Shown piece by piece: positions 1-64,000 of a stretch of 64,000 nucleotides of DNA; the first letter of the stretch is position 1; every line of letters begins with the position of its first letter. Where the stretch lies: positions 1-64,000 of the forward strand of contig CALUHX010000002.1 in NCBI GenBank assembly GCA_944320555.1, written 5' to 3'. Under the pieces are notes generated by a model. It saw nothing but the letters and a program-made list of their open reading frames with translations, made no database searches and was not told the origin of the DNA. A program made the translations under genes and the position numbers. This stretch comes from an uncultured Butyricimonas sp. Its GTDB lineage: Bacteria > Bacteroidota > Bacteroidia > Bacteroidales > Marinifilaceae.

Positions 1-34
1 GGTGAATAGATGAGTTGTTTGTTGAATAATAATC

Positions 35-129
35 AAGTCAACTTTTTTCAGGAAAGCACACTATCTTTGAGATGAATGTGTGTGTCGTTTATTGTAATCA
101 CAAAGTCTACATTTTTCAGGAAAGCACAC
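35..129. repeat. Imperfect direct repeat pair, possible array edge
   Basis: Two 27-bp copies at 35-61 and 103-129 differ at only two positions and end in TCAGGAAAGCACAC. The start points are 68 bp apart. The similarity extends some bases to the left of each copy (TTTGTTGAATAATAATCA against TTTATTGTAATCA), so the repeat may be about 36-40 bp with about 30 bp of unrelated sequence between copies. This spacing is compatible with the last two units of a CRISPR array or of a minisatellite whose body lies outside the window. Two copies are not enough to decide, and no cas gene is visible. Confidence 0.5.
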
Positions 130-150
130 ACTCACTCCCATTGTTTGCCT

Positions 151-699
151 TTACGAATTCTTTCTAGCTAATGGTTCAGTTTGAATAGTCTGAATGATTC
201 TTTGAATAAAATCGGATTTAGCATCAGTGTAACCGTTGCGATTGTTCTTATACTTTAGCAACAGAAATATTTTGAGCTGTTCATACTCTCTTGCTATATC
301 GGGATGTTCCATAAGATAATCACGAAAAAGGACTTCATTATTATCTTCAGTTCTGTGGAAATGAATATGGAAAACCTTGTCGGCATATCCTTTCAGAGTA
401 TATCCTTTGTTGAAACTGACGTGCTTTTCAGATTCTGACATACAGATATATCCGTTGGCCTCCATTATATCCTTTATCGGTTGCCAATCCGCATCGGCAG
501 AAACCTCAACAAGAATATCGACAATCGGTTTGGCTTGAATATTCGGGATTGCCGTACTGCTTATGTGACTGATTATTGGATTATAACTGGCAAGCAAAGC
601 TGACAATAATTCTATTTCTTGTTTCGCCCAATCTGTCCACTTGTGATTGTGTGGAACCAGAACTATCGGGAACAATCCCCAAAGTTCCTCCAAGGTCAT
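151..699 (-). CDS. GrpB/UPF0157 family protein
   Basis: This 182-residue protein belongs to the GrpB (UPF0157) family of nucleotidyltransferase-like proteins, whose cellular role is poorly known. The family signature around residues 44-62 is present as HISSTAIPNIQAKPIVDIL (usual form GSTAVPGLxAKPxxD), and the C-terminal half has the usual FRDYL, EYEQLK and YTDAKSDFI blocks. Length is normal for the family. It is cytosolic: no signal peptide or membrane segment is seen. The gene stands alone, with a TACTTTTG promoter box at 759-766 on the same strand. The family is clear; the substrate is unknown. Confidence 0.85.
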   Translation of the reverse strand: MTLEELWGLFPIVLVPHNHKWTDWAKQEIELLSALLASYNPIISHISSTAIPNIQAKPIVDILVEVSADADWQPIKDIMEANGYICMSESEKHVSFNKGYTLKGYADKVFHIHFHRTEDNNEVLFRDYLMEHPDIAREYEQLKIFLLLKYKNNRNGYTDAKSDFIQRIIQTIQTEPLARKNS

Positions 700-758
700 A
701 TTCTTTCAGAGATTTATTCTTTTCCACTGTAATTCTCATACGTCTTTCTCGCTAAATA

Positions 759-766
759 CAAAAGTA
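759..766 (-). promoter_or_regulatory. -7 promoter box (TACTTTTG) for the GrpB-family gene
   Basis: On the minus strand the sequence reads TACTTTTG, a match to the Bacteroidota -7 element TAnnTTTG, about 60 bp before the ATG at 699. Confidence 0.55.
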
Positions 767-796
767 GTGATTTTAATGAAAGAAGCCTATCTCTCT

Positions 797-816
797 GAAA
801 AGAGCATTAGCTCTTC
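797..816 (-). terminator. Weak terminator hairpin after aroK
   Basis: On the minus strand, GAAGAGC TAAT GCTCTTTTC forms a short hairpin just past the aroK stop at 822. The T-tract is short, so the call is tentative. Confidence 0.4.
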
Positions 817-821
817 ATGGA

Positions 822-1283
822 TCAACCTATTTTTTGTTTAGCTTTCAAATAAAACGGCAGACGGGAAGCCCGATGGCGGACGACAAAGGCCTGCAACTCG
901 TCGTCGGCAAGGGAGGCAAGCAGAGGACGGGAAAAACGCTCCCGTCGCAACCGCTCCACGAGGATATCCACGGGCGTGTCCAGAAATATCGTCTCGCCCC
1001 GGCTGTTCATGTAGTCCATGTTGTCGAAAAAGCAGGGAGTCCCTCCCCCCGTCGCCATCACGAAATCATCCCCGCTCTCCCCCATCCCGCGCAACAGCTG
1101 TCGCTCCAATTCTCGGAAACAAGCTTCGCCCCGCGCGGCGAACAATTCGGGAATGCCGCATCCCGCCCGTTCCTCGACAGCCTGGTCGAGGTCGACAAAA
1201 CGCAGCCCTTTCCTCAAAGCGAGATTCCGGGCGTAGGTCGTTTTTCCGCTGGCCATGTAACCGACAATGAAGTACTTCATCAC
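822..1283 (-). CDS. aroK: Shikimate kinase
   Basis: Shikimate kinase phosphorylates shikimate with ATP in the chorismate pathway in the cytosol. The P-loop is at residues 8-16 (GYMASGKTT; an A replaces the second glycine of the usual GxxGxGK). The DLD motif at 31-33, the FRELE block at 56-60, the shikimate-binding GGG at 79-81 and the lid segment RFSRPLL at 116-122 are all present. At 153 residues it is slightly short for the family (about 165-175) because the C-terminus ends soon after the RLPFY block. It is the last gene of a parE-parC-aroK unit, 10 bp after parC. The coupling with topoisomerase genes is positional only. Confidence 0.9.
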   Translation of the reverse strand: MMKYFIVGYMASGKTTYARNLALRKGLRFVDLDQAVEERAGCGIPELFAARGEACFRELERQLLRGMGESGDDFVMATGGGTPCFFDNMDYMNSRGETIFLDTPVDILVERLRRERFSRPLLASLADDELQAFVVRHRASRLPFYLKAKQKIG

Positions 1284-1293
1284 TCCCGCCCCC

Positions 1294-3930
1294 TTACTCG
1301 AAATCCAAGCTCATCTGCGATTCCTCCCCCAACATCTCCGGATTCGTCACCTCAAAATCCACACCGGAAGCGTCCTCCTGTGGCGTTTCCTCCGTCTCTT
1401 CCTCCAAAGGCTCTATCTCCCGGATTTCCTTCACCTCGAAATTCGTCAGACGCTTGCCATGGGCTTTGTAGGACTTTTCCGCAATGAATTCTTCAGCGAC
1501 GACCACCTCGGCCGGCCGATTCTCGTAACGCCCTCCGAACGTCAATTCGAAACGGGGACGGGCTTCCCCGCTCAAGCAAACAAGATAAGAACCTTTGACA
1601 TCCCCGATGAATCCGGTCAAACGAGACACGTTCTCGAAACGGAACCGCTTAAGGTAAAAGAATTGTTGCTCCGCATCGTAAAATATCGCTGTCCACACCT
1701 TGTCGTGACGAAACTTCTCGATGACAAGATAGCCTTCCTCGTAATGATTGCTCGAATCGAAATCCGTGGTGTAGTACGTCCCGTTCTTGTTCACCACCAA
1801 AATCCGGTCATCCCCTTGGAATTCGCCCAAGTAGCGGCCTCGCCCGTCCGCATTCAAGCGCAGCACGTCCTCGTCTATCCAAATCTCGCGCCCGCCCAAA
1901 GTGGACGCACCTTTCTGCACGAGGGATATTTTATGGATGTCGTTTTTACTCAACTGATTGCCTTGCGAGTCGCGTCCTTTGATGGACAATCTGGCAAAAT
2001 CGTACTCAAACACCAGTTTCTTCATACCCGGCTTCGGCTTCAGGCACACCTTGATTACCTCCGCCTCCCCGTTCGCATTGGCGCTAAAGTAAAGCACGCG
2101 GGAGCCTGCCGTTCCTTTCGTCAGATTATACTGCTTGTCGCGCGTCACGCCGGTGACGAAGAAACGTTTCACGTAAGAAGCCCCGTAACGCCCGTCACGA
2201 TACGCCACGTTATAAACCGTGCGCTTGTCGTTTTTCTTGAACACGTTCACATACAACACATCTTTCCCGACAAACAATTTGTCGGCAATCTTCGTCACGT
2301 AGTAAGTCCCGTCCTTGCGGAAGACGATGATGTCGTCGATGTCCGAGCACTCGCAAATGAATTCGTCCTTTTTCAAGGCTGTCCCGACGAACCCCTCCTC
2401 CCGATTGATATACAACTTTTCGTTGGCGGCCACCACTTTTGTCGCCTCGATGTTCTCGAAACTGCGGATTTCCGTCAAACGCTCCCGTCCTTTGCCGTAT
2501 TTGGCCTTGATATTCTGGTAATAAGCAATCGCATAAGGGATGATGTGCTCGATATCGTGTTTCACTTTGGCGATTTCTTCCTCCAGTCCCCGGATATGAT
2601 TTTCCGCCTGTTCGGAATTGAACTTCAAAATGCGTTTCATTTTGATTTCCAGAAGCTGCTTGATGTCGTCGTCCGTCACCGGACGCAACAAGCGAGGCAA
2701 GAACGGCGCCAAACGGCCACGGACATGGGCAATCACGGCATCCAATGTAGCGCTTTCCTCGAATTCCTTGTCCTTATATATGCGCTCTTCGATAAAAATC
2801 TTCTCCAGCGTGGAGTATTGCCAGTCGGATTCCAGTTCCCCCAAGCGGATTTTCAATTCCGTCAGCAACAAGGCCACCGTGTCATCGACCGATTTCTTCA
2901 ATATCTCGCTCACGGGCATGAACACCGGTTTGTCGTCCTCTATCACGCAAGAGTTGGGAGAAACGGACAATTCACAATCCGTGCAGGCGTACAAAGCGTC
3001 GATGGTCTTGTCGGAGGAGACTCCCGGCGCCAAATGCACCAGAATCTCCACATTGGCGGCCGTGTTGTCGTCAATTTTCTTGATTTTGATTTTCCCTTTT
3101 TCGTTTGCTTTCAAGATACTGTCTATCAACGAGGAGGTCGTCCGACCGTAAGGTATTTCCGTGATGCGCAACGTTTTGTTGCCAGGCTCTTTTTCAATTC
3201 TGGCGCGGATTTTCACCACGCCACCCCGCAAACCGTCGTTATATTTGGAAATATCTATCATCCCCCCCGTCGGGAAATCAGGATAAAGCAGAAAATCCTC
3301 ATGCCGCAAGTAGGCCACGCAAGCGTCCAGCAACTCGTTGAAATTATGAGGCAGAATCTTGGAAGCCAGTCCCACGGCGATTCCCTCAACCCCTTGGGCC
3401 AGCAACAAGGGGAATTTCACGGGCAACGTGACCGGCTCCCGGTTTCTTCCGTCGTATGACAATTTCCACTGGGTCGTCTTCGGATTAAAAGCGACTTCCA
3501 ACGCAAATTTGGAGAGACGCGCCTCGATGTAACGGGGAGCCGCCGCATCATCGCCCGTAAAGATATTCCCCCAGTTTCCCTGACAATCCACCAGCAAGTT
3601 CTTCTGCCCCAGTTGCACAAGCGCGTCGCCAATGGAAGCGTCGCCGTGGGGATGGTATTTCATCGTGTTGCCGATGATATTGGCCACCTTGTTGTATCTT
3701 CCGTCGTCCATCTCCCTCATGGAGTGCAGAATGCGCCGTTGGACAGGTTTCAACCCGTCGTTCACGTAAGGCACGGCCCGTTCCAGAATCACATACGAGG
3801 CATAATCCAAGAACCACTTCTCGAACATGCCCGACAGATGTTGGATGGAACGCACTCCCCCGTTCTCTTCTTGCCGCAAAGACGGCGTTTCTTCTTCTCC
3901 CCTCTCCTCGTTATTTATCTCGTCGCTCAT
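1294..3930 (-). CDS. parC: DNA topoisomerase IV subunit A (ParC-type)
   Basis: This is a type IIA topoisomerase A subunit of 878 residues that breaks and rejoins DNA, working with the ParE-type subunit encoded just upstream. Family blocks are clear: KPVQRRIL at 61-68, HPHGDASI at 93-100, QGNWGN at 117-122, and the catalytic tyrosine in APRYIEARL (about Y134). The long C-terminal half from about residue 490 has the repeats of the DNA-wrapping beta-pinwheel. An acidic N-terminal extension of about 30 residues and an acidic Glu/Thr-rich stretch near the C-terminus flank the core. The gap to parE is 20 bp, so the two are probably co-transcribed. ParC rather than GyrA is inferred from this pairing and from the divergent pinwheel lacking an evident GyrA box. 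Confidence 0.9.
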   Translation of the reverse strand: MSDEINNEERGEEETPSLRQEENGGVRSIQHLSGMFEKWFLDYASYVILERAVPYVNDGLKPVQRRILHSMREMDDGRYNKVANIIGNTMKYHPHGDASIGDALVQLGQKNLLVDCQGNWGNIFTGDDAAAPRYIEARLSKFALEVAFNPKTTQWKLSYDGRNREPVTLPVKFPLLLAQGVEGIAVGLASKILPHNFNELLDACVAYLRHEDFLLYPDFPTGGMIDISKYNDGLRGGVVKIRARIEKEPGNKTLRITEIPYGRTTSSLIDSILKANEKGKIKIKKIDDNTAANVEILVHLAPGVSSDKTIDALYACTDCELSVSPNSCVIEDDKPVFMPVSEILKKSVDDTVALLLTELKIRLGELESDWQYSTLEKIFIEERIYKDKEFEESATLDAVIAHVRGRLAPFLPRLLRPVTDDDIKQLLEIKMKRILKFNSEQAENHIRGLEEEIAKVKHDIEHIIPYAIAYYQNIKAKYGKGRERLTEIRSFENIEATKVVAANEKLYINREEGFVGTALKKDEFICECSDIDDIIVFRKDGTYYVTKIADKLFVGKDVLYVNVFKKNDKRTVYNVAYRDGRYGASYVKRFFVTGVTRDKQYNLTKGTAGSRVLYFSANANGEAEVIKVCLKPKPGMKKLVFEYDFARLSIKGRDSQGNQLSKNDIHKISLVQKGASTLGGREIWIDEDVLRLNADGRGRYLGEFQGDDRILVVNKNGTYYTTDFDSSNHYEEGYLVIEKFRHDKVWTAIFYDAEQQFFYLKRFRFENVSRLTGFIGDVKGSYLVCLSGEARPRFELTFGGRYENRPAEVVVAEEFIAEKSYKAHGKRLTNFEVKEIREIEPLEEETEETPQEDASGVDFEVTNPEMLGEESQMSLDFE

Positions 3931-3950
3931 AATTCATAAATTTAGGAACT

Positions 3951-5783
3951 TCAAATCTCATCCTTTTCCACGTACAGGTTGTCAATAATAAAATCCTGCC
4001 GTTCCGTTGTGTTTTTGCCCATGTAATAGGCCAGAATCGTGTCTATCGAATCCTGCTTCGTCATGCGCACCGGCTCCAAGCGGATATCTTTGCCGATAAA
4101 CCCGCGGAACTCGTCGGGCGAAATCTCCCCCAATCCTTTAAACCGGGTAATCTCGGGCTTCGGAGCCAAAGCCTTGATCGCATTCTCCCGCTCAATGTCC
4201 GAGTAGCAATATCTTGTCTCTTTCTTGTTGCGCACACGAAAAAGCGGAGTCTGCAAAATATACAAGTGTCCCGCCCGCACCAAATCCGGGAAAAACTGCA
4301 AAAAGAATGTCAACAACAACAAGCGGATATGCATCCCGTCCACATCGGCATCGGTGGCGATAATCACATTGTTATAGCGCAACTCCTCCAACCCGTCCTC
4401 AATGTTCAACGCCGCTTGCAACAAATTGAATTCTTCATTCTGATACACGATTTTCTTCGTCAACCCGTAGGAGTTCAAGGGTTTGCCGCGCAGGCTGAAC
4501 ACCGCCTGCGTGTTCACGTCCCGCGATTTCGTAATGGAACCGCTTGCAGAGTCTCCCTCGGTGATAAAAATGGAGGACTCATTTTTCCGTTCGTGATTGG
4601 AATTGAAATGCACCCGGCAATCCCGCAATTTCCTATTGTGCAGGCTGACCTGCTTGGCCCGCTCCCGCGCGATTTTCTGAATTCCAGACATGGCTTTCCG
4701 TTCTTTTTCCGTCTCGACAATTTTGCGCAACAACAATTCCGCCGTGTCGGGATTGCGGTGCAAATAATTGTCCAATTCCTTGGTCACGAAATCCATGATG
4801 AAGTTGCGCACAGAGGGGCCGCCCGGTGCCATGTCCTTCGACCCCAATTTGGTCTTCGTCTGCGACTCGAACACCGGCTCCTGCACCTTGATGCTTATCG
4901 CCGCGATAATCGAGGTACGTATGTCGCTCAACTCAAAATCCTTTTTATAAAAATCACGGATGGTTTTCACCACGGCTTCCCGGAAGGCGGTCAGGTGAGT
5001 TCCCCCCTGCGTGGTATTCTGACCGTTCACGAAAGAATAGTATTCCTCGCCATATTGCCGTCCGTGCGTCATGGCCATCTCTATATCCGCGCCTTTCAAA
5101 TGAATGATGGGGTACAAACCCTCGCCATTCATGTTCTCCGTCAGCAAATCGTACAACCCGCGCTTGGAATAAAACTTTTGTCCATTGAAAACAATGGTCA
5201 ATCCCGAATTCAAAAACACATAGTTTTTGAACATCGACTCAAGGTAGTCGGTAATAAAATGATAATTGCCGAACAATTCTTTGTCCGCCAAAAAAGTGAC
5301 CAATGTGCCGTTCCGCTCATCCGTCGAATGGACATCGCTTTCCTCCTCCAAAACAGCCCGGCTGTATTTCACTCTCTTCGTCTCTCCGTCCCGAAACGAC
5401 TGGATGACGAACGTCTCCGACAAAGCATTCACCGCCTTGATTCCCACACCATTCAACCCGACGGATTTCTTAAAAGCCTCGGAATCGTATTTGGCCCCCG
5501 TGTTCATCTTCGACGACACATCCACCAGTTTGCCCAACGGAATTCCCCGCCCATAATCGCGCACGGACACGGTACGCTCTTCCACCTTAATAACAATTTC
5601 ACTCCCGGCCCCCATGGCAAACTCGTCGATGGAATTGTCCACGACTTCTTTCACCAAAATATAAATGCCGTCGTCCATCGACGTTCCGTCCCCCAATTTT
5701 CCAATGTACATTCCAGGACGCAAGCGAATGTGCTCCCGCCAATCCAATGTACGAATAGAATCTTCCGAATAATTCTCTACCAT
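3951..5783 (-). CDS. parE: DNA topoisomerase IV subunit B (ParE-type)
   Basis: The ATPase subunit of a type IIA topoisomerase, 610 residues. The GHKL ATPase is shown by EVVDN at 46-50, DYGRG at 77-81 and [13 protein letters not shown] at 109-121; the transducer has QTKTKLGS; the TOPRIM domain has EGDSASGS and [11 protein letters not shown] place the start at the ATG at 5783 (MVENYSEDS). An in-frame reading continues upstream to 5927, but that stretch would run into the tRNA-Pro gene (5895-5968) and past the promoter box at 5803-5810, so it is not translated. This leaves a leader of only about 13 bases. It is the first gene of the parE-parC-aroK unit. Confidence 0.92.
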
Positions 5784-5802
5784 AAAACATCCATGTTTTG
5801 CG

Positions 5803-5810
5803 CAAAAGTA
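5803..5810 (-). promoter_or_regulatory. -7 promoter box (TACTTTTG) for parE
   Basis: The minus strand reads TACTTTTG, matching TAnnTTTG, 20 bp before the parE ATG at 5783. It supports the shorter ParE start. Confidence 0.65.
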
Positions 5811-5894
5811 ACAAAATCGCCCCGAAAAAAATAATTTTTCCCCCTTCAAAAAATAAAAAAGAGGCCGACTCCACGCCGACCTCTCCTCACTTCG

Positions 5895-5968
5895 TCGAGA
5901 TGACAGGATTTGAACCTGCGACAACACGCCCCCCAGACGTGTACTCTACCGGGCTGAGCTACATCTCG
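5895..5968 (-). tRNA. tRNA-Pro (anticodon GGG)
   Basis: A full cloverleaf on the minus strand: acceptor stem CGAGATG/CATCTCG with discriminator A, D-arm GCTCAGCCCGGTAGAGT, anticodon stem CACGT/GCGTG with loop CTGGGGG giving anticodon GGG, and T-loop GGTTCAAATCC. The 3' CCA is not encoded. A TATATTTG promoter box lies 11 bp upstream. Confidence 0.95.
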
Positions 5969-5978
5969 ATTGACGATG

Positions 5979-5986
5979 CAAATATA
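5979..5986 (-). promoter_or_regulatory. -7 promoter box (TATATTTG) for tRNA-Pro
   Basis: On the minus strand TATATTTG lies 10 bp before the first base of tRNA-Pro, the distance expected from a Bacteroidota -7 box to a start site just upstream of the mature end. Confidence 0.6.
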
Positions 5987-6265
5987 CACATTTCCGCAAT
6001 CCCTCCAAAAAAATTCAGCACAAAAAATCACCCCTTGTCCGAATCATTTTCACACACCACTGCGACACAACCATTTACACGCGACACGAATTTCCCAAAA
6101 CCAACAGTCTCCCCACAAAATTCCCCTCAAAATAAGAATGAAAATAAATAACGCTCTCTTCCATATTTTTCAAACGATTACGCTTTAATAATGCCATTTT
6201 TTTATTAAACTTGCGTCTGCGAAGAAACGAGATTACAAACATAACAATTAAGATATAAACAACTC

Positions 6266-7582
6266 ATGCAAAACAATGTAATAGACCGCAAGATTGTCGA
6301 CGAGAAACTAAACGCATGTGGCATTGAAGACATGGAAGACGCCACAATTCGCGACATCGTGAAGACGGTGAACATGATCGAGGCGGAAAGCGGCTCGCGC
6401 TTTATCCGCATGGAAATGGGAGTCCCGGGGCTCGCGCCCTCCAAAATCGGCATCGACGCCGAAATAGAAGCCTTGCGCAACGGATGCGCCCAATTCTACC
6501 CAATGTTGGAAGGCCTTCCTCAACTGAAAACGGAAGGCTCTAAATTCGTGAAAAATTTCGTGGACATCGACATCAAGCCGGAAGGAATCATCCCGACGAC
6601 AGGCTCCATGCAAGCTTGCTATGCGGCATTCATGGCCGTCACGGAATGCGTCAAAGGCAAAGACTGCATCCTGTTTATCGACCCGGGATTTCCCGTTCAA
6701 AAGACACAGGTGCAAGTCATCGGCAAGCCGCTCAAATCGTTCGACGTGTATAACTACCGCGGAGAGGCACTGCGGGACAAATTGGAAGAATACCTGTCGC
6801 AAGGGGACATCGCCGCGATCCTGTACAGCAACCCGAACAATCCGGCATGGATTAGCTTCACTCCCGAGGAGTTACAAATCATCGGAGAGATGGCCAACAA
6901 ATACGATGTCATCATTTTGGAAGACCTGGCCTATTTCGCCATGGACTTCCGGCGGGACCTGTCCCGCCCGGGAATTCCACCCTTCCAACCCAGCGTGGCC
7001 AAATACACCCAAAACTACATCCTGATGATTTCAGGCTCCAAAGTGTTCAGCTACGCCGGACAGCGGCTGGGACTCATGTGCATCTCCGACGCACTGTACA
7101 ACCGGAAATACGAAAACCTGCACGCCCGTTTCGGAGGATTGGGCACTTTGGGATACACCATCGTCAACCGAATCATCTACACGATGACCTCGGGAACCAC
7201 GCACTCCTGCCAATACGCCATGGCCGCCATCCTGCAAGCCGCCAACGAGGGCCGGATGAACATTCTGGAAGGAGTCAGGGAATACGCCGAACGGGCACAT
7301 GCCATGAAAAACCTGTTCACGAAATACGGTTTCCAAATCGTATATGACAAAGACCTGGACGAACCCATTGCGGACGGTTTCTATTTCACGCTGACCTATC
7401 CGGGATTCTCGGGTGGCGACTTGGCAAGAGAGATATTATATTATGGTATCTCCGCCATACCGTTGCGTGACACGGGCTCCACGAAGCAAGGCCTGCGCGC
7501 CTGTGTCTCTCAGACAGGTTTGGAGCGCATGCCCGAATTGGAGGAACGGCTGAAAGCATTCGCCGCCGACCACCAATCATGA
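6266..7582 (+). CDS. PLP-dependent aminotransferase, class I/II
   Basis: A fold-type I aminotransferase of 438 residues, cytosolic. The PLP-anchoring lysine is in SGSKVFSYAGQRLG near residue 258, the cofactor asparagine in YSNPNNPAW near 190, and the aspartate in ILEDLAYF near 220. An N-terminal extension of about 40 residues precedes the first conserved block (FIRMEMGVPGL). The substrate cannot be read from sequence. The gene stands just before the 2-oxoacid oxidoreductase operon, separated by 158 bp. A role in making or removing branched-chain or aromatic 2-oxoacids for that enzyme is possible, but this is only inference from position. The 281 bp between tRNA-Pro and this gene hold nothing else I can recognise. 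Confidence 0.85.
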   Translation: MQNNVIDRKIVDEKLNACGIEDMEDATIRDIVKTVNMIEAESGSRFIRMEMGVPGLAPSKIGIDAEIEALRNGCAQFYPMLEGLPQLKTEGSKFVKNFVDIDIKPEGIIPTTGSMQACYAAFMAVTECVKGKDCILFIDPGFPVQKTQVQVIGKPLKSFDVYNYRGEALRDKLEEYLSQGDIAAILYSNPNNPAWISFTPEELQIIGEMANKYDVIILEDLAYFAMDFRRDLSRPGIPPFQPSVAKYTQNYILMISGSKVFSYAGQRLGLMCISDALYNRKYENLHARFGGLGTLGYTIVNRIIYTMTSGTTHSCQYAMAAILQAANEGRMNILEGVREYAERAHAMKNLFTKYGFQIVYDKDLDEPIADGFYFTLTYPGFSGGDLAREILYYGISAIPLRDTGSTKQGLRACVSQTGLERMPELEERLKAFAADHQS

Positions 7583-7740
7583 CGACAGAGACAAAACGAG
7601 ATAAAAGTGATAAAAACAATGTTAAATATAAGAGGAACCTTTCGTGTTTACCATTTTAATTTATAATTTTATCCCGAGTTTAGATTGAAAACTATAAGAC
7701 AAAACACTAAATTTATTTATAAATCGTAATCTATTCAATT

Positions 7741-7968
7741 ATGGCAAAATTCAGAGGCGCTATTGTCGTTGACAAAGAGAAATGTAAAGGATGCGGCTTG
7801 TGCGTGGCAGCATGTCCCGCCAAGGTGCTAGACCTTGCCAAGGAAGTTAATGGTAAAGGCTACCATTATTCCCAAATGGTAAACCCGGAAGCATGTATAG
7901 GATGTGCCAGCTGCGGTCTGGTATGCCCTGACGCAGTAATCACCGTTTACAAAATAAATGTACAATAA
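7741..7968 (+). CDS. korD: 2-oxoacid:ferredoxin oxidoreductase, delta (2x[4Fe-4S]) subunit
   Basis: A 75-residue ferredoxin-type subunit with two complete CxxCxxCxxxCP motifs (CKGCGLCVAACP and CIGCASCGLVCP), each binding one [4Fe-4S] cluster. It would carry electrons from the catalytic subunits to ferredoxin. It is the first gene of the four-gene operon, 17 bp before the alpha subunit. The kor name follows the common family label; the true substrate (2-oxoglutarate, branched-chain 2-oxoacids or others) is not decided by sequence. Confidence 0.88.
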   Translation: MAKFRGAIVVDKEKCKGCGLCVAACPAKVLDLAKEVNGKGYHYSQMVNPEACIGCASCGLVCPDAVITVYKINVQ

Positions 7969-7985
7969 GAATAAAAACTACCCAA

Positions 7986-9071
7986 ATGGCAGAAGTAAAA
8001 TTAATGAAAGGTAATGAGGTAATAGCTGAGGCAGCAATCCGTTGCGGATGCGACGGCTATTTTGGCTACCCTATTACCCCGCAATCCGAAGTCATGGAAA
8101 CTCTCATGTTGCGCAAACCGTGGGAGGAAACCGGAATGGTCGTGTTGCAAGCAGAGAGTGAGCTAGCCTCCATCAATATGGTGTACGGCGCTGCCGCTAC
8201 CGGAAAAAAAGTGATGACATCATCATCCAGCCCCGGAATCTCGTTGATGCAGGAAGGTTTAACCTATTTGGCAGGAGCGGAACTTCCCTGTCTTGTTGTT
8301 GACGTGGTTCGTGGAGGCCCAGGACTGGGTACCATCCAACCGGCGCAAAGCGATTATTTCCAAGCCGTGAAGGGAGGCGGACACGGAGACTACCACTTAA
8401 TCGTTTTGGCTCCGGCCTCCGTTCAGGAAATGAATGACTTCGTAGACCTCGGCTTCGAACTGGCATTCAAATACCGCAATCCGGCCATGATTTTGGCCGA
8501 CGGCGTCATCGGCCAAATGATGGAGAAAGTGCAACTGAGCGATTACAAACCGCGCTGGACGGACGAGGAAATCGAAAAGATTTCGGGCGATTGGGCCTTG
8601 ACAGGCAAAAAAGCCAACCGCCAACGCCACATCGCCACTTCCCTCGAATTGGATTCCTATAAACAAGAAGTTTTCAACCAAAAACTGCAAGCCAAATACC
8701 GGGAAATGGAAGAAAAAGAGGTGCGTTGCGAGGAAATCGCATGCGAAGACGCGGACTACCTGTTCGTGGCTTACGGTTCTTGCTCCCGCATTTGCCAGAA
8801 AGCGGTCCAACTGGCCAGAGAAAAAGGAATCAAAGTCGGAATCCTACGTCCCATCACGCTTTATCCTTTCCCGACCAAAGAAATCGCCAATTTGGCCAAG
8901 AAAGTCAAAGGCATCTTGACTGTTGAGATGAGTGCCGGTCAAATGGTCGAAGACGTGCGTCTCGCAGTGAACGGCTTGATCCCCGTTGAGCACTACGGAC
9001 GTTTCGGCGGTGTAATCCCGACCCCGGACGAAATTGTTGAAGCACTTGAAAAACAAATTATAGGAGCATAG
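7986..9071 (+). CDS. korA: 2-oxoacid:ferredoxin oxidoreductase, alpha subunit (VorB/KorA type)
   Basis: The alpha subunit, 361 residues, contains the TPP pyrimidine-binding domain and transketolase-C-like domain. The hallmark CDGYFGYPITPQSEVMETL is at residues 24-42, and DVVRGGPGLGT lies near 108-118. The enzyme oxidatively decarboxylates a 2-oxoacid with CoA to acyl-CoA, CO2 and reduced ferredoxin, and can also run in reverse in anaerobes. This single-domain alpha, split from gamma, is the form often annotated VorB (3-methyl-2-oxobutanoate dehydrogenase) in Bacteroidales. The beta gene follows after 2 bp, so translation is likely coupled. Confidence 0.9.
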   Translation: MAEVKLMKGNEVIAEAAIRCGCDGYFGYPITPQSEVMETLMLRKPWEETGMVVLQAESELASINMVYGAAATGKKVMTSSSSPGISLMQEGLTYLAGAELPCLVVDVVRGGPGLGTIQPAQSDYFQAVKGGGHGDYHLIVLAPASVQEMNDFVDLGFELAFKYRNPAMILADGVIGQMMEKVQLSDYKPRWTDEEIEKISGDWALTGKKANRQRHIATSLELDSYKQEVFNQKLQAKYREMEEKEVRCEEIACEDADYLFVAYGSCSRICQKAVQLAREKGIKVGILRPITLYPFPTKEIANLAKKVKGILTVEMSAGQMVEDVRLAVNGLIPVEHYGRFGGVIPTPDEIVEALEKQIIGA

Positions 9072-9073
9072 TT

Positions 9074-9841
9074 ATGTCAATAGAATTAGAAGATATAATC
9101 AAACCGGAAAACATCGTCTACAAAAAAACTCCGGTACTTACCGATAACGTTATGCACTACTGCCCTGGGTGTTTGCACGGGGTGGTTCACAAAATCATCG
9201 CCGAAGTTATCGAAGAAATGGGCATTCAGGACAAGACCATCGGAGTTTCTCCGGTCGGATGTTCCGTGTTAGCATACAATTATCTGGATATCGACTGGGC
9301 TGAGGCCGCCCACGGACGGGCTCCGGCTCTTGCCACCGGCATCAGCCGCCTGCACCCGGAAAAATACGTGTTCACCTATCAAGGGGACGGGGACTTGGCT
9401 TCCATCGGCTGTGGAGAAATCATGCACGCATGCAACCGAGGAGAAAACATCGTGGTCATCTTCATCAACAACGCTATCTACGGAATGACCGGCGGCCAAA
9501 TGGCCCCGACGACCTTGTTGGGCCAAGTGACAGCAACCACCCCATACGGCCGTGACGCCAAGTTGAACGGATTCCCGCTGAGAATCACCGAGCTAATCGC
9601 ACAATTGGACGGAACATGCTATGTCACCCGCCAGACGGTTCACACGCCGGCTGCCGTTCGCAAAGCCAAAGCCGCCATCCGCAAAGCGTTCGAAAACACG
9701 AAAAAAGACAAAGGGACTTCTTTCGTGGAGATTGTCAGCACATGTAATTCCGGTTGGAAACTGGATCCTATCCAAGCCAACAAATGGATGGTTGAAAATA
9801 TGTTCCCGAAATATCCATTAGGAGACATGAAAGATATTTAA
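9074..9841 (+). CDS. korB: 2-oxoacid:ferredoxin oxidoreductase, beta (TPP-binding) subunit
   Basis: A 255-residue beta subunit that binds the diphosphate and Mg of TPP. The TPP motif runs from GDGDLASIG to FINNAIYGMTGGQ (about residues 101-140), and the N-terminal CPGCLHG motif is present. The length is near that of KorB-type subunits, slightly short, and it lacks the extended C-terminal tail of pyruvate-specific enzymes. It sits between the alpha and gamma genes, 2 bp after alpha and 22 bp before gamma. Confidence 0.9.
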   Translation: MSIELEDIIKPENIVYKKTPVLTDNVMHYCPGCLHGVVHKIIAEVIEEMGIQDKTIGVSPVGCSVLAYNYLDIDWAEAAHGRAPALATGISRLHPEKYVFTYQGDGDLASIGCGEIMHACNRGENIVVIFINNAIYGMTGGQMAPTTLLGQVTATTPYGRDAKLNGFPLRITELIAQLDGTCYVTRQTVHTPAAVRKAKAAIRKAFENTKKDKGTSFVEIVSTCNSGWKLDPIQANKWMVENMFPKYPLGDMKDI

Positions 9842-9863
9842 TCAGTCGATAAACCAAAAAAGT

Positions 9864-10415
9864 ATGACAGAAGAAATTATTATAGCAGGATTCGGAGGCC
9901 AAGGAGTTCTTTCCATGGGAAAAATCTTAGCCTATTCTGGAATTATGCAAGACCAGGAAGTGGCCTGGATGCCGTCTTACGGTCCTGAAATGCGCGGCGG
10001 CACAGCCAACGTGACCGTGATTTTAAGTGACGAACGCATCAGTTCTCCTATCTTGACCCAATACGACACAGCCATCGTGCTGAACCAACAGTCATTGGAC
10101 AAATTCGAGAGCCGCGTGAAACCGGGAGGAGTGCTGATTTATGACCCGAACGGAATCACACACGAGCCAACCCGCAAGGACATCAACATCTATAAAGTAG
10201 AAGGAACCCGTCTTGCCGCGGAAGCCGGAAACCCGAAAATCTTTAACATGATTATCCTCGGAGGCTTCTTAAAAGTAAAACCCATCGTGAAGTTGGAAAA
10301 TGTGGAAAAAGGCTTGCAAAAATCATTGCCAGCCCGTCACCACAAAATGATACCGATGAACATCGAAGCCATTCAAACGGGTATGAATCACGTGGAAGTT
10401 GTCAATCAACTATAA
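9864..10415 (+). CDS. korC: 2-oxoacid:ferredoxin oxidoreductase, gamma subunit
   Basis: The 183-residue gamma subunit shows the usual start GFGGQGVLSMGKILAYSG and the EMRGGTAN motif near residue 50. It completes the delta-alpha-beta-gamma set and is the last gene of the operon. The strong hairpin at 10426-10452 follows its stop after about 10 bp. Confidence 0.9.
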   Translation: MTEEIIIAGFGGQGVLSMGKILAYSGIMQDQEVAWMPSYGPEMRGGTANVTVILSDERISSPILTQYDTAIVLNQQSLDKFESRVKPGGVLIYDPNGITHEPTRKDINIYKVEGTRLAAEAGNPKIFNMIILGGFLKVKPIVKLENVEKGLQKSLPARHHKMIPMNIEAIQTGMNHVEVVNQL

Positions 10416-10425
10416 CGACACAGAC

Positions 10426-10452
10426 AACCCCGGCAAAAGCCGGGGTTTTTTA
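10426..10452 (+). terminator. Intrinsic terminator of the 2-oxoacid oxidoreductase operon
   Basis: AACCCCGGC AAAA GCCGGGGTT forms a perfect 9-bp stem with a four-base loop followed by six T, directly after korC. Confidence 0.9.
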
Positions 10453-10552
10453 TACCCACTCATTTCCTGAACCCAAAAGACAAAATCTCCCGCAGCCATC
10501 CCTCACCTACTCCATTTCCCACCCGCATCAACCGCGCCTCCACGACACAGGC

Positions 10553-10584
10553 AAAAAAAAAGCGACACCCCGGCAAGTGTCACT
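10553..10584 (-). terminator. Intrinsic terminator of the nagB unit
   Basis: On the minus strand AGTGACAC and GTGTCGCT form an 8-bp stem (one G-U pair) followed by nine T, 22 bp after the nagB stop. Confidence 0.75.
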
Positions 10585-10605
10585 TCCAGATATTAAAACA
10601 CAAAA

Positions 10606-12546
10606 TCATCTCTTTTCATGCCGATAGCGGACGAACACCTCCATGGCCTCGTATTCCGCCATCCCCAATTTGTTATACAAATCGGCCGTTTCCCGGTTAC
10701 GATCCTCCGCCCGTTGCCAAAACTCCCTTGGATCGTCGCCCGGATAGGCCGGCCCGTTATTTTGCGAGCCGTGTTTGTAAATGGCCCGCCGCTTGATGGA
10801 CAACTCCGAAGGACTCACCGGCACGGCCATGTCCACTTTCTCCACCTCCCACTCCATCCATGCGCCCCGGTACAGCCACACGTAGCAATTCTTAAACCAC
10901 TCGTCATCGCACACCACATCGAAAGCCCGCATGATGGCCTTCAGGCACGTGCTGTGCGTCCCATGCGGGTCCGCCAAATCACCTGCGGCATATATCTGAT
11001 GAGGCTTCACCTCGCGCAACAAATCCACTATGATTTTTATATCTTGTTCTCCCAACGGATTCTTTTGAACGGATCCCGTCTCATAGAACGGCATGTTCAA
11101 AAAATGAACATGATCCTCCGGTATGCCGATAAAACGACAAGCGGCCAACGCCTCAACCCGCCGTAATGCGGCCTTATAAGACAACACCTCCCGGGATTCC
11201 GGCTCATCCATCTTGCGGGCCGCAGCCAACGCCTTCAAGCGCTCGAACACCTTCGCCGGCTCGTTCTGATTCCCGTTGGCGTTGCGTGTGAAACGGTCTG
11301 CCACATCCAGCATCTGATACACATAATCGTCCAGCACAGCTATGCTACCAGAAGTCTGATATACGGCATGCACCTCGTGCCCTTGCTCCACCAAGCGGGC
11401 CTCCGTGCCCCCCATCGAAATCACGTCGTCGTCGGGATGCGGGCTGAAAATCAACACCCGTTTCGGATAAGGCAATGCCCTCTCCGGACGCGTCGAGTCG
11501 TCTGCGTTGGGCTTGCCTCCCGGCCATCCGGATATCGTATGCTGCAAATCGTTGAACACGGCGATATTCACCTTGTTAGCGGAACCGTATTGCGCCACCA
11601 AATCTATCAACCCGTTTTCCACAAAATCCTTGTTCTCCAACTTCAAAATCGGCTTACCCACCGTCTGACACAAGCGCACCACCGCCTTCCGCGTCAATTT
11701 CTCGTCCCACGCCACCTTGCTCACCAGCCACGGACGGTCCACCCGCGTCAGTTCGCTCGCCGCGTCCATGTCTATCACAAACTGCACGTTCGGATGCATC
11801 TGTAAAAACGTGGCCGGAACGGAATCGGAAACTTTTCCTTCCACCGTCGCCTTGATAATCGGAGCCTTCTTCTCCCCCCACGCCATCAGAATCACCCGGC
11901 GAGCCTGCATAATCGTGCCCACCCCCATCGTGATGGCCTTCGTGGGCACCAATTCCCGGCTGCCGAAATCCTTCGTCGCGTCCCGGATGGTCAAATCGTT
12001 CAAATACACTTTCCGGGTCTTCGAATTCAGCAACGACCCCGGTTCGTTAAAACCGATATGCCCCGTGCGGCCGATACCAAGAATCTGCAAATCAATTCCA
12101 CCCGCCGCCTCAATGGCCTTTTCGTAATCCCGGCAAAAACGGTCTATTTCGTCCTCCGTCTTCAACGTCCCGTCAGGTATATGGATGTTTTCCGGAGCGA
12201 TGTCAATATGGTCGAACAAATGATAATGCATGAAATAATGATAGCTTTGCTTGGACTCCTTTGCCATGGGCAAATACTCGTCCAAGTTAAAAGTCACCAC
12301 ATTACGGAAAGAAACACCTTCTTCCCGATGCATTCTCACCAACTCTTGATACAACTTGATGGGCGACACGCCCGTCGCCAATCCCAACACACATTTTTCA
12401 CTACTGGCGGCTTTCGCCTTCACCAAGTCCACAATCTCGCGGGCCACCGCCTTGACGGCACACTCCGCATTCTCATAAATCTGGACAGGCATTTTTTCAA
12501 ACCTGTCCGCCCCCTCACCTCTCGCAATGTAACTTTTCGTAATCAT
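10606..12546 (-). CDS. nagB: Glucosamine-6-phosphate deaminase fused to a PIG-L/LmbE deacetylase-like domain
   Basis: A 646-residue two-domain protein. Residues about 20-280 form a NagB domain (glucosamine-6-P to fructose-6-P plus ammonia) with the VVTFNLDEY motif and GHIGFNEPGS. Residues about 365-600 form a PIG-L/LmbE domain with the metal-binding HPDDD and the later DPHGTHSTCL histidines. The fusion could deacetylate and deaminate amino sugars in sequence, but this is inference. Oddity: the usual DGHIAFNEP is here TGHIGFNEP, so the aspartate before the catalytic histidine is a threonine. A downstream terminator and an upstream ROK gene (18 bp away) suggest a two-gene unit regulated by its own repressor. 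Similar long forms occur in other Bacteroidales. Confidence 0.88.
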   Translation of the reverse strand: MITKSYIARGEGADRFEKMPVQIYENAECAVKAVAREIVDLVKAKAASSEKCVLGLATGVSPIKLYQELVRMHREEGVSFRNVVTFNLDEYLPMAKESKQSYHYFMHYHLFDHIDIAPENIHIPDGTLKTEDEIDRFCRDYEKAIEAAGGIDLQILGIGRTGHIGFNEPGSLLNSKTRKVYLNDLTIRDATKDFGSRELVPTKAITMGVGTIMQARRVILMAWGEKKAPIIKATVEGKVSDSVPATFLQMHPNVQFVIDMDAASELTRVDRPWLVSKVAWDEKLTRKAVVRLCQTVGKPILKLENKDFVENGLIDLVAQYGSANKVNIAVFNDLQHTISGWPGGKPNADDSTRPERALPYPKRVLIFSPHPDDDVISMGGTEARLVEQGHEVHAVYQTSGSIAVLDDYVYQMLDVADRFTRNANGNQNEPAKVFERLKALAAARKMDEPESREVLSYKAALRRVEALAACRFIGIPEDHVHFLNMPFYETGSVQKNPLGEQDIKIIVDLLREVKPHQIYAAGDLADPHGTHSTCLKAIMRAFDVVCDDEWFKNCYVWLYRGAWMEWEVEKVDMAVPVSPSELSIKRRAIYKHGSQNNGPAYPGDDPREFWQRAEDRNRETADLYNKLGMAEYEAMEVFVRYRHEKR

Positions 12547-12564
12547 ATCACGCGCATATTTTTT

Positions 12565-13797
12565 TTACTCATACAAAGCAAATGTCATTCCCGTTTTCTG
12601 GTGCAAATGCCCCATTGCCATCAATTGCGTTCCCAAAATCGCGGCATCGCCGCCCAAATCGCTCAAGCGCAACTCGCAATGCCCTCGAATTCGAGCCAAA
12701 GCATACTTATTCATCGCCTGACGCACAGGGACCGTTATCAAATCCCCCGCTTTTACGATCTCGCCTCCTAACACCACCATGTCCGGATTGAACAAATGAA
12801 GCAACGAGGCGATCCCCTCGCCGACTTTCTCCCCCACTTGTTGCAACAACTCAATGGCTGACAATTCATCCTTGCGGGCGGCCCGGATCACTCCCTCCAG
12901 CGTGACGGACTCCCCGTCAGGCATCTTCACCATCCGTTCCTTGGCCGCTTTCACGATAGCACGACTCGAAGCCACAGTTTCCAGGCATCCCACCTTACCG
13001 CACTGACAAGGAGTGTCGAGCCCCGAAATCCGGATATGTCCGAACTCTCCGGCCATTCCATTCCCCCCGACATACAACCGGGAGTCAAGTATCATGCCCA
13101 GCCCGACACACTCGTTAATACTTATACACAACACATTATTAATCCCCTTTGCCACGCCAAAAGCGTGTTCTGCCACCGCTATGGCATTCGAATCGTTATC
13201 TATAAACACAGGCATTTCCAACAATTGTCCCAGACGTTCTTTCAAACCGGGATTCTCATAAGTCAGATACGTGTACGTGTTGCCCTCCCGGTCTATCAAC
13301 CCCGGCAAGGAGACTCCCGCCACCCGTATCCTGGAGCGTTCGACGCCCAAAAAGGCCAACGTGTCCTCCACCCGTCCGGCAATGTCATTCAAGACATCAT
13401 CCCTCTCCGCCACCTCCAATTTCGACGGATAGACAAAAATACGCCCGACCACCTCATGTTTCAAATCAAACAAGGCCACCTTCAAATATTCCCGCCCCAC
13501 GTCCACGCCCAACACGAAAGCGGCGTCTCGTTTCAATGAAAAAATATGCGGACGCTTCCCTCCTCCGGACGTTCCACATCCCAAATCAATCACCCAACCC
13601 TCCGCCATCAACTCTTCCAGCATCCGGCCGATCGTAGGTGCCGTCATATTCGTCAGACGACACATCTCCGGCTTCGACAAATCCCCCTGCCGATACAAAA
13701 AGCTCACGATATTCCGCTTCTGCGTGCAGCGTTTCTCTTTCAAGCCAGGCAACCCGCCTTTGGTTATGACGTCAGACACATTCATTGCTCTTTTCAA
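12565..13797 (-). CDS. ROK family transcriptional regulator (NagC-like)
   Basis: A 410-residue regulator with an N-terminal winged helix-turn-helix (about residues 25-80, TKPEMCRLTNMT-like recognition region present as LSKPEMCRLTN) and a C-terminal sugar-kinase-like ROK fold. The ATPase-like glycine block GVDVGREYLKVALFDL and the zinc motif CQCGKVGCLE are intact. It lies 18 bp before the nagB fusion on the same strand, so I infer that it senses an amino-sugar phosphate and controls this unit. A TATCTTTG promoter box is 14 bp before its start codon, giving a very short leader. Confidence 0.88.
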   Translation of the reverse strand: MKRAMNVSDVITKGGLPGLKEKRCTQKRNIVSFLYRQGDLSKPEMCRLTNMTAPTIGRMLEELMAEGWVIDLGCGTSGGGKRPHIFSLKRDAAFVLGVDVGREYLKVALFDLKHEVVGRIFVYPSKLEVAERDDVLNDIAGRVEDTLAFLGVERSRIRVAGVSLPGLIDREGNTYTYLTYENPGLKERLGQLLEMPVFIDNDSNAIAVAEHAFGVAKGINNVLCISINECVGLGMILDSRLYVGGNGMAGEFGHIRISGLDTPCQCGKVGCLETVASSRAIVKAAKERMVKMPDGESVTLEGVIRAARKDELSAIELLQQVGEKVGEGIASLLHLFNPDMVVLGGEIVKAGDLITVPVRQAMNKYALARIRGHCELRLSDLGGDAAILGTQLMAMGHLHQKTGMTFALYE

Positions 13798-13810
13798 TTA
13801 ATTACGGAAG

Positions 13811-13818
13811 CAAAGATA
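13811..13818 (-). promoter_or_regulatory. -7 promoter box (TATCTTTG) for the ROK-nagB unit
   Basis: TATCTTTG on the minus strand, 14 bp from the ROK gene ATG at 13797. Confidence 0.65.
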
Positions 13819-13951
13819 CAAATACTTTCTAAAATATTTTACAAAGCAGACAAAACTTTCTCATAAAAATTATTTACCGGATTTCGCAAACACAAAAAAA
13901 TTTATATTAACCGCACTCGCCTTTTCCCATGCCTAATCACGAAAAAAACAT

Positions 13952-13959
13952 TATCTTTG
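13952..13959 (+). promoter_or_regulatory. -7 promoter box (TATCTTTG) for metK
   Basis: TATCTTTG matches TAnnTTTG and lies 6 bp before the start of the riboswitch, so the transcript would begin about where the aptamer begins. Confidence 0.7.
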
Positions 13960-13965
13960 TCCCCC

Positions 13966-14018
13966 GAAAGTGGAAAGATTTGGCTGATTGCAACCACGGA
14001 AAAAAAGTGCTAAAACGC
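13966..14018 (+). ncRNA. SAM-II riboswitch upstream of metK
   Basis: The segment has the conserved pattern of the SAM-II aptamer: a P1 stem GTGG/CCAC (13970-13973 with 13993-13996), the loop GATTTG followed by GATTGCA just before the 3' side of P1, an A-rich spacer, and the conserved GCTAAAA at 14009-14015. The pseudoknot pairing of the GCT in the loop with CGC after GCTAAAA is only partly complementary (two G-C pairs and one mismatch). It lies about 70 bp before the metK start, a logical place for SAM feedback. SAM-II is known from alphaproteobacteria and Bacteroidota. Confidence 0.75.
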
Positions 14019-14089
14019 AAACTTACTTCTGAATTTCAACCATCCATGTACTTTCCTGTAATTTATTAACCACAAAAAACAAATGAATT

Positions 14090-15385
14090 ATGGGATATTT
14101 ATTCACCTCTGAATCAGTGTCGGAAGGCCACCCGGACAAAGTGGCGGACCAAATCTCCGACGCAATCCTCGACAAAATCCTCGCCTTCGACCCCAACGCC
14201 AAAGTGGCCTGCGAGACCCTTGTAACCACCGGTCAAACAATTATCGCCGGCGAAATAAAAACAGACACTTATGTGGACGTGCAACGCGTGGCCCGCGAAG
14301 TAATCAACAACATCGGCTACACGAAAAGCGAATACATGTTCGACGGCAACAGCTGCGGAGTCCTCAGCGCCATCCACGAGCAATCGCCCGACATCAATCG
14401 GGGCGTCGTCCGCGACGACCCCATGGACCAAGGTGCCGGCGACCAAGGCATGATGTTCGGCTACGCCTGTAACGAAACGGACAACTACATGCCCCTTCCC
14501 ATAGAATTGGCGCACCTGCTTTTGCAGGAATTGGCCAAAATCCGCAAAGAAGGAAAACAAATGACCTACCTCCGTCCGGACTCAAAGTCGCAAGTCACCA
14601 TTGAATACGGAGACGACAACAAACCCCTCCGGATACACACAATCGTCATCTCCACCCAACACGACGAATTCATTCTCCCTGATGACAAAACGAGGGAAGC
14701 GCAATTAGCCGCCGACGAGGCCATGACAAAACGCATTCTGCAGGACGTAAAGGACATACTTCTTCCCAAAGTGAAAGCCCAATTGCCTCTGCGGGTCCAA
14801 GAACTATTCGACGACAAGCTAACCCTGCTCGTCAACCCGACCGGCAAATTTGTCATCGGAGGTCCGCATGGAGACACCGGCCTCACCGGACGCAAAATCA
14901 TCGTGGACACCTACGGAGGCAAAGGAGCGCACGGAGGAGGAGCATTCTCGGGCAAAGACCCGTCCAAAGTCGACCGCTCCGCCGCATACGCCGCCCGCCA
15001 TATCGCCAAGAACATGGTGGCGGCAGGAATCGCCGATGAAATGCTCATCCAAATCTCTTACGCCATCGGCGTCGCGCAACCCGTCGGCGTATACGTGGAC
15101 ACAAGGGGCACCGCCAAAATCGGACTTTCCGACGCGGCCATAGCCAAGAAGGTCAGCGAAATATTCGACCTTCGCCCTAAAGCCATCGAGCAACGGCTAA
15201 AACTGCGAGAACCCATCTACCTCGAAACCGCCAGTTACGGCCACATGGGACGAACTCCGCGCGTCGTGAAAAAGACATTCACGTCGAACTACTGGCCGAC
15301 CGTCGAAAAAGAAGTTGAACTGTTCACATGGGAAAAACTCGACTATGCGGACCGCATACGTGCGGCGTTCAACCTCCGACCATAA
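14090..15385 (+). CDS. metK: S-adenosylmethionine synthase
   Basis: Makes S-adenosylmethionine from methionine and ATP in the cytosol. All family blocks are present: [20 protein letters not shown] at the start, [12 protein letters not shown] near residues 122-133, [14 protein letters not shown] near 258-271, and [16 protein letters not shown] just after. At 431 residues it is longer than the Escherichia coli enzyme (384); the extra length is mostly in the central region between residues 150 and 220, as in other Bacteroidota. Expression is probably set by the SAM-II element upstream. A terminator hairpin follows at 15417. Confidence 0.95.
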
Positions 15386-15416
15386 AAAACACCACAGACT
15401 CGACTTTAACCACAAG

Positions 15417-15448
15417 AGGGCGACTCAAGTCATTGAGCCGCCCTTTCG
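15417..15448 (+). terminator. Intrinsic terminator of metK
   Basis: GGGCG-A-CTCAA, loop GTCA, TTGAG-C-CGCCC forms an 11-position stem with one A-C mismatch, followed by TTTCG. The T-tract is moderate. Confidence 0.7.
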
Positions 15449-15479
15449 CTTTATTATCCCAACTTCCACCCCTACCCCA

Positions 15480-15665
15480 GAGGCAAGTTAGGGGTAACGG
15501 GCAGGTAGCTTGGGGGTAGCAAGCATTAAACAAATAATTTCTTATTTATCTGACCCAAGTTTTCTATTTGTAAACAAATAGCAAACAAATAGGAGACAAA
15601 TAGCAGACAAATAGCAGAACCCTTGCTACACCCTCGCTACCCGCCCCCTACCCCCAACTTACCCC
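15480..15665. repeat. Long inverted repeat enclosing four 11-bp direct repeats
   Basis: About 45-bp arms (15480-15523 and 15622-15665) are imperfect inverse copies; the inner ends are GGTAGCAAG and CTTGCTACA. The AT-rich loop contains four successive 11-bp units from 15572 to 15615 (AAACAAATAGC, AAACAAATAGG, AGACAAATAGC, AGACAAATAGC) and a CTATTTGT/ACAAATAG palindrome. No open reading frame explains it. It could be a MITE-like element or a protein-binding site. It fills the space between metK and the next gene. Confidence 0.7.
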
Positions 15666-15733
15666 AAGGGTGCCGACCGGAGCGGAGAACGTAAAAGATA
15701 GAGGAAAGGGAAGGGGTTTTGGCAAAAACGCCG

Positions 15734-15741
15734 TATCTTTG
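15734..15741 (+). promoter_or_regulatory. -7 promoter box (TATCTTTG) for the GT2-DUF4922 gene
   Basis: TATCTTTG lies 25 bp before the ATG at 15766. It argues against the longer reading frame that starts further upstream at 15670. Confidence 0.65.
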
Positions 15742-15765
15742 GCGACGAACCAAAACGGAGACAAT

Positions 15766-18096
15766 ATGACAAAAGATATCACTTGCCTCACGGCACCGGG
15801 AATGGCGGCGGCATGGGGCGAAGAGCGGACAGTGGAGGCCCGGCTGCCGCTGACGACAAGCGAGGGACTGTTGGAGGCCACGGAGCGGGTCGGGACACGC
15901 TACGCGCTGGTGGTGACAGGCGAGCGGGAGGCCGCACCGGGGAGCGGCATGGCGCGGAGGCTGGCAGAGGTGGCAGAGGCCACGGGAGCCGCCATCGTGT
16001 ATGCGGACTACCGCGAGGAGCGGGACGGACAGCTGTTCCCCCATCCGCTAATCGACTACCAGGAAGGGAGCCTGCGTGACGACTTCGACATGGGGTGCGC
16101 ATGGCTGGCCCGGACGGAGGCCCTGCTGCAAGCGGCCAGGGAACAAGGCGGGAAATACCGCCACGCCGCCCTGTACGCCGCCCGGCTGAGGATGTCGAGG
16201 GCGGGGGGAATCTTCCATCTGCCAGAGATATTGTACACGGCCCGGAAGAACGACACGAGACGGAGCGGGGAGCGACAGTTCGACTACGTGGACCCGCGCA
16301 ACCGGGAAGTCCAGGCGGAAATGGAGGCGGCGTGCACGGCCCACCTGCGAGCCATCGGGGCCTACTTGCCGCCACGGACGGCGAGAGCCGACGCGTCGGG
16401 AGCGTTCCCGGTGGAGGCGACGGTGGTGATACCCGTCCGCAACAGGGCAAGAACCATCGGAGAGGCCATAAACTCAGCCTTGCGCCAACGCACCAGCTTC
16501 CCTTTCAACGTAATCGTCGTAGACAACCACTCGACCGACGGAACGGGCGAAGCGGTGGAGCGGCTGGCGGCACAAGACAAACGGGTGACACACGTGATTC
16601 CGGCGGCTGACGATCTGGGTATCGGTGGATGTTGGATGCTGGCGGCGCACCATAAGCAATGCGGACGATACGCCGTGCAGCTGGACAGCGACGACCTCTA
16701 CGCCGGGGAAGACACGCTGGAGCGCGTCGTGCGGATGTTCCGGGAAGGAGGATACGGGATGGTGGTGGGGAGTTACCGGATGGTGAATTTCCAGTTGAAA
16801 GAAATCGCGCCGGGAATCGTCGACCACCGGGAATGGACGGCGGAGAACGGGCACAACAACGCCCTGCGGGTGAACGGACTGGGAGCACCGAGAGCGTTCT
16901 GCACCAATGCGCTGCGTCGAATCGGAATGCCCAACACAAGCTACGGGGAAGACTACGCCGCAGCCCTGGCCATCTGCCGGGAATACATGGTAGGAAGAAT
17001 CTACGAGCCGATATACCTCTGCCGCCGGTGGGAGGGAAACTCGGACGCAGACCTGGACCTGTCCCAAGAGAATTCCCACAATCTATACAAAGACCGCATC
17101 CGGACCATCGAATTGCTGACACGGCAAGGCCTGAACCGACACGGGGAAAAAACGACCGCCGAGGAGGAAAGACTGGAGGCCTTTTTCATCCGGCAACTGG
17201 AAACGTGGCCCTTGGCAAGGAAACGCTACCAAGAGTTAGAGGGAATCAAACGACGGACCATCGATTTCGGGGAATTCCGGATGGAGGCGCAATGCAATCC
17301 CGCCCGCATAGGGTCGGCCACGGCAAAAATCGACGAGGCGTCATTGCAAGCGAGGGCATGCTTCTTGTGCCGACAGAACCTTCCCCCCGAGCAATCAAGA
17401 CTGGAGTTCAACGACGAGCTGGAGATACGAGTGAACCCGTTCCCGATATTCGAGCGACACTTCACGGTGACAGCCAAACGACACGAGCCGCAACTCATCG
17501 AGGGCCATTTCGGGGCGATGCTAGACCTGGCGAAGCGATACGCGGGATACACCGTGTTCTACAACGGGCCTGAGAGCGGAGCCTCCGCCCCTGACCATTT
17601 CCACTTCCAACTGGTCCCAAAAGGCTCCATGCCGCTGGAGAACGACGTGGCGCATTGCCGGAAAACACTCCTGTTCGAGGACGGCAAGGTGACGGCGGAA
17701 CACATCGCAACCTACACGAGGAAAAACATCATATTGCGAGGCAAAAAGGAAGAGGAGATGCGCAAGGCGTTCGAGGAAACAATGAAGGCCATGAAGGACG
17801 CCGTGCCTGGAAAAAAAGAAGCGATGATGAACCTTTTCGCCTGGCGCGCCCAAGAGGAATGGACCGTCGTGATATTTCCCCGGAGGCGGCACCGCCCCTG
17901 GCAATTCTTCGCCGAAGGACGTGAGCACATCCTGTTCAGCCCGGGCTGCGCGGACTTCGCCGGGCTCATCATTTCCCCCCGGCAGGAGGACTTCGAGCGG
18001 CTGGACGCCCCATTACTCCGTGACCTGTTCGGACAATTGACTATAAACGAGGAAGAATGGGAAAACATTGTGAAACGTTTACAAGAGAAAAAGTGA
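15766..18096 (+). CDS. Glycosyltransferase family 2 / DUF4922 fusion protein
   Basis: A 776-residue cytosolic protein. After about 200 residues resembling a degenerate transferase region, a GT2 domain (about 210-440) shows VIPVRNRARTI, VIVVDNHSTDG and a QLDSDDLY acidic motif for nucleotide-sugar binding. The C-terminal third is a DUF4922 domain related to HIT-type nucleotidyl transferases: ACFLCRQNL and DHFHFQ (HxHxQ) are visible. Transfer of a sugar and a nucleotidyl or phosphorylase reaction in one protein is therefore suggested, but no substrate is known to me. The start at 15766 is chosen because a promoter box sits at 15734-15741. The next gene overlaps the end, so a three-gene operon with SpoIID and AmpG-like genes is likely. 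Confidence 0.85.
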   Translation: MTKDITCLTAPGMAAAWGEERTVEARLPLTTSEGLLEATERVGTRYALVVTGEREAAPGSGMARRLAEVAEATGAAIVYADYREERDGQLFPHPLIDYQEGSLRDDFDMGCAWLARTEALLQAAREQGGKYRHAALYAARLRMSRAGGIFHLPEILYTARKNDTRRSGERQFDYVDPRNREVQAEMEAACTAHLRAIGAYLPPRTARADASGAFPVEATVVIPVRNRARTIGEAINSALRQRTSFPFNVIVVDNHSTDGTGEAVERLAAQDKRVTHVIPAADDLGIGGCWMLAAHHKQCGRYAVQLDSDDLYAGEDTLERVVRMFREGGYGMVVGSYRMVNFQLKEIAPGIVDHREWTAENGHNNALRVNGLGAPRAFCTNALRRIGMPNTSYGEDYAAALAICREYMVGRIYEPIYLCRRWEGNSDADLDLSQENSHNLYKDRIRTIELLTRQGLNRHGEKTTAEEERLEAFFIRQLETWPLARKRYQELEGIKRRTIDFGEFRMEAQCNPARIGSATAKIDEASLQARACFLCRQNLPPEQSRLEFNDELEIRVNPFPIFERHFTVTAKRHEPQLIEGHFGAMLDLAKRYAGYTVFYNGPESGASAPDHFHFQLVPKGSMPLENDVAHCRKTLLFEDGKVTAEHIATYTRKNIILRGKKEEEMRKAFEETMKAMKDAVPGKKEAMMNLFAWRAQEEWTVVIFPRRRHRPWQFFAEGREHILFSPGCADFAGLIISPRQEDFERLDAPLLRDLFGQLTINEEEWENIVKRLQEKK

Positions 18097-19442
18097 AAAA
18101 CCTAAAAGACATAGAGGTGGGGGTACTATTCGCCCCGGAAATCCATTTCCGCTTAAACGGGCGATTCCGCCACGAGGGAGAATACTACTCGGGAGCATAC
18201 ACGGCCATGCGGCGGGATGGAAAGATTCTTCTGAAAGGCGAAGGGAAAGAAGAAATCGTGGCGGACGGGTTCACTCTCACTCCGGAGCAATTCGAAGAAG
18301 CCGACTTTGACCTGCCAAACGTGACCATAGGCATTCATTTCCATTGGGAGCGAGAGGAGAATCAAAAGTTCCGGGGAGCGTTGAGGCTAATCGACGAGGG
18401 TGGGCACCTGACGGCGATAAACATTTTACCTTTGGAGGAATATTTGAAAAGCGTCATCTCGTCGGAGATGAACGCGGCCTCGCCGCCGGAACTGCTCAAG
18501 GCGCACGCCGTCATATCGCGGAGCTGGCTACTGGCCCAAACGCGGCGGAAGGCGGCGGGGAGCGGGACACGCGCCTCGCTCCGGAGGACGGAGGAGGAAA
18601 TCACGCAATGGTTCGACCGGGAGGACCACGAACGATTCGACGTGTGCGCCGACGACCATTGCCAACGCTATCAGGGAATCAGCCGAGTCCACACACCGTC
18701 GGTGGCCGCCGCCATAGAGGCCACGCAAGGGGAAGTGCTTACGTTCGGAGGAGAGGTGTGCGACGCGCGTTTCTCAAAATGCTGCGGGGGCGCAACGGAA
18801 CGATTCGAGACCGCATGGGAAGAAACACCCCACCCCTACCTGACGAAAGTGGTTGACAACGCCACCTCCCCCGCCACCTCCACGGACTTGCGCAAGGAAG
18901 AAGAGGCAAAGTCGTGGATCGCCGGCTCACCGGAAGCGTTCTGCAACACGAAAGACCGGAAGATTCTCTCCAGCGTGTTGAACGATTACGACCAGGAGAC
19001 CCACGACTTTTTCCGCTGGACGACAAGTCTGACCGCAGAGGAAGCGACACGGCTGGCAAAGGAAAAACTGGGAATAGACTTTGGACGAGTGACCGCATTG
19101 GAACCCATAGAACGCGGAGTCTCGGGACGCGTCACGCGTCTGCGCATCCGAGGGACAAAGAGATGCATCATTATCGGGAAAGAGTTGCTTATCCGCAAGG
19201 CTTTGTCGCCCACGCATCTATACAGCTCCGCTTTTTTCGTGGAGACGGAACCGGACGAAACGGGACTGCCCGGGCGGTTCACGCTGCGGGGAGCGGGATG
19301 GGGGCACGGAGTGGGTCTGTGCCAAATCGGAGCGGCCGTAATGAGCGCGCGGGGGTATTCGTACCGGGAAATCCTCGCCCACTATTTTCCGGGGACCAAA
19401 ATAGAAAAGATTGAAAACCTTAAATTACCGCCGAAAGAATGA
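18057..19442 (+). CDS. SpoIID/LytB domain protein
   Basis: A 461-residue member of the SpoIID/LytB family, which contains peptidoglycan lytic transglycosylases and amidase enhancers. The typical block SVISSEMNAASPPELLKAHAVISRSW is centred near residue 145, and the C-terminal GWGHGVGLCQIGA block is also typical. No clear signal peptide is present. The ATG at 18057 gives a 40-bp overlap with the preceding gene; a GTG at 18093, overlapping the previous stop as GTGA, would remove 12 unlikely residues and is a good alternative start. The next gene begins 4 bp before its stop. With the AmpG-like permease it suggests handling of cell-wall fragments. Confidence 0.85.
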   Translation: MGKHCETFTREKVKNLKDIEVGVLFAPEIHFRLNGRFRHEGEYYSGAYTAMRRDGKILLKGEGKEEIVADGFTLTPEQFEEADFDLPNVTIGIHFHWEREENQKFRGALRLIDEGGHLTAINILPLEEYLKSVISSEMNAASPPELLKAHAVISRSWLLAQTRRKAAGSGTRASLRRTEEEITQWFDREDHERFDVCADDHCQRYQGISRVHTPSVAAAIEATQGEVLTFGGEVCDARFSKCCGGATERFETAWEETPHPYLTKVVDNATSPATSTDLRKEEEAKSWIAGSPEAFCNTKDRKILSSVLNDYDQETHDFFRWTTSLTAEEATRLAKEKLGIDFGRVTALEPIERGVSGRVTRLRIRGTKRCIIIGKELLIRKALSPTHLYSSAFFVETEPDETGLPGRFTLRGAGWGHGVGLCQIGAAVMSARGYSYREILAHYFPGTKIEKIENLKLPPKE

Positions 19443-20716
19443 AACAAGCATCACCATGGGGATGGGTGCCCACTCTTTATTTCGCCCAAGGATTGCCTTA
19501 TGTGGTGGTCATGACCGTGGCAGTCATCATGTTCAAGAACATCGGGGTGAGCAACACCGACATCGCTTTGTACACCAGCTGGTTGTACCTTCCTTGGGTC
19601 ATAAAGCCCTTGTGGAGCCCCCTGGTGGACATTGTGAAGAGGAAGCGATGGTGGATTGCGGCGATGCAAGTAATCATCGGGGGCAGCCTGGCAGGCATCG
19701 CGATGACGCTGCCCGGCGAACACGCCTTCCGTTACTCTTTGGCGTTCATGTGGCTGCTGGCGTTCAGCTCGGCCACGCACGACATCGCCGTGGACGGCTT
19801 CTACATGCTGGGACTGACGGAACGGCAGCAAGCGTTCTTCGTGGGAATCCGCAACACGGCCTACCGGATAGCCATGCTGACGGGCCAGGGAGCCGTGGTG
19901 ATGCTGGCGGGATGGCTGGAGGAACGCTACGGGATGCGGCTGCCGGAGGAAGAGGCCGTGCCCGCGGCGTGGAGCGCGACATTCTACGTGCTGGCAGGGG
20001 TGTTCGCTCTGCTGTTTGCCTACCACCAATGGACATTGCCGCACCCGGAAAGCGACCGTCCCTGCCGTGAGGGGGGCAACCCGTTGGCGGCATTCGGGAG
20101 AACGTTCGCAAGCTTTTTCCGGAAGCGTGGAATCGTGCCGGCACTGGCGTTGATTTTGCTATTCCGGTTCGCAGAGTCGCAATTGGTGAAAATAGCGTCG
20201 CCCTTCCTGCTGGACGGACGGGAGGCGGGAGGACTGGGACTCTCCACGATACAAGTGGGGACGATTTACGGGGCTATCGGACTGGCCGCCTTGACGGCAG
20301 GAGGCATCATCGGCGGAATCGTCATGGCCCGCCACGGATTGCGGCGCTGCGTCTGGGGAATGACAGCCGCCATGAACGTGCCCAACCTCGTATACCTGTA
20401 CCTGGCCTTCGCCCAACCCGAAAGCGAATGGATTGTGTCGGCATGCGTGGCCATCGAGCAATTCGGTTACGGGTTCGGCTTCACAGCCTTGACTTATTTC
20501 ATGATGCTCTTCTGCAAGGGTCCGCAACAGACGGCGCACTACGCCATTTGCACGGGTTTCATGGCTTTAGGCATGATGCTGCCGGGCATGATTTCAGGGT
20601 ATATCCAAGAACTGCTGGGATACCGGAACTTTTTCATTTGGATAATGGTCTGCACCATACCAAGCTTCGTGGCCGTAAAATATGCCCGCTTTCCAGAAAA
20701 AAATTCGGCGGAGTAA
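19439..20716 (+). CDS. ampG: AmpG-like MFS permease
   Basis: A 425-residue inner-membrane protein with about 12 hydrophobic segments. The N-terminal WGWVPTLYFAQGLPYVVV and the GFYMLGLTERQQAF segment resemble AmpG-type muropeptide permeases of the major facilitator superfamily. AmpG brings anhydromuropeptides into the cytosol for recycling. Bacteroidales such as Tannerella carry AmpG genes next to SpoIID/LytB-type genes, as here, which supports the call. It overlaps the SpoIID gene by four bases (ATGA), so the two are translationally coupled. The precise substrate is inferred. Confidence 0.75.
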   Translation: MKQASPWGWVPTLYFAQGLPYVVVMTVAVIMFKNIGVSNTDIALYTSWLYLPWVIKPLWSPLVDIVKRKRWWIAAMQVIIGGSLAGIAMTLPGEHAFRYSLAFMWLLAFSSATHDIAVDGFYMLGLTERQQAFFVGIRNTAYRIAMLTGQGAVVMLAGWLEERYGMRLPEEEAVPAAWSATFYVLAGVFALLFAYHQWTLPHPESDRPCREGGNPLAAFGRTFASFFRKRGIVPALALILLFRFAESQLVKIASPFLLDGREAGGLGLSTIQVGTIYGAIGLAALTAGGIIGGIVMARHGLRRCVWGMTAAMNVPNLVYLYLAFAQPESEWIVSACVAIEQFGYGFGFTALTYFMMLFCKGPQQTAHYAICTGFMALGMMLPGMISGYIQELLGYRNFFIWIMVCTIPSFVAVKYARFPEKNSAE

Positions 20717-20739
20717 GGTGGACGTATCAAAAATTCCAC

Positions 20740-20747
20740 TATCTTTG
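20740..20747 (+). promoter_or_regulatory. -7 promoter box (TATCTTTG) for tRNA-Ser
   Basis: TATCTTTG ends 10 bp before the first base of tRNA-Ser at 20758. Confidence 0.6.
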
Positions 20748-20757
20748 CCCCCGCATT

Positions 20758-20845
20758 GGAAAGATGCAGGAGTGGCTGAACTGGCACGCCTGGAAAGCGT
20801 GTAATCGCCTAAAGCGATTCGGGGGTTCGAATCCCCCTCTTTCCG
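20758..20845 (+). tRNA. tRNA-Ser (anticodon GGA)
   Basis: Class II tRNA of 88 bases. Acceptor GGAAAGA/TCTTTCC with discriminator G, anticodon loop CTGGAAA between ACGC/GCGT giving GGA, long variable arm AATCGCCTAAAGCGATT, and T-arm GGGGGTTCGAATCCCCC. Confidence 0.95.
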
Positions 20846-20851
20846 CAAAGG

Positions 20852-20886
20852 AAAAAAGAGTTAGAAAGGCTGCTAACTCTTTTTTC
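20852..20886 (+). terminator. Terminator after tRNA-Ser
   Basis: AAAAAAGAGTTAG and CTAACTCTTTTTT are perfect inverse 13-mers around an 8-base loop and end in a T run. Confidence 0.85.
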
Positions 20887-20916
20887 TTTTTCAACGGTAA
20901 CGCAAAAAAACAGACT

Positions 20917-21450
20917 ATGGACGATTTACAACACGTGGGATATAGCCGGGAAGTGATAGAATTTGTCACTGTGGCAAAAGAATTCTGCAATTACCTCGAA
21001 AACCTGGACGAGGTCGAGACAAGCACATTTTTATCCAAAATGCAAAAATTCATTCCTTTGATTTACCTAAAAGGAAGCCTGCTTCCCTCCTGCGAAATCG
21101 ACTCGCTGGGATGGGCGGAAGACCACGTGACGGAAGAGGACTACAACCAACTGCATTCGACGCTTAAATCGCTGCTGGGCGAACACGACGAGTATCTGGA
21201 AGTGTTCGACGACAACATGCAATACAGCGAGGCCCCGGTGGTGAACACCATTTCCGAGAAACTGGCTGACATCTACCAAGACCTGAAGAACTTCATTTGC
21301 GCTTACCGTGGAGGCATGACGGAAGTAATCGAAGAAGCCTTGTGGCAATTGAACAGCAATTTCGAATCATATTGGGGAAAGTCATGCGCCAACGTGCTGC
21401 GCGCCATCCATGCCGCCGTGTACAAGGTAAACAACAACGAAGGGAATTGA
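20917..21450 (+). CDS. DUF5063 domain-containing protein
   Basis: A 177-residue cytosolic, acidic, helix-rich protein matching the DUF5063 family known from Bacteroidota; function unknown. No catalytic motif is evident. I set the start at the ATG at 20917 because the in-frame sequence upstream runs through tRNA-Ser and its terminator. The stop is 2 bp before the start of the exonuclease gene, so the two are almost certainly co-translated, and a role linked to that nuclease is plausible but unproven. Confidence 0.8.
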   Translation: MDDLQHVGYSREVIEFVTVAKEFCNYLENLDEVETSTFLSKMQKFIPLIYLKGSLLPSCEIDSLGWAEDHVTEEDYNQLHSTLKSLLGEHDEYLEVFDDNMQYSEAPVVNTISEKLADIYQDLKNFICAYRGGMTEVIEEALWQLNSNFESYWGKSCANVLRAIHAAVYKVNNNEGN

Positions 21451-21452
21451 CG

Positions 21453-22055
21453 ATGATGATGTTCAAAAAGACCATCGAGGAGGAAGAAATCGACAAACTG
21501 CCGTTGTTCACGTATGAAGGGGAAATCAGCGTTATCGACCAAAAGGCGAAAATCGGCAAGGCCATCCGGGACTTGAAATGTTGGCCGCGCATCGGCTTCG
21601 ACACGGAAACAAAGCCCGCCTTCCAGAAGGGCGTGGTGCACGACGTGGGGTTGCTGCAATTGTCGTCCCCGGAACACGCCTACCTGTTCCGCCTGAACAA
21701 GACGGGGCTGACCCCAGACCTTGCAAATCTGCTGGCCGACGAGAACATCATGAAGATTGGCGTGGGAATACGCGACGACCTGCGGGGACTGCGCCACTTA
21801 CGGGAGTTCACCCCAAAGCAATTCCTCGACCTGCAAGTTTTCGTGAAAGCCTTCGGCATAGAAGAGATGTCATTCTCCAAACTGATGGCCATCATTTTCA
21901 ACGTGCGCATATCCAAAAGACAGCGCACGTCCAACTGGGAAGCCCCCATGCTTACCGACGCACAAATTCATTATGCGGCCACCGACGCCTGGGGGGCATT
22001 GAAAATGCACGAGGCGTTATTATCGGACGCTCCGCCCCGTTTGTCCGCAAACTGA
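21453..22055 (+). CDS. RNase D-like 3'-5' exonuclease domain protein
   Basis: A 200-residue DEDD-family 3'-5' exonuclease domain. Exo I is FDTETKP (about residues 49-55), Exo II is around VGIRDDLRGL, and Exo III is HYAATDAW near the C-terminus (YxxxD form, DEDDy type). It lacks the HRDC domains of full-length RNase D. The start at 21453 is 2 bp after the DUF5063 stop; the upstream in-frame reading overlaps that gene and is not used. Probably acts on RNA, but the substrate is not known. Confidence 0.85.
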   Translation: MMMFKKTIEEEEIDKLPLFTYEGEISVIDQKAKIGKAIRDLKCWPRIGFDTETKPAFQKGVVHDVGLLQLSSPEHAYLFRLNKTGLTPDLANLLADENIMKIGVGIRDDLRGLRHLREFTPKQFLDLQVFVKAFGIEEMSFSKLMAIIFNVRISKRQRTSNWEAPMLTDAQIHYAATDAWGALKMHEALLSDAPPRLSAN

Positions 22056-22306
22056 CAAACACTCCACTCAAACTTCCTTTCCCCCTCCTGCCAACGCTCA
22101 CGCACCCAAATCCTCTGTTTCCCCCGACTTTTTCCCCCCGTTTTGACTTATTTTTCACGGGCACGCCACCTCATTTCCCCATATTCCACACCTTCCATCG
22201 CCTCTCCCGCCCATTGTATCACACTATATATAAACGCATTATCCGTCACACCCCAATTTTATCAAGAAAAAGGGACTCAAATGTTTGGCGGATGGGGAGA
22301 ATTTTG

Positions 22307-22314
22307 TACTTTTG
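22307..22314 (+). promoter_or_regulatory. -7 promoter box (TACTTTTG) for the SRP RNA
   Basis: TACTTTTG lies 5 bp before the first predicted base of the SRP RNA. Confidence 0.65.
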
Positions 22315-22318
22315 TGGC

Positions 22319-22418
22319 CGGGTAAGTCCTATGCGACCAGCTCCTGTCGAACTCCCCCAGGGTCGGAAGGCAGCAAGGGTAGATGGTTGTAGCGGTGCGA
22401 CATAGACCGCTTACCCTT
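22319..22418 (+). ncRNA. ffs: Signal recognition particle RNA, 4.5S type
   Basis: Small SRP RNA that binds Ffh for membrane targeting of nascent proteins. The ends pair (GGGTAAG with CTTACCC) and the apical domain contains the conserved asymmetric and symmetric loops in CAGGGTCGGAAGGCAGCAAGGGTA. It lies directly before two tRNA-Thr genes. The ends are estimated from the terminal helix. Confidence 0.88.
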
Positions 22419-22425
22419 TTAAAAC

Positions 22426-22499
22426 GCCTCTTTAGCTCAGCTGGCCAGAGCACGTGATTTGTAATCTCGGGGTCGTTGGTTCGAATCCGACAAGAGGCT
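22426..22499 (+). tRNA. tRNA-Thr (anticodon TGT)
   Basis: Acceptor GCCTCTT/AAGAGGC with discriminator T, anticodon loop TTTGTAA giving TGT, and T-arm GGTTCGAATCC. It follows the SRP RNA by only a few bases, so both may be processed from one transcript. Confidence 0.95.
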
Positions 22500-22518
22500 C
22501 GAAAGTTCTTAAATCAAT

Positions 22519-22590
<72 letters not shown>

Positions 22591-22593
22591 CGG

Positions 22594-22624
22594 AAAAGCA
22601 GTCGGATTACCGACTGCTTTTTTC
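22594..22624 (+). terminator. Terminator of the SRP RNA-tRNA unit
   Basis: AAAAGCAGTCGG ATTA CCGACTGCTTTTTT forms a perfect stem with a T run right after tRNA-Thr(GGT). Confidence 0.88.
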
Positions 22625-23295
22625 GTATAACGACCTGGCCTTCGGATTACTTTTTGTATCGTCTGATGTCGCAAAGCAATTTTCATAAATGACCGTACAC
22701 TTGAAATCGTCCGATGCGCTGATGCCGTCCAGCAGTTTACTGTTGACCCAAATCGGTCATTAGAAAATCGGGCTTTCATTTTGCGTGAAATATGCCATGA
22801 TTATGGCAATAATTAAGATGTGCAATGTAAATTTGGGTCATAATAAAGGTTGCTGTCTTACATTTTGCTCGCAAAAATTTCTAATGACCGATTTACTGTT
22901 GATGAGAATCATGCTGTCGCCTTCCGAGAACGAGACGTGACTATCGTTATAATACAGGTCGCATTTCCCTTCGTGACAATACACATGAGCTATATGTTGG
23001 TCGACTTCTTCTGTGCCTAAACTGTTCAAATGATATTCTATAACAACATCGTTACGCATAATTAAATTATGTATTGCTTTTTGAGCGATTAAAAGTAGCA
23101 AAAAAAAGAATATTAGACGCATGGTTATAGATTTTTGTCGTTATGGGTATCAGTTACGACATAGCAGCGCAAGGGCTGTCCGTTTTTGGGGAAGCAAACC
23201 GATGAAAATATTGATTGACACGCTCCGTATATTTTGCGCTTATCACAATTTGCAGACTCAAATATTTCAATTTACGATTAACGCAGAATCCCAAA
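22625..23295. other. Decayed-looking intergenic stretch with inverted and repeated fragments
   Basis: No convincing full-length gene covers these 670 bp apart from the small reading frame at 22838-23122. A 17-bp sequence AAATCGGTCATTAGAAA at 22750-22766 recurs inverted at 22878-22894. A fragment at about 22657-22680 (GTATCGTCTGATGTCGCAAA) resembles the 3' end of the HD gene at about 23307-23332 (GTACTGTCTGACATAGCAAA), suggesting an old partial duplication. Confidence 0.4.
22838..23122 (-). CDS. Small hypothetical protein, probably exported
   Basis: A 94-residue reading frame that I do not recognise. Residues 1-17 are strongly hydrophobic (LIFFFLLLLIAQ), like a signal peptide or anchor; the rest is polar with two cysteines in VYCHEGKCDLYY. 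There is no clear promoter box, and the C-terminal coding part overlaps one copy of the inverted repeat at 22878-22894. It could be a real small envelope protein or the remnant of a larger gene. I cannot separate these from sequence alone. Confidence 0.4.
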   Translation of the reverse strand: MRLIFFFLLLLIAQKAIHNLIMRNDVVIEYHLNSLGTEEVDQHIAHVYCHEGKCDLYYNDSHVSFSEGDSMILINSKSVIRNFCEQNVRQQPLL

Positions 23296-24063
23296 TCACC
23301 TCTTGTACTGTCTGACATAGCAAAGCAACTCTTCTCGTGTGACTTTGGGATTATTAAAAGCAAACTTCATCAACCACGCCAGACATTTCCGTGTCTCGAC
23401 AGGCGAATCTATTCCCAACGCCCCCATCACTTCTTTGTCGCCTAACGGCAACACATAATCAAACATGTTCATTCCCTCCCTTTCCAGTTCTTCCACACGC
23501 CGCAGTATATTGGACACTTGGTCCGGCATACGGTATTCCGGGACGCATGAGACATTATCCGCGGCGACAAGCGCAAGCCAATCATAAAACCCCTCCCCCA
23601 AACCATATTCCATTTTCCGGAGCGCCCTGTCTTTCATGCGAGAACAATCATTGCCCCAGTCTTTCGCACGCATGTGGTTGGCCACAAGCGCGACCACCCT
23701 TCTCCTCACGTCATTTGAATACCCCAATCTTTTCAGAATGGCATCGCTCATGCCGGCAGACACCAATTCATGCCCGTAAAAATGGGCCACACCGTTATCG
23801 TCCACCGTTTTTGTCTTGACTTTTCCGATGTCATGCAACAATGCGGCCATCCTCACCACCCGATTCCGCGGCACTCGTTCCACCACGTCCAAGGTATGTT
23901 CCCAAACGGTGTCCAAATGACTCCTGTTCTGAGTCGTCAGGCAAGTCTCCTCCAATTCGGGGATAAACCGCCTCATCTCCCCGCTCCTCCTCATCCATTC
24001 CAGAAAAGCCCCCGGTCTGTCGCCCGCAAGCATCCTTTCAAATTCATGCCGTCTCATCGCCAT
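23296..24063 (-). CDS. HD domain protein (tRNA nucleotidyltransferase C-terminal-like)
   Basis: A 255-residue protein with an HDIG-type phosphohydrolase domain: HTLDVVE, LLHDIGK (about residues 73-79), GHELVSAG and a later VANHM. The layout resembles the HD and C-terminal parts of bacterial CCA-adding/poly(A) polymerases, but the N-terminal nucleotidyltransferase head is absent, so it cannot add CCA. It may act as a separate nucleotide or RNA phosphohydrolase; the substrate is unknown. It lies 13 bp after the TamL-type gene on the same strand and may share its transcript. Confidence 0.75.
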   Translation of the reverse strand: MAMRRHEFERMLAGDRPGAFLEWMRRSGEMRRFIPELEETCLTTQNRSHLDTVWEHTLDVVERVPRNRVVRMAALLHDIGKVKTKTVDDNGVAHFYGHELVSAGMSDAILKRLGYSNDVRRRVVALVANHMRAKDWGNDCSRMKDRALRKMEYGLGEGFYDWLALVAADNVSCVPEYRMPDQVSNILRRVEELEREGMNMFDYVLPLGDKEVMGALGIDSPVETRKCLAWLMKFAFNNPKVTREELLCYVRQYKR

Positions 24064-24076
24064 AAACCAACTCTGT

Positions 24077-26395
24077 TTAGAACGGATAACCTATGGCCAA
24101 ATGGAAGCCTATGCCGTCGCCGAACTTGGATATGTTGTAATATCCCGACTTGTCCGGATTCTTGTAAGGCGTATGCAAAGCGACACCCAAGTCCGCGCGG
24201 ATTACAATAAAACCGATATCGTAACGCAATCCGAACCCCGTCCCCAAGGCTATCTCGTCCAACAAACCCGAAAACTTGAACTCTCCGCCGGGCCGTTTCT
24301 CGTCGCCCCGCAAAAGCCAAACGTTACCCGCGTCCACAAACAAGGCCGCATTCAAACTGCTCATAATCTTAAAACGCAACTCCACATTCCCCTCCAACTT
24401 GATATCCCCTGTTTGATCCAGATAGGCCGTCGAGTTATCGCTCTCCTGATGGTAACTTCCCGGCCCGAGGGAACGAATCGTGAACGCCCGAATGCTATTT
24501 GCTCCTCCGATATAAAACTGCTCGCTATAAGGCATCACGCTGGAGTTCCCATAGGCATAGCCGATTCCGCCCATAAAGCGAAAGGCGAGCTGGGAGCGTT
24601 CGGTCAGCCGGCGGTAAACAATCATTTCCGAGGTCAACTTCAAAAACTGGGAATAGGGATTCCCGAAAATCTTTTTGCCCTCGCCCCGGTCGTTGCCGAA
24701 AATCCATTGCGCGGCGGAAAGCAGATTCCCCGCGGCGGTTATCGTGTTCTGCCAATAGAAACGGTTCGGATTGCGGAGAGTCGTTCCCCTGTCATAGGTA
24801 TTCGTGTAAGATATGGAGGGAATAAATTGATTGTCAAAACTCAATGCGATTGCCGGATTGTTTTCCATCGTCTCGTCGAACTCCGGAGAGGTCTCCAGCA
24901 AATACGTGTAATTAATCTTCATCGGGGTGACGCTATGGTACATCCTTCTGGACGACTGGAACTCATAAGTGGCTGATCCGGAGAATGAAATCATCCGGAA
25001 AAAGGTGTGACGGTTCAACAAATCCGCTCCGACTTGGAAATTGGTCCGTTCGGGATACCCTTTCTCGCTTGTCAGAAATTTGGGCACCAACAGGCGGGGC
25101 ACCGACAATCCCACGTTCAATCCCAACTCATAAGAATTAATCAGCCCCGAAGAAGTGGCTCCTTGCTGCTTGCCCGTCTGCCACTCGTACGCGCCGTTCA
25201 ACTTGAACGAAAGATTCTCTCCTCCCCGAAACGCGTTCTTGTTCGTGATACTGAACGCCAATCCAGGCCCCAAGAGGTTATTGGACTTCGAGGAGACACC
25301 CAACTCACACTCCATTTCCACTGGCAAATCATACACGGCGTTTATTCTCACGTCCAGTTTGCCCAGATTTGCCGAATCCATCGGAACGACCTCCAGGTTT
25401 GTGTACTTAAAAATGCCCAACCGTCCCAGCTCCGCTTGCGTCTGGCTCTGCCGCGCCAAAGAAAAGAGGTCGCCCGGACGCAACTGCACACTGCGCTCTA
25501 TCACTTTCGGGCGCAAATCCAAAGGCTCGTTGTAGTGAACGGCCACGCCATGCAAATGAAGGCTATCCCGCGTTTTCTCCTGCACATCGTCGCTCAAAAC
25601 CAGGCTCACCTCTCCCACACGGCAAGGCATCAGGGCCAACTCCGGCACTCCGGTCTTTAACGCGACCCGCACGTCGGCCGTTCCCTTTACCCTTGTCGTG
25701 TCCACCAGAATCTCAATATAATCCGACTGGAAATAGTAATATCCAAGCCCTCTTAGCAGGCGGGTCAACCGCTCCCGCTCCTCGTTCATCACGCTCAGGT
25801 CATAAACCATGCCCGATTTCAACGGACTGAGCGCTCTCGACCTCTGCACGATTGTGTCCATACGCCCCCGCCATCCCCAATACTCCACGTTGCCCAACAC
25901 CAACGGGCGAGGAAACCACACGTCATACGTTATCTTCGCCTTTTTGGGATTGCGCTTATTATAAACCAACCTGTAATCCGTGCGCATCCCGAAATAGCCG
26001 TATTCTTTCGCGGTATTCTCCACCACCTTCAACCGCAGGTCCGGCTGCACGTCCGAGACAAGCACCGGTTGCTTCGCCAACTTTTTGTACAACCAATGTT
26101 TAAATCCCCGTTGTTTCCTGACATTCCAGTTATACACCCACAATCCCGTCGGGAAAGGCGTGCGCACGTAGGGAGCGTACAGCGGATTGTTCGGAGGATA
26201 CGACAAGGCGCTCGTGATGGAACTCGACGGGCTGGGCGCGTTCTTTTCGTCTTCCACCTCGATGTTTATCTTCTTCACTCCCGTGTACAAAACGTCCTCC
26301 TCCCCCAGTTTCCTCACCGTGGAACAAGACACGCACCATATTCCCGCCAACAGGACAATGACATACCCCTGCAACCTATTTTTCCGATAACCCAT
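24077..26395 (-). CDS. BamA/TamA (Omp85) family outer membrane lipoprotein, TamL-type
   Basis: A 772-residue Omp85 protein. The N-terminus has a signal with a cysteine lipobox (WCVSCSTV, C24), then POTRA-like repeats to about residue 410, then a 16-strand barrel ending in aromatic HLAIGYPF. A lipid-anchored TamA-like protein next to TamB is the arrangement called TamL in Bacteroidota. It would insert proteins or move lipids at the outer membrane together with TamB. The start overlaps the tamB stop by 20 bp, so the pair is translationally coupled. Confidence 0.85.
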   Translation of the reverse strand: MGYRKNRLQGYVIVLLAGIWCVSCSTVRKLGEEDVLYTGVKKINIEVEDEKNAPSPSSSITSALSYPPNNPLYAPYVRTPFPTGLWVYNWNVRKQRGFKHWLYKKLAKQPVLVSDVQPDLRLKVVENTAKEYGYFGMRTDYRLVYNKRNPKKAKITYDVWFPRPLVLGNVEYWGWRGRMDTIVQRSRALSPLKSGMVYDLSVMNEERERLTRLLRGLGYYYFQSDYIEILVDTTRVKGTADVRVALKTGVPELALMPCRVGEVSLVLSDDVQEKTRDSLHLHGVAVHYNEPLDLRPKVIERSVQLRPGDLFSLARQSQTQAELGRLGIFKYTNLEVVPMDSANLGKLDVRINAVYDLPVEMECELGVSSKSNNLLGPGLAFSITNKNAFRGGENLSFKLNGAYEWQTGKQQGATSSGLINSYELGLNVGLSVPRLLVPKFLTSEKGYPERTNFQVGADLLNRHTFFRMISFSGSATYEFQSSRRMYHSVTPMKINYTYLLETSPEFDETMENNPAIALSFDNQFIPSISYTNTYDRGTTLRNPNRFYWQNTITAAGNLLSAAQWIFGNDRGEGKKIFGNPYSQFLKLTSEMIVYRRLTERSQLAFRFMGGIGYAYGNSSVMPYSEQFYIGGANSIRAFTIRSLGPGSYHQESDNSTAYLDQTGDIKLEGNVELRFKIMSSLNAALFVDAGNVWLLRGDEKRPGGEFKFSGLLDEIALGTGFGLRYDIGFIVIRADLGVALHTPYKNPDKSGYYNISKFGDGIGFHLAIGYPF

Positions 26396-29300
26396 TTTGC
26401 TCTACTTTTTCAACTTGTCTGTTTTTCTTCCGTCTGAACATATCCAAAAACTCCTGGAATTTTTTCCGCAACACCACGCTGATACCCGTCTGCGTCACCT
26501 CGCCCTCCAACACGCTCTCGTAACCCGTGTGCCGGAACAACTTCAAAAAATACTTGGAACTGTTGCCAAACATATATTCCAGCGAAATGTCGTCCACCAG
26601 GTTCTCCTCCATCCCCCCGCTTTCCGCAGGATTGTTGTCCGTGGAAATGCGACCACCCACGGACACCCGCACCTTGTTGTTAAACAACCGCTTGGAGAAC
26701 TGGTAAGAATAATCCGTCTTTTTCGACTCTCCTCCTTCCGTCACCTGATTGTAAGAGTTAATGCCGAAACTCAAATCCACTCCCTTCAGATGTTTGCGCG
26801 ACCATTCGTTCAATTCTTTCTCGACCAGATTGTTGATGGCGTTGTCCGACACATTGTTTTTCGCCACCGTCCCCGGTGCCGTGTACGTGCCGTAAAGCAT
26901 GAGGTTCATGGCCTCCTTCGCCCGCTCCTCGGGAGTCATCCCCGCCAACTGGTTTTGAATCGTTATGTCTCCCGTGGCGGACAAATCAAAAGCCACGTCA
27001 AGTTTCTCCAACGAGCCCCCGACCTTTATCATCGCCTGGAAATTCACCAAACGGGAATTCTGGCTGTCGTCCGTCACGCTGGCGCTGATGGTCTCCGCCG
27101 CCGTGACGTTTATGTCCGGATTCATCAAATCCCCTTTCCACTCCACGTAATTCCCGTCCTGAATTTTGAATTCTTTTGTCCCGATGACCGGCAGTCCGTA
27201 AGAAATCAACCCGCCCGAAAGCACGTAACGCCCCACCAACCGGGAGTCGCCCAACGGATTCAAGGAATAGGTCAACTCGCCTCCCCCCTGAATGGACACC
27301 CGATCCTGGTTGCTGCTGGAGAGCAACACGTTCATTCCCACCGTCGGGTCTATTTTCACGGACAACAACAAGTCAAGGCTCGTCGTCTTCAGTTGTTCCA
27401 GCGTGTCGGCCTTGTTCACTTTCAGCGTGTCCTGAAACGACACGAACCGCACCACCTCCTCGCTCTTGTCGCTCACTTCCAACGGCGATGATTTCAAAGC
27501 GTAATTGATGTCCGTGTTCGCCAATATTCCCACGTCCCCCCTCACCTGCAAAGCGTTCAACGGACCTTTTATCGTCGTGGACAAATCCATGTATGCCCGC
27601 CCGTACACAATCGTTTTGTCGTTCTCCTCCACTCCGATGACTTGAAAATTCTTAGCTTTCAACGAAGCGTTCATCTTAATGTCGGCAAAAGAGGTGAAAT
27701 CCACGTTCCCGCCAAACTCCAAACGACGTTTGTTCGGGGCGATTATCCCCCAGCGGTTAAAATCCAACACGTTATCCTTTATCACAAGCGGAACGGAGTC
27801 TATCGAAAACGTGGTCCCTATCATGGCTGCCTCCGCCTTTCCATCCTGAAAAGCCAATTCCCCGTTCAGCAGCGGAGCGTCCATCGCCCCCGTTATGGCG
27901 ACTTGCCCGCGCAAGAACCCTTCCAAACCGACCGTACCCTCCGGCGTGAACACATTCGCCAAGCGCAAAGGGAACTGGGGAATCGAGACCTTCACATCCA
28001 TTCCCTCCGACCCGCCGTCCGCCAATGCGCCTTTCACCCGCACAGCGTCGCTACCGTCCACGCTCAACCCCGCGTCCACCTGCCGGCCGTTTTCTTCCCC
28101 CTGCTTGTATCGCATTCCCAACTTGATATCCCCGACCCGTTTCTTCAAATAGGCCAGTTCGTCAATCCGCACCTGCCCCGCCAAATCAAGCCCCTCTCCC
28201 GCCGTGGCCACGTGAACGTCCACGGCAAGCATCCCCGCCATTTCCGGCAAAAACGACATGGCCTCGGAAATCCGTCCCAAATCGATGCCTTTTATGTCCA
28301 CGTCCAACGCCTCCGGCCTGTCCCGGTCCTTTCCCCTCGACACAAGGCGCACCCGCTTGTCTCCATTCAACAATTTCAAATCAGCCGCGACCATTCCCTC
28401 CTTCGACACCCGGATGTAATTTCCCCTGTTCACTTGCCAAGACATATATCCCAACACCAACGGCAACGGGGAAATGCTCACGGAAACCGCCTCCGGCTCG
28501 AACGCCACGTTGGCCCCCACGTTGAACACTTCCTCGCGCCCGTCCCCTTTTTCCCTCAAACGCACGTTCACCTGATTGTCCACCACATCCCCGTGTACTC
28601 CCAACTCCGCGACTCCCTCCAACTGCTCCGGCGAGGCACAAACGTCCACGCCGTAACGCAGACTCCGTTTGTCCCGGAACGCCCCCGCACGCACGCTGTC
28701 TATCACGAATCCCCCCACGGCCACACTGTCCGTCCTCGCCTCCAGTTTCCAGTCGTCCCCGGGCGCATACCCCGTGGAAAGGGCAAAATCCCGAAACCCG
28801 ACGGAATTTCCCCGCAAATAGCGGCTGACCAGATTATCTTTTCCTGCCGAAATCTCAAACTGAAATGCGGGCAACGCCTGTTGCACCTTCTCCGCGTCAA
28901 ACGCATAGGCATTCAGTTGCTCCGCGACTATCTTCCCGACTTCCGACAATTTCTCCACCAACACCCCCACGTTCTCCTCTCCCGTGAAACGAATCTTCAA
29001 ATCGCCGGCGTCCACGCCCAGTTTCGTTTGCCGCCCGCTCGCCTCCGCCTGCAAACTCAAATCGCCCAACTGATATTCTTGTCCATTGTTCAAATTCATA
29101 TCCGTGAGACTCGTCCGCAAGCCCGCCTCTCCGGACATCCGCCACTCCCCCTCGATGTTCATTCCCAAGGCGAAAGCCAGCTCGTCCGCCGAAAAACGCA
29201 ACGCCCGCAAATCCACCCGCCGGATGTCTCCTTCCAACGCTCCCCGGTAAAACTCGTCCGTCACCTTCCCCTCAAACGCCAGATCCAAATCCAACGCCTC

Positions 29301-31100
29301 GTTCCCGCTGCTCAATTCCCCATTCAGTTCCCCTCCGGCCATTCCTGCCCGCAAAACGACGTCCTTGTAATTATACCCTTTATAATCCAACGACTTCAAA
29401 TCCAACTCCACCCGTCCGCTGTCCCGGGTCCAGTCCCATCCTTGCCCGCGCGCCCGCACGCTTACGGTCACCCGCCCTATCGAATCGCCCGGCAAAAAAG
29501 CTTCCGCGTCAAAATCCCGCATATCCAATGTCAACCGGTAACGCCGACTCTCCAAACCATAATGCGCGTCTCCCGCTATCTCCCCGTCCCCTTGCGACAG
29601 ATTCAACCGGACATCCGCCTCCTGCTCCTTCAACGCCGCCAGAACGTTTAACCGCAACGAGTCCGGAACCGTTATTCCTCCTCCGGTGAACACGTCGGCC
29701 ACTCGGCCGTCGTCCACCCGCAAATTCATCTCCACCTGCCCCTCCATATTCTCTCCTTTCGTCAACGAGCTCACATTCCCCCGCATGGCCAAAACCAACG
29801 TGGAGTCCACCTCGAGACGCAATTCCGGCAAATCCAACTGGTTCAACGAGCCTTCCGTCCTCGCCGTCAAAGCAAAAGAACTCTCCCGCAACAGCTTGCC
29901 CACCTCTTCATCTACGCCCTGCACAAACGGTGCCAAATCGCCCCCGCCGAATTTTCCCTGCAAATCAACCCGCAAAGGAGAGTCCTCCCCGAAATCCGCC
30001 AATCCCGCACCCACCGCCACATCCACGGACAACTGACTGTTCAAGGTTCTCACGGACAACCCGTCCACCTTCATTGCTTTTTCTCCCAACGTCACATTCC
30101 CCTCCAAATCCTTCACCTCCAACCCTCCCGCCTCACGCAATGCGATATGGCGGATCCTCGCGTCCACCTCCGTTCCCCGGTTATACACGCTGTCTATTTC
30201 CAACGAAAGCCCTCTCACGTTAATCACTTCCGGAAACGCCGCCGTGTCGGGCGACACACCTAACGGACGCATATAAAAACGGCTGTCCGCCAACGCCACC
30301 CGCCCCACGCTCACCGTCCACGGCAAAGTTTCCGCCGTGTCCGCCACAACGTTGGCCGCAGGTTCCTCCTCCCCCGTCAACAACTCGCAATACCCCTCCT
30401 CCAGGCTCACCCCGCCAATCGCCACCGTTTGCCGCCCCAAGTCGATTCCTCCGTTCCGGATTGCCGCATTTCCCACTCCGGCCCTCATCGCGCCACCCAT
30501 CTCGTAATCCACCTGACTCAACGCAATCTCCTCAACCCTCAACTGCCAATCCAACGGCGCGCCGCCTCCCGTCGTGTCCACCTCCCCGCTCGCCTTCCCC
30601 GGCTCAAACCTCACCCGTCCGCGTTCCAACGCCAACAAGGAAACGTCCGCCACCCGCCGCTTCAAATCCACTTCCCTCACCTGCAAACGCAACTCCCCCA
30701 CCCTCGCATCCAATAGCATCCCGGACTCCGTGTCCCGATACCGCACCATGGCCTGCCGCACCCCCAACTCCTTCACGCTGACCACGCCTTTCAATATCCT
30801 GCCCAATCCCACGTTCACCCGTATCGTCTCCGCCGCCACCAACGTGTCCTGCCGCCCGTCCCCCACAAAAACGTCCTCCACGTCCACATTCAACGGAAAC
30901 CGCAGCAACACCCTCCCCACGGCGATATCCATCCCCGTGCTCTCCGACACGCTTTTCTCCACCTTGTTTTTCACGAAATTCTGAACCCCGGGCACATACA
31001 ACAAACACGCCGCCACCACGACAATCCCCACCACTCCCGCCAAAAGGAGCGACACCCACTTCGCCAATCTTTTCCATATTCCGGCCACATGCTTCTTCAT
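26376..31100 (-). CDS. tamB: Translocation and assembly module protein TamB
   Basis: A very large 1574-residue protein with one N-terminal membrane segment (about residues 15-35) followed by long repetitive beta-rich sequence that would form a hydrophobic groove across the periplasm. The C-terminal DUF490/TamB domain is recognisable (GLPVIGTKEFKIQDGNYVEW, LMLYGTYTAPG near residue 1415). It works with the TamL-type barrel encoded directly downstream in outer-membrane assembly or lipid transport. A TATTTTTG promoter box lies 20 bp upstream. Length and domain layout are usual for Bacteroidota TamB. Confidence 0.9.
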   Translation of the reverse strand: MKKHVAGIWKRLAKWVSLLLAGVVGIVVVAACLLYVPGVQNFVKNKVEKSVSESTGMDIAVGRVLLRFPLNVDVEDVFVGDGRQDTLVAAETIRVNVGLGRILKGVVSVKELGVRQAMVRYRDTESGMLLDARVGELRLQVREVDLKRRVADVSLLALERGRVRFEPGKASGEVDTTGGGAPLDWQLRVEEIALSQVDYEMGGAMRAGVGNAAIRNGGIDLGRQTVAIGGVSLEEGYCELLTGEEEPAANVVADTAETLPWTVSVGRVALADSRFYMRPLGVSPDTAAFPEVINVRGLSLEIDSVYNRGTEVDARIRHIALREAGGLEVKDLEGNVTLGEKAMKVDGLSVRTLNSQLSVDVAVGAGLADFGEDSPLRVDLQGKFGGGDLAPFVQGVDEEVGKLLRESSFALTARTEGSLNQLDLPELRLEVDSTLVLAMRGNVSSLTKGENMEGQVEMNLRVDDGRVADVFTGGGITVPDSLRLNVLAALKEQEADVRLNLSQGDGEIAGDAHYGLESRRYRLTLDMRDFDAEAFLPGDSIGRVTVSVRARGQGWDWTRDSGRVELDLKSLDYKGYNYKDVVLRAGMAGGELNGELSSGNEALDLDLAFEGKVTDEFYRGALEGDIRRVDLRALRFSADELAFALGMNIEGEWRMSGEAGLRTSLTDMNLNNGQEYQLGDLSLQAEASGRQTKLGVDAGDLKIRFTGEENVGVLVEKLSEVGKIVAEQLNAYAFDAEKVQQALPAFQFEISAGKDNLVSRYLRGNSVGFRDFALSTGYAPGDDWKLEARTDSVAVGGFVIDSVRAGAFRDKRSLRYGVDVCASPEQLEGVAELGVHGDVVDNQVNVRLREKGDGREEVFNVGANVAFEPEAVSVSISPLPLVLGYMSWQVNRGNYIRVSKEGMVAADLKLLNGDKRVRLVSRGKDRDRPEALDVDIKGIDLGRISEAMSFLPEMAGMLAVDVHVATAGEGLDLAGQVRIDELAYLKKRVGDIKLGMRYKQGEENGRQVDAGLSVDGSDAVRVKGALADGGSEGMDVKVSIPQFPLRLANVFTPEGTVGLEGFLRGQVAITGAMDAPLLNGELAFQDGKAEAAMIGTTFSIDSVPLVIKDNVLDFNRWGIIAPNKRRLEFGGNVDFTSFADIKMNASLKAKNFQVIGVEENDKTIVYGRAYMDLSTTIKGPLNALQVRGDVGILANTDINYALKSSPLEVSDKSEEVVRFVSFQDTLKVNKADTLEQLKTTSLDLLLSVKIDPTVGMNVLLSSSNQDRVSIQGGGELTYSLNPLGDSRLVGRYVLSGGLISYGLPVIGTKEFKIQDGNYVEWKGDLMNPDINVTAAETISASVTDDSQNSRLVNFQAMIKVGGSLEKLDVAFDLSATGDITIQNQLAGMTPEERAKEAMNLMLYGTYTAPGTVAKNNVSDNAINNLVEKELNEWSRKHLKGVDLSFGINSYNQVTEGGESKKTDYSYQFSKRLFNNKVRVSVGGRISTDNNPAESGGMEENLVDDISLEYMFGNSSKYFLKLFRHTGYESVLEGEVTQTGISVVLRKKFQEFLDMFRRKKNRQVEKVEQNGLSEK

Positions 31101-31120
31101 ATCCTGACAATCTTACCCCA

Positions 31121-31128
31121 CAAAAATA
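31121..31128 (-). promoter_or_regulatory. -7 promoter box (TATTTTTG) for tamB-tamL
   Basis: TATTTTTG on the minus strand, 20 bp before the tamB ATG at 31100. Confidence 0.6.
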
Positions 31129-31184
31129 CGAAACATTCCACAATCCACCACCACCATCCTCCCACATTTTCCCGTAATGATTGC

Positions 31185-31418
31185 TCATGCCACCGTCCCT
31201 ATCTCATACAAAAACTCCGGAGCCAAATCCGCCCCGTTCGCCCACTCTATCGTGACGGAGGTCAAGCCGTATTGCACGAACAACTTTTTGTCCCGTAACG
31301 GAGCAAAAACCTCCCCTGTAAGGTAAGGCTCCAAATCCACAACCTTACGTATATTATCGCTAAATGTGAGAAGCAACTTATAGCCCTCCACATAATCCAC
31401 GTCAATTACTCGTAACAT
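31185..31418 (-). CDS. DUF2442 domain protein (predicted antitoxin-like partner)
   Basis: A 77-residue protein of the DUF2442 family. Seen features are the start VIDVDYVEGYKLLLTFSDN and VVDLEPYLTG, which are typical. Genes of this family often pair with DUF4160 genes, as here, and are predicted to form toxin-antitoxin pairs; which partner is the toxin has not, to my knowledge, been settled. It follows the DUF4160 gene by 6 bp in the same direction, so one transcript from the box at 31709-31716 serves both. Confidence 0.8.
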   Translation of the reverse strand: MLRVIDVDYVEGYKLLLTFSDNIRKVVDLEPYLTGEVFAPLRDKKLFVQYGLTSVTIEWANGADLAPEFLYEIGTVA

Positions 31419-31424
31419 AATCGT

Positions 31425-31691
31425 TCAATTTAAAGGTTCAATTTTACCAACAGACTCTCCCCTTTGGACTCTTTCCCAAAGAGTTAAAATTTCTTTTTCA
31501 TGCAAATCCATCCACTCATTCACCTTTGCTATTACTTTCGCAGGTGCTTGTCCATCCACCACCCGCTCCAATACACTCATCGAACATTCGTAATCACCAT
31601 AAGTAAAATGAACATGAGGTGGATTATGATCTCTCCAATAAAGGCTAATGACTATTCCAAAAAATCTGCAAATCTCAGGCGTAACATTCAT
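31425..31691 (-). CDS. DUF4160 domain protein (predicted toxin-antitoxin component)
   Basis: An 88-residue DUF4160 protein. The characteristic PEICRFFGIVISLYWRDH and PPHVHFTYGDYE segments occupy residues 4-34. The histidine-rich NPPHVHF motif is conserved in the family and may be catalytic or metal binding. The gene is first in a two-gene unit with DUF2442, with a TACCTTTG box 18 bp upstream. The pair is inserted between the envelope gene tamB and the accessory SusCD region, a frequent place for such modules. Confidence 0.82.
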   Translation of the reverse strand: MNVTPEICRFFGIVISLYWRDHNPPHVHFTYGDYECSMSVLERVVDGQAPAKVIAKVNEWMDLHEKEILTLWERVQRGESVGKIEPLN

Positions 31692-31708
31692 TTTTTTTCA
31701 ATTATACG

Positions 31709-31716
31709 CAAAGGTA
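31709..31716 (-). promoter_or_regulatory. -7 promoter box (TACCTTTG) for the DUF4160-DUF2442 pair
   Basis: TACCTTTG on the minus strand, 18 bp before the ATG at 31691. Confidence 0.65.
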
Positions 31717-31811
31717 GCAATAAAAAATAAAAAGGAGATTGCAGAAAAACAGAAAATCACGCCGCCCCCCGCATTTGCAAGAAGACGGCGCAATTCTTCC
31801 TTTCCCCCGGC

Positions 31812-34463
31812 TCACTCCACCGTCAGGCGTGTGCGCTTCCGGAGGACTTGCCCGTCGCGGGTGACGCCCTCCAGCACCACCGTGTACGTGCCCGGCATGT
31901 CCGCCGTGTAGAACGACACCTCCGTCTCCCGCCCCGGCTCCAACTTCACCACCGGGTTCCAGTATATCGTCGTCCGCTCGTCGTAGCGGTTGTCCCGCCG
32001 CACGGAATCCACGTCGTAGCGGGGAACGTAAAAGGCTTCCGGAATCTGATAGCCCAACAGGCGAATCGGTAAGACATTCGGCCGCTGTCGGGGCGTGGGC
32101 GGTATGAAATTCGTGTTCGTCGTGACAAGCAACACCCCGTCCTTACCCTTTTCCCCGAAAAACAACTGTCCCTTCAGCGGCTCCAACAACGAGATGCTTG
32201 TCACCTGCTCTTTCCGTAACGCCCGGACAAACACCATCTCCTCCTCCAAATCGTTCAACAACACATACAAATCCTTCCCCCGGTATTGCAACGTCAGCTC
32301 GCCGTCCTCCCCCACCTTCTCCGTCACGCCCGGTATCGCCCACGTCACCAGTTGAAAGAAATCCCCGTCCGGCAAGTCCGCCAGTTTGGCCGAGTCCGCC
32401 TGATAAAGCGCCAGATGGTCGTAAAACGAGTAACTCTTCTTCACCTTGCTTCTTTTCACCTCCACCTCCTCCAGAATGTACACCCGCTGTCCGTCCACAT
32501 AATAATAGTCCCGGGAAAACCGGTCCATCACCCCGTCCTCCTCCTCTTTCGTCTCCATCGTGTTGGGCAACTGGTAGAAAGGCTCCAGAAAACGCTCCGG
32601 GTCCACCGACACCTCCACGTTCCGCCGTCCCCGTCCGGCAAGCGCCTTCATCCCCTTCTTCCCGCTCCTCTCCTTACCCGCCTTCAACGCCTGCACGAAA
32701 AACAGCGTGCTGTCCCGGAACACCAGGTCGTCCACCTCGAAACGCCCCGCCGTGTCCGTCTCCGTCATCCGGTAGTCCCCGTAGTTCGAGAGCAGCACGA
32801 TTTCCGCCCCGCCGGACTCCTTGCCCCAAAAATTCGTCACCTGTCCCGAAATCACCTGCCCCAGCTCAATCTCGTAACGCTCCTTGGGGAACTCCCCCCG
32901 GGCGATTTTCTCCGGGTCGAAGCGGGTCCACCCGTGCGTCTGCATCACCAGGTCCAGATGTCTCGCCACCTCCTCCGTCGTGTCGCTGAAATAATAGCCC
33001 GGGTCCTTGATGTGTCCCCGCAAATAAGACGTCATCAACAAATTCGACACGATGTTGTCCTCCATCGGGTCCTGCCACACCTGCCCGTCGTCCGTCACCG
33101 ACAGCGAGAAGCTGCCCGCCGACGCCACCTCCCCGGCCAGCCTCAACGAGAGCGTCACCCGCTCCCGGGCCGTGTACGACGACTTGTCCGACCGCGCCTC
33201 CGCGCCGTTCCCACTCGCCCGCCTCACGAAAAACTGCCGCTGGCTGTGCACCCTTCCCTCCCCGTCCATCAGCAACACCTGCGAGATGCCCTCCGGCAGC
33301 AGCGACGCGTCGATACGCCCCCGCGTCGGGCCGTCCACCCGACGCGCGTCAAACACCAGCCCCCGGCTGTGCACCACGGCGTACATCTCCTCCTCCGTCT
33401 CCGCCCGCTCGCCCCGCATCACCGTGTACTCCACCGCACCGCCATCCGTCTCCACCGCCACGCCCCAGCCCGTCTCGTCGCCCGCCGGAAGGACCACCAG
33501 CTTCTCACGCCCGTCGGCGGTCCGCACCCGGGCCCAGTACTTGTAACCGGCGTTCACCGGAAGCAGGAAGCTCCCCATCCCGTCGTGCTCCGAACGGAAT
33601 TCCAGCATCCGCGTCATCCCCTGGTACACCTCACCGGACACCTCCACCGGCCAACCGTCGGCCCCCACCGCCTTGAACGCCACCTGCTGACGGTTGCCCG
33701 CCAGCAACCTTCCCCCTTCCGGGAAAAACTGTGCGTCGAAGTCCGTCCGCAAGTCCGGCAGATAAAGGTCCCGCTCGAAATCGAACGCCTTCTCCTCGTC
33801 AAACTCCACCCGCAGCACGCTGTTCGTGGAGTCCACCCTCACCTCGATCCTCCCCTCGTCGTCCGTCACCCGCCACTGCCCCGCAAGGGCGTTCCCTCCG
33901 GGGTCCGTCACGCACTTCACCCTCGTCCGGGCGTAAGGCTCCCCCTTCCCGTCTTTGAACGCCACCGTCGCCACGTATTGCCGTCCCTCCCGCCGGTACG
34001 TCACCTCCGTTTTCACCTTGGAATCCTGCGGGTTCACCACCCGTATCTTCTTCACGAAGGCGCGCTCCGTCCCCTGGTTCGCCAAGTTCAACGTGTACGC
34101 CCGCAGGCAGTACTCCCCCTGCGCCAACTCCTCCGGCAGGGGAAGCTGCCCGTAAAAGCAGGAGTCCACCGTCGCCAGCTTCACCCTCCCCACCAGCTTG
34201 TCCCGCTTGTCCACTAAGTCCACGTACACGAACCGGCTCGGTATCCCCGGCACGTTCAGCAGGTCGTGTACCCCGTAAGCCCGGAACCACACGTTCTCTC
34301 CCGCCACGTAGACGCTCTTGTCCGTGTGCAGGTAAATCTTCTCGTGCGGGAAATTGTTCACGTAGGCCGTGAAATTGTTCACCACCCGCTCCTCTATCCC
34401 GTCCTCCACGCCCGCCGCCATCAGCCCGGCGGCCGCTATCACCAATAACAAAGCTTTTCTCAT
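31812..34463 (-). CDS. Exported MG2-domain (macroglobulin-like) protein
   Basis: An 883-residue exported protein. After a signal peptide (AVIAAAGLMAAG region, residues 5-18) comes a macroglobulin MG2-like domain: FPHEKIYLHTDKSVYVAGE and VWFRAYGVHD at about residues 38-67. Two to three further beta-sandwich domains follow, one with a carboxypeptidase-regulatory type start (ISGQVTNFWGKESGG near 535). No thioester CGEQ motif is seen, so it is not a full alpha-2-macroglobulin. Such proteins are common in Bacteroidota envelopes and often adjoin TonB-linked systems. It is the last gene of the long co-directional block, 32 bp after the protease gene. The function is unknown. Confidence 0.75.
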   Translation of the reverse strand: MRKALLLVIAAAGLMAAGVEDGIEERVVNNFTAYVNNFPHEKIYLHTDKSVYVAGENVWFRAYGVHDLLNVPGIPSRFVYVDLVDKRDKLVGRVKLATVDSCFYGQLPLPEELAQGEYCLRAYTLNLANQGTERAFVKKIRVVNPQDSKVKTEVTYRREGRQYVATVAFKDGKGEPYARTRVKCVTDPGGNALAGQWRVTDDEGRIEVRVDSTNSVLRVEFDEEKAFDFERDLYLPDLRTDFDAQFFPEGGRLLAGNRQQVAFKAVGADGWPVEVSGEVYQGMTRMLEFRSEHDGMGSFLLPVNAGYKYWARVRTADGREKLVVLPAGDETGWGVAVETDGGAVEYTVMRGERAETEEEMYAVVHSRGLVFDARRVDGPTRGRIDASLLPEGISQVLLMDGEGRVHSQRQFFVRRASGNGAEARSDKSSYTARERVTLSLRLAGEVASAGSFSLSVTDDGQVWQDPMEDNIVSNLLMTSYLRGHIKDPGYYFSDTTEEVARHLDLVMQTHGWTRFDPEKIARGEFPKERYEIELGQVISGQVTNFWGKESGGAEIVLLSNYGDYRMTETDTAGRFEVDDLVFRDSTLFFVQALKAGKERSGKKGMKALAGRGRRNVEVSVDPERFLEPFYQLPNTMETKEEEDGVMDRFSRDYYYVDGQRVYILEEVEVKRSKVKKSYSFYDHLALYQADSAKLADLPDGDFFQLVTWAIPGVTEKVGEDGELTLQYRGKDLYVLLNDLEEEMVFVRALRKEQVTSISLLEPLKGQLFFGEKGKDGVLLVTTNTNFIPPTPRQRPNVLPIRLLGYQIPEAFYVPRYDVDSVRRDNRYDERTTIYWNPVVKLEPGRETEVSFYTADMPGTYTVVLEGVTRDGQVLRKRTRLTVE

Positions 34464-34495
34464 CTGATCCTGTGTTTTATCGTGTCACGTCTGTT

Positions 34496-35398
34496 TTATT
34501 TCTCGTCCTCCGCCAACAGCATCCGGATGACGCTCGCCGGGACCGTCACCTTCACGTTCAGCTGCAAGTCCCGGGGCGGATAGTCCTGGTAATACACCGA
34601 GCGGATGCACGACACCATCGCCACCATGTTGCCCCGCCCGTCGAGAATCGGCCCGCCGCTCGACCCCTTGGCGAAGTCCGCCGTGATTTCTAACCGCCGG
34701 GCGAACGGGTCCGCCGGATCCGAAGTCTCCGCCCTCGACACCGCCCCGCTCGTCACGGTCCACGGGTAACCGCACGGGTTCGTCAGCGTCCACACCTCCG
34801 CCCCGGCGGGCAGGTCCTCGCCCAGCGGCATCGGCTCCAGCTCGTCGCCCCTCGTGTCTATCTCGAAAAACGCCAAGTCCGCCGCCCGGTTGTAGCTCAA
34901 CACCCGCCGGATGGGATACACCCGACCCGACTCCGACGAGGCGAAAAGCAGGCTGTCCCTCACGTTCAGCGTCGCCGCCGTGTCAATTAGCTCCCGCAGC
35001 ACGTGGTAATTCGTCACGCACACCCCGTCCGCTGTCACCACCACCGCCGATGCCCACGTGCTCACCTCCTCCGGCCGGGTTGTCTGCCGCAAATACTTCG
35101 ACATCAGCAACACGCTTTCCCGCCGTCGTTCGGCGATCTCCGTCCCGTCCAGCCGCTTTCGTCCCGCCCGCAGCGGCTCCGCCGCCACCGGCATGTTCTC
35201 CCGCAGCCCCTCCGTTTCCCGTTTCAGCGTCGCCATCCCCTTGAACAGCGGCATGGCCGCCTTCAGCGAGTCCAACAGGACCTCTTCCACATTCCCGTGA
35301 TAACGATAAACAACCTTTCCATCTTTCCGGTTCTCCGTCACTCCCTCCGCCATCAGGCAGAAGAGAAGCGCACATACCAAAAGCGACTCCCTCATCAT
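34496..35398 (-). CDS. Exported trypsin-like serine protease
   Basis: A 300-residue S1-type serine peptidase with a signal peptide (residues 1-18, LLVCALLFCLMAEG). The catalytic triad is readable: H132 in TNYHVL, D174 in AADLAFFEID, and S247 in KGSSGGPIL. An approximately 90-residue helical N-terminal part precedes the catalytic fold; there is no PDZ domain, so it is not a full DegP. I chose the ATG at 35398 because upstream sequence in the same frame belongs to the TlpA gene. The gap to that gene is 2 bp. It may process or degrade envelope proteins of the same system. Confidence 0.85.
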   Translation of the reverse strand: MMRESLLVCALLFCLMAEGVTENRKDGKVVYRYHGNVEEVLLDSLKAAMPLFKGMATLKRETEGLRENMPVAAEPLRAGRKRLDGTEIAERRRESVLLMSKYLRQTTRPEEVSTWASAVVVTADGVCVTNYHVLRELIDTAATLNVRDSLLFASSESGRVYPIRRVLSYNRAADLAFFEIDTRGDELEPMPLGEDLPAGAEVWTLTNPCGYPWTVTSGAVSRAETSDPADPFARRLEITADFAKGSSGGPILDGRGNMVAMVSCIRSVYYQDYPPRDLQLNVKVTVPASVIRMLLAEDEK

Positions 35399-35400
35399 CC

Positions 35401-36525
35401 TTATTTGAAGATGTCTGACAAAGTTTTCTCCAACCGCTCGCCCCGCAGGTCCACCGCCATGATCCGCCCCTCCGGGTCGATCAGGAAATTGCTCGGGATG
35501 CCCGTCACCCCGTAAGTCCTCACCACACTGTCGTTCAGCCCGCCCCCGCCAATCACCTGCGTCCACGGCATCCCGTCAGCCTCCACGACACCCAGCCACT
35601 TCTCCCGCGACTCGTCCAGCGAGTAGCCCAGCACCGTGAACCCTTTCCCCTTAAACCGTTCGTAAGCCTTCAGCACGTTCGGGTTCTCCGCCCGGCACGG
35701 GCCGCACCACGACGCCCAGAAGTCCAGCAACACATAGCGTCCCCGGAAGTCGCCCAGCGCAACCCGCTTCCCGTCCTTGTCCTCCGCCGCAAACTCCGGA
35801 GCCGGCTGCCCCACTTCCACCGACGGTGTCGCCTCCATCCGGGCGGCGAACTTCCGCCCCGCCGCCGACCGCCGCAACTCCTCCGTCAGCCCCCCGTACA
35901 GCTCCTCCACCCTCGACTTCTGCCGGGCAAGATTGAAACTCCTCGCTATCCAGTCCAGCGACACCACCGACCCCGGATGCCCCTCCACGAAAGCCTGCTC
36001 CACCACCCGCCGTTTACGCTCCATGCTGTCCCGTTCCGTCCTCAGCGCGCCCATCGACTCCCAGTCCCGTTCCCGGTAATACTTGCCAAACCGCTCCCGG
36101 TAGCCCGGCTCCCACGCCGTGTAAAACCGCAAACTGTCATTCAGTTCCTGCAACTCCTCGTTCGCCGAGGTGCCGCCCACCCGGGCGTCCGCCAGCCCCC
36201 TCCCCGCTTCCACAAGGATGTCCCCCTCCTCCAGGAACACAGGTGTCCCGAACACCGCAAAGTAATCCGCCGACGTGATTCCCTCATTCACCAACATCGC
36301 CGCCCGCCGGAAATGCGACACCCGCCCCCGCAACACGAACGCCCCCTCCCGATACTCCGCCGTGTCCACCCGCACGCTGTCCCGGTCGTCCACCCACCTC
36401 ACGTACAACCGCTCCCGTTCCCTCGGCTCCCCCGTCCTCACCGTCAACGTGAAATTCCCTTCCTGTCTCCCGCCTCCGCACCCCACACAAAGGGCGCCAA
36501 TCAAAATAAAAACCGCTTTCTTCAT
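35401..36525 (-). CDS. TlpA-family disulfide reductase lipoprotein with DUF4369-like N-domain
   Basis: A 374-residue lipoprotein (lipobox CVGC, C16). Residues about 25-130 resemble the DUF4369 domain, and a linker precedes a C-terminal thioredoxin fold with the active site WCGPC at about residue 270 and a cis-proline loop GIPSNF. Such proteins reduce disulfides in the periplasm or at the cell surface. The start at 36525 is preferred over the upstream ATG at 36633, because the longer reading passes through the dispersed repeat at 36586-36672. It is followed by the protease gene after 2 bp, indicating joint expression. Confidence 0.85.
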   Translation of the reverse strand: MKKAVFILIGALCVGCGGGRQEGNFTLTVRTGEPRERERLYVRWVDDRDSVRVDTAEYREGAFVLRGRVSHFRRAAMLVNEGITSADYFAVFGTPVFLEEGDILVEAGRGLADARVGGTSANEELQELNDSLRFYTAWEPGYRERFGKYYRERDWESMGALRTERDSMERKRRVVEQAFVEGHPGSVVSLDWIARSFNLARQKSRVEELYGGLTEELRRSAAGRKFAARMEATPSVEVGQPAPEFAAEDKDGKRVALGDFRGRYVLLDFWASWCGPCRAENPNVLKAYERFKGKGFTVLGYSLDESREKWLGVVEADGMPWTQVIGGGGLNDSVVRTYGVTGIPSNFLIDPEGRIMAVDLRGERLEKTLSDIFK

Positions 36526-36585
36526 AACATCATTTGTTTTATTAATATCCATTTCATACTTTTTTCTCTTTTTTATGCTCGATGA

Positions 36586-36752
36586 AGGAGCTGTGTCAAA
36601 ATAGTCAATTATACTCCTCCGTCTACTTCGCATCCACCTCCCCTAAATTAGAGGATAAGTTAATAAACATTGGCAATCAAGACCTTGCATCCTATTCATC
36701 AACCCTTCCCTTAAATTAGGGGGAGTAGCCCAAAGAGGGGAGGGAGTATGAA
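36586..36752. repeat. Dispersed repeat, two opposed partial copies
   Basis: The segment 36586-36672, read on the minus strand, contains CCAATGTTTATTAAC, then TTTAGGGGAGGTGG, GGAGGAGTAT and TTTTGACACAGC. A second, weaker copy at about 36701-36752 is in the other orientation (TAGGGGGAG ... GGAGGGAGTATGAAAAT). The first copy matches 43997-44063 over about 65 bp and the end of the element at 55244-55411. It fills the gap between the C-family genes and the TlpA gene. Confidence 0.7.
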
Positions 36753-36782
36753 AATACCATTTCGTTACACCCTCTCGCATTC

Positions 36783-37349
36783 TCATTTCTTCAACCTCTT
36801 CCGCAAAAGCGCAATCACTGCATCCGCATCCACCTCCACCCAATTCGACAGCAACGTTTTATTCTCCACAAATTCAACCGTGACCTGATTCATATACTCG
36901 AACTTTTCCAGTCTGACCCGAACCCTCTTAACGCTTCGTATCATTTCCTCATTATATGGCAACACGCCACTACAAAAATCAAAAACGGTAAAAAATATCG
37001 GTATCTTGGTTTTCACACTCTCCCCCGGACGAAGCAATGACACAGGCACTCTTCCATGCTGCTCATCAAAAAATACAAACCCATTCGATGGCCCCCCTGT
37101 CTGTTTGCTACCGTCCGTATGTTCATACTCATACCTAAAAAACGAAGACACCGGCATCCCCGTCCCCACCTCTCCTGCATGAATAACAACCGCCGTGTCC
37201 GACTGATTCGTAAGCGTGCATTGGAAATAAGACGTCGAATCTATCTTCCCCGTCGGCTTCACCAATTCCAATTTCAACGAAAACCGATCTTGAGTCAAGG
37301 ACTTCGTCCCCAATCCCGCAAACGCCAAAACAATCAATATCCATTTCAT
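36783..37349 (-). CDS. Exported protein, tandem family C, copy 3
   Basis: A 188-residue protein that I do not recognise. Residues 1-19 form a signal peptide (ILIVLAFAGLGTKSLTQ). It shares with the next upstream gene (37414-37971) an almost identical N-terminal 48 residues (KLELVKPTGKIDSTSYFQ, CTLTN) and an almost identical C-terminus (LLSNWVEVDADAV, LLRKRLKK), while the middle differs strongly. The repeated TSYFQCTLTNxxDTA pattern looks like an immunoglobulin-like beta-sandwich, which is inference. I take the ATG at 37349, directly before the signal peptide, not the longer frame from 37403. Confidence 0.7.
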   Translation of the reverse strand: MKWILIVLAFAGLGTKSLTQDRFSLKLELVKPTGKIDSTSYFQCTLTNQSDTAVVIHAGEVGTGMPVSSFFRYEYEHTDGSKQTGGPSNGFVFFDEQHGRVPVSLLRPGESVKTKIPIFFTVFDFCSGVLPYNEEMIRSVKRVRVRLEKFEYMNQVTVEFVENKTLLSNWVEVDADAVIALLRKRLKK

Positions 37350-37413
37350 ACTTCTCTTTTTTATGTTTAACTGGACATTGGACGGCTTCTTGTTGCCGTC
37401 CAATATCGCATTT

Positions 37414-37971
37414 TCATTTCTTCAACCTCTTCCGCAAAAGCGCAACCACCGCATCCGCATCCACTTCCACCCAATTCGACAGTAACGTCTCACCACTTAC
37501 TGACGCAAGTTTCTCCATGTTATCGTATTGGAACTCCTCCAACCGAATCCGAAAACTTTTTACCGTCTTGATATAATCCTCATCATACGGGAAAGCCCCG
37601 TTGCCTCGAGAATCGCAAAACATGGGCAGTATTGTCGTGATGCTCTCTCTCGCCCCCAACTTCTTCACCCATACCTCACTTCCGTCTTTCTCAAACCTAA
37701 AACCGTCAAACTCTGTACTAATCTCCACACTCCCGTCCTCATAAACCACTTCCTGCCTAAAATAACATTTTTGAGTTAGCCTTTCAAGAAAATTTCCAGA
37801 ATAAAGCAAAAATGCCGTATCGGTCAAATTCGTGAGCGTGCATTGAAAATAAGACGTCGAATCTATCTTCCCCGTCGGCTTCACCAACTCCAACTTTAAA
37901 GAAAATCTCTCTTGAGTCAAGGACTTCGCCCCCAACCCCGCAAACGCCAAAATAATCAATATCCATTTCAT
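37414..37971 (-). CDS. Exported protein, tandem family C, copy 2
   Basis: A 185-residue paralogue of the neighbouring 36783-37349 gene, with a signal peptide ending near residue 19. N- and C-terminal thirds match the neighbour nearly residue for residue; the core between about residues 52 and 150 has a different sequence but keeps the overall pattern (a PYDEDYIKTVKSFRIRLEEF block against PYNEEMIRSVKRVRVRLEKF). This suggests a recent duplication followed by rapid change or recombination in the core. The start at 37971 precedes the signal peptide. The intergenic sequences of the two genes are also similar. Confidence 0.7.
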   Translation of the reverse strand: MKWILIILAFAGLGAKSLTQERFSLKLELVKPTGKIDSTSYFQCTLTNLTDTAFLLYSGNFLERLTQKCYFRQEVVYEDGSVEISTEFDGFRFEKDGSEVWVKKLGARESITTILPMFCDSRGNGAFPYDEDYIKTVKSFRIRLEEFQYDNMEKLASVSGETLLSNWVEVDADAVVALLRKRLKK

Positions 37972-38034
37972 ACTTCTCTCTTTATAGTCCAAATAATGCG
38001 ATATTCATAACAATCTCTCAATTTGCATTTCATA

Positions 38035-38769
38035 CTACAACAACTTTTTAAAAGCCTCCCCGTCTATCTCCAACCAATTCGAGTGAAAATCATTTATTTT
38101 ACCCTCGCTCTTTTTCTTGGTCATATTCACATATCGCAATTTTCGTATGTTCAATCGCACCCTTTTTATCTTATCGATATACTCTTTCTTCTTTGGAATG
38201 ACCCCATACATTCCATCAAGAAACAATTCGGACTTCACTTTACAAACTTCATGCGGTCCAACAATCTTCGATGCCCCGTCAAAATCAAAAGGAGGGAATC
38301 CCAAAACCTTTAACGTATCTATAGCCCCGTCTTTCATCTCCACTTCCACCTCCACCCATGAAAAATCAATAGCAAGAGCCAGCCCGCAAAATACCGCATA
38401 CGTGGAATCCGTTTCATTCGTAACAGACAATTGAAAATAAGACCGTTCATCCAAACTTCCCGTAGGATTTATCAATTCAAACAACACCGAAAAAGGAAGG
38501 TTAGAACTTCCAACCACACGACGAATCTGGCGTGCGTTACGGAAACGACCTTCCACCCTATGGCCCAACAACGTTAAACCATTCTGTTCATAAAATCCTT
38601 TTATTGTGTCTTGAAAGGCAAAAACACGTTGACAATCTGTCTCCTTATCAATATATCTCTCCTGCAAATCCGCAAAACGTCCCTCCTTGCCGCCAAACGT
38701 AGAATCCGCTTCCTGCCCATAAGAACACATAAACAAAACGCATAATAATGCCACGAATAACTTTTTCAT
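38035..38769 (-). CDS. Exported protein, tandem family C, copy 1 (divergent)
   Basis: A 244-residue exported protein (signal peptide VALLCVLFMCSYG, residues 6-18). Residues about 95-244 align with the two downstream family C genes through INPTGSLDERSYFQLSVTN, KVLGFPPFDF, KEYIDKIKRVRLNIRKLRY and the C-terminal HSNWLEIDGEAF. The extra N-terminal 75 residues, rich in charged residues, are absent from the other two copies. It follows gene A (38785-39393) by 15 bp and so continues the same block. Function unknown. Confidence 0.65.
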   Translation of the reverse strand: MKKLFVALLCVLFMCSYGQEADSTFGGKEGRFADLQERYIDKETDCQRVFAFQDTIKGFYEQNGLTLLGHRVEGRFRNARQIRRVVGSSNLPFSVLFELINPTGSLDERSYFQLSVTNETDSTYAVFCGLALAIDFSWVEVEVEMKDGAIDTLKVLGFPPFDFDGASKIVGPHEVCKVKSELFLDGMYGVIPKKKEYIDKIKRVRLNIRKLRYVNMTKKKSEGKINDFHSNWLEIDGEAFKKLL

Positions 38770-38784
38770 ACGCTTTACTCTATA

Positions 38785-39393
38785 TCATTTCTTTTTCTGC
38801 CACGATTTATTCAATTCATAAAAAGCATGCAGCCAATCTTTTGCCACAGAATACTCTTGACTGATATTCAATGGATTGAAAAATATACTCCTATCGGGTA
38901 TTTCCTCGCATTTCTCTTCGGGAACAAACGAAGGAAGCGAAAAAAATTGTACCACTTTATCATATTCCCTCTCCACCCCCAAACGACGAGCTTCCGTCCT
39001 CGACAAATCCAAATAAGTTTTATGCCCATCTCGTTTCACTTTTGCCAAAACTACATTCATCCTCACCGAATTTTTCTCCACCAAATCCAGCATTCGAAAC
39101 CTCAATTCTTCCGGCATTTTTGCAATGTAATGATTCAACAATCGGATAAATTCACGAACATATTCAATACATTCTTGCGGACAATTTTTTACTTCATTCG
39201 GAAAAACAAGCGAATCATTCTCCACTCGGGGCTGCAATTCTTCCGCATATCGTATTCTCTGTTTTATTTCTTTCAAAGAAAGTTTTTCACCATCGTGAAC
39301 AACAAACAATTTTACCGGATCCACCGTTGTGCTTGCCTGCAGAATAATCTGAAAACAACTCAACAACACGAAAATAATAATAGTCTTTTTCAT
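38785..39393 (-). CDS. Exported protein, module gene A, copy 2
   Basis: A 202-residue exported protein (signal peptide to about residue 20) that I do not recognise. Shared with the second A copy (40297-40998) are PVKLFVVHDGE-like start, the RxxYAEELQP segment, a CPQEC cysteine pair (C71 and C75) followed by YVxxF, the LDxVxxNSVxxNV helix and RLGVEREYDxV. The start codon overlaps the stop of gene B as ATGA, so A is translated with B. The conserved CPxxC pair could be a redox or metal site. This is inference. Confidence 0.65.
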   Translation of the reverse strand: MKKTIIIFVLLSCFQIILQASTTVDPVKLFVVHDGEKLSLKEIKQRIRYAEELQPRVENDSLVFPNEVKNCPQECIEYVREFIRLLNHYIAKMPEELRFRMLDLVEKNSVRMNVVLAKVKRDGHKTYLDLSRTEARRLGVEREYDKVVQFFSLPSFVPEEKCEEIPDRSIFFNPLNISQEYSVAKDWLHAFYELNKSWQKKK

Positions 39394-40265
39394 AACACAT
39401 CATCATCATATCCAGGAATAACGTCACATTCTATTGTTTTATAAACTTTATCCAAGATCAAATCTGACCCAATTATACCTTCAATCTCTATGGAACTTTT
39501 TATACGCCCATTAACATGTAATTCCAAAGTCTTTCCCTCATCTATAATACGCCCCATTGTTGAACGTTCTTCCCATGACAACAGTCCAGAAAAACCATAG
39601 TGATCAATATTCACATTCAACGATTGTATGTCTACTGCCACATCTTCGTCTGAATCATACAAATACCCTGTCGACACATCAACATAAACTCGAAAAATCA
39701 CATAGTTTTTTTGATACACTCTATTCGTTTGACTTGCAAATTCATATTCATCGAATTCTCCACTTCCACCCCCTTCATTATCTCCTCCATCCCATCCATC
39801 ATCGCCATCTTCACCATCCCATCCATCTCCTTCTGATTCTGCATTAAGAACCTTCAACCGAGGAACATTCATATCTATCAAATTCTCTTCTATTGAATAA
39901 TTCAATTGTTCTTCTGGAATGCTCAATAACACATCAATTGTCCTTTGATTAGTATTTTCATTTCTCAATGACATCCTTTCTTTTCCTTTTAAAGACAGGG
40001 GATAATACGTCATCTCATATTTTCTACTTAATTGACATACCAATGCATACCCTTCCTCTGACAAAGAATCTTTTACCCATTGTGGAATAACACCTTTAGG
40101 GTAAACCACTCCTTTTTCTACACTGTTCTTTACACTCCGACTCAATGCGGAAAATACGATATCTTCATTATCAACAAACTCGCTCAAATTACTCTGACAA
40201 GAAAACGACATCAAAGCAATAAAAACACTCACACTCAAAAAAATTCTTTTCAAATACTTTCTCAT
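39390..40265 (-). CDS. Lipoprotein, module gene B, copy 2
   Basis: A 291-residue lipoprotein of unknown function with lipobox FSC (C23). Conserved with the other B copy are YPKGVIPxWV near residues 55-64, a Gly/Asp/Glu-rich linker of about 30 residues at 143-175 (GDGWDGEDGDDGWD), and the C-terminal domain RVYVDVSxxYLYD, VAVDIQSLNVNIDHYGFSG and HVNGRIKSS, ending in VIPGYDDD. The acidic linker would be flexible and could bind Ca or keep the C-terminal domain away from the membrane. It overlaps gene A by four bases. Confidence 0.65.
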   Translation of the reverse strand: MRKYLKRIFLSVSVFIALMSFSCQSNLSEFVDNEDIVFSALSRSVKNSVEKGVVYPKGVIPQWVKDSLSEEGYALVCQLSRKYEMTYYPLSLKGKERMSLRNENTNQRTIDVLLSIPEEQLNYSIEENLIDMNVPRLKVLNAESEGDGWDGEDGDDGWDGGDNEGGGSGEFDEYEFASQTNRVYQKNYVIFRVYVDVSTGYLYDSDEDVAVDIQSLNVNIDHYGFSGLLSWEERSTMGRIIDEGKTLELHVNGRIKSSIEIEGIIGSDLILDKVYKTIECDVIPGYDDDVL

Positions 40266-40296
40266 GATTCCAATAGTTTAAAAATTAATCATTTAC

Positions 40297-40998
40297 TCAT
40301 TTACACCTACAATTTTCATACTTCGCATTCAACTCTTGAAACGCCTGCTTGATGTCCGCAAAACCAGCATCCAGCTCCTCATTCAAACTGCGCAAGTCAA
40401 CAAATACGCTCGTGTCGTCTTGCGGTTGCTGAAGAAACTCATACTTGGCTCCGTCCTTTCGCCAATGAGGATACTCAAACAACAAGGTCGAGTCCGTTTC
40501 TGTTTTGGCGGACGCATACAAGAACCCTTTGCTTTCAAAATTCTCCAACACCTCATCGTACTCCCTTTCCACGCCCAACCGCTTTGCGTCAGCCTCGGTC
40601 AGCGTCAACCACAGCGAATACTCATGGAGCCTCACATAAGATTTGATCACGTTCTCCTTCACCGAATTGCGCCGAACTTTGTCCAACAGCACCCGCCTAA
40701 AGCAAGGGGACAACCCCGAAACATGACGGTTCATCATTTCAACGAAATCCTCCACATAACGGACACAAACCGCCGGACAACCTCCCGTGTCCGCCGGGAC
40801 GGCAAGCGAATCCCCTTGAACAATCGGCTGCAATCTTTCCGCAAGTTTAATCCTTTCTCTTTGTTGTTCCAACACAAATATTTGAGATGTATCCTTTATC
40901 ACAAATAACTCTACCGGTTCCACATTATTATTTGAAACAGCAACTAATGATACAAATAATCCTATCTTAAAAAATAACCATGCCATAAACAAAACCAT
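40297..40998 (-). CDS. Exported protein, module gene A, copy 1
   Basis: A 233-residue homologue of gene A at 38785-39393. The hydrophobic signal segment is at residues 2-22. The cysteine pair is CPAVC (C74 and C78), preceded by the same PVELFVIKDT and LAERLQP region and followed by LDKVRRNSVKENV and RLGVEREYDEV. It is longer at the C-terminus, with a tail QELNAKYENCRCK. I place the start at the ATG at 40998, where it overlaps the stop of B copy 1 as TAATG. The overlap repeats the B-A coupling of the second module. Confidence 0.65.
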   Translation of the reverse strand: MVLFMAWLFFKIGLFVSLVAVSNNNVEPVELFVIKDTSQIFVLEQQRERIKLAERLQPIVQGDSLAVPADTGGCPAVCVRYVEDFVEMMNRHVSGLSPCFRRVLLDKVRRNSVKENVIKSYVRLHEYSLWLTLTEADAKRLGVEREYDEVLENFESKGFLYASAKTETDSTLLFEYPHWRKDGAKYEFLQQPQDDTSVFVDLRSLNEELDAGFADIKQAFQELNAKYENCRCK

Positions 40999-41850
40999 TA
41001 AAACCAATCATCATTATATCCTGGTATAACTTCAAAAGAACGAGTATTGTAAATACTTTTCATTGTGAAATCCAAACCCACAAGCCCTTCAAATACAATC
41101 CGGCCTTTAATTCTACCATTTATATGATATTGAAGTTTCTTGCCGTCTTCAATGAGCAAAACCCCTCCTGCTCTATGTTCCCAATAAACACCCCAATAAA
41201 AACCTGAATAATCCAAATTCACATTCAACGGCCCGATCACATCCACCGCAACATCCTTTTCTTTATCATACAAATATGCCACACTCACATCAACATAGAC
41301 TTTCCCCATCAATATCCCCCCAAGTTGCAAAAGTATTTGTCTGACTTTCCATTGTAATATCATCATTTTCCCCAGCACCTCCACCTCCCACATTTCCTTC
41401 CCCAAAATCCTCCCCTTCTCCTATTCCTTCTCCTTCATCTCCTCCATCACCACCTCCTTCTGATGAACTCTTGATTCTTGCAATCTGAGAATCCGCTAAA
41501 AAGTATTCAACACTATCTTCTTTACTCAGAACATATTCAGATGAATCCACCACATTCAAACCTTGTGTGTTTCTCTTAGACACACGATAATACCGAATTT
41601 CAAACTCTGCACTAAGCTCTTTAATTTTTTCTATACTCTCTTCAGACAATATGTTTAGAACCCAATCAGGGATAACCCCCTTTGGATAAATGGTGCTTTC
41701 ATCCTCATCACTTTCCATACTCCTACTGGAGGCCTCAAACATTACATCTTTTTCTTCTACAAACTCGTCCAAATCACTTTGGCATGAAAATGACACCAAT
41801 GCAATAAGAACATTGACACAAAAAAACAATCTTTTCAAAAACATTTTCAT
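40998..41850 (-). pseudogene. Module gene B, copy 1, interrupted by a one-base frameshift
   Basis: Two overlapping reading frames cover one B homologue. The first (41850 to 41290, 186 residues) has the lipobox FSC, YPKGVIPDWV and the acidic linker; the second (to 40998) has VYVDVSVAYLYD, VAVDVIGPLNVNLDYSGF and HINGRIKGR. They join at a run of six G (41316-41321; C on the plus strand): if the run had five G the two frames would read through as ATWGILMGKVYVDVS, matching the intact copy. It may be a decayed gene, a phase-variable gene switched off, or a sequencing error in a homopolymer. Product would be about 285 residues. Confidence 0.7.
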
Positions 41851-41894
41851 GGTTTTCTAATTTTTTAAACAACAACTTATTATCAAATAATCAA

Positions 41895-42416
41895 TTATAC
41901 TCTCACATTCTTGTGTTTTCGTAACGATTTGTCCAATATCTTCCGAAATTTCGGGTCGGAGGGCAGGGGCAGGCGGAGATCGGCGATGCGGCCTTTCGGG
42001 TCTATCAGGATGAGGCGGGGAATGGTGTAAATCTCGAATGCCGTCATGAAGGCGTTATTGCCCGCGATCCACCACTGGTGGCCCTCTGCGCCCATGAAGC
42101 CCATCTCGTTGCGCCAGCGAATCTCTTGGCTATCGCACGAAAGGCTCACGAACTCCACGCCCCGCTCCTTGTACTCCCGGGCCAGGGCCTTCAGCATCGG
42201 GTACTCCTTTTTGCACGGGTAGCACCACGACGCCCACACGTCGACCACCACATACCGCCCCCGGAACTGCCGCAGCGTCACCTCGCTGCTGTCCCGGGAC
42301 TGAAAAACATAGTCCGGGCACTTGTCGCCCTTCCGCAATTTCACCGTGTCCGCCTTCTCCCCGCCCATGCCGAGCAGCGGCAGACTCAAAACCAATGCCA
42401 ATAACAACTGTCTCAT
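41895..42416 (-). CDS. TlpA-family thiol:disulfide oxidoreductase
   Basis: A 173-residue exported thioredoxin-fold protein: signal peptide to about residue 20, active site WCYPC (W64-C68) in VVDVWASWCYPCKKE, and the cis-proline loop YTIPRLIL. The tyrosine in place of glycine between the cysteines is uncommon for TlpA and would change the redox potential. It lies between the thioredoxin gene and the B-A modules on the same strand. It may exchange disulfides with nearby exported proteins such as the A proteins. This is inference from position. Confidence 0.85.
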   Translation of the reverse strand: MRQLLLALVLSLPLLGMGGEKADTVKLRKGDKCPDYVFQSRDSSEVTLRQFRGRYVVVDVWASWCYPCKKEYPMLKALAREYKERGVEFVSLSCDSQEIRWRNEMGFMGAEGHQWWIAGNNAFMTAFEIYTIPRLILIDPKGRIADLRLPLPSDPKFRKILDKSLRKHKNVRV

Positions 42417-42551
42417 CTATCGTTTGTTTTTATTTATCATTCAACCTGTTCTCTCCCAAAAACTAAAATGTGTCCGGGGACGGGACGTCCCCCCTCTCCC
42501 CGGACACGCACTGAACACCAATCGACCGGCTCGAAAGCACGCACCTTTCGC

Positions 42552-43634
42552 TCACAGTTTCGGTATCTCGCTCTCGGCGAAGTTCTTCAGCCCGTCCTTC
42601 AGCGTCACGTTCTCCACTCGCTCCGACAACTTCAGGCTCAACTCCGTCAACGCCTCCTTCTGCTCCGCCGTCCACTTCCCCTTCAGGGCGTAGAGGGGCG
42701 TGAAGTATAGATAGGCGATTTTCTTCTCGTCCAAATCGGGAAACATCTTCATAAAAGCGTCGAACGCCATGTCCGCGTCACCCCGCTTCACGCCAAGGGC
42801 AAGAGCCACGCACTCCTTCAAATAGTCATCGCCGGGCAACTGAGCCGCGTCAATCGCTTGCCCCAACGCCTCCACGTCGGCGGCGGTCGCCGTCTTGTTC
42901 CGTCCCCGGATGATGTCCTCTATCCTCGTCTCATAGATTCCATAAGCCTTGCGATCCACCGCCGCCGGACCATTCCCCTTCCGGAAAGCGTCGAGGTGGG
43001 CGAGGAAATACTCCTCGTTCTCCGACCCCGCGGGCGAGAGGGTCGGACTCTCGTAAATGAACCAATAGGAGCTGAAGGCCTTCTGACTGTCGTTCAACGA
43101 AGGCATTAATTCAGCCATGACCCTGTTGGCCTGTTCCGTCTTGCCTGCCGCGTCCAAGGCTTGCAAGTAGGCCACCATAAAGCTCCCCATGCGGTTACCG
43201 GCGGCATACATGGAATCCAACCGCTCGGTGGGATTCTCTCCCGCCGCCATTTTCATCTTGTAAACGAACTCTCTTGGGCTTTGCGAAGCACCCACCACCC
43301 GGTTCTTCAGCGTCCCGTCCGGGTTCACCACCAGAAACGTCGGGAACGCATCCACCCCGTACTCCTTTGCCAGCTCCGGACCCTCGCCCTTCTCCATGTC
43401 GATTTGCAGGCACACGAAACGGGCGTTCAAATAGTCGCCCACCTCCGGCAGCGGCAGTATCCGCTCCGCCATCAGCTTGCACGGGCCGCACCACGTCGTG
43501 TAGCAGTCCACGAACACCAACTTGTTCTCCGCCTTGGCCGCAGCCAACGCCTCGTCAAAACTCAATTTCTGAAACTCCGTCTGGGCCAACGCCGGGAGTT
43601 GCAACAACATACAAATCAAAATTAATAGTCTCAT
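42552..43634 (-). CDS. Exported thioredoxin-domain protein with C-terminal helical extension
   Basis: A 360-residue protein. Signal peptide (LLILICMLLQLPALA) residues 3-17, thioredoxin domain to about residue 130 with active site TTWCGPC (C49, C52) and cis-proline in VDAFPTFLV. The remaining 220 residues are mainly helical and may bind partners. Such proteins occur in Bacteroidota SusCD loci that lack sugar-degrading enzymes. It is separated by 480 bp of repeat-rich sequence from the DUF4843 gene and by 135 bp from the TlpA gene. Confidence 0.85.
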   Translation of the reverse strand: MRLLILICMLLQLPALAQTEFQKLSFDEALAAAKAENKLVFVDCYTTWCGPCKLMAERILPLPEVGDYLNARFVCLQIDMEKGEGPELAKEYGVDAFPTFLVVNPDGTLKNRVVGASQSPREFVYKMKMAAGENPTERLDSMYAAGNRMGSFMVAYLQALDAAGKTEQANRVMAELMPSLNDSQKAFSSYWFIYESPTLSPAGSENEEYFLAHLDAFRKGNGPAAVDRKAYGIYETRIEDIIRGRNKTATAADVEALGQAIDAAQLPGDDYLKECVALALGVKRGDADMAFDAFMKMFPDLDEKKIAYLYFTPLYALKGKWTAEQKEALTELSLKLSERVENVTLKDGLKNFAESEIPKL

Positions 43635-44114
43635 CTTTTTCTGTTTTTTATTTATTAATACTTCTGTTTGTCAAAAAGCGGTGTCCAAGTCGCCCGTCCG
43701 CCCCCGTTTAGGGTATGTTCATATAGTGTTAATGGTGTGGTCCGTGTATATCTTTGCTCCACTTTCGCGTCACAGTCGTTTCACAGCCGCTCAATCGGGC
43801 GACTTTATCGCGGCTGTAACGCAAACGTGCATCGACTGTATACCCTAAGCACACCCAAAACACACCATGCACACGCCCTAAACGCACCTGCACCTCGCCC
43901 CCGCCGTACTCCTACAAGAAGTTTCATACGCTCCCTCCGGGGTACTCCATCTATCTTAGAGAGAGAGTTAATGAACACAATGTAAAGATTTGAACACCAA
44001 TGTTCATTAACTCCTCCCCTAAGGTAGGGGAGGTGGACGCGAAGCGGACGGAGGAGTATGAATCACCTCCCATTCCGACACAGCCCCATTCCTCCAACTT
44101 TTCAAAACTCGCTC
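43635..44114. other. Noncoding island with nested inverted repeats and a dispersed-repeat copy
   Basis: No gene is visible in these 480 bp. An outer pair TTTAGGGTAT (43707-43716) and ATACCCTAA (43840-43848) encloses a plus-strand TATCTTTG box (43749-43756) and a hairpin ACAGCCGC/GCGGCTGT (43783-43790, 43810-43817). A perfect 12-bp inverted pair AGTTAATGAACA/TGTTCATTAACT is at 43966-43977 and 44001-44012. A hairpin CCTCCCCTA AGG TAGGGGAGG follows at 44013-44033. The stretch 43997-44063 is one copy of the dispersed repeat. It may also be a transcript boundary inside the operon-like block. Confidence 0.55.
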
Positions 44115-44678
44115 TTATTCCGCAAGTTGCCTCATTCTCAACTCCGCCCGATAGAAACGGGAGTCGAAAACGGAAACCTCCGGAGTGGAAACAATCTCGA
44201 AAAACAGGTAGAAACGCTGATACGTTCCCGCCGTTTCCGGATCATACGTCGCTATAATGGGCACATACACACTTGAAGAATCCGGATGTATCACACAATA
44301 TTGCTGCATCTCCGGGTCATCGAACGCTACAAAATTTACCCCCTCCACCGCCACAAAGGTCGAGTCATTAATATAACCAACGCTATCGGTGTGAGAAAGA
44401 GTACTTTGTCGCAATGAGAATGTCTGTTCCTCTGTACGTTGCTGCCCATAAACCATAATCCGAAACCAAAGCGTGTCCCGTTGTTTCGTGGAAGAAACGT
44501 ATGTCATAGAATCCCGACCGTCAATTCCCTCTCCAAAATAGGGATTGGAATCGTAAGGCCCCACTTGGTCATAATAAAAATTCACGCCAATGCCACCCCT
44601 ATAAAAACCGGGCTTCTCATACGTACACGCAGACCATAAACCAATGCTGCATACAATCGCAATAATTATCTTTTTCAT
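44115..44678 (-). CDS. DUF4843 domain lipoprotein
   Basis: A 187-residue lipoprotein (signal IVCSIGLWSAC with lipobox cysteine C18) matching the DUF4843 family, which is found with SusC/SusD pairs in Bacteroidota. Features seen include DTLWFRIMVYG near residue 70, the FVAVEGVNFVAFDD segment near 108, and a C-terminal FEIV strand, giving a beta-sandwich. The role is probably surface ligand or accessory binding, by association. It lies 21 bp after SusD. Confidence 0.75.
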   Translation of the reverse strand: MKKIIIAIVCSIGLWSACTYEKPGFYRGGIGVNFYYDQVGPYDSNPYFGEGIDGRDSMTYVSSTKQRDTLWFRIMVYGQQRTEEQTFSLRQSTLSHTDSVGYINDSTFVAVEGVNFVAFDDPEMQQYCVIHPDSSSVYVPIIATYDPETAGTYQRFYLFFEIVSTPEVSVFDSRFYRAELRMRQLAE

Positions 44679-44699
44679 TTTTTCCGTATTTACATTTCA

Positions 44700-46178
44700 T
44701 TATCTATATATCGTATATTCCGCATCAGGAAGTGCCACAATATATTGCTCTGCGGAGCAAGAAGTCGTTGCCCCAATCATATCACTCACATTATTTCGTT
44801 TATATGTATAATAGTTTTGCCCTTCGCCCGCATATTCCCGCAAACTTTCCAACATCACTCGTTCTTGGCGATCGCTTTCCGTCAATGGAACATATTCCAA
44901 ACCGCGAGCTTCACAATATTCCTGATATGCTTCGTTAGCCTCTGCCAATGGAGCACATTCCATAATGATAAAATACATTTCCGGCAAACGAATAATCGGG
45001 AAATTGTGCGGAGCACTTTCATCCGTGGTAAAATCATCATAACGGGCAAGAGTGAATGCGGAATACTGATACACATAATTCCCTTCGTCATCTGTGACCC
45101 AAGACCCTCCAGCCGATTTCCAAAAATGGGAATAACGTATATCCGAAGTAAAATTCTCCCCATACAATTCTTCTATAAAACCAGGCCTACTCTGATAAGT
45201 ATAATATGGATATGCCCAAGGAGAATCAGTTTGTGTAGCAGATGTATAATCTTCATTTTTTATTCCGAATATATGCTCCGTATAGTGAGTCCGGTCTGTA
45301 ACCGTATAATCAGTAACGCTCATATCGGGAGTAGTAAAATTAACTTTTGGAGAACCATCGCTATTCGTCGCATCTTTAACCAAACGAGCATAAGTCAAAG
45401 CCCGCTCATTGTCGCCCCGCCACAAGGCAGCGCGAGCTTGCAATGCCAACACAGCGTAATAGTTACAACGACTTCTCCGATATCGATACGCCCACTCATT
45501 TGAAGAAGATTCCGTTTCAGCAAAAGTCAACGTCAATATGGGGTCCGCATTTTCCAAAAACATCTCGGCACTATCCAAATCTGCCTGCAAATAATCCATG
45601 TATTGGTCAAATGTGTGATATTCATATTCATCGACATCATTTTCCCGCACATAAGGAACATACCTTGTTCCCGCATCTGCCGCAGAGGGAACCGGTCCCC
45701 ATATACGCAACACATCCAAATGGCAGCATGCCCGCAAGGCATAAGCTTCGCCCCGCACAAGCTTGTAAATATCTGGAGACAAATTATCACGATAATTAAC
45801 CATATTATTCAGCAAAGAATTCAAATTGGCTATCACATTATACAAATTCGTAAAGCACAATTCATTCACATAATCTTGGGATTCCGACTGTCCATACATA
45901 TGAATTGCCCAATAATAACCATCTGACATTGAAAGCGGATCCCAATAATAAGTATTCGCCATGCATTCAAGAAAACCAGCTCCTCCCAAATAACTTGGCG
46001 GAGAATAAGAGCCTCGCATTGTATAATATGCGCCATTCAACCCTTGTGTGATCCCATCATCTGTCGCAAACAAAGTTTCCGCCGCCATGGTTGTTTCCGG
46101 TTGAATCGTCAACCAATCATCACAAGCACTAAATAATAGTACTACGCTCAAACATAACAAATATAACTTTTTCTTCAT
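44700..46178 (-). CDS. RagB/SusD family outer-membrane lipoprotein
   Basis: A 492-residue SusD-family lipoprotein that would bind ligand on the cell surface and form the lid of the SusC barrel. The signal and lipobox are at residues 1-17 (VVLLFSAC), then CDDWLTIQPET and ETLFATDDGITQGLNGAYYTMRG, RGEAYALRACCHLDVLRIWGP and FPIIRLPEMYFIIME in the usual TPR-like helical order. The start at 46178 precedes the signal directly. It lies 12 bp after SusC. The bound ligand is not predictable; no glycosidase gene is nearby. Confidence 0.92.
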   Translation of the reverse strand: MKKKLYLLCLSVVLLFSACDDWLTIQPETTMAAETLFATDDGITQGLNGAYYTMRGSYSPPSYLGGAGFLECMANTYYWDPLSMSDGYYWAIHMYGQSESQDYVNELCFTNLYNVIANLNSLLNNMVNYRDNLSPDIYKLVRGEAYALRACCHLDVLRIWGPVPSAADAGTRYVPYVRENDVDEYEYHTFDQYMDYLQADLDSAEMFLENADPILTLTFAETESSSNEWAYRYRRSRCNYYAVLALQARAALWRGDNERALTYARLVKDATNSDGSPKVNFTTPDMSVTDYTVTDRTHYTEHIFGIKNEDYTSATQTDSPWAYPYYTYQSRPGFIEELYGENFTSDIRYSHFWKSAGGSWVTDDEGNYVYQYSAFTLARYDDFTTDESAPHNFPIIRLPEMYFIIMECAPLAEANEAYQEYCEARGLEYVPLTESDRQERVMLESLREYAGEGQNYYTYKRNNVSDMIGATTSCSAEQYIVALPDAEYTIYR

Positions 46179-46189
46179 ATCGCTCAAAC

Positions 46190-49100
46190 TTAGAATGTAC
46201 AAGAAATTGAAAAATTCGGATTTATCGAGAACGGATAATCAATACCTCGTTCCCGTTCTATTGTCGAGAAATAAAAAATATCCGACAAATCAGCAGAAAT
46301 CGACAATCCTTCAAAAGGCGTATGACGCTTCAACCAATCGCTCGGAACGGTGTAGTGAATATTGATATTGTTACAACTAAACACATTATCCTTATGGACG
46401 AAATCACTACAAACAACCGTACTTATATCCCGAGAGGTCGCTCCCCATTGATTCTTATAACGGGCTTGGTCGCCGACATGTTTCCAACCATATTCCAATA
46501 CCCGACGATCCAGATTGGCAGATAGATTTATATTTTCACCTTTACCCAATTCCGTGGAATTAATCTGTTTACCACCCCATTTAGCACCAAAACCAACTAT
46601 AAGACTCCAACCTTTCCAACTAAATGTTGTGTTAAACGTGCAATTGAATTTAGGCTGACTGTCCCCCAAAAGCACCAAATCTTCTGCGTTCTTGTCTAAA
46701 GTCGCCGTTCCGTCCGCTTTTTGATACACCCGTTGTCCGGAGGTCGGATCCACACCCAAAGAAATCAATCCATAAATCGCATCCATCGATGCGCCCTCTT
46801 GATACATAATAATATCTGCCGCCGCATCATAAATCGCAGAACTCCACATATCTTCCAACCGTTCTTTGAATCCGTCGCTCAATTCCACGATTGTATTCCG
46901 ATTCCGTGTGATATTGGCATTCACAAACCATCTAAAATTATGTTCCGGATTATTCAGCACATTAAACCGCAAATACCATTCGAAACCCTCGTTTCGAATT
47001 TTTCCAATATTTCCATTCACCGTGTTAAATCCATGAGATATAGGCAAATCAATGGTCGATATGGTGTTATTGGTTAAGTAATTATAATAATTGAAATCCA
47101 CATTTACCCGATCATTAAACAAGGCCAACTCAAACCCTGCGTTATGCTGCAATGAGTTCTGCTGTTTCAAATCAGGATTCGAGAAATTCGACATAGTCCA
47201 AACAATCCCGTCCAAATACAAATCTTGCGAATTACGAGTAAACACTTCCATATAATCCGATGGATTCAAATTGGCATTTCCCACCACTCCAAAAGAATAA
47301 CGCAAACGCAAATTGGAAATAAACGGCAGATTTTCTTGCACAAACTTCTCATTACTTACCCGCCAACCACCACCAATGGAATAATAGGGCGAAAAACGGC
47401 TACGTTCTCCAAAAGAAGAGGAACCATTATACGTAAGCGACAAGTCCAAAAAGTAACGCTGATCAAAATAATAATTACCGTAAAATGAAAATCCCGCACG
47501 CCTTGTTTGACTTTTATCACCAAATGCATGACCGGTATCAGGATAGGCCAAAGACATCCCGGGATGGCTCGTGTTATCCGTCATAAAACCTACCACCATC
47601 CAAGACACATCATCTTCTATTGTTTCTGACAATTCCGCACTCAAGCCCAATGTAAGCATGTGTTTTTCCTTGAAAGTATTCGCATAACTCAACATTCCTC
47701 TCACTTGCCATTCCGTATATTCAATTTCTCCACGAGAAAAAGAACCCTTCTGTTCCAAATCTGTCTCCCAATCAAAATTTCTATGATTAGGCGGATAATA
47801 AGTATCTCCTTTTTGGTCACGACGGGAAATACCAAAAGTTGCCTCCGCATAAAAACTTGGTGTAAACGAATATTTCACACGAGTGTTGCTTCGCACATTG
47901 AAATATTTTGTTTTGTTCCATACCCCCATACTGTGATCATACAAGGGATTATCAATAGGATAATTCGTACCGGAATTGGGATGATAATAATAATCTACGG
48001 GATCCCCATTCTCATCGTATGGCTCCCAATAGCGATTCATATTCACATAATTGTAAAATTGCCCATAAGGCGAATCTTGATTGCTATTGACACCTACGGA
48101 CAACGACTGCCAAATGTTCCATTTCGTCGTGCGATATCCCAGACTCATCGTCCCATTAAAATTTTTACGGTCGGAATCTTTCATGGAACCTTGCGTGTCC
48201 ACATAAGACAAGTCTAACGAATAATTCCAATTCGCTTGACTTCCGCTAACCTGCAAAATATGCGTCTGCCCGACTCCCGTGCGGGTCGGCACTTTCAACC
48301 AATCGTAATTCACTCCGGATTCCACAGCAGCCTTAACCTCCTCATAAAGCGTTTGATATATTTCGCTATCCCATAAACCTATTTCTTGTTCGTATTCAAA
48401 TTTTTCCCGAGCTGTCATCAAATTGTCGTAAGTGCTGAAATCCGGAATCTGAAGGTTAACGCGCCCTTGATACATTACTCGTAAATTTCCAGACGTGAAA
48501 CGGGTTGTCGTAATCACAATCACTCCATTCGCTCCACGAGAGCCGTAAAGGGAAGTGGCGGAAGCGTCCTTCAGTATGGTAATATTTTCTATCTCGTTCT
48601 CGTTCATGTCCATCACCCGTTCCAATTCTACCTCGAAACCGTCCATAATAAACAAGGGACGATTGTAATCCGTAACAGCATCACCGTTATTTTGCGCTTG
48701 CAATTCTTCAATCGACAACATGGTGGAAGTTCCTCGCAATCGTAACTCCGGCATAGTGTTCGGGTCGGAACCCGCATCGTTATTTTGAACAATCCGCAAA
48801 CTCGGATCGATATTCGCCAAGGTCTGTATGATATTCCGGGAATAATTCATTTGCAACTCTTCTTTGCTAACGGATGTAACGGCACCCGTGAAGCTCTCTT
48901 TCGGTTTGTTGAAGATACCGGTGACAACCACCTCATCGATGTCAAGGGATTCCTCCTCCATCGTGATGCGCAGGGTATCGGTCTTTTCCGTGAAGTCCAC
49001 CTGCTGCTTTTTGTAGCCCACGAAGGAGAACTCCAATTTACCCTTTCTGATGGGCAGGTCGATGGAGAACCAGCCCTTCTCGTTGGTGGCCGTTCCCACG

Positions 49101-49543
49101 GAAGTTCCCACCACGCGGACAGTCACGCCCGGCATGGGCAACTTCTTCTCGTCCTGCACCCACCCCTTCACGGTGAGAGCCTTCTCCACCTCGGGCTTCT
49201 CGTCGTCCGCCCGCTGGATGACAATCACATTGTCGCGGAACACGTAAACCAGCCCCGTGCCTTGCAGGCAACTGGCCAGCACGTCCTTCACCATCGCATG
49301 GCTCACATTCACGTCCACACGGTCCACCGCACGCACGTCCTCGATCTTGTAGACGAACATATAATCCGTCTGCCGCTCGATTTGCTGAAACACTTCGCTC
49401 AACGTGGCGCCCGACATCCGCAGGTCCACCACCGCCTCCTGCCCATGCGACGCGGCATGGACGGAGCAGAATCCCAAAAGCATAAATAACGCAAGCAGTC
49501 TCATTTTCCTTAGCGTTTGTTGATTTTTTGGTTTTTTGTTCAT
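46190..49543 (-). CDS. SusC/RagA family TonB-dependent outer-membrane transporter with STN domain
   Basis: A 1117-residue TonB-linked transporter. After the signal peptide comes a secretin/TonB short N-terminal (STN) domain at about residues 40-110, which relays a signal to a FecR anti-sigma factor, then a carboxypeptidase-D-like domain (VKGWVQDEKKLPMPGVTVRVVG), a plug (GTSTMLSIEELQ, DASATSLYGSRGANGVIVITT) and a barrel ending in NPNFSISCTF. The STN domain and the FecR and ECF sigma genes nearby form a cell-surface signalling set. It is the first gene of the 18-kb minus-strand block. Confidence 0.93.
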   Translation of the reverse strand: MNKKPKNQQTLRKMRLLALFMLLGFCSVHAASHGQEAVVDLRMSGATLSEVFQQIERQTDYMFVYKIEDVRAVDRVDVNVSHAMVKDVLASCLQGTGLVYVFRDNVIVIQRADDEKPEVEKALTVKGWVQDEKKLPMPGVTVRVVGTSVGTATNEKGWFSIDLPIRKGKLEFSFVGYKKQQVDFTEKTDTLRITMEEESLDIDEVVVTGIFNKPKESFTGAVTSVSKEELQMNYSRNIIQTLANIDPSLRIVQNNDAGSDPNTMPELRLRGTSTMLSIEELQAQNNGDAVTDYNRPLFIMDGFEVELERVMDMNENEIENITILKDASATSLYGSRGANGVIVITTTRFTSGNLRVMYQGRVNLQIPDFSTYDNLMTAREKFEYEQEIGLWDSEIYQTLYEEVKAAVESGVNYDWLKVPTRTGVGQTHILQVSGSQANWNYSLDLSYVDTQGSMKDSDRKNFNGTMSLGYRTTKWNIWQSLSVGVNSNQDSPYGQFYNYVNMNRYWEPYDENGDPVDYYYHPNSGTNYPIDNPLYDHSMGVWNKTKYFNVRSNTRVKYSFTPSFYAEATFGISRRDQKGDTYYPPNHRNFDWETDLEQKGSFSRGEIEYTEWQVRGMLSYANTFKEKHMLTLGLSAELSETIEDDVSWMVVGFMTDNTSHPGMSLAYPDTGHAFGDKSQTRRAGFSFYGNYYFDQRYFLDLSLTYNGSSSFGERSRFSPYYSIGGGWRVSNEKFVQENLPFISNLRLRYSFGVVGNANLNPSDYMEVFTRNSQDLYLDGIVWTMSNFSNPDLKQQNSLQHNAGFELALFNDRVNVDFNYYNYLTNNTISTIDLPISHGFNTVNGNIGKIRNEGFEWYLRFNVLNNPEHNFRWFVNANITRNRNTIVELSDGFKERLEDMWSSAIYDAAADIIMYQEGASMDAIYGLISLGVDPTSGQRVYQKADGTATLDKNAEDLVLLGDSQPKFNCTFNTTFSWKGWSLIVGFGAKWGGKQINSTELGKGENINLSANLDRRVLEYGWKHVGDQARYKNQWGATSRDISTVVCSDFVHKDNVFSCNNINIHYTVPSDWLKRHTPFEGLSISADLSDIFYFSTIERERGIDYPFSINPNFSISCTF

Positions 49544-49650
49544 AACTTTGTTTTGAATAAAATGTTAATAATGCTACCGAACGTGTTGAGGGACACTTTC
49601 GGAGGTAAGGGGATGTGAGGGCATTCCCTTACTTTTTCACTCTCAATTTT

Positions 49651-50805
49651 TTAACGACTCACATATATCTTGTTACCCACGCGGGAGAATCGCACGCCTC
49701 GGGTGGCCTGGAGATGCTCCAGAATCCCGTCGATCTCGGCATACCGGTTGGTGTGCAAATAGAAACGCATGTCACGCAACGAGGGATTGGTGTACACCGC
49801 CTCGAAATCGTACCAACGGGACAGCTCGCGGAAGATGTCCTCCAAGCGGGCGTCCTTCATCACGATGCGTCCCTCCCGCCAGGCAAGGGCGTCGCGCGGG
49901 TCCACCTCCCGGGTGCGCAGGCTGCCGGACTCCCGGTCGTACACCGACTGGCGCGAGGGCGTCAGCACGATGCCCGTGTCCGCCGCGACGTACCGCTGGG
50001 CAATCTTCCCCGTGACGAGGGTGGTGACAATCATCCTGTCGTCCGGATAGGCCTTCACGTCAAAGCTCGTGCCCAACACCCGCAAATCCATCCCTTCCGT
50101 CCGCACGACAAAAGGCCGCCGCTCGTCGCGCTCCACCTCGAAATAGCCTTCTCCCGCCAGCCACACCTCCCGCCGTCCGCCGACGAACGCCTCCGGATAG
50201 CGCAAGGAGCTGCCGGCATTCAGCCACACCCGGCTGCCGTCGGCCAACGTGACGTTGAACTCGCAGCCCCGGGGCACGGTCAGCGTATTGTAGCGCATCG
50301 GGACTGTGGCCGTGTCCGCCTGCCTCCCCGTATACTCCAGCCGACCGGAATCGGCCAACCGGATATCCGCCGCCCCCGTGGAGCGCAGCACCGCCGTGTC
50401 GCGGGCGAAGAGGTGGATCTGCTCCCCGTTGTCCAGCGTCAGCACCGGCACCTTGTCGCCGAACGAGGGCACCACCGCCAGCGGAGCCTTCGGCCGCCCG
50501 TCATGCCGCCACTGCCACACCACCAGCCCGGCAACCACCACCAGCACCGCCGCCGCATAGCGCACCCACACCACCAGCCGCCTGCGATGAACCCGCCGCA
50601 TAGTCTGCCGCTCGGCTTTCCCCTCATCCAACCGTCTCCACCGTTCCGCCCAGCGAATCCGCCGGAAGTAGCGCGCCTCCCTCCGGAACAGGCGACGAGC
50701 CTCCTCGTCCTCCCGCAGCCACCGGTCGAAGGCCACCCGCTCCTCCCCGGCCAGCTCGCCGGTCAGGTAATCGCGGATGTATGTCTCTTTTTCCTCTCTT
50801 GTCAT
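49651..50805 (-). CDS. FecR family anti-sigma factor (DUF4974)
   Basis: A 384-residue membrane protein. The cytosolic N-terminal region, about residues 1-75, would hold the sigma factor; a membrane segment lies at 77-97 (VVWVRYAAAVLVVVAGLVV); the periplasmic FecR domain follows (YNTLTVPRGCEFNVTLADGS near 195) and then a C-terminal DUF4974 domain (MKDARLEDIFRELSRWY) that would meet the STN domain of SusC. The start at 50805 fits the conserved N-terminus. The gene is 107 bp from SusC, but its sigma factor is nearly 2 kb upstream, because a 162-bp element, a hicA remnant and an Rpn gene lie between. Confidence 0.9.
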   Translation of the reverse strand: MTREEKETYIRDYLTGELAGEERVAFDRWLREDEEARRLFRREARYFRRIRWAERWRRLDEGKAERQTMRRVHRRRLVVWVRYAAAVLVVVAGLVVWQWRHDGRPKAPLAVVPSFGDKVPVLTLDNGEQIHLFARDTAVLRSTGAADIRLADSGRLEYTGRQADTATVPMRYNTLTVPRGCEFNVTLADGSRVWLNAGSSLRYPEAFVGGRREVWLAGEGYFEVERDERRPFVVRTEGMDLRVLGTSFDVKAYPDDRMIVTTLVTGKIAQRYVAADTGIVLTPSRQSVYDRESGSLRTREVDPRDALAWREGRIVMKDARLEDIFRELSRWYDFEAVYTNPSLRDMRFYLHTNRYAEIDGILEHLQATRGVRFSRVGNKIYVSR

Positions 50806-50965
50806 AATTCTCGTCTTTTTAAAATTTACTAGACAAACACACAAAATCAAAAATGGGTGAATGAAAATAGCAACTTTTTTTCATTTTTCCGCAAATTATT
50901 TTCCAACACCCTGTACACCAACACATACGACACACACATTTTTTTGCCATCACACCCTTTTCACA

Positions 50966-51127
50966 TAGTAATAAGCGTATTTTAAGCCACCTTTAAGCCA
51001 TGCCGCGCGAGCGCGGCGCGATGCGGCGTCGATGGCCGTTCGTCCACGGACGACCACCCACCGACCCGCCATCGAACCTCAACCGAGCATAATGGCTTAA
51101 AAGGGGCTTAATGCACGCTTATTACTA
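50966..51127. repeat. 162-bp inverted-repeat element (MITE-like)
   Basis: The 36-bp ends are inverse copies with about five mismatches: 50966-51001 begins TAGTAATAAGCGT and 51092-51127 ends ACGCTTATTACTA. Inside are further palindromes: CCGCGC/GCGCGG, CGTCC/GGACG, and TCGATGG with CCATCGA across the centre. No reading frame occupies it. The centre is GC-rich and the ends AT-rich. It could be a nonautonomous mobile element or a structured RNA gene. The two flanks hold no other features I can name. Confidence 0.75.
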
Positions 51128-51220
51128 GCGGAAAACCCCATCAACCTTTCCCATCCCCAAAATTACCCCACCACCTCTTACTTCTTAATACCTTTAGTAC
51201 TTTGAGGAAAACTTCTCAAA

Positions 51221-51457
51221 ATGGGGACAAAAGAAAAACTAATAGAACGCTTCAGGCAGCAACCAAAAAATCTCACGTTTGAAGAAACAATAACTTTACC
51301 AAGCTATTCCGGATATGAAAAACACAACAAAGGCGCGACATCCGATTCCAAAATTCGATTCCAAAATAAAGAAATCCAGCAATATATTGATACACACCGA
51401 CCTCATCACACGAGTTGGAGCAAAAACATGCCCGCTAACTTGTTTGGCGGCAAATAA
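51221..51457 (+). pseudogene. Truncated HicA-type toxin remnant
   Basis: A 78-residue frame that begins like the Bacteroidota HicA toxins (MGTKEKLIERFRQQPKNLTFEE, the SYSGYEKHNKGATSDSKIRF region, then IDTHRPH). After the histidine region the expected final helices (AVYEFLxxxxLI type) are replaced by TSWSKNMPANLFGGK and a stop. No HicB antitoxin follows. The promoter region of the Rpn gene starts just past its end, as if a junction cut the gene. It is probably not functional. Confidence 0.6.
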
Positions 51458-51461
51458 TCCG

Positions 51462-51469
51462 TAACTTTG
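51462..51469 (+). promoter_or_regulatory. -7 promoter box (TAACTTTG) for the Rpn gene
   Basis: TAACTTTG is 33 bp before the ATG at 51502 and right after the end of the hicA remnant. It rules out the GTG at 51469 as the start. Confidence 0.65.
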
Positions 51470-51501
51470 TGGAAGAATTGGGACTAAAAACAGGCACTAA
51501 T

Positions 51502-52503
51502 ATGGGAAGCGAAGGCTTAATGGAACGGTACATGAATCCGTACACGGATTTCGGGTTCAAGAAATTATTCGGAACGGAATTGAACAAGGATTTGCTAATC
51601 AGTTTCTTGAATGCCCTCATCCCGGAGGAGAGGGAAATCACCGATGTCACCTACCTCAACCCGGAGCAACTCGGCGCGCAGGAATTGGAGCGGAAAGCTG
51701 TGTTCGACGTGTATTGCGAGAACGAGGCGGGAGAAAAGTTTTTGGTCGAGATGCAAAAAGCGGAACAACAGTTCTTCAAAGACCGGAGCATCTTTTACTC
51801 CACCTTCCCCATCCGAGAGCAAGCCGTGAGGGGACAAAAATGGAACTATGAACTGAAAGCCGTGTACACCGTCGGCATCCTGAATTTCACCTTCGACCAC
51901 TCGAACGACGATTATTTCCACCACGAGGTGAAACTGTTGGACACCCGGACGAAAGAGGTATTCTACGACAAACTGACGTTTATCTATCTGGAAATGCCCA
52001 AGTTCGACAAGACAGAGGACGAGCTGGAGAGCATGTTCGACAAATGGCTCTTCGTGCTGAAAAACCTCTCCCGGCTGATGGAGCGCCCCGCCGCACTGCA
52101 GGAGCGGGTCTTCACCCGCCTGTTCGAGGCCGCCGAAATCGCCCGCTTCAGCAAGCGGGAACTTTTCGAGTACGAAGACAGTCTGAAAGCTTTCCGGGAC
52201 TGGTACAGCGTGATTTCCACCGCCGAAGACAAAGGCGAGAAAAGAGGAGTCCAGAAAGGTTTAAAAGAAGGTATGCTGAAAGGCTTAAAACAGGGCAGGG
52301 AACAAGGCCTAAAACAGGGCAGGAAACAAGGCCTAAAAGAAGGAATGGAGCAAGGTTTGAAAGAAGGAATAGCGCAAGGAAAAGAAGAAGGAATAGAATT
52401 AGCCAGCATCAAGATTGCCCAGAAATTGAAAGCGGCGGGGGCACCCATCTCCCTTATTTGCCAGTCGACAGGGCTGACGGAGGAAGAGGTGGCCACACTA
52501 TAA
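51502..52503 (+). CDS. Rpn/PD-(D/E)XK family nuclease-transposase
   Basis: A 333-residue protein of the Rpn family (recombination-promoting nuclease, formerly putative transposase). The N-terminal domain has the family start NPYTDFGFKKLFG, the catalytic block KAVFDVYCENEAGEKFLVEMQKAEQ (D-x-E-x-Q/K layout of the PD-(D/E)XK fold) near residues 60-85, and FYSTFPIREQAVRG. The C-terminal part carries six 8-residue units of the form GLKQGREQ, encoded by 24-bp repeats, and then a short helical end. I chose the ATG at 51502 since a promoter box lies at 51462-51469. It lies between the ECF sigma and FecR genes, on the opposite strand to both. Confidence 0.85.
   Translation: MGSEGLMERYMNPYTDFGFKKLFGTELNKDLLISFLNALIPEEREITDVTYLNPEQLGAQELERKAVFDVYCENEAGEKFLVEMQKAEQQFFKDRSIFYSTFPIREQAVRGQKWNYELKAVYTVGILNFTFDHSNDDYFHHEVKLLDTRTKEVFYDKLTFIYLEMPKFDKTEDELESMFDKWLFVLKNLSRLMERPAALQERVFTRLFEAAEIARFSKRELFEYEDSLKAFRDWYSVISTAEDKGEKRGVQKGLKEGMLKGLKQGREQGLKQGRKQGLKEGMEQGLKEGIAQGKEEGIELASIKIAQKLKAAGAPISLICQSTGLTEEEVATL
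52258..52401 (+). repeat. Six tandem 24-bp units inside the Rpn gene
   Basis: Units start at 52258, 52282, 52306, 52330, 52354 and 52378 and encode GLKEGMLK, GLKQGREQ, GLKQGRKQ, GLKEGMEQ, GLKEGIAQ and GKEEGIEL. Units two and three are nearly identical. Change of copy number would keep the frame and alter the linker length. Confidence 0.85.
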
Positions 52504-52683
52504 ATCATGGGGGAACTCAGGACCAATGATTCGATTCGTCTGAAAAAGAGTGTTGACATAAACGATATCCGCTTGGGAGAAAACAGAGGCCGCAACGGGC
52601 ATACCCGCCCATACATGACTGCGAATTAGCAGCAATTTTGGACAAAATGCGAAAATCGGTCGCAAATCCGTGAAATGAACCAG

Positions 52684-53244
52684 TCACAAGCCTTTGCAGA
52701 GGGCGAGGAAGAGGATGGCGGGGTCGGGGAACTGGGCGCGCAATTGCTTGAGGCCGTGGGCGAGCAAGGTCTTGACGGTGTTGACGGAGACGTTGAGGGA
52801 ATCGGCCACCTCTTTATACCTTTTTCCGTCGACAATCACTCCGAGAATGGCCGCCCGCGTCTTTTCGGGCAAGGCGTCAATGGCCGCGTGGATGGCCTCC
52901 ATGAGCTCGGGCGAGACGGTCAGGGCTTCCTCCTCCTCCACCTCGTGAGCCAGGAAATCGGCGGTGGAGACCTCCCGGTTGTTCCGTATCCTGTTCAGGC
53001 AGGCGTTCTTCACGCTCCGAAACAGGAAGGTGCCCAAGGCCCCGGGCTCCAACCGCAGGTAAGCCCTCGTGCGGATAAAATGATAAAACACATCCTGCAC
53101 CATGTCCTCCGTATAAACGTCATCGTTCAGCAACGATCCGGAAAACAAGACCAGCGGTTTGTAATAACGCCGGAACAACAATTTTCCGCCCTCGTCGACA
53201 CTTCTCGCAAAGGCCGTTAATATCTCATCGTCTGATATTTGCAT
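52684..53244 (-). CDS. ECF-type RNA polymerase sigma-70 factor
   Basis: A 186-residue ECF sigma factor of the FecI type. Region 2 covers TEDMVQDVFYHFIRTRAYLRL (about residues 45-65) and region 4 is TRAAILGVIVDGKRYKEVADSLNVSVNTVKTLLAHGLKQLR near 130-170. I take the ATG at 53244 because a longer frame starts with TTG at 53271 inside the promoter box (53269-53276). It most probably partners the FecR protein and SusC downstream, although the usual adjacency is broken by the inserted segment. A classic sigma/anti-sigma/SusC relay is therefore inferred. Confidence 0.9.
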   Translation of the reverse strand: MQISDDEILTAFARSVDEGGKLLFRRYYKPLVLFSGSLLNDDVYTEDMVQDVFYHFIRTRAYLRLEPGALGTFLFRSVKNACLNRIRNNREVSTADFLAHEVEEEEALTVSPELMEAIHAAIDALPEKTRAAILGVIVDGKRYKEVADSLNVSVNTVKTLLAHGLKQLRAQFPDPAILFLALCKGL

Positions 53245-53268
53245 CGTTCCCGTGTTCTTAATTCCAAA

Positions 53269-53276
53269 CAAAGGTA
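53269..53276 (-). promoter_or_regulatory. -7 promoter box (TACCTTTG) for the ECF sigma gene
   Basis: TACCTTTG on the minus strand, 25 bp before the ATG at 53244. Confidence 0.65.
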
Positions 53277-53322
53277 AGAATTAAACTCAAAAAACGCCCT
53301 TTCATTTGTTTATTTTTTTTCG

Positions 53323-53330
53323 TAACTTTG
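53323..53330 (+). promoter_or_regulatory. -7 promoter box (TAACTTTG) for the carboxyltransferase gene
   Basis: TAACTTTG is 31 bp before the ATG at 53361; the adjacent minus-strand box for the sigma gene makes this a divergent promoter region. Confidence 0.65.
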
Positions 53331-53360
53331 GGGCTTGTTAATTAACAAAACTAATTACCT

Positions 53361-54905
53361 ATGTCACTTAAAAGAAATGTTCTTGATTTAAGAAAGAGAA
53401 AGGAAATCGTGCTTCAGGGTGGTGGCGAAGAGGCGATTAAGAAGCAGGTAGCCATGGGCAAACTGACGGCCCGTGAGCGCATTGAAGCCATCCTGGACAA
53501 AGACTCTTTCCATGAGTACGACATGTTCGTAGAGCATCAGGCAAAAGATTTTGATATGGATAAGAAGGTTCTCCACGGAGACGGTGTGATCATCGGCACC
53601 GGGACCATTTACGGAGAGCCGGTGTGCATTTACGCCCAGGACTTCACGGTAGCCGGAGGATCGCTGGGATTGATGCACGCGCGCAAAATCACCAAAATCA
53701 TGGACCATGCCTTGAAAATGCGGATGCCGCTTATCGGCATTAACGACTCGGGCGGCGCCCGTATTCAAGAGGGAGTGGACTCTCTGGCCGGTTACGGGGA
53801 AATTTTCTTCCGCAACACGCAAGCCTCGGGAGTAATTCCCCAGCTTTCCGTCATTCTCGGCCCGTGCGCCGGAGGCGCCGTTTACTCGCCGGCGTTGACG
53901 GATTTCGTGTTTGTGGTGGACAACATCTCCAAGATGTTCATCACGGGACCCGAGGTGGTGAAAACCGTGCTCGGCGAGGAGGTCAGCATGGAAGAACTGG
54001 GGGGCGCGAAAGTGCACGCCGAAATCAGCGGCAACGCGCATTTCTTCGCGCACTCGGAACACGAGTGCTTCGAGCAAATCAAAAAGCTGTTGACATTCAT
54101 CCCGTGGAGCAACCAATCCAAGGCCAAGCCTTTCCCGTCCAAGCCGCCGCGGCCCGAGTACAACATTGAAAAAATCCTGCCGTCCGACCCGACGCAGCCT
54201 TACGACGTGCGCGACGTGATCCGGGCCGTTGCCGACGACTCCGACTTCCTGGAGATTCAGCAAGAGTTCGCCAAGAACATCGTCATCGGGTTCGGCCGTA
54301 TCGACGGGGAGACCATCGGATTCGTGGCCAACCAGCCCGCCGTGCTGGCCGGCGTGCTTGACTGCGACTCGTCCGACAAGGCCGCGCGCTTCATCCGGTT
54401 CTGCGACGCGTTCAACATTCCCATCGTCACGTTCGAGGACATGCCGGGATACCTGCCTGGCGTGGAGCAAGAGCACATGGGCGTCATCCGCCACGGAGCG
54501 AAAGTGCTGTACGCCTATAGCGAGGCGACCGTCCCCAAGGTGACCGTCATCCTGCGGAAGGCTTACGGCGGCGGTTACATCGCCATGAACTCGCGCCATC
54601 TGAAAGCCGACTTCATGTTCGCCTGGCCGACAGCCGAAATCGCGGTCATGGGTCCCGAAGGCGCCGCCAACATCATTTTCCGCAAGGAAATCATGAACGC
54701 GGAGAATCCCGCGGAGATGCGCAAAATCAAAGTGGCCGAATACCGCGAGCGCTTCGCGAATCCCTACGTGGCAGCCTCCAAGGGATACATCGACTCTGTC
54801 ATCGAGCCGAGCGAGACGCGCAAACTGCTGAAACACGCCATCGAGGTTTCCGCCAACAAATCGGTAATGACCCCGAACAAGAAACACGGAATTCCTCCAT
54901 TCTAA
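53361..54905 (+). CDS. mmdA: Acyl-CoA carboxylase/decarboxylase carboxyltransferase subunit
   Basis: A 514-residue carboxyltransferase of the propionyl/methylmalonyl-CoA class with N- and C-halves of the crotonase fold: GDGVIIGTGTIYGEPVCIYAQDFTVAGGSLG, GINDSGGARIQEGVDSL, FEDMPGYLPGVEQEHMG and RKAYGGGYIAMNSR. It moves carboxyl groups between an acyl-CoA and biotin. Together with the biotin carrier 19 bp downstream it could act as methylmalonyl-CoA decarboxylase (propionate pathway) or as part of a carboxylase. No biotin carboxylase or OadG/B-type membrane subunit lies in the window, so the complex is not complete here. Confidence 0.88.
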   Translation: MSLKRNVLDLRKRKEIVLQGGGEEAIKKQVAMGKLTARERIEAILDKDSFHEYDMFVEHQAKDFDMDKKVLHGDGVIIGTGTIYGEPVCIYAQDFTVAGGSLGLMHARKITKIMDHALKMRMPLIGINDSGGARIQEGVDSLAGYGEIFFRNTQASGVIPQLSVILGPCAGGAVYSPALTDFVFVVDNISKMFITGPEVVKTVLGEEVSMEELGGAKVHAEISGNAHFFAHSEHECFEQIKKLLTFIPWSNQSKAKPFPSKPPRPEYNIEKILPSDPTQPYDVRDVIRAVADDSDFLEIQQEFAKNIVIGFGRIDGETIGFVANQPAVLAGVLDCDSSDKAARFIRFCDAFNIPIVTFEDMPGYLPGVEQEHMGVIRHGAKVLYAYSEATVPKVTVILRKAYGGGYIAMNSRHLKADFMFAWPTAEIAVMGPEGAANIIFRKEIMNAENPAEMRKIKVAEYRERFANPYVAASKGYIDSVIEPSETRKLLKHAIEVSANKSVMTPNKKHGIPPF

Positions 54906-54923
54906 TCTTCAAATTCACGCGAC

Positions 54924-55238
54924 ATGAGCGAACAAAAATACGACAAACTGGAAATCGACGGGGCGATTTACAAAACCCATTTCACGCAGAAGTTCATCAA
55001 CCGCAAAAAATGGGAACAACCGACCCCGGGCATCGTGACCACTCACATTCCGGGCTCCATCATCGACATTCATGTCAAAGAGGGACAGGAAGTGAAAAAG
55101 GGAGATCTTTTATGCCTTTTGGAAGCCATGAAGATGCATAACAAGATTTTGTCCCCCGTCTCCGGAACCGTGAAGAAAGTCCACGTCAACAAGGGAGACA
55201 AATTACACAAAGACGCGGTCATGTTTGAGATCGAATAA
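54924..55238 (+). CDS. Biotin carboxyl carrier protein
   Basis: A 104-residue biotin carrier. The biotinyl lysine is K70 in EAMKMHN, inside a biotinyl/lipoyl domain starting near residue 33; the first 30 residues are a short lead. The sequence IVTTHIPGSIIDIHV precedes the domain's first strand. It follows the carboxyltransferase gene by 19 bp and would carry carboxyl groups to it. The long hairpin element downstream could end the transcript. Confidence 0.9.
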   Translation: MSEQKYDKLEIDGAIYKTHFTQKFINRKKWEQPTPGIVTTHIPGSIIDIHVKEGQEVKKGDLLCLLEAMKMHNKILSPVSGTVKKVHVNKGDKLHKDAVMFEIE

Positions 55239-55243
55239 TACGA

Positions 55244-55411
55244 GAGGCTGTGTCAAAACGGCATTTTCATTCTCCCTCCCCTCTTGGAGGGGAGAGTCGC
55301 CAAGCAAAGCGATTCCACCGGCATTACTTGGCAACTCATTTCCTAAGCAGGGAATGTGGCGGCAAGGCCGCCGGAGGAGTATGATTAACTATTTTGGCAC
55401 AGCCTCTTTTT
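55244..55411 (+). repeat. Hairpin-forming dispersed repeat, possible terminator
   Basis: GAGGCTGTGTCAAAA at 55244-55258 and TTTTGGCACAGCCTC at 55392-55406 are 15-bp inverse copies with one mismatch, and a T run follows. Inside are CTCCCCTCTTGGAGGGGAG and GCGGCAAGGCCGC hairpins. The last 70 bp match the repeats near 36.6 and 44.0 kb (GGAGGAGTAT ... CTATTTTG). It begins 6 bp after the biotin carrier stop, so it may be its terminator as well as a mobile repeat. Confidence 0.7.
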
Positions 55412-55422
55412 CCTAACACGCT

Positions 55423-56349
55423 ATGAGTTTTTTCAAGGCCACACATATTGTCAAGACATACGCCAACCACACGGCGCTGGACGACGTGTCCATCGAGATT
55501 CCCGAAGGTTCCATCTACGGACTGCTGGGCCCGAACGGGGCCGGGAAGACATCGCTCATCCGAATCATCAACCAAATCACCGCCCCCGATTCCGGGGAAT
55601 TGATTTTCCACAGCCGCCCGCTTTGCCGCGCGGACGTGAACCGTATCGGATACCTGCCCGAGGAACGGGGCCTGTACAAAAAAATGAAAGTCGGGGAGCA
55701 GGCCGTCTACCTCGCCCGGCTGAAGGGGTTGAGCAAACAGGACGCCGTGGCCCGACTGAGGATGTGGTTCGAGAAATTCGGTATCGGCTCGTGGTGGAAC
55801 CGCAAGGTGGAGGAGTTGTCCAAAGGAATGGCCCAGAAAGTGCAATTCATCACGACCGTGTTGCACGAACCGGAGTTGCTGATTTTCGACGAGCCTTTCA
55901 GCGGATTCGACCCCATCAACGTGGAACTGCTGAAGCATGAGATACTGGAGTTGCAACAAAAAGGGACGACCATCATTTTCTCCACGCACAACATGGGCTC
56001 CGTAGAAGAGCTTTGCAGCCACATCGCACTCATCAACAAATCGCACAAGATATTGGAAGGCCCGATCAACCAAGTCAGGGAAAAATACGCCAACAACACC
56101 TACAAACTGAGTTGCCGGTACAACTCCAATTTCAATCCGGCGGAGGTCGTCGGCAGCGAATTCAACGTCCTGTCTCAACAAATCAGGGACAACCATCAGG
56201 ACATCATTCTGCAACAGGAGAGTTTCTGTCCGGCGAACACGCTGCTTTCCAGAGTGCTCCCCGCGGCCGACATCATCTCTTTCCAAAAAATCATACCCAG
56301 CATGAACGACATTTTCATCCGCCTTGTGAAAGGCCAAGAACACGAATAA
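55423..56349 (+). CDS. ABC transporter ATP-binding protein
   Basis: A 308-residue ABC ATPase: Walker A GPNGAGKTS (36-44), signature LSKGMAQKV near 142, Walker B LLIFDEPFSGFDP, and a C-terminal DUF4162-type extension (about residues 215-308). It is the energiser for the permease encoded directly behind it; this pairing resembles NatA/NatB and similar exporters of unknown cargo. It is 11 bp from the permease. Confidence 0.88.
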   Translation: MSFFKATHIVKTYANHTALDDVSIEIPEGSIYGLLGPNGAGKTSLIRIINQITAPDSGELIFHSRPLCRADVNRIGYLPEERGLYKKMKVGEQAVYLARLKGLSKQDAVARLRMWFEKFGIGSWWNRKVEELSKGMAQKVQFITTVLHEPELLIFDEPFSGFDPINVELLKHEILELQQKGTTIIFSTHNMGSVEELCSHIALINKSHKILEGPINQVREKYANNTYKLSCRYNSNFNPAEVVGSEFNVLSQQIRDNHQDIILQQESFCPANTLLSRVLPAADIISFQKIIPSMNDIFIRLVKGQEHE

Positions 56350-56360
56350 ACCATTCCGCC

Positions 56361-57701
56361 ATGAACAAAATACTTATCATCATCAACAGGGAGTTCTCAA
56401 CGCGGGTGCGCAAAAAGACATTCCTCGTCGTGACGATTTTCGTGCCTATCCTGTTCACCGTCTTTTATGCCTTTTTGATGTGGATGCTCCTAAAAGACGA
56501 CAACGAGAAACGCGTGATAGCCGTCGTCAACGAGTCGAGGCTGGAGAAACCCTTGGAGCAAATCAACAACACCCATTTCGTGTATGTCGACCACGAGCTG
56601 CCGGAGTCCGAATACGCGCGTTACCTCCGTGAACATGATTATTACGCCATCGCCAAGATTCCGGTCTCCGTCATGCAATACGCGGAGATTTCCCTATACT
56701 CGCTTTCCTTGATTCCGCTGGACCTCAAAAACGAAATCACCACGCAAGTCCAACGCGGCATCGAAGAGGCCAAACGCTCGGACATCGTGGCGCAAAGCAA
56801 CATACCCGACTTGGACAGGAAATTGCGGGCCACCCGCACGCCGGTCCTCACGAGGACGCTGATCGTGTCCGAGTCGGGCGACTCCCGGGAAAGCTCTTCC
56901 GAAATCACGTCCATCTTCGGACTCATCGGCGGGCTTGTCATCTACATTTTCATTTTCATGTACTCCTCCCAAGTCATGAAAGGCGTGGTGGAGGAAAAAA
57001 CGAACCGCATCATCGAGGTGCTGGTCTCTTCCGTGAAGCCCTTCCAGTTCCTGTTGGGCAAAATCATCGGCGTGGCGGCCGTCGGCCTGCTGCAATTTTT
57101 GATTTGGATAGGGGTGGGGGCCGTCATCATCGCGGCATCCAAACTGTTCCTGTTCCCGGGCTTAGACATCGCCTCGCTCCAGGGAGCCACGGATTTGGGC
57201 GCGTTGGCCCAAAACAACGCCATGCAAACCGAGCAACTCGAGATATTGCAATACGTGGCGAAAACCATCGACCCCTCGTTCGTCGCGCAATTCATGGGGG
57301 CTTTCCTGTTCTATTTCATCGGGGGGTACCTGCTCTACGCTTCTCTCTTCGCCGCCATCGGAGCCGCCGCAGACAACGAGACCGACTCGCAACAATTCAT
57401 CACGCCGCTCTCCATCATTCTAATCGTGGCATTGTACATCGGCATATCGGCCATGAAAAACCCGGACTCCTCGCTGGTGTTCTGGAGCTCGCTCATTCCT
57501 TTCACCTCCCCGATTGTCATGCTGACCCGCATCCCGTTCGGAATCCCGGCGTGGGAAATCATCGCGTCCATGATTATCCTCATGGCCTCGTTCCTCTTTT
57601 TCACGTGGCTGTCCGGCAAAATCTACCGCGTCGGCATTTTGATGTACGGCAAGAAAGTCACGTGGAAAGAATTGTACAAATGGTTAAGTTATAAAGGATA
57701 A
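56361..57701 (+). CDS. ABC-2 type transporter permease
   Basis: A 446-residue membrane protein of the NatB/ABC-2 type. There is one N-terminal membrane segment (about residues 22-45), an extracytoplasmic domain to about 180, and then five to six further segments. The VEEKTNRIIEVLVSSVKPFQFLLGKIIGVAAVGLLQ block is typical of ABC-2 exporters. The start at 56361 avoids a longer frame that overlaps the ATPase gene. The next gene follows after 15 bp. Confidence 0.88.
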   Translation: MNKILIIINREFSTRVRKKTFLVVTIFVPILFTVFYAFLMWMLLKDDNEKRVIAVVNESRLEKPLEQINNTHFVYVDHELPESEYARYLREHDYYAIAKIPVSVMQYAEISLYSLSLIPLDLKNEITTQVQRGIEEAKRSDIVAQSNIPDLDRKLRATRTPVLTRTLIVSESGDSRESSSEITSIFGLIGGLVIYIFIFMYSSQVMKGVVEEKTNRIIEVLVSSVKPFQFLLGKIIGVAAVGLLQFLIWIGVGAVIIAASKLFLFPGLDIASLQGATDLGALAQNNAMQTEQLEILQYVAKTIDPSFVAQFMGAFLFYFIGGYLLYASLFAAIGAAADNETDSQQFITPLSIILIVALYIGISAMKNPDSSLVFWSSLIPFTSPIVMLTRIPFGIPAWEIIASMIILMASFLFFTWLSGKIYRVGILMYGKKVTWKELYKWLSYKG

Positions 57702-57716
57702 ATTCTCCAACGACAA

Positions 57717-59498
57717 ATGCGGCCACAAGAATACTACCACAAACGGATTGAAGAAATCTCGCTGCTTTTAAAAGGCTTCAGACAGCGCAGGAACCGATAC
57801 ACGGCGGTCAAAATCGCCGCCTTTTTGGCGGCCGTCGCCTTCATCGGCTGGTTCTCGACAAACGGGATGACGGGACTGCTTGCGTTGTTTTTCGTCTGTG
57901 TCGCGCTCTTCGTCTTCATCAACATCCGAGAGACAAAGCTGTTGAGGAAGATTGCCTTCCATGAGGAACTGCGCAACGGGGCGACCTTGGAGGAGGAATA
58001 CCTGCGGGGCGACTACTCCCGCCTCGACACGGGCGAGGAGTACAAGGATCCCGCCCATCCCTACGCCCACGACCTGGACATTTTCGGGGAAGACTCCGTG
58101 TTTCAAGCCATCAACCGGACGACCACCCGGCACGGGCGGGAACGGCTGAGAGAGTGGCTGCTCGCCCCCCTCCGGGACAGCGAGGAAATCCTGCGCCGGC
58201 AAGAGGCCGTCGGAGAACTCGCCGCCATGCCGGACTGGTGCCACACGTTCCGGGCTTTGGGCAACTACAAGCAAGTGAGCAAGCTCTCCCCCGAGGCCAT
58301 AAAAAACAGCAGCCGGGAGAAATCCCGCTTCGCCGCATGGAAAATTCCTTTCCTTTACATTTTGCCGGGACTCAACATCCTCGGATGGGTGTTGTACATC
58401 GCCGACGTCATTCCCGCAGCCATCCCGGAATTGCTTTCCCTCGCCCTGTTGGCCATCACCCTCTCCGGTGTGAAACAATTGAACAAGGCGCACGAGGGGG
58501 TCAATTCTTTCATCCGCTCGTTCAGCGACTTGTACGAACTGATACGCCATTTCTCAAGCCAGACGTTCCAATCCGCTCGCCTGCGGGAAATTCACGACGA
58601 ACTGTTCAACCAGCGCCACGACGCCAACGAGGCCCTGCGGGAACTGTACCGGGTGCAGGAAGGTTTCGACCAACGGGGCAACGTCCTTGTCACCATCCTT
58701 CTCGACGCCTTGTTCATGAGAGATTTGCACCTCTACCTGCGGCTGGTCAGATGGCAAAACAAATATGCCTCGTGCATTCCCGGATGGGTGGACATCGTGG
58801 GAGAGCTGGACACCTTTGTCAGCATGGCCAACTACCGTTACAACCATCCGGATTTCGTCACGCCCGAGCTTAGCGACGACACGCTGCTCCGCGGTGAGGA
58901 GATTGGCCATCCCCTGCTCGTTTCAGCCCGTTGCGTGACCAACGACTTCGAGGTGAGCCGCCTCCATCAGTTCTACATCGTCACGGGAGCCAATATGGCG
59001 GGCAAAAGCACCTTCCTCCGGGCCGTCGGGGTCAACCTCGTGCTGGCCTGCTGCGGAAGCGTCGTGCGGGCCTCCTCGTTCCGTTTCCAGCCCATGCGGA
59101 TTTTCACCAGCATGCGCACCGTGGACAATCTGGCCAAAGGCACGTCCTACTTCCACGCCGAGCTGCTGCGCCTGAAGCAATTGGTGGAAACGGCCCAAAA
59201 CGAGGAGAAACTGTTCATCATCCTGGACGAGATTCTCAAAGGCACCAATTCCCGGGACAAGCTGAACGGGTCGCGCCGGTTCCTGCAAAAATTGTTGTCG
59301 CTGCCCATCGCGGGACTGATAGCCACCCACGACCTCGAATTGGGCGAGCTGGCCGACGCCTTCCCCCGCAATTATTTCAACCGTTGCTTCGAAATCACCC
59401 ACACGGACGACGACATCGCCTACGATTACAAACTGAAAGAAGGCGTCAGCCAGAACATGAACGCCTCCATCCTGCTGGAGAAAATGGGATTAGTCTGA
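57717..59498 (+). CDS. Membrane-anchored MutS-like ATPase
   Basis: A 593-residue protein with two predicted membrane helices near residues 32-50 and 52-70 and, after a helical core (about 120-400), a MutS-type ATPase: Walker A GANMAGKSTF (about 423-432), Walker B LFIILDEILKGTNSRD and the ATHDLELGELA motif. It lacks the mismatch-recognising N-terminal domains, so it is not a repair MutS. Similar proteins are seen in Bacteroidota; their role is unknown. Its position after an ABC exporter and its anchoring suggest an envelope task. The 3' end overlaps the convergent acyltransferase gene by 9 bp. Confidence 0.85.
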   Translation: MRPQEYYHKRIEEISLLLKGFRQRRNRYTAVKIAAFLAAVAFIGWFSTNGMTGLLALFFVCVALFVFINIRETKLLRKIAFHEELRNGATLEEEYLRGDYSRLDTGEEYKDPAHPYAHDLDIFGEDSVFQAINRTTTRHGRERLREWLLAPLRDSEEILRRQEAVGELAAMPDWCHTFRALGNYKQVSKLSPEAIKNSSREKSRFAAWKIPFLYILPGLNILGWVLYIADVIPAAIPELLSLALLAITLSGVKQLNKAHEGVNSFIRSFSDLYELIRHFSSQTFQSARLREIHDELFNQRHDANEALRELYRVQEGFDQRGNVLVTILLDALFMRDLHLYLRLVRWQNKYASCIPGWVDIVGELDTFVSMANYRYNHPDFVTPELSDDTLLRGEEIGHPLLVSARCVTNDFEVSRLHQFYIVTGANMAGKSTFLRAVGVNLVLACCGSVVRASSFRFQPMRIFTSMRTVDNLAKGTSYFHAELLRLKQLVETAQNEEKLFIILDEILKGTNSRDKLNGSRRFLQKLLSLPIAGLIATHDLELGELADAFPRNYFNRCFEITHTDDDIAYDYKLKEGVSQNMNASILLEKMGLV

Positions 59499-60257
59499 CT
59501 CCTTGCGCCGCTGCCACCAGCCATGCCGAATCTCCCGCGCCGGCTCCTCCCCCGGAGCGTTATAAAACGACTCCAGATAGCGGTTCAATTCCTTGCGCCC
59601 GCCGGGAACATGCTCCCGGACTTCCCGGGTGATGTCGTGAAAAGAAATGCTTACCTCCCGCCGGGGCAGAAAGAACACGCCATTGGCCAACACGTAAAAA
59701 ACGCCTTTCAAATAGGTCGACAAAAAATCGGGAGTGCGCCCCGTGCGGGCTTTCGACCACATGCTGCCCCACAGTCCCCGGATGCGCACGCCAACCACCC
59801 TCGCCCCCTCCGGCAATTGGTCGCACACCTGCCATGTTCCCTGTTTGTTGCCCACGCTCTCGCAGCCGCTATTTGTCAACTGCCCCGCAGGGTATATCAC
59901 CACGTTTTTCCCTTCGCCCAACGCCTTGACAACCCGCCCGCTCAAACGGGCGACCTCCTCCACTCCCCGCCTGCTTTTTTCCAAATCGGGCACCCGAACC
60001 GCCCCCACCATCCGCAAAACCTGGGCCACCAGCGGTACACGGAAATAAGCCTCCGTCACCAAGGGCGACGCTGACGTACGCCGCAACAAGTGGGCGAACA
60101 ACAATTGCGGGTCCACCACCGCCTGATGGTTCGGCAGAAAGAGGGTCGCCCGCCCGCTATCCAACAAATCGGCGCCCTCCAGCGTCACCCGGTAACGCAA
60201 ACTCAACGCCCGCCGATAGAAAGCGGCCACCATCCGCACTCCCCTCCCCGCCTTCAT
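59490..60257 (-). CDS. plsC: 1-acyl-sn-glycerol-3-phosphate acyltransferase-like protein
   Basis: A 255-residue PlsC-type acyltransferase. The catalytic HxxxxD motif is NHQAVVD (H44, D49), followed by further acyltransferase blocks such as VIYPAGQ (near 125-131). It would acylate lysophosphatidate in the inner membrane. The start overlaps the stop of the upstream permease gene by four bases, so the two are coupled: a lysophospholipid flippase with an acyltransferase is a known pairing. A long C-terminal tail is charged. Confidence 0.8.
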   Translation of the reverse strand: MKAGRGVRMVAAFYRRALSLRYRVTLEGADLLDSGRATLFLPNHQAVVDPQLLFAHLLRRTSASPLVTEAYFRVPLVAQVLRMVGAVRVPDLEKSRRGVEEVARLSGRVVKALGEGKNVVIYPAGQLTNSGCESVGNKQGTWQVCDQLPEGARVVGVRIRGLWGSMWSKARTGRTPDFLSTYLKGVFYVLANGVFFLPRREVSISFHDITREVREHVPGGRKELNRYLESFYNAPGEEPAREIRHGWWQRRKESD

Positions 60258-61492
60258 CTCTTCCGGAAAAATCGAACAATCCGCAAATCACAAAAACGTT
60301 CCCTCATGCCCTTCATCCGCGCGAACAAAACAAGGGTAATCAGGAATGTCAGTGCACCTAAAAAGAGGAACACGAACTTCGTCTCCATCAGCAACTCGAT
60401 TCCGCCAAATATTCCCGAGGCGAACAGCATGAAAAGGAAGGTAATCAAATTGGAATAAGCCAGCATGTCGCCCACTTCCCTCCCCTTCACGTTGGCCTGT
60501 ATCCATGCGTCCAGCGGCACTTTGAACATCCCGCTGCAAAACGCCGCTCCAAAAGCGAGGAAGGCGAACAACACGCCGCCCGCGTCGGAAAAGAATATCA
60601 GCAGAAACATCGCCCCCGTCGTCGCCCCGCCCAGCGGCACCAACCCCAGTTCCACCTGCCGACGGGAAAACACACCCGCCAAATAACAGCCCGACCCGAT
60701 TCCCACCGCCACCAACGACATCACCAACCCCGTCTCCGAATCGCTCATCCCCAACTCGTTGCCGCAATACACAATCAGCGTCATCTGTATCATCGAGGCG
60801 ATAAGCCAGAACACGGCCAATCCCCCCACCACGAGGTTCAATCCGGGGAACGCCCCCGCCCTCCGGTACATGTCGCGCGCAAACCGCACGGGATTCAGCG
60901 TCTCGCCGCTTTCCCTCAGCGGAGCCCCCTCCTCGGCCCTTATCGTCAGGCTGCACAGCCACCCCGCCAAAGCCACGGCGAACAAAATGACGCACAACAC
61001 GGGAATGGAAACGCTCTCCGACAGGAAAGCCGCCATCAGCGTGCCCGTGAGAATACCCACGAAAGCAAACATTTCCATGGCGCCCGAGCCGAAAGAAAGC
61101 CCCTCCTCGCCCCCGATGTCCCGAATCAACCCGTACTTGGACGGAGAGAACAAAGCGCTTTGCAGCCCCATCAACAAAACGGAGCACAGCACCCACGCCG
61201 TGGAACGGCACAGGAAACCTCCCGCCGCCACGAACATAATCAGTATCTCACAAAATTTCGCCCATACCACCACCTTCCGCTTCGAGCACGCTTTCGCCAA
61301 ACGGCCCGCCAACGGCGAGAAAATCAAATAAGGCACGACCAAGGCCGCCGAGGCCGCCGTGACGACCATGGACTCCTGCTCCCGCCCCACCCACGCGATA
61401 CAAATAAAACAAGCCAGCGTCTTCAGGAAATTATCGTTCAGGACTCCCAAATAGTTGGTCACAAAGAGGGATAACCATCGTTTGTTCATCAT
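60254..61492 (-). CDS. MFS permease, LplT-like
   Basis: A 412-residue major facilitator protein with about 12 hydrophobic segments. The N-terminal LFVTNYLGVLNDNFLKTLACF is characteristic of lysophospholipid transporters of the LplT type, and KYGLIRDIGGE resembles the loop between helices. It probably flips lysophospholipids inward for re-acylation by the acyltransferase that overlaps its 3' end. The assignment is from motif likeness plus context. A TAATTTTG promoter box lies 25 bp before the start. Confidence 0.78.
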   Translation of the reverse strand: MMNKRWLSLFVTNYLGVLNDNFLKTLACFICIAWVGREQESMVVTAASAALVVPYLIFSPLAGRLAKACSKRKVVVWAKFCEILIMFVAAGGFLCRSTAWVLCSVLLMGLQSALFSPSKYGLIRDIGGEEGLSFGSGAMEMFAFVGILTGTLMAAFLSESVSIPVLCVILFAVALAGWLCSLTIRAEEGAPLRESGETLNPVRFARDMYRRAGAFPGLNLVVGGLAVFWLIASMIQMTLIVYCGNELGMSDSETGLVMSLVAVGIGSGCYLAGVFSRRQVELGLVPLGGATTGAMFLLIFFSDAGGVLFAFLAFGAAFCSGMFKVPLDAWIQANVKGREVGDMLAYSNLITFLFMLFASGIFGGIELLMETKFVFLFLGALTFLITLVLFARMKGMRERFCDLRIVRFFRKR

Positions 61493-61517
61493 TTTGCTAT
61501 TTAAAAATAACCGCCTT

Positions 61518-61525
61518 CAAAATTA
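61518..61525 (-). promoter_or_regulatory. -7 promoter box (TAATTTTG) for the MFS-acyltransferase pair
   Basis: TAATTTTG on the minus strand, 25 bp before the ATG at 61492. Confidence 0.5.
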
Positions 61526-61602
61526 AATGTTCCCCTCTTCTTTTTGCGTCTTTTCCGGCAAAATTTTACAAGAAAATTTCTTCTCCGCAAACACCCTCGC
61601 AC

Positions 61603-63246
61603 TCACTCCGCCATTCGTCGCTTCCAAGCCGCAAACAACGGACGGGAGGCCGATTTCGCCCGGTCAAAGCCGAACCAGTAGTCCGCCCCGCTTCCCGCAA
61701 AATGATAAAGCCTCATCGCCTCCGCGCACTTCCCCTCCAGCGTCTCCGCATCCGCGGGCAAAGCGTCCTTCCACGGACGCACGCGTCCGCCCGGCTCCTT
61801 CGCCAGGGGAATGCCCGCCAACACCCACGCCACGGATATCTCATCCAAAAACGCGGGATAACGCTCTCCGCAAAACTCATAAAGCAACAGGCCCCGTTTC
61901 TCCAGGCTCAAAGGCTGCTCCAATAATTCCCGCTCCTCCATCCACGCCAGGAAAGCGGGCAGGAAACCAACGTCGCACAGAATCAGCCGCCGGGTCACCC
62001 GCTGCCAAACTCCGGCGTTATAAAAACCGTCAATCAGACGGGAAAGCAGACGGGCGTGACGCAAATCGTCCACGCTCATCTCCCGGGTGCGCAACACCTC
62101 GTAAGGAGTGTCCGGCGAATAGACAATGCCCAACTCCCCGGCATTCCGCCGCATGGCCGTACCCGGCAACAACTTCAACAACTCCAACTGAATCTCCCCC
62201 GTGCCGAAAGAGGCCAGCGTCCGCACGTCCTCCACCATCTGCCGCAAAGTGTAAAACGGCAACCCGGCTATCAAATCGGCGTGGACCACCACGTTGGGCA
62301 GGGAAGCCAGAAAACGCAATCCTTCCAAAGCCGCCGACAAGTCGCCCGCCCTCCGGCAAGCCCTCAACACCTCCTCCCGCAGGCTCTGGATGCCCGCCTC
62401 CAGGTGCAGCAGCCCCGCGGGCAATTCCTCAATCAAGGCTTTCACCTCGCTGGACAGCAAGGCCGGATGGATTTCCAAGTGGAAACGCATCTCCCCGGCG
62501 AATTCCCGGAAAAGCGTCAACAGCTCTACCGCCCGGCGGGAACTGCCGTTGAAGGTCCGGTCCAACAAGCGCACGTCACGGATGCCATGCGCCCGGATGA
62601 CGCGCAGGCGTTCCCTCACCCGCTCCACAGGCAACGCCCGCACGGGTTTCTCCGCCCCGCTGACGCAAAAAGCGCAGGTGTTGAAACACCCCCGGGTCGT
62701 CTCCAACTGCACGAACGGTTTCGACCAATCGAAAAAGCGGCTCCGCTCCGGCGCCTCCAGACGTTCGAAAGCCTCCACTTTGGCCATTCCCCCGTCATGG
62801 TACGCGCCGCCGCCATCCACCCAGCAAAGTCCCTTGACGCCTTCCCAGGCCACCGGACGATTCCACACCCGCAACCACTCGTGGAACCCCGTTTCCCCCT
62901 CTCCCCGAAAAACGCAATTCACAGAAACATGCCGACGCAAATAAGTCTCATTGTCGCCCAACATCTCCGGACCGCCCAGTATCACGACGCAATCCGGCAG
63001 CAGGGCTTTCACCCGCTCCACGATTTTCAACAACACCTCGTGCGTGAACAGCCACGCCGTGGCGGCCACCACGTCCGGCCTCTCCGCCACCACGTCCGCC
63101 ACCACGCTCCCCACGTTCGAATTGATTGTCGCAGAAACCTTCGTCCACTCCACCCCGTCCTCCCCGGCCGCCTGGGCGTGAATCGCCGCCAAGGCCAACG
63201 ACGAGTGGGCATACGAGCTATTCAAATCCAACCAAAGCAATTTCAT
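61603..63246 (-). CDS. B12-binding radical SAM protein (DUF4080 type)
   Basis: A 547-residue protein with an N-terminal cobalamin-binding-like domain (about 1-130, VVILGGPEMLG, RGEGETGFHEW), a radical SAM domain with CFNTCAFC (C187, C191, C194), and a DUF4080-like C-terminal region (GLLLYEFCGERYPAF near 470). It could cleave SAM to make a radical for methylation or rearrangement of an unknown substrate. The start overlaps the stop of the toxin gene by one base (TGATG), so transcription runs through from the toxin pair. The family name is secure, the substrate unknown. Confidence 0.85.
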   Translation of the reverse strand: MKLLWLDLNSSYAHSSLALAAIHAQAAGEDGVEWTKVSATINSNVGSVVADVVAERPDVVAATAWLFTHEVLLKIVERVKALLPDCVVILGGPEMLGDNETYLRRHVSVNCVFRGEGETGFHEWLRVWNRPVAWEGVKGLCWVDGGGAYHDGGMAKVEAFERLEAPERSRFFDWSKPFVQLETTRGCFNTCAFCVSGAEKPVRALPVERVRERLRVIRAHGIRDVRLLDRTFNGSSRRAVELLTLFREFAGEMRFHLEIHPALLSSEVKALIEELPAGLLHLEAGIQSLREEVLRACRRAGDLSAALEGLRFLASLPNVVVHADLIAGLPFYTLRQMVEDVRTLASFGTGEIQLELLKLLPGTAMRRNAGELGIVYSPDTPYEVLRTREMSVDDLRHARLLSRLIDGFYNAGVWQRVTRRLILCDVGFLPAFLAWMEERELLEQPLSLEKRGLLLYEFCGERYPAFLDEISVAWVLAGIPLAKEPGGRVRPWKDALPADAETLEGKCAEAMRLYHFAGSGADYWFGFDRAKSASRPLFAAWKRRMAE

Positions 63247-63506
63247 CAGCCAACCTCATTTACACGCCTGCCATCGACAAGAAAGTTCACGACAATCCGT
63301 TGTTTTTCAACAGTTCTCGAATCTCCCGCACGAAAAATCCGCATACGCACTTTCCGCAATCCTCCCCCAAAATCAACACCTTCAGAAGGGTTGGATTTCA
63401 ATTTCTCGATCAGTCGTGCATAATCATCAACAAAGGATACATAACGTTTCTTCAATCGCTTAGCTTCACGCATAAACGATGGCAATGGCTTCACGCTAAT
63501 TTTCAT
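63246..63506 (-). CDS. RelE/ParE-type toxin, probably truncated
   Basis: An 86-residue protein with the RelE/ParE family start FMREAKRLKKRYVSFVDDYARLIEKL and the GVDFGGGLRKVRMRI block near residues 43-57. Family members are usually 100-115 residues and continue with an ITY-strand and a C-terminal LLxxYxK segment; here the protein stops after RIVVNFLVDGRRVNEVG. The last catalytic strand may therefore be missing. It overlaps the antitoxin by 11 bp and the radical SAM gene by one base. Confidence 0.7.
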   Translation of the reverse strand: MKISVKPLPSFMREAKRLKKRYVSFVDDYARLIEKLKSNPSEGVDFGGGLRKVRMRIFRAGDSRTVEKQRIVVNFLVDGRRVNEVG

Positions 63507-63747
63507 TCCTCAACTCCTCCAAAAATTCTTCTGCCGAAACAGGCTTCAACTTGCCCTCTCTTTTCAGTTTCAATTCTTTCAACCCGGCATCAACCCCCGC
63601 CAAGATTTCCTCCTTGCTGATGTATTCCTCATCCTCCTCTCTTTCTCGCACATCTTGCTCCAATTTCCTAAACAACCAGTCGCGATTGCCCGGCGAAAGG
63701 GTCAAGATAAACTGCCACAAACTGTCCAATGAAACGGTCGCTTTCAT
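63496..63747 (-). CDS. Antitoxin of a RelE-type module
   Basis: An 83-residue charged protein. The first part (SLWQFILTLSPGNRDWLFRKL) and the C-terminal EEFLEELRNE, typical of the toxin-binding tail, match short antitoxins found with RelE/ParE toxins in Bacteroidales. A TATATTTG box lies 31 bp upstream and the overlap with the toxin indicates a coupled pair, usually autoregulated. DNA binding through the N-terminal part is inferred. Confidence 0.75.
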   Translation of the reverse strand: MKATVSLDSLWQFILTLSPGNRDWLFRKLEQDVREREEDEEYISKEEILAGVDAGLKELKLKREGKLKPVSAEEFLEELRNEN

Positions 63748-63778
63748 GATTTGTTCCTCCTTAGTGATTTCTGTTGCG

Positions 63779-63786
63779 CAAATATA
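63779..63786 (-). promoter_or_regulatory. -7 promoter box (TATATTTG) for the antitoxin-toxin-radical SAM unit
   Basis: TATATTTG on the minus strand, 31 bp before the ATG at 63747. Confidence 0.6.
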
Positions 63787-63809
63787 CGCAGAAAATCCCG
63801 CTTTTTTAC

Positions 63810-63817
63810 TACCTTTG
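63810..63817 (+). promoter_or_regulatory. -7 promoter box (TACCTTTG) for the terminal lipoprotein gene
   Basis: TACCTTTG is 24 bp before the ATG at 63842, on the plus strand, divergent from the antitoxin promoter 23 bp away. Confidence 0.65.
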
Positions 63818-63841
63818 GCGAGAAACCAAACCGATTACACG

Positions 63842-64000
63842 ATGAAACAGTCGCTTGTCTATCTATTCCTTATCCTCCTCTTGGCGTCCTGCGGCACGCA
63901 ACGCCTGCAAGTTTCCAAGGCGGAAACGCAGGCCCTGTCCCGCCAACTGGGATTCACCGTGAACAAAAAGGACAACATTCCCCTCATGCGGGAAGTCTGC
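63842..64000 (+). CDS. Partial lipoprotein, probable NlpC/P60 family (cut by window end)
   Basis: The first 53 residues of a gene that continues beyond the window. It has a lipoprotein signal (LFLILLLASC, lipobox C17) and then LSRQLGFTVNKKDNIPLMREV, a start commonly seen in Bacteroidota NlpC/P60-family cell-wall peptidases. The catalytic domain is not in view, so the family is inferred from the lead alone. Confidence 0.5.
   Translation, partial: MKQSLVYLFLILLLASCGTQRLQVSKAETQALSRQLGFTVNKKDNIPLMREVC

Follow-up and report, generated by a model that had tools for sequence, protein, structure and literature searches.

The hairpin at positions 15482-15664 of the window, the whole 64,000-nucleotide stretch analysed, is probably a copy of a dispersed hairpin repeat that is non-coding and specific to the species. 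It would be a REP/MITE-like non-autonomous mobile element, and its family one of many in the genus. The element lies between metK and a GT2-DUF4922 gene. Its parts, with the nearest context, are:

15417..15444, no strand assigned: context, a short inverted repeat behind metK, with a terminator-like call on the minus strand only
15482..15529, plus strand: G-rich left arm, in 11-bp phase, with GGGGTAAC, GGTAGC and GGGGGTAGC units
15564..15571, minus strand: core of a single inverted unit, CTATTTGT, which complements each of the four direct units
15574..15617, plus strand: four direct 11-bp units of the ACAAATAGCAR type
15618..15664, plus strand: C-rich right arm, with CTACCC units that carry on the 11-bp phase
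15734..15741, plus strand: context, TATCTTTG, 70 bp past the element

The four ACAAATAG units start at 15574, 15585, 15596 and 15607, the exact 11-bp steps that an earlier, sequence-only reading had described, and a stray ACAAATAA is present at 15529-15536. The array scores 30 of 33 at lag 11; the best of 50 block-shuffled windows scores 23. That reading framed the repeats in an AT-rich loop. The four units do lie there, but the 11-bp rhythm also runs through the arms. Lag-11 identity is 0.47 in the left arm (versus 0.19-0.28 at lags 8-10 and 12-14), 0.74 in the right arm (versus 0.32-0.46 at the same lags) and, for the element as a whole, 0.57 (versus 0.48 at lag 22 and 0.25-0.38 at lags 5-10 and 12-21). 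Arms and array are in one common 11-bp phase.

The long inverted repeat is confirmed, with arms of about 45 bp that are imperfect and have a best ungapped core of 16 nt at 88 percent. Folded as single-stranded DNA with the arms paired, the element reaches -41.3 kcal/mol, compared with -24.4 ± 3.1 for shuffled sequences (z -5.5), and 0 of 200 shuffles are as stable. The proposed foldable hairpin is borne out by this value and by pairing retained among copies. The sequence-only reading knew no matching family, and Rfam likewise has none at gathering score on 15482-15664, with five matches elsewhere in the window. A SAM-II riboswitch is found at window 13964-14023, just 5' of metK, and window 22313-22420 holds a Bacteroidales small SRP RNA, with two tRNAs after it.

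Searching the genome of origin (G000) with the element and one diverged copy as queries places this family, family 1, at 24 distinct sites. Copies are 66-91 percent alike, and some are partial or cut by contig ends. The family has the short, multi-copy, non-coding and intergenic character of a MITE: 0 of the 20 copies checked overlap genes called by a home-made codon-usage gene finder, a count that leaves out C3, C7, C26 and C59, of which the C3 copy also proved intergenic. An exact 22-mer of two units has no match in viral contigs, among which records near the window's genome are possibly excluded; a phage origin was rejected on this result.

Family 1 is limited in distribution. No match is found in 34 of 38 relatives, and G022, G032 and G038 each have one short, weak match (E 0.003-0.007). 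The only convincing match is one related element, with GATCCGTAG-type units, in G001, the only same-genus genome among the 38. Two family-1 sites, C44 and C26, are comparable with G001; neither has an array at its G001 counterpart, and in neither case do the flanks line up as those of an empty site would. No empty-site pair intact on both sides was found. Absence from close relatives, which the sequence-only reading had named as grounds for refuting its proposal, is thus what is seen for this specific sequence.

Anatomy was compared across 19 of the 24 copies. Four units are present in 18 of these and five in one. The core is ACAAATAG in twelve copies (A type); in the other seven (B type), units 2-4 have GTCAATAG and unit 1 has a related core. 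These two subfamilies may reflect few events. Linkers that differ from unit to unit are largely retained across both types; after unit 2 the linker opens with GA in 9 of 12 A-type and 7 of 7 B-type copies, and after unit 4 it opens with CA in 19 of 19. C31 and C39 each hold two family-1 copies, and at C31, C39 and C55 the same arrangement recurs, a B copy and then an A copy about 205 bp apart, which looks like the copying of a composite.

Hairpin pairing extends to 95.4 percent of cells across the copies. Cells changed on both sides number 26, versus 10.0 in shuffles (0/500), and the covariation score, for a structure predicted from that very alignment, is 0.204 versus 0.127 in shuffles (0/500) and at most 0.080 when slid. 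Two of the five measures, pairs changed on both sides (4 versus 3.5) and further pair types (12 versus 12.2), are no better than shuffles.

A repeated sequence end, presumably that of an insertion sequence (IS) given its repetition and open frame, occurs seven times in the assembly. Five of the occurrences are close to the start or end of a contig, no more than about 76 bases away. For six of the seven, a hairpin copy is found at a distance of 0-59 bp. Five of these six are beside family-1 copies and one (C24) is beside a hairpin of the second family; the seventh occurrence (C20) lies in other sequence. The probability of at least six of seven by chance is 2e-15, under the crude assumption of uniform placement and 27 targets, each 340 bp long. 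In G001, the related element abuts this end as well. With six of seven ends so placed, the IS-like element shows an apparent preference for insertion at the hairpin repeat. The 47 residues of the IS-like end match no Pfam family, and no plasmid match was found.

The second hairpin family is composed of 11-bp units of unrelated sequence. At C24 it has a ACTCGGAGNNA array with CCCACACATAT arms, and C3 and C9 provide two further good matches. Its copies in G000 are:

C24:76-243, second-family hairpin
C3:48104-48261, second-family hairpin
C9:56577-56742, second-family hairpin

Period-11 intergenic repeats are apparently a wider, undescribed class. Tandem similarity was scanned at each lag, blind to sequence, with a threshold of 70 percent identity over 30 bases. 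The scan returned 32 lag-11 hits in 855,712 bases of G000, window included, and 32 in 781,793 bases of G001, and in each genome 32 of 32 are intergenic. The remaining non-triplet lags from 7 to 26 gave 0-2 hits, save lag 22 (9 in G000, 6 in G001). Triplet lags gave 23 and 9 hits at lag 12 and 16 and 4 at lag 21 (G000 and G001), mostly within called genes. The lag-11 result replicates between batches, with 11/11 and 16/16 hits intergenic in G000, excluding one stretch picked for its known copies, and 18/18 and 14/14 in G001. Block-shuffled second batches gave 0 lag-11 hits.

Merged hits form 27 arrays in G000 and 29 in G001, about 30 per Mb, including one at L254 in a 38-bp gap that may be within a gene split by the gene finder. 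A period-11/22 tandem repeat reported by Tandem Repeats Finder at window 43842-43893 falls under the array threshold used here. Unit sequences differ between loci. BLAST with 250-bp flanks gives 25 clusters, 11 of 2-12 members and 14 single, though shared flanks may join some. In 28 of 56 arrays, an 8-mer of the array recurs in inverted form no more than 60 bp away, versus 4.4 expected from shuffled flanks. The median fold z is -2.44, versus -0.64 for random intergenic pieces, and values below -2 are found in 34 of 56 arrays versus 13 of 56 pieces.

One further family has 20 sites in G001 and 0 in G000, and another has 9 in G000 and 0 in G001. Both are absent from 12 other genomes of the bacterial family (E at most 1e-4). 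Judged from these sequence comparisons, families appear to turn over fast. At G001 L193 1909-2250 and L274 17864-18200, two different hairpin elements stand in a row, with a common 338 bp at 80 percent. A group II intron beside the L193 and L274 arrays was considered and rejected, as Rfam gives no hit there.

Other lineages have few lag-11 arrays or none in the stretches scanned. There are 0 hits in 200 kb of G007, 200 kb of G013, 282 kb of other genomes of the bacterial family, 194 kb of Marinilabiliales-like and sediment loci, and 50 kb of E. coli. Single hits occur in 49 kb from four Odoribacteraceae loci and in 180 kb of other Bacteroidales loci. Bacteroidaceae loci (365 kb) have 2 lag-11 versus 14 lag-22 hits. 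This tabulation by lineage took 71 of the 80 loci with GT2 homologues. The G007 and G013 stretches (L198-L217) are enriched in period-7/14 arrays in place of 11, and G009 has long 22-bp arrays at L231 1398-1816 and L230 3046-3275. Tandem 22-bp arrays of differing sequences are found within 600 bp upstream of the GT2 homologue at L092, L101, L103, L109 and L121 (Bacteroides/Phocaeicola); weaker arrays occur in some neighbours.

The nearest known system appears to be the BrickBuilt MITE of Porphyromonas gingivalis. In the available passages of its description, BrickBuilt is intergenic, has 19 copies per genome and is limited to P. gingivalis and P. gulae (PMC4596501). It is made up of 1 to 22.8 tandem direct 23-nt units with inverted ends, forms long stem-loops, and carries 12-nt terminal inverted repeats that resemble the ends of IS5-family elements (PMC4596501). 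The same passages report no copy bisected by a full-length transposable element, and place PgRS, a 41-nt family, next to BrickBuilt's one sequence family (PMC4596501). As far as these passages go, the present element is likewise intergenic and multi-copy in Bacteroidales, with direct repeats inside a stem-loop framed by inverted arms. It differs in that family 1 has four units of 11 bp rather than 23-nt units, no counterpart to the 12-nt IS5-like terminal repeats was found here, and many families occur at one period rather than one family (plus PgRS).

REP sequences are dispersed extragenic palindromes that serve as insertion hot spots for particular IS elements, according to the portion of the source available (PMC1525189). 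In the accessible part of another report, REPs are short palindromes tied to Y1 transposases (RAYT) (PMC2817692). On these partial descriptions, the family-1 repeats share with REPs the dispersed extragenic position and an apparent role as insertion hot spot, here for an IS-like element, but REPs are short palindromes and no RAYT was found in the genome of origin. PF01797 (RAYT, Y1 REP-associated transposase) has 0 matches in that genome, which is 96.69 percent complete, and matches 5 of 14 control genomes. A RAYT-driven REP system was rejected on this absence.

TAACTGA heptamer repeats, in the passages available, are abundant intergenic direct repeats of fixed period in Beggiatoaceae, cyanobacteria and some Bacteroidetes (PMC4679880). 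Their period is 7 bp, they are built from one heptamer, and in the Beggiatoaceae genome they lie mostly near start codons (PMC4679880). Within those passages, the plentiful intergenic direct repeats of fixed period are the point in common with the 11-bp arrays; the 7-bp period, the single sequence and a description without a fold-back partner are the differences (PMC4679880). A MITE with minisatellite units in the same order, REPs as IS targets and fixed-period heptamers were already known, and the period-11 class is apparently undescribed. No account of intergenic arrays with a period of 11 or 22 bp in Bacteroidales turned up in the open-access literature, with subscription papers and preprints outside the scope of the search.

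Under the preferred reading, families would share a building rule, not a sequence. The rule would be several direct 11-bp units, often with at least one inverted unit added that lets the strand fold back on itself; the arms of family 1 follow the same 11-bp phase. Spread would most likely be as non-autonomous REP/MITE-like elements, copied by an enzyme supplied in trans that may recognise the fold or the regularly spaced units. Families would diverge and be replaced, so that each species has its own set, and hairpins once present would act as landing sites for the IS-like element. Beside the observed dispersal, intergenic position, fold, 11-bp phase, species-limited families and association with IS-like ends, we infer the mobility, the trans-acting enzyme and the fold recognition. 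As a guess, the 11-bp period could be one turn of an A-form duplex, or the spacing of protein along one helical face. No target-site duplication was recognised on the inspected flanks, and no parent transposase is linked to the family-1 element. Copies have no sharp common end; their ends vary by whole units, though the arms pair.

Arrays might instead be written in place, by slippage or fold-back copying with an 11-nt step that homogenises local intergenic DNA, leaving multi-copy families secondary. This is unlikely, though it fits the exact period despite unrelated units, the inverted copies beside direct ones (28/56) and the one family-1 copy that is off by exactly one unit. It also fits orthologous regions with different families. 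At L167/L181 both flanking genes are orthologous and the arrays are of different families (CGTTTC-type versus CCGTATTAATA-type), L176/L195 are orthologous intergenic regions with arrays of different families, and L165/L190 is a further orthologous site pair with arrays of different families, spotted by eye. Across 201 gene sides (104 ortholog pairs), an array is present in both genomes at 4, in G000 only at 4, in G001 only at 6 and in neither at 187 (Fisher 2e-4). Requiring 150 bp or more in both gaps leaves counts of 4, 3, 3 and 29 (p 0.012), and p is 0.024 at 250 bp or more and 0.036 at 400 bp or more. Because the four double cases stem from two G000 arrays, each counted twice, site sharing is suggestive only. 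This tendency of array regions to match between species with a different family, drawn from few and partly dependent sites, speaks against pure mobility and could mean in-place origin. Against writing in place, many arrays are mutual copies, with 11 of 25 clusters having 2-12 members and three families having 20, 9 and 24 sites. Moreover, the core changed from ACAAATAG to GTCAATAG in units 2-4 with the unit-specific linkers largely kept, and simple slippage would erase linker differences.

Iterated sites on one helical face, as the sequence-only reading proposed, are possible. It is quite unlikely that the arrays serve an oligomerising chromosome-organising or regulatory protein as binding sites spaced by one helical turn, with the hairpin secondary. 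This reading agrees with the constant 11-bp spacing, with the count of four units in 18 of the 19 aligned family-1 copies and with a unit core that changes in concert from one subfamily to the other, and also with a weak shared motif whose information content exceeds that of 100/100 permuted and 100/100 random sets. In cross-validation, however, the motif fails when trained on G000 and tested on G001, where 403 of 500 nulls equal or beat it, and gives a weak pass in the opposite direction (10/500); a common 11-mer behind all families was rejected as weak on this failure. Nor is a conserved core with a free spacer the general rule. That candidate was rejected because 879 of 2000 permutations were as clustered, in a test of 32 of 37 representative units that left out five arrays under 44 nt. 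Unit divergence is also too great for one ordinary protein. A local role for metK or the GT2-DUF4922 gene, as a cis-regulatory, attenuator or terminator element, is very unlikely, even with the hairpin's position between the two. The original case for a control element of the GT2-DUF4922 gene is weak: the proposed search for other copies returned 24 dispersed places beside unrelated genes, and the G001 GT2 gene is without the element. None is seen 5' of GT2 in the other Odoribacteraceae loci shown either, and the upstream neighbour differs there. The GT2-DUF4922 protein has as best named match a 63 percent identical protein from an uncultured Butyricimonas MAG, which places the host with Butyricimonas/Odoribacter. 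As metK adjoins GT2 in 0 of 80 homologue loci, no empty site can be read there, and the G001 sequence analysed does not include metK. In favour of a local role, some Bacteroidaceae carry 22-bp arrays, different in sequence, no more than 600 bp upstream of their GT2 homologues, a placement shared by 5 of the 10 lag-22 arrays found in the 80 loci. Family 1 also leans to convergent gaps: the 14 copies with both neighbours called lie in 8 co-directional, 5 convergent and 1 divergent gaps, versus 175, 38 and 64 of the 277 gaps of at least 100 bp in the G000 sample, the copies being few and their sites partly shared. Class-wide, contexts roughly track gap supply, and no plus-strand terminator is called at the element. 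TATCTTTG fits TAnnTTTG, the Bacteroidetes -7 promoter motif, and a sigma-70 scan has no match at that site (15734..15741).

Beyond the preferred reading of a dispersed, REP/MITE-like hairpin repeat, a broader and doubtful proposal concerns the whole set of fold-back arrays, about 30 per Mb, in which only the 11-bp step is invariant. An activity that measures 11 bp, for instance by one A-form duplex turn or a primer-length copying step, would write or rewrite arrays at preferred intergenic sites, so that positions outlast sequences. The step would differ in related lineages, being 22 bp in Bacteroidaceae and 7 bp in two other genomes of the bacterial family. A class of repeats defined by an exact period and not by sequence escapes ordinary homology searches, and so may be widespread yet unnoticed. 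Should the period stem from machinery for copying or binding, the 11-bp ruler (or the 22-bp and 7-bp rulers) would be a handle by which to find that machinery. The arrays are apparent hot spots for the IS-like element and coincide with several assembly breaks, and they thus bear on genome plasticity in gut Bacteroidales.
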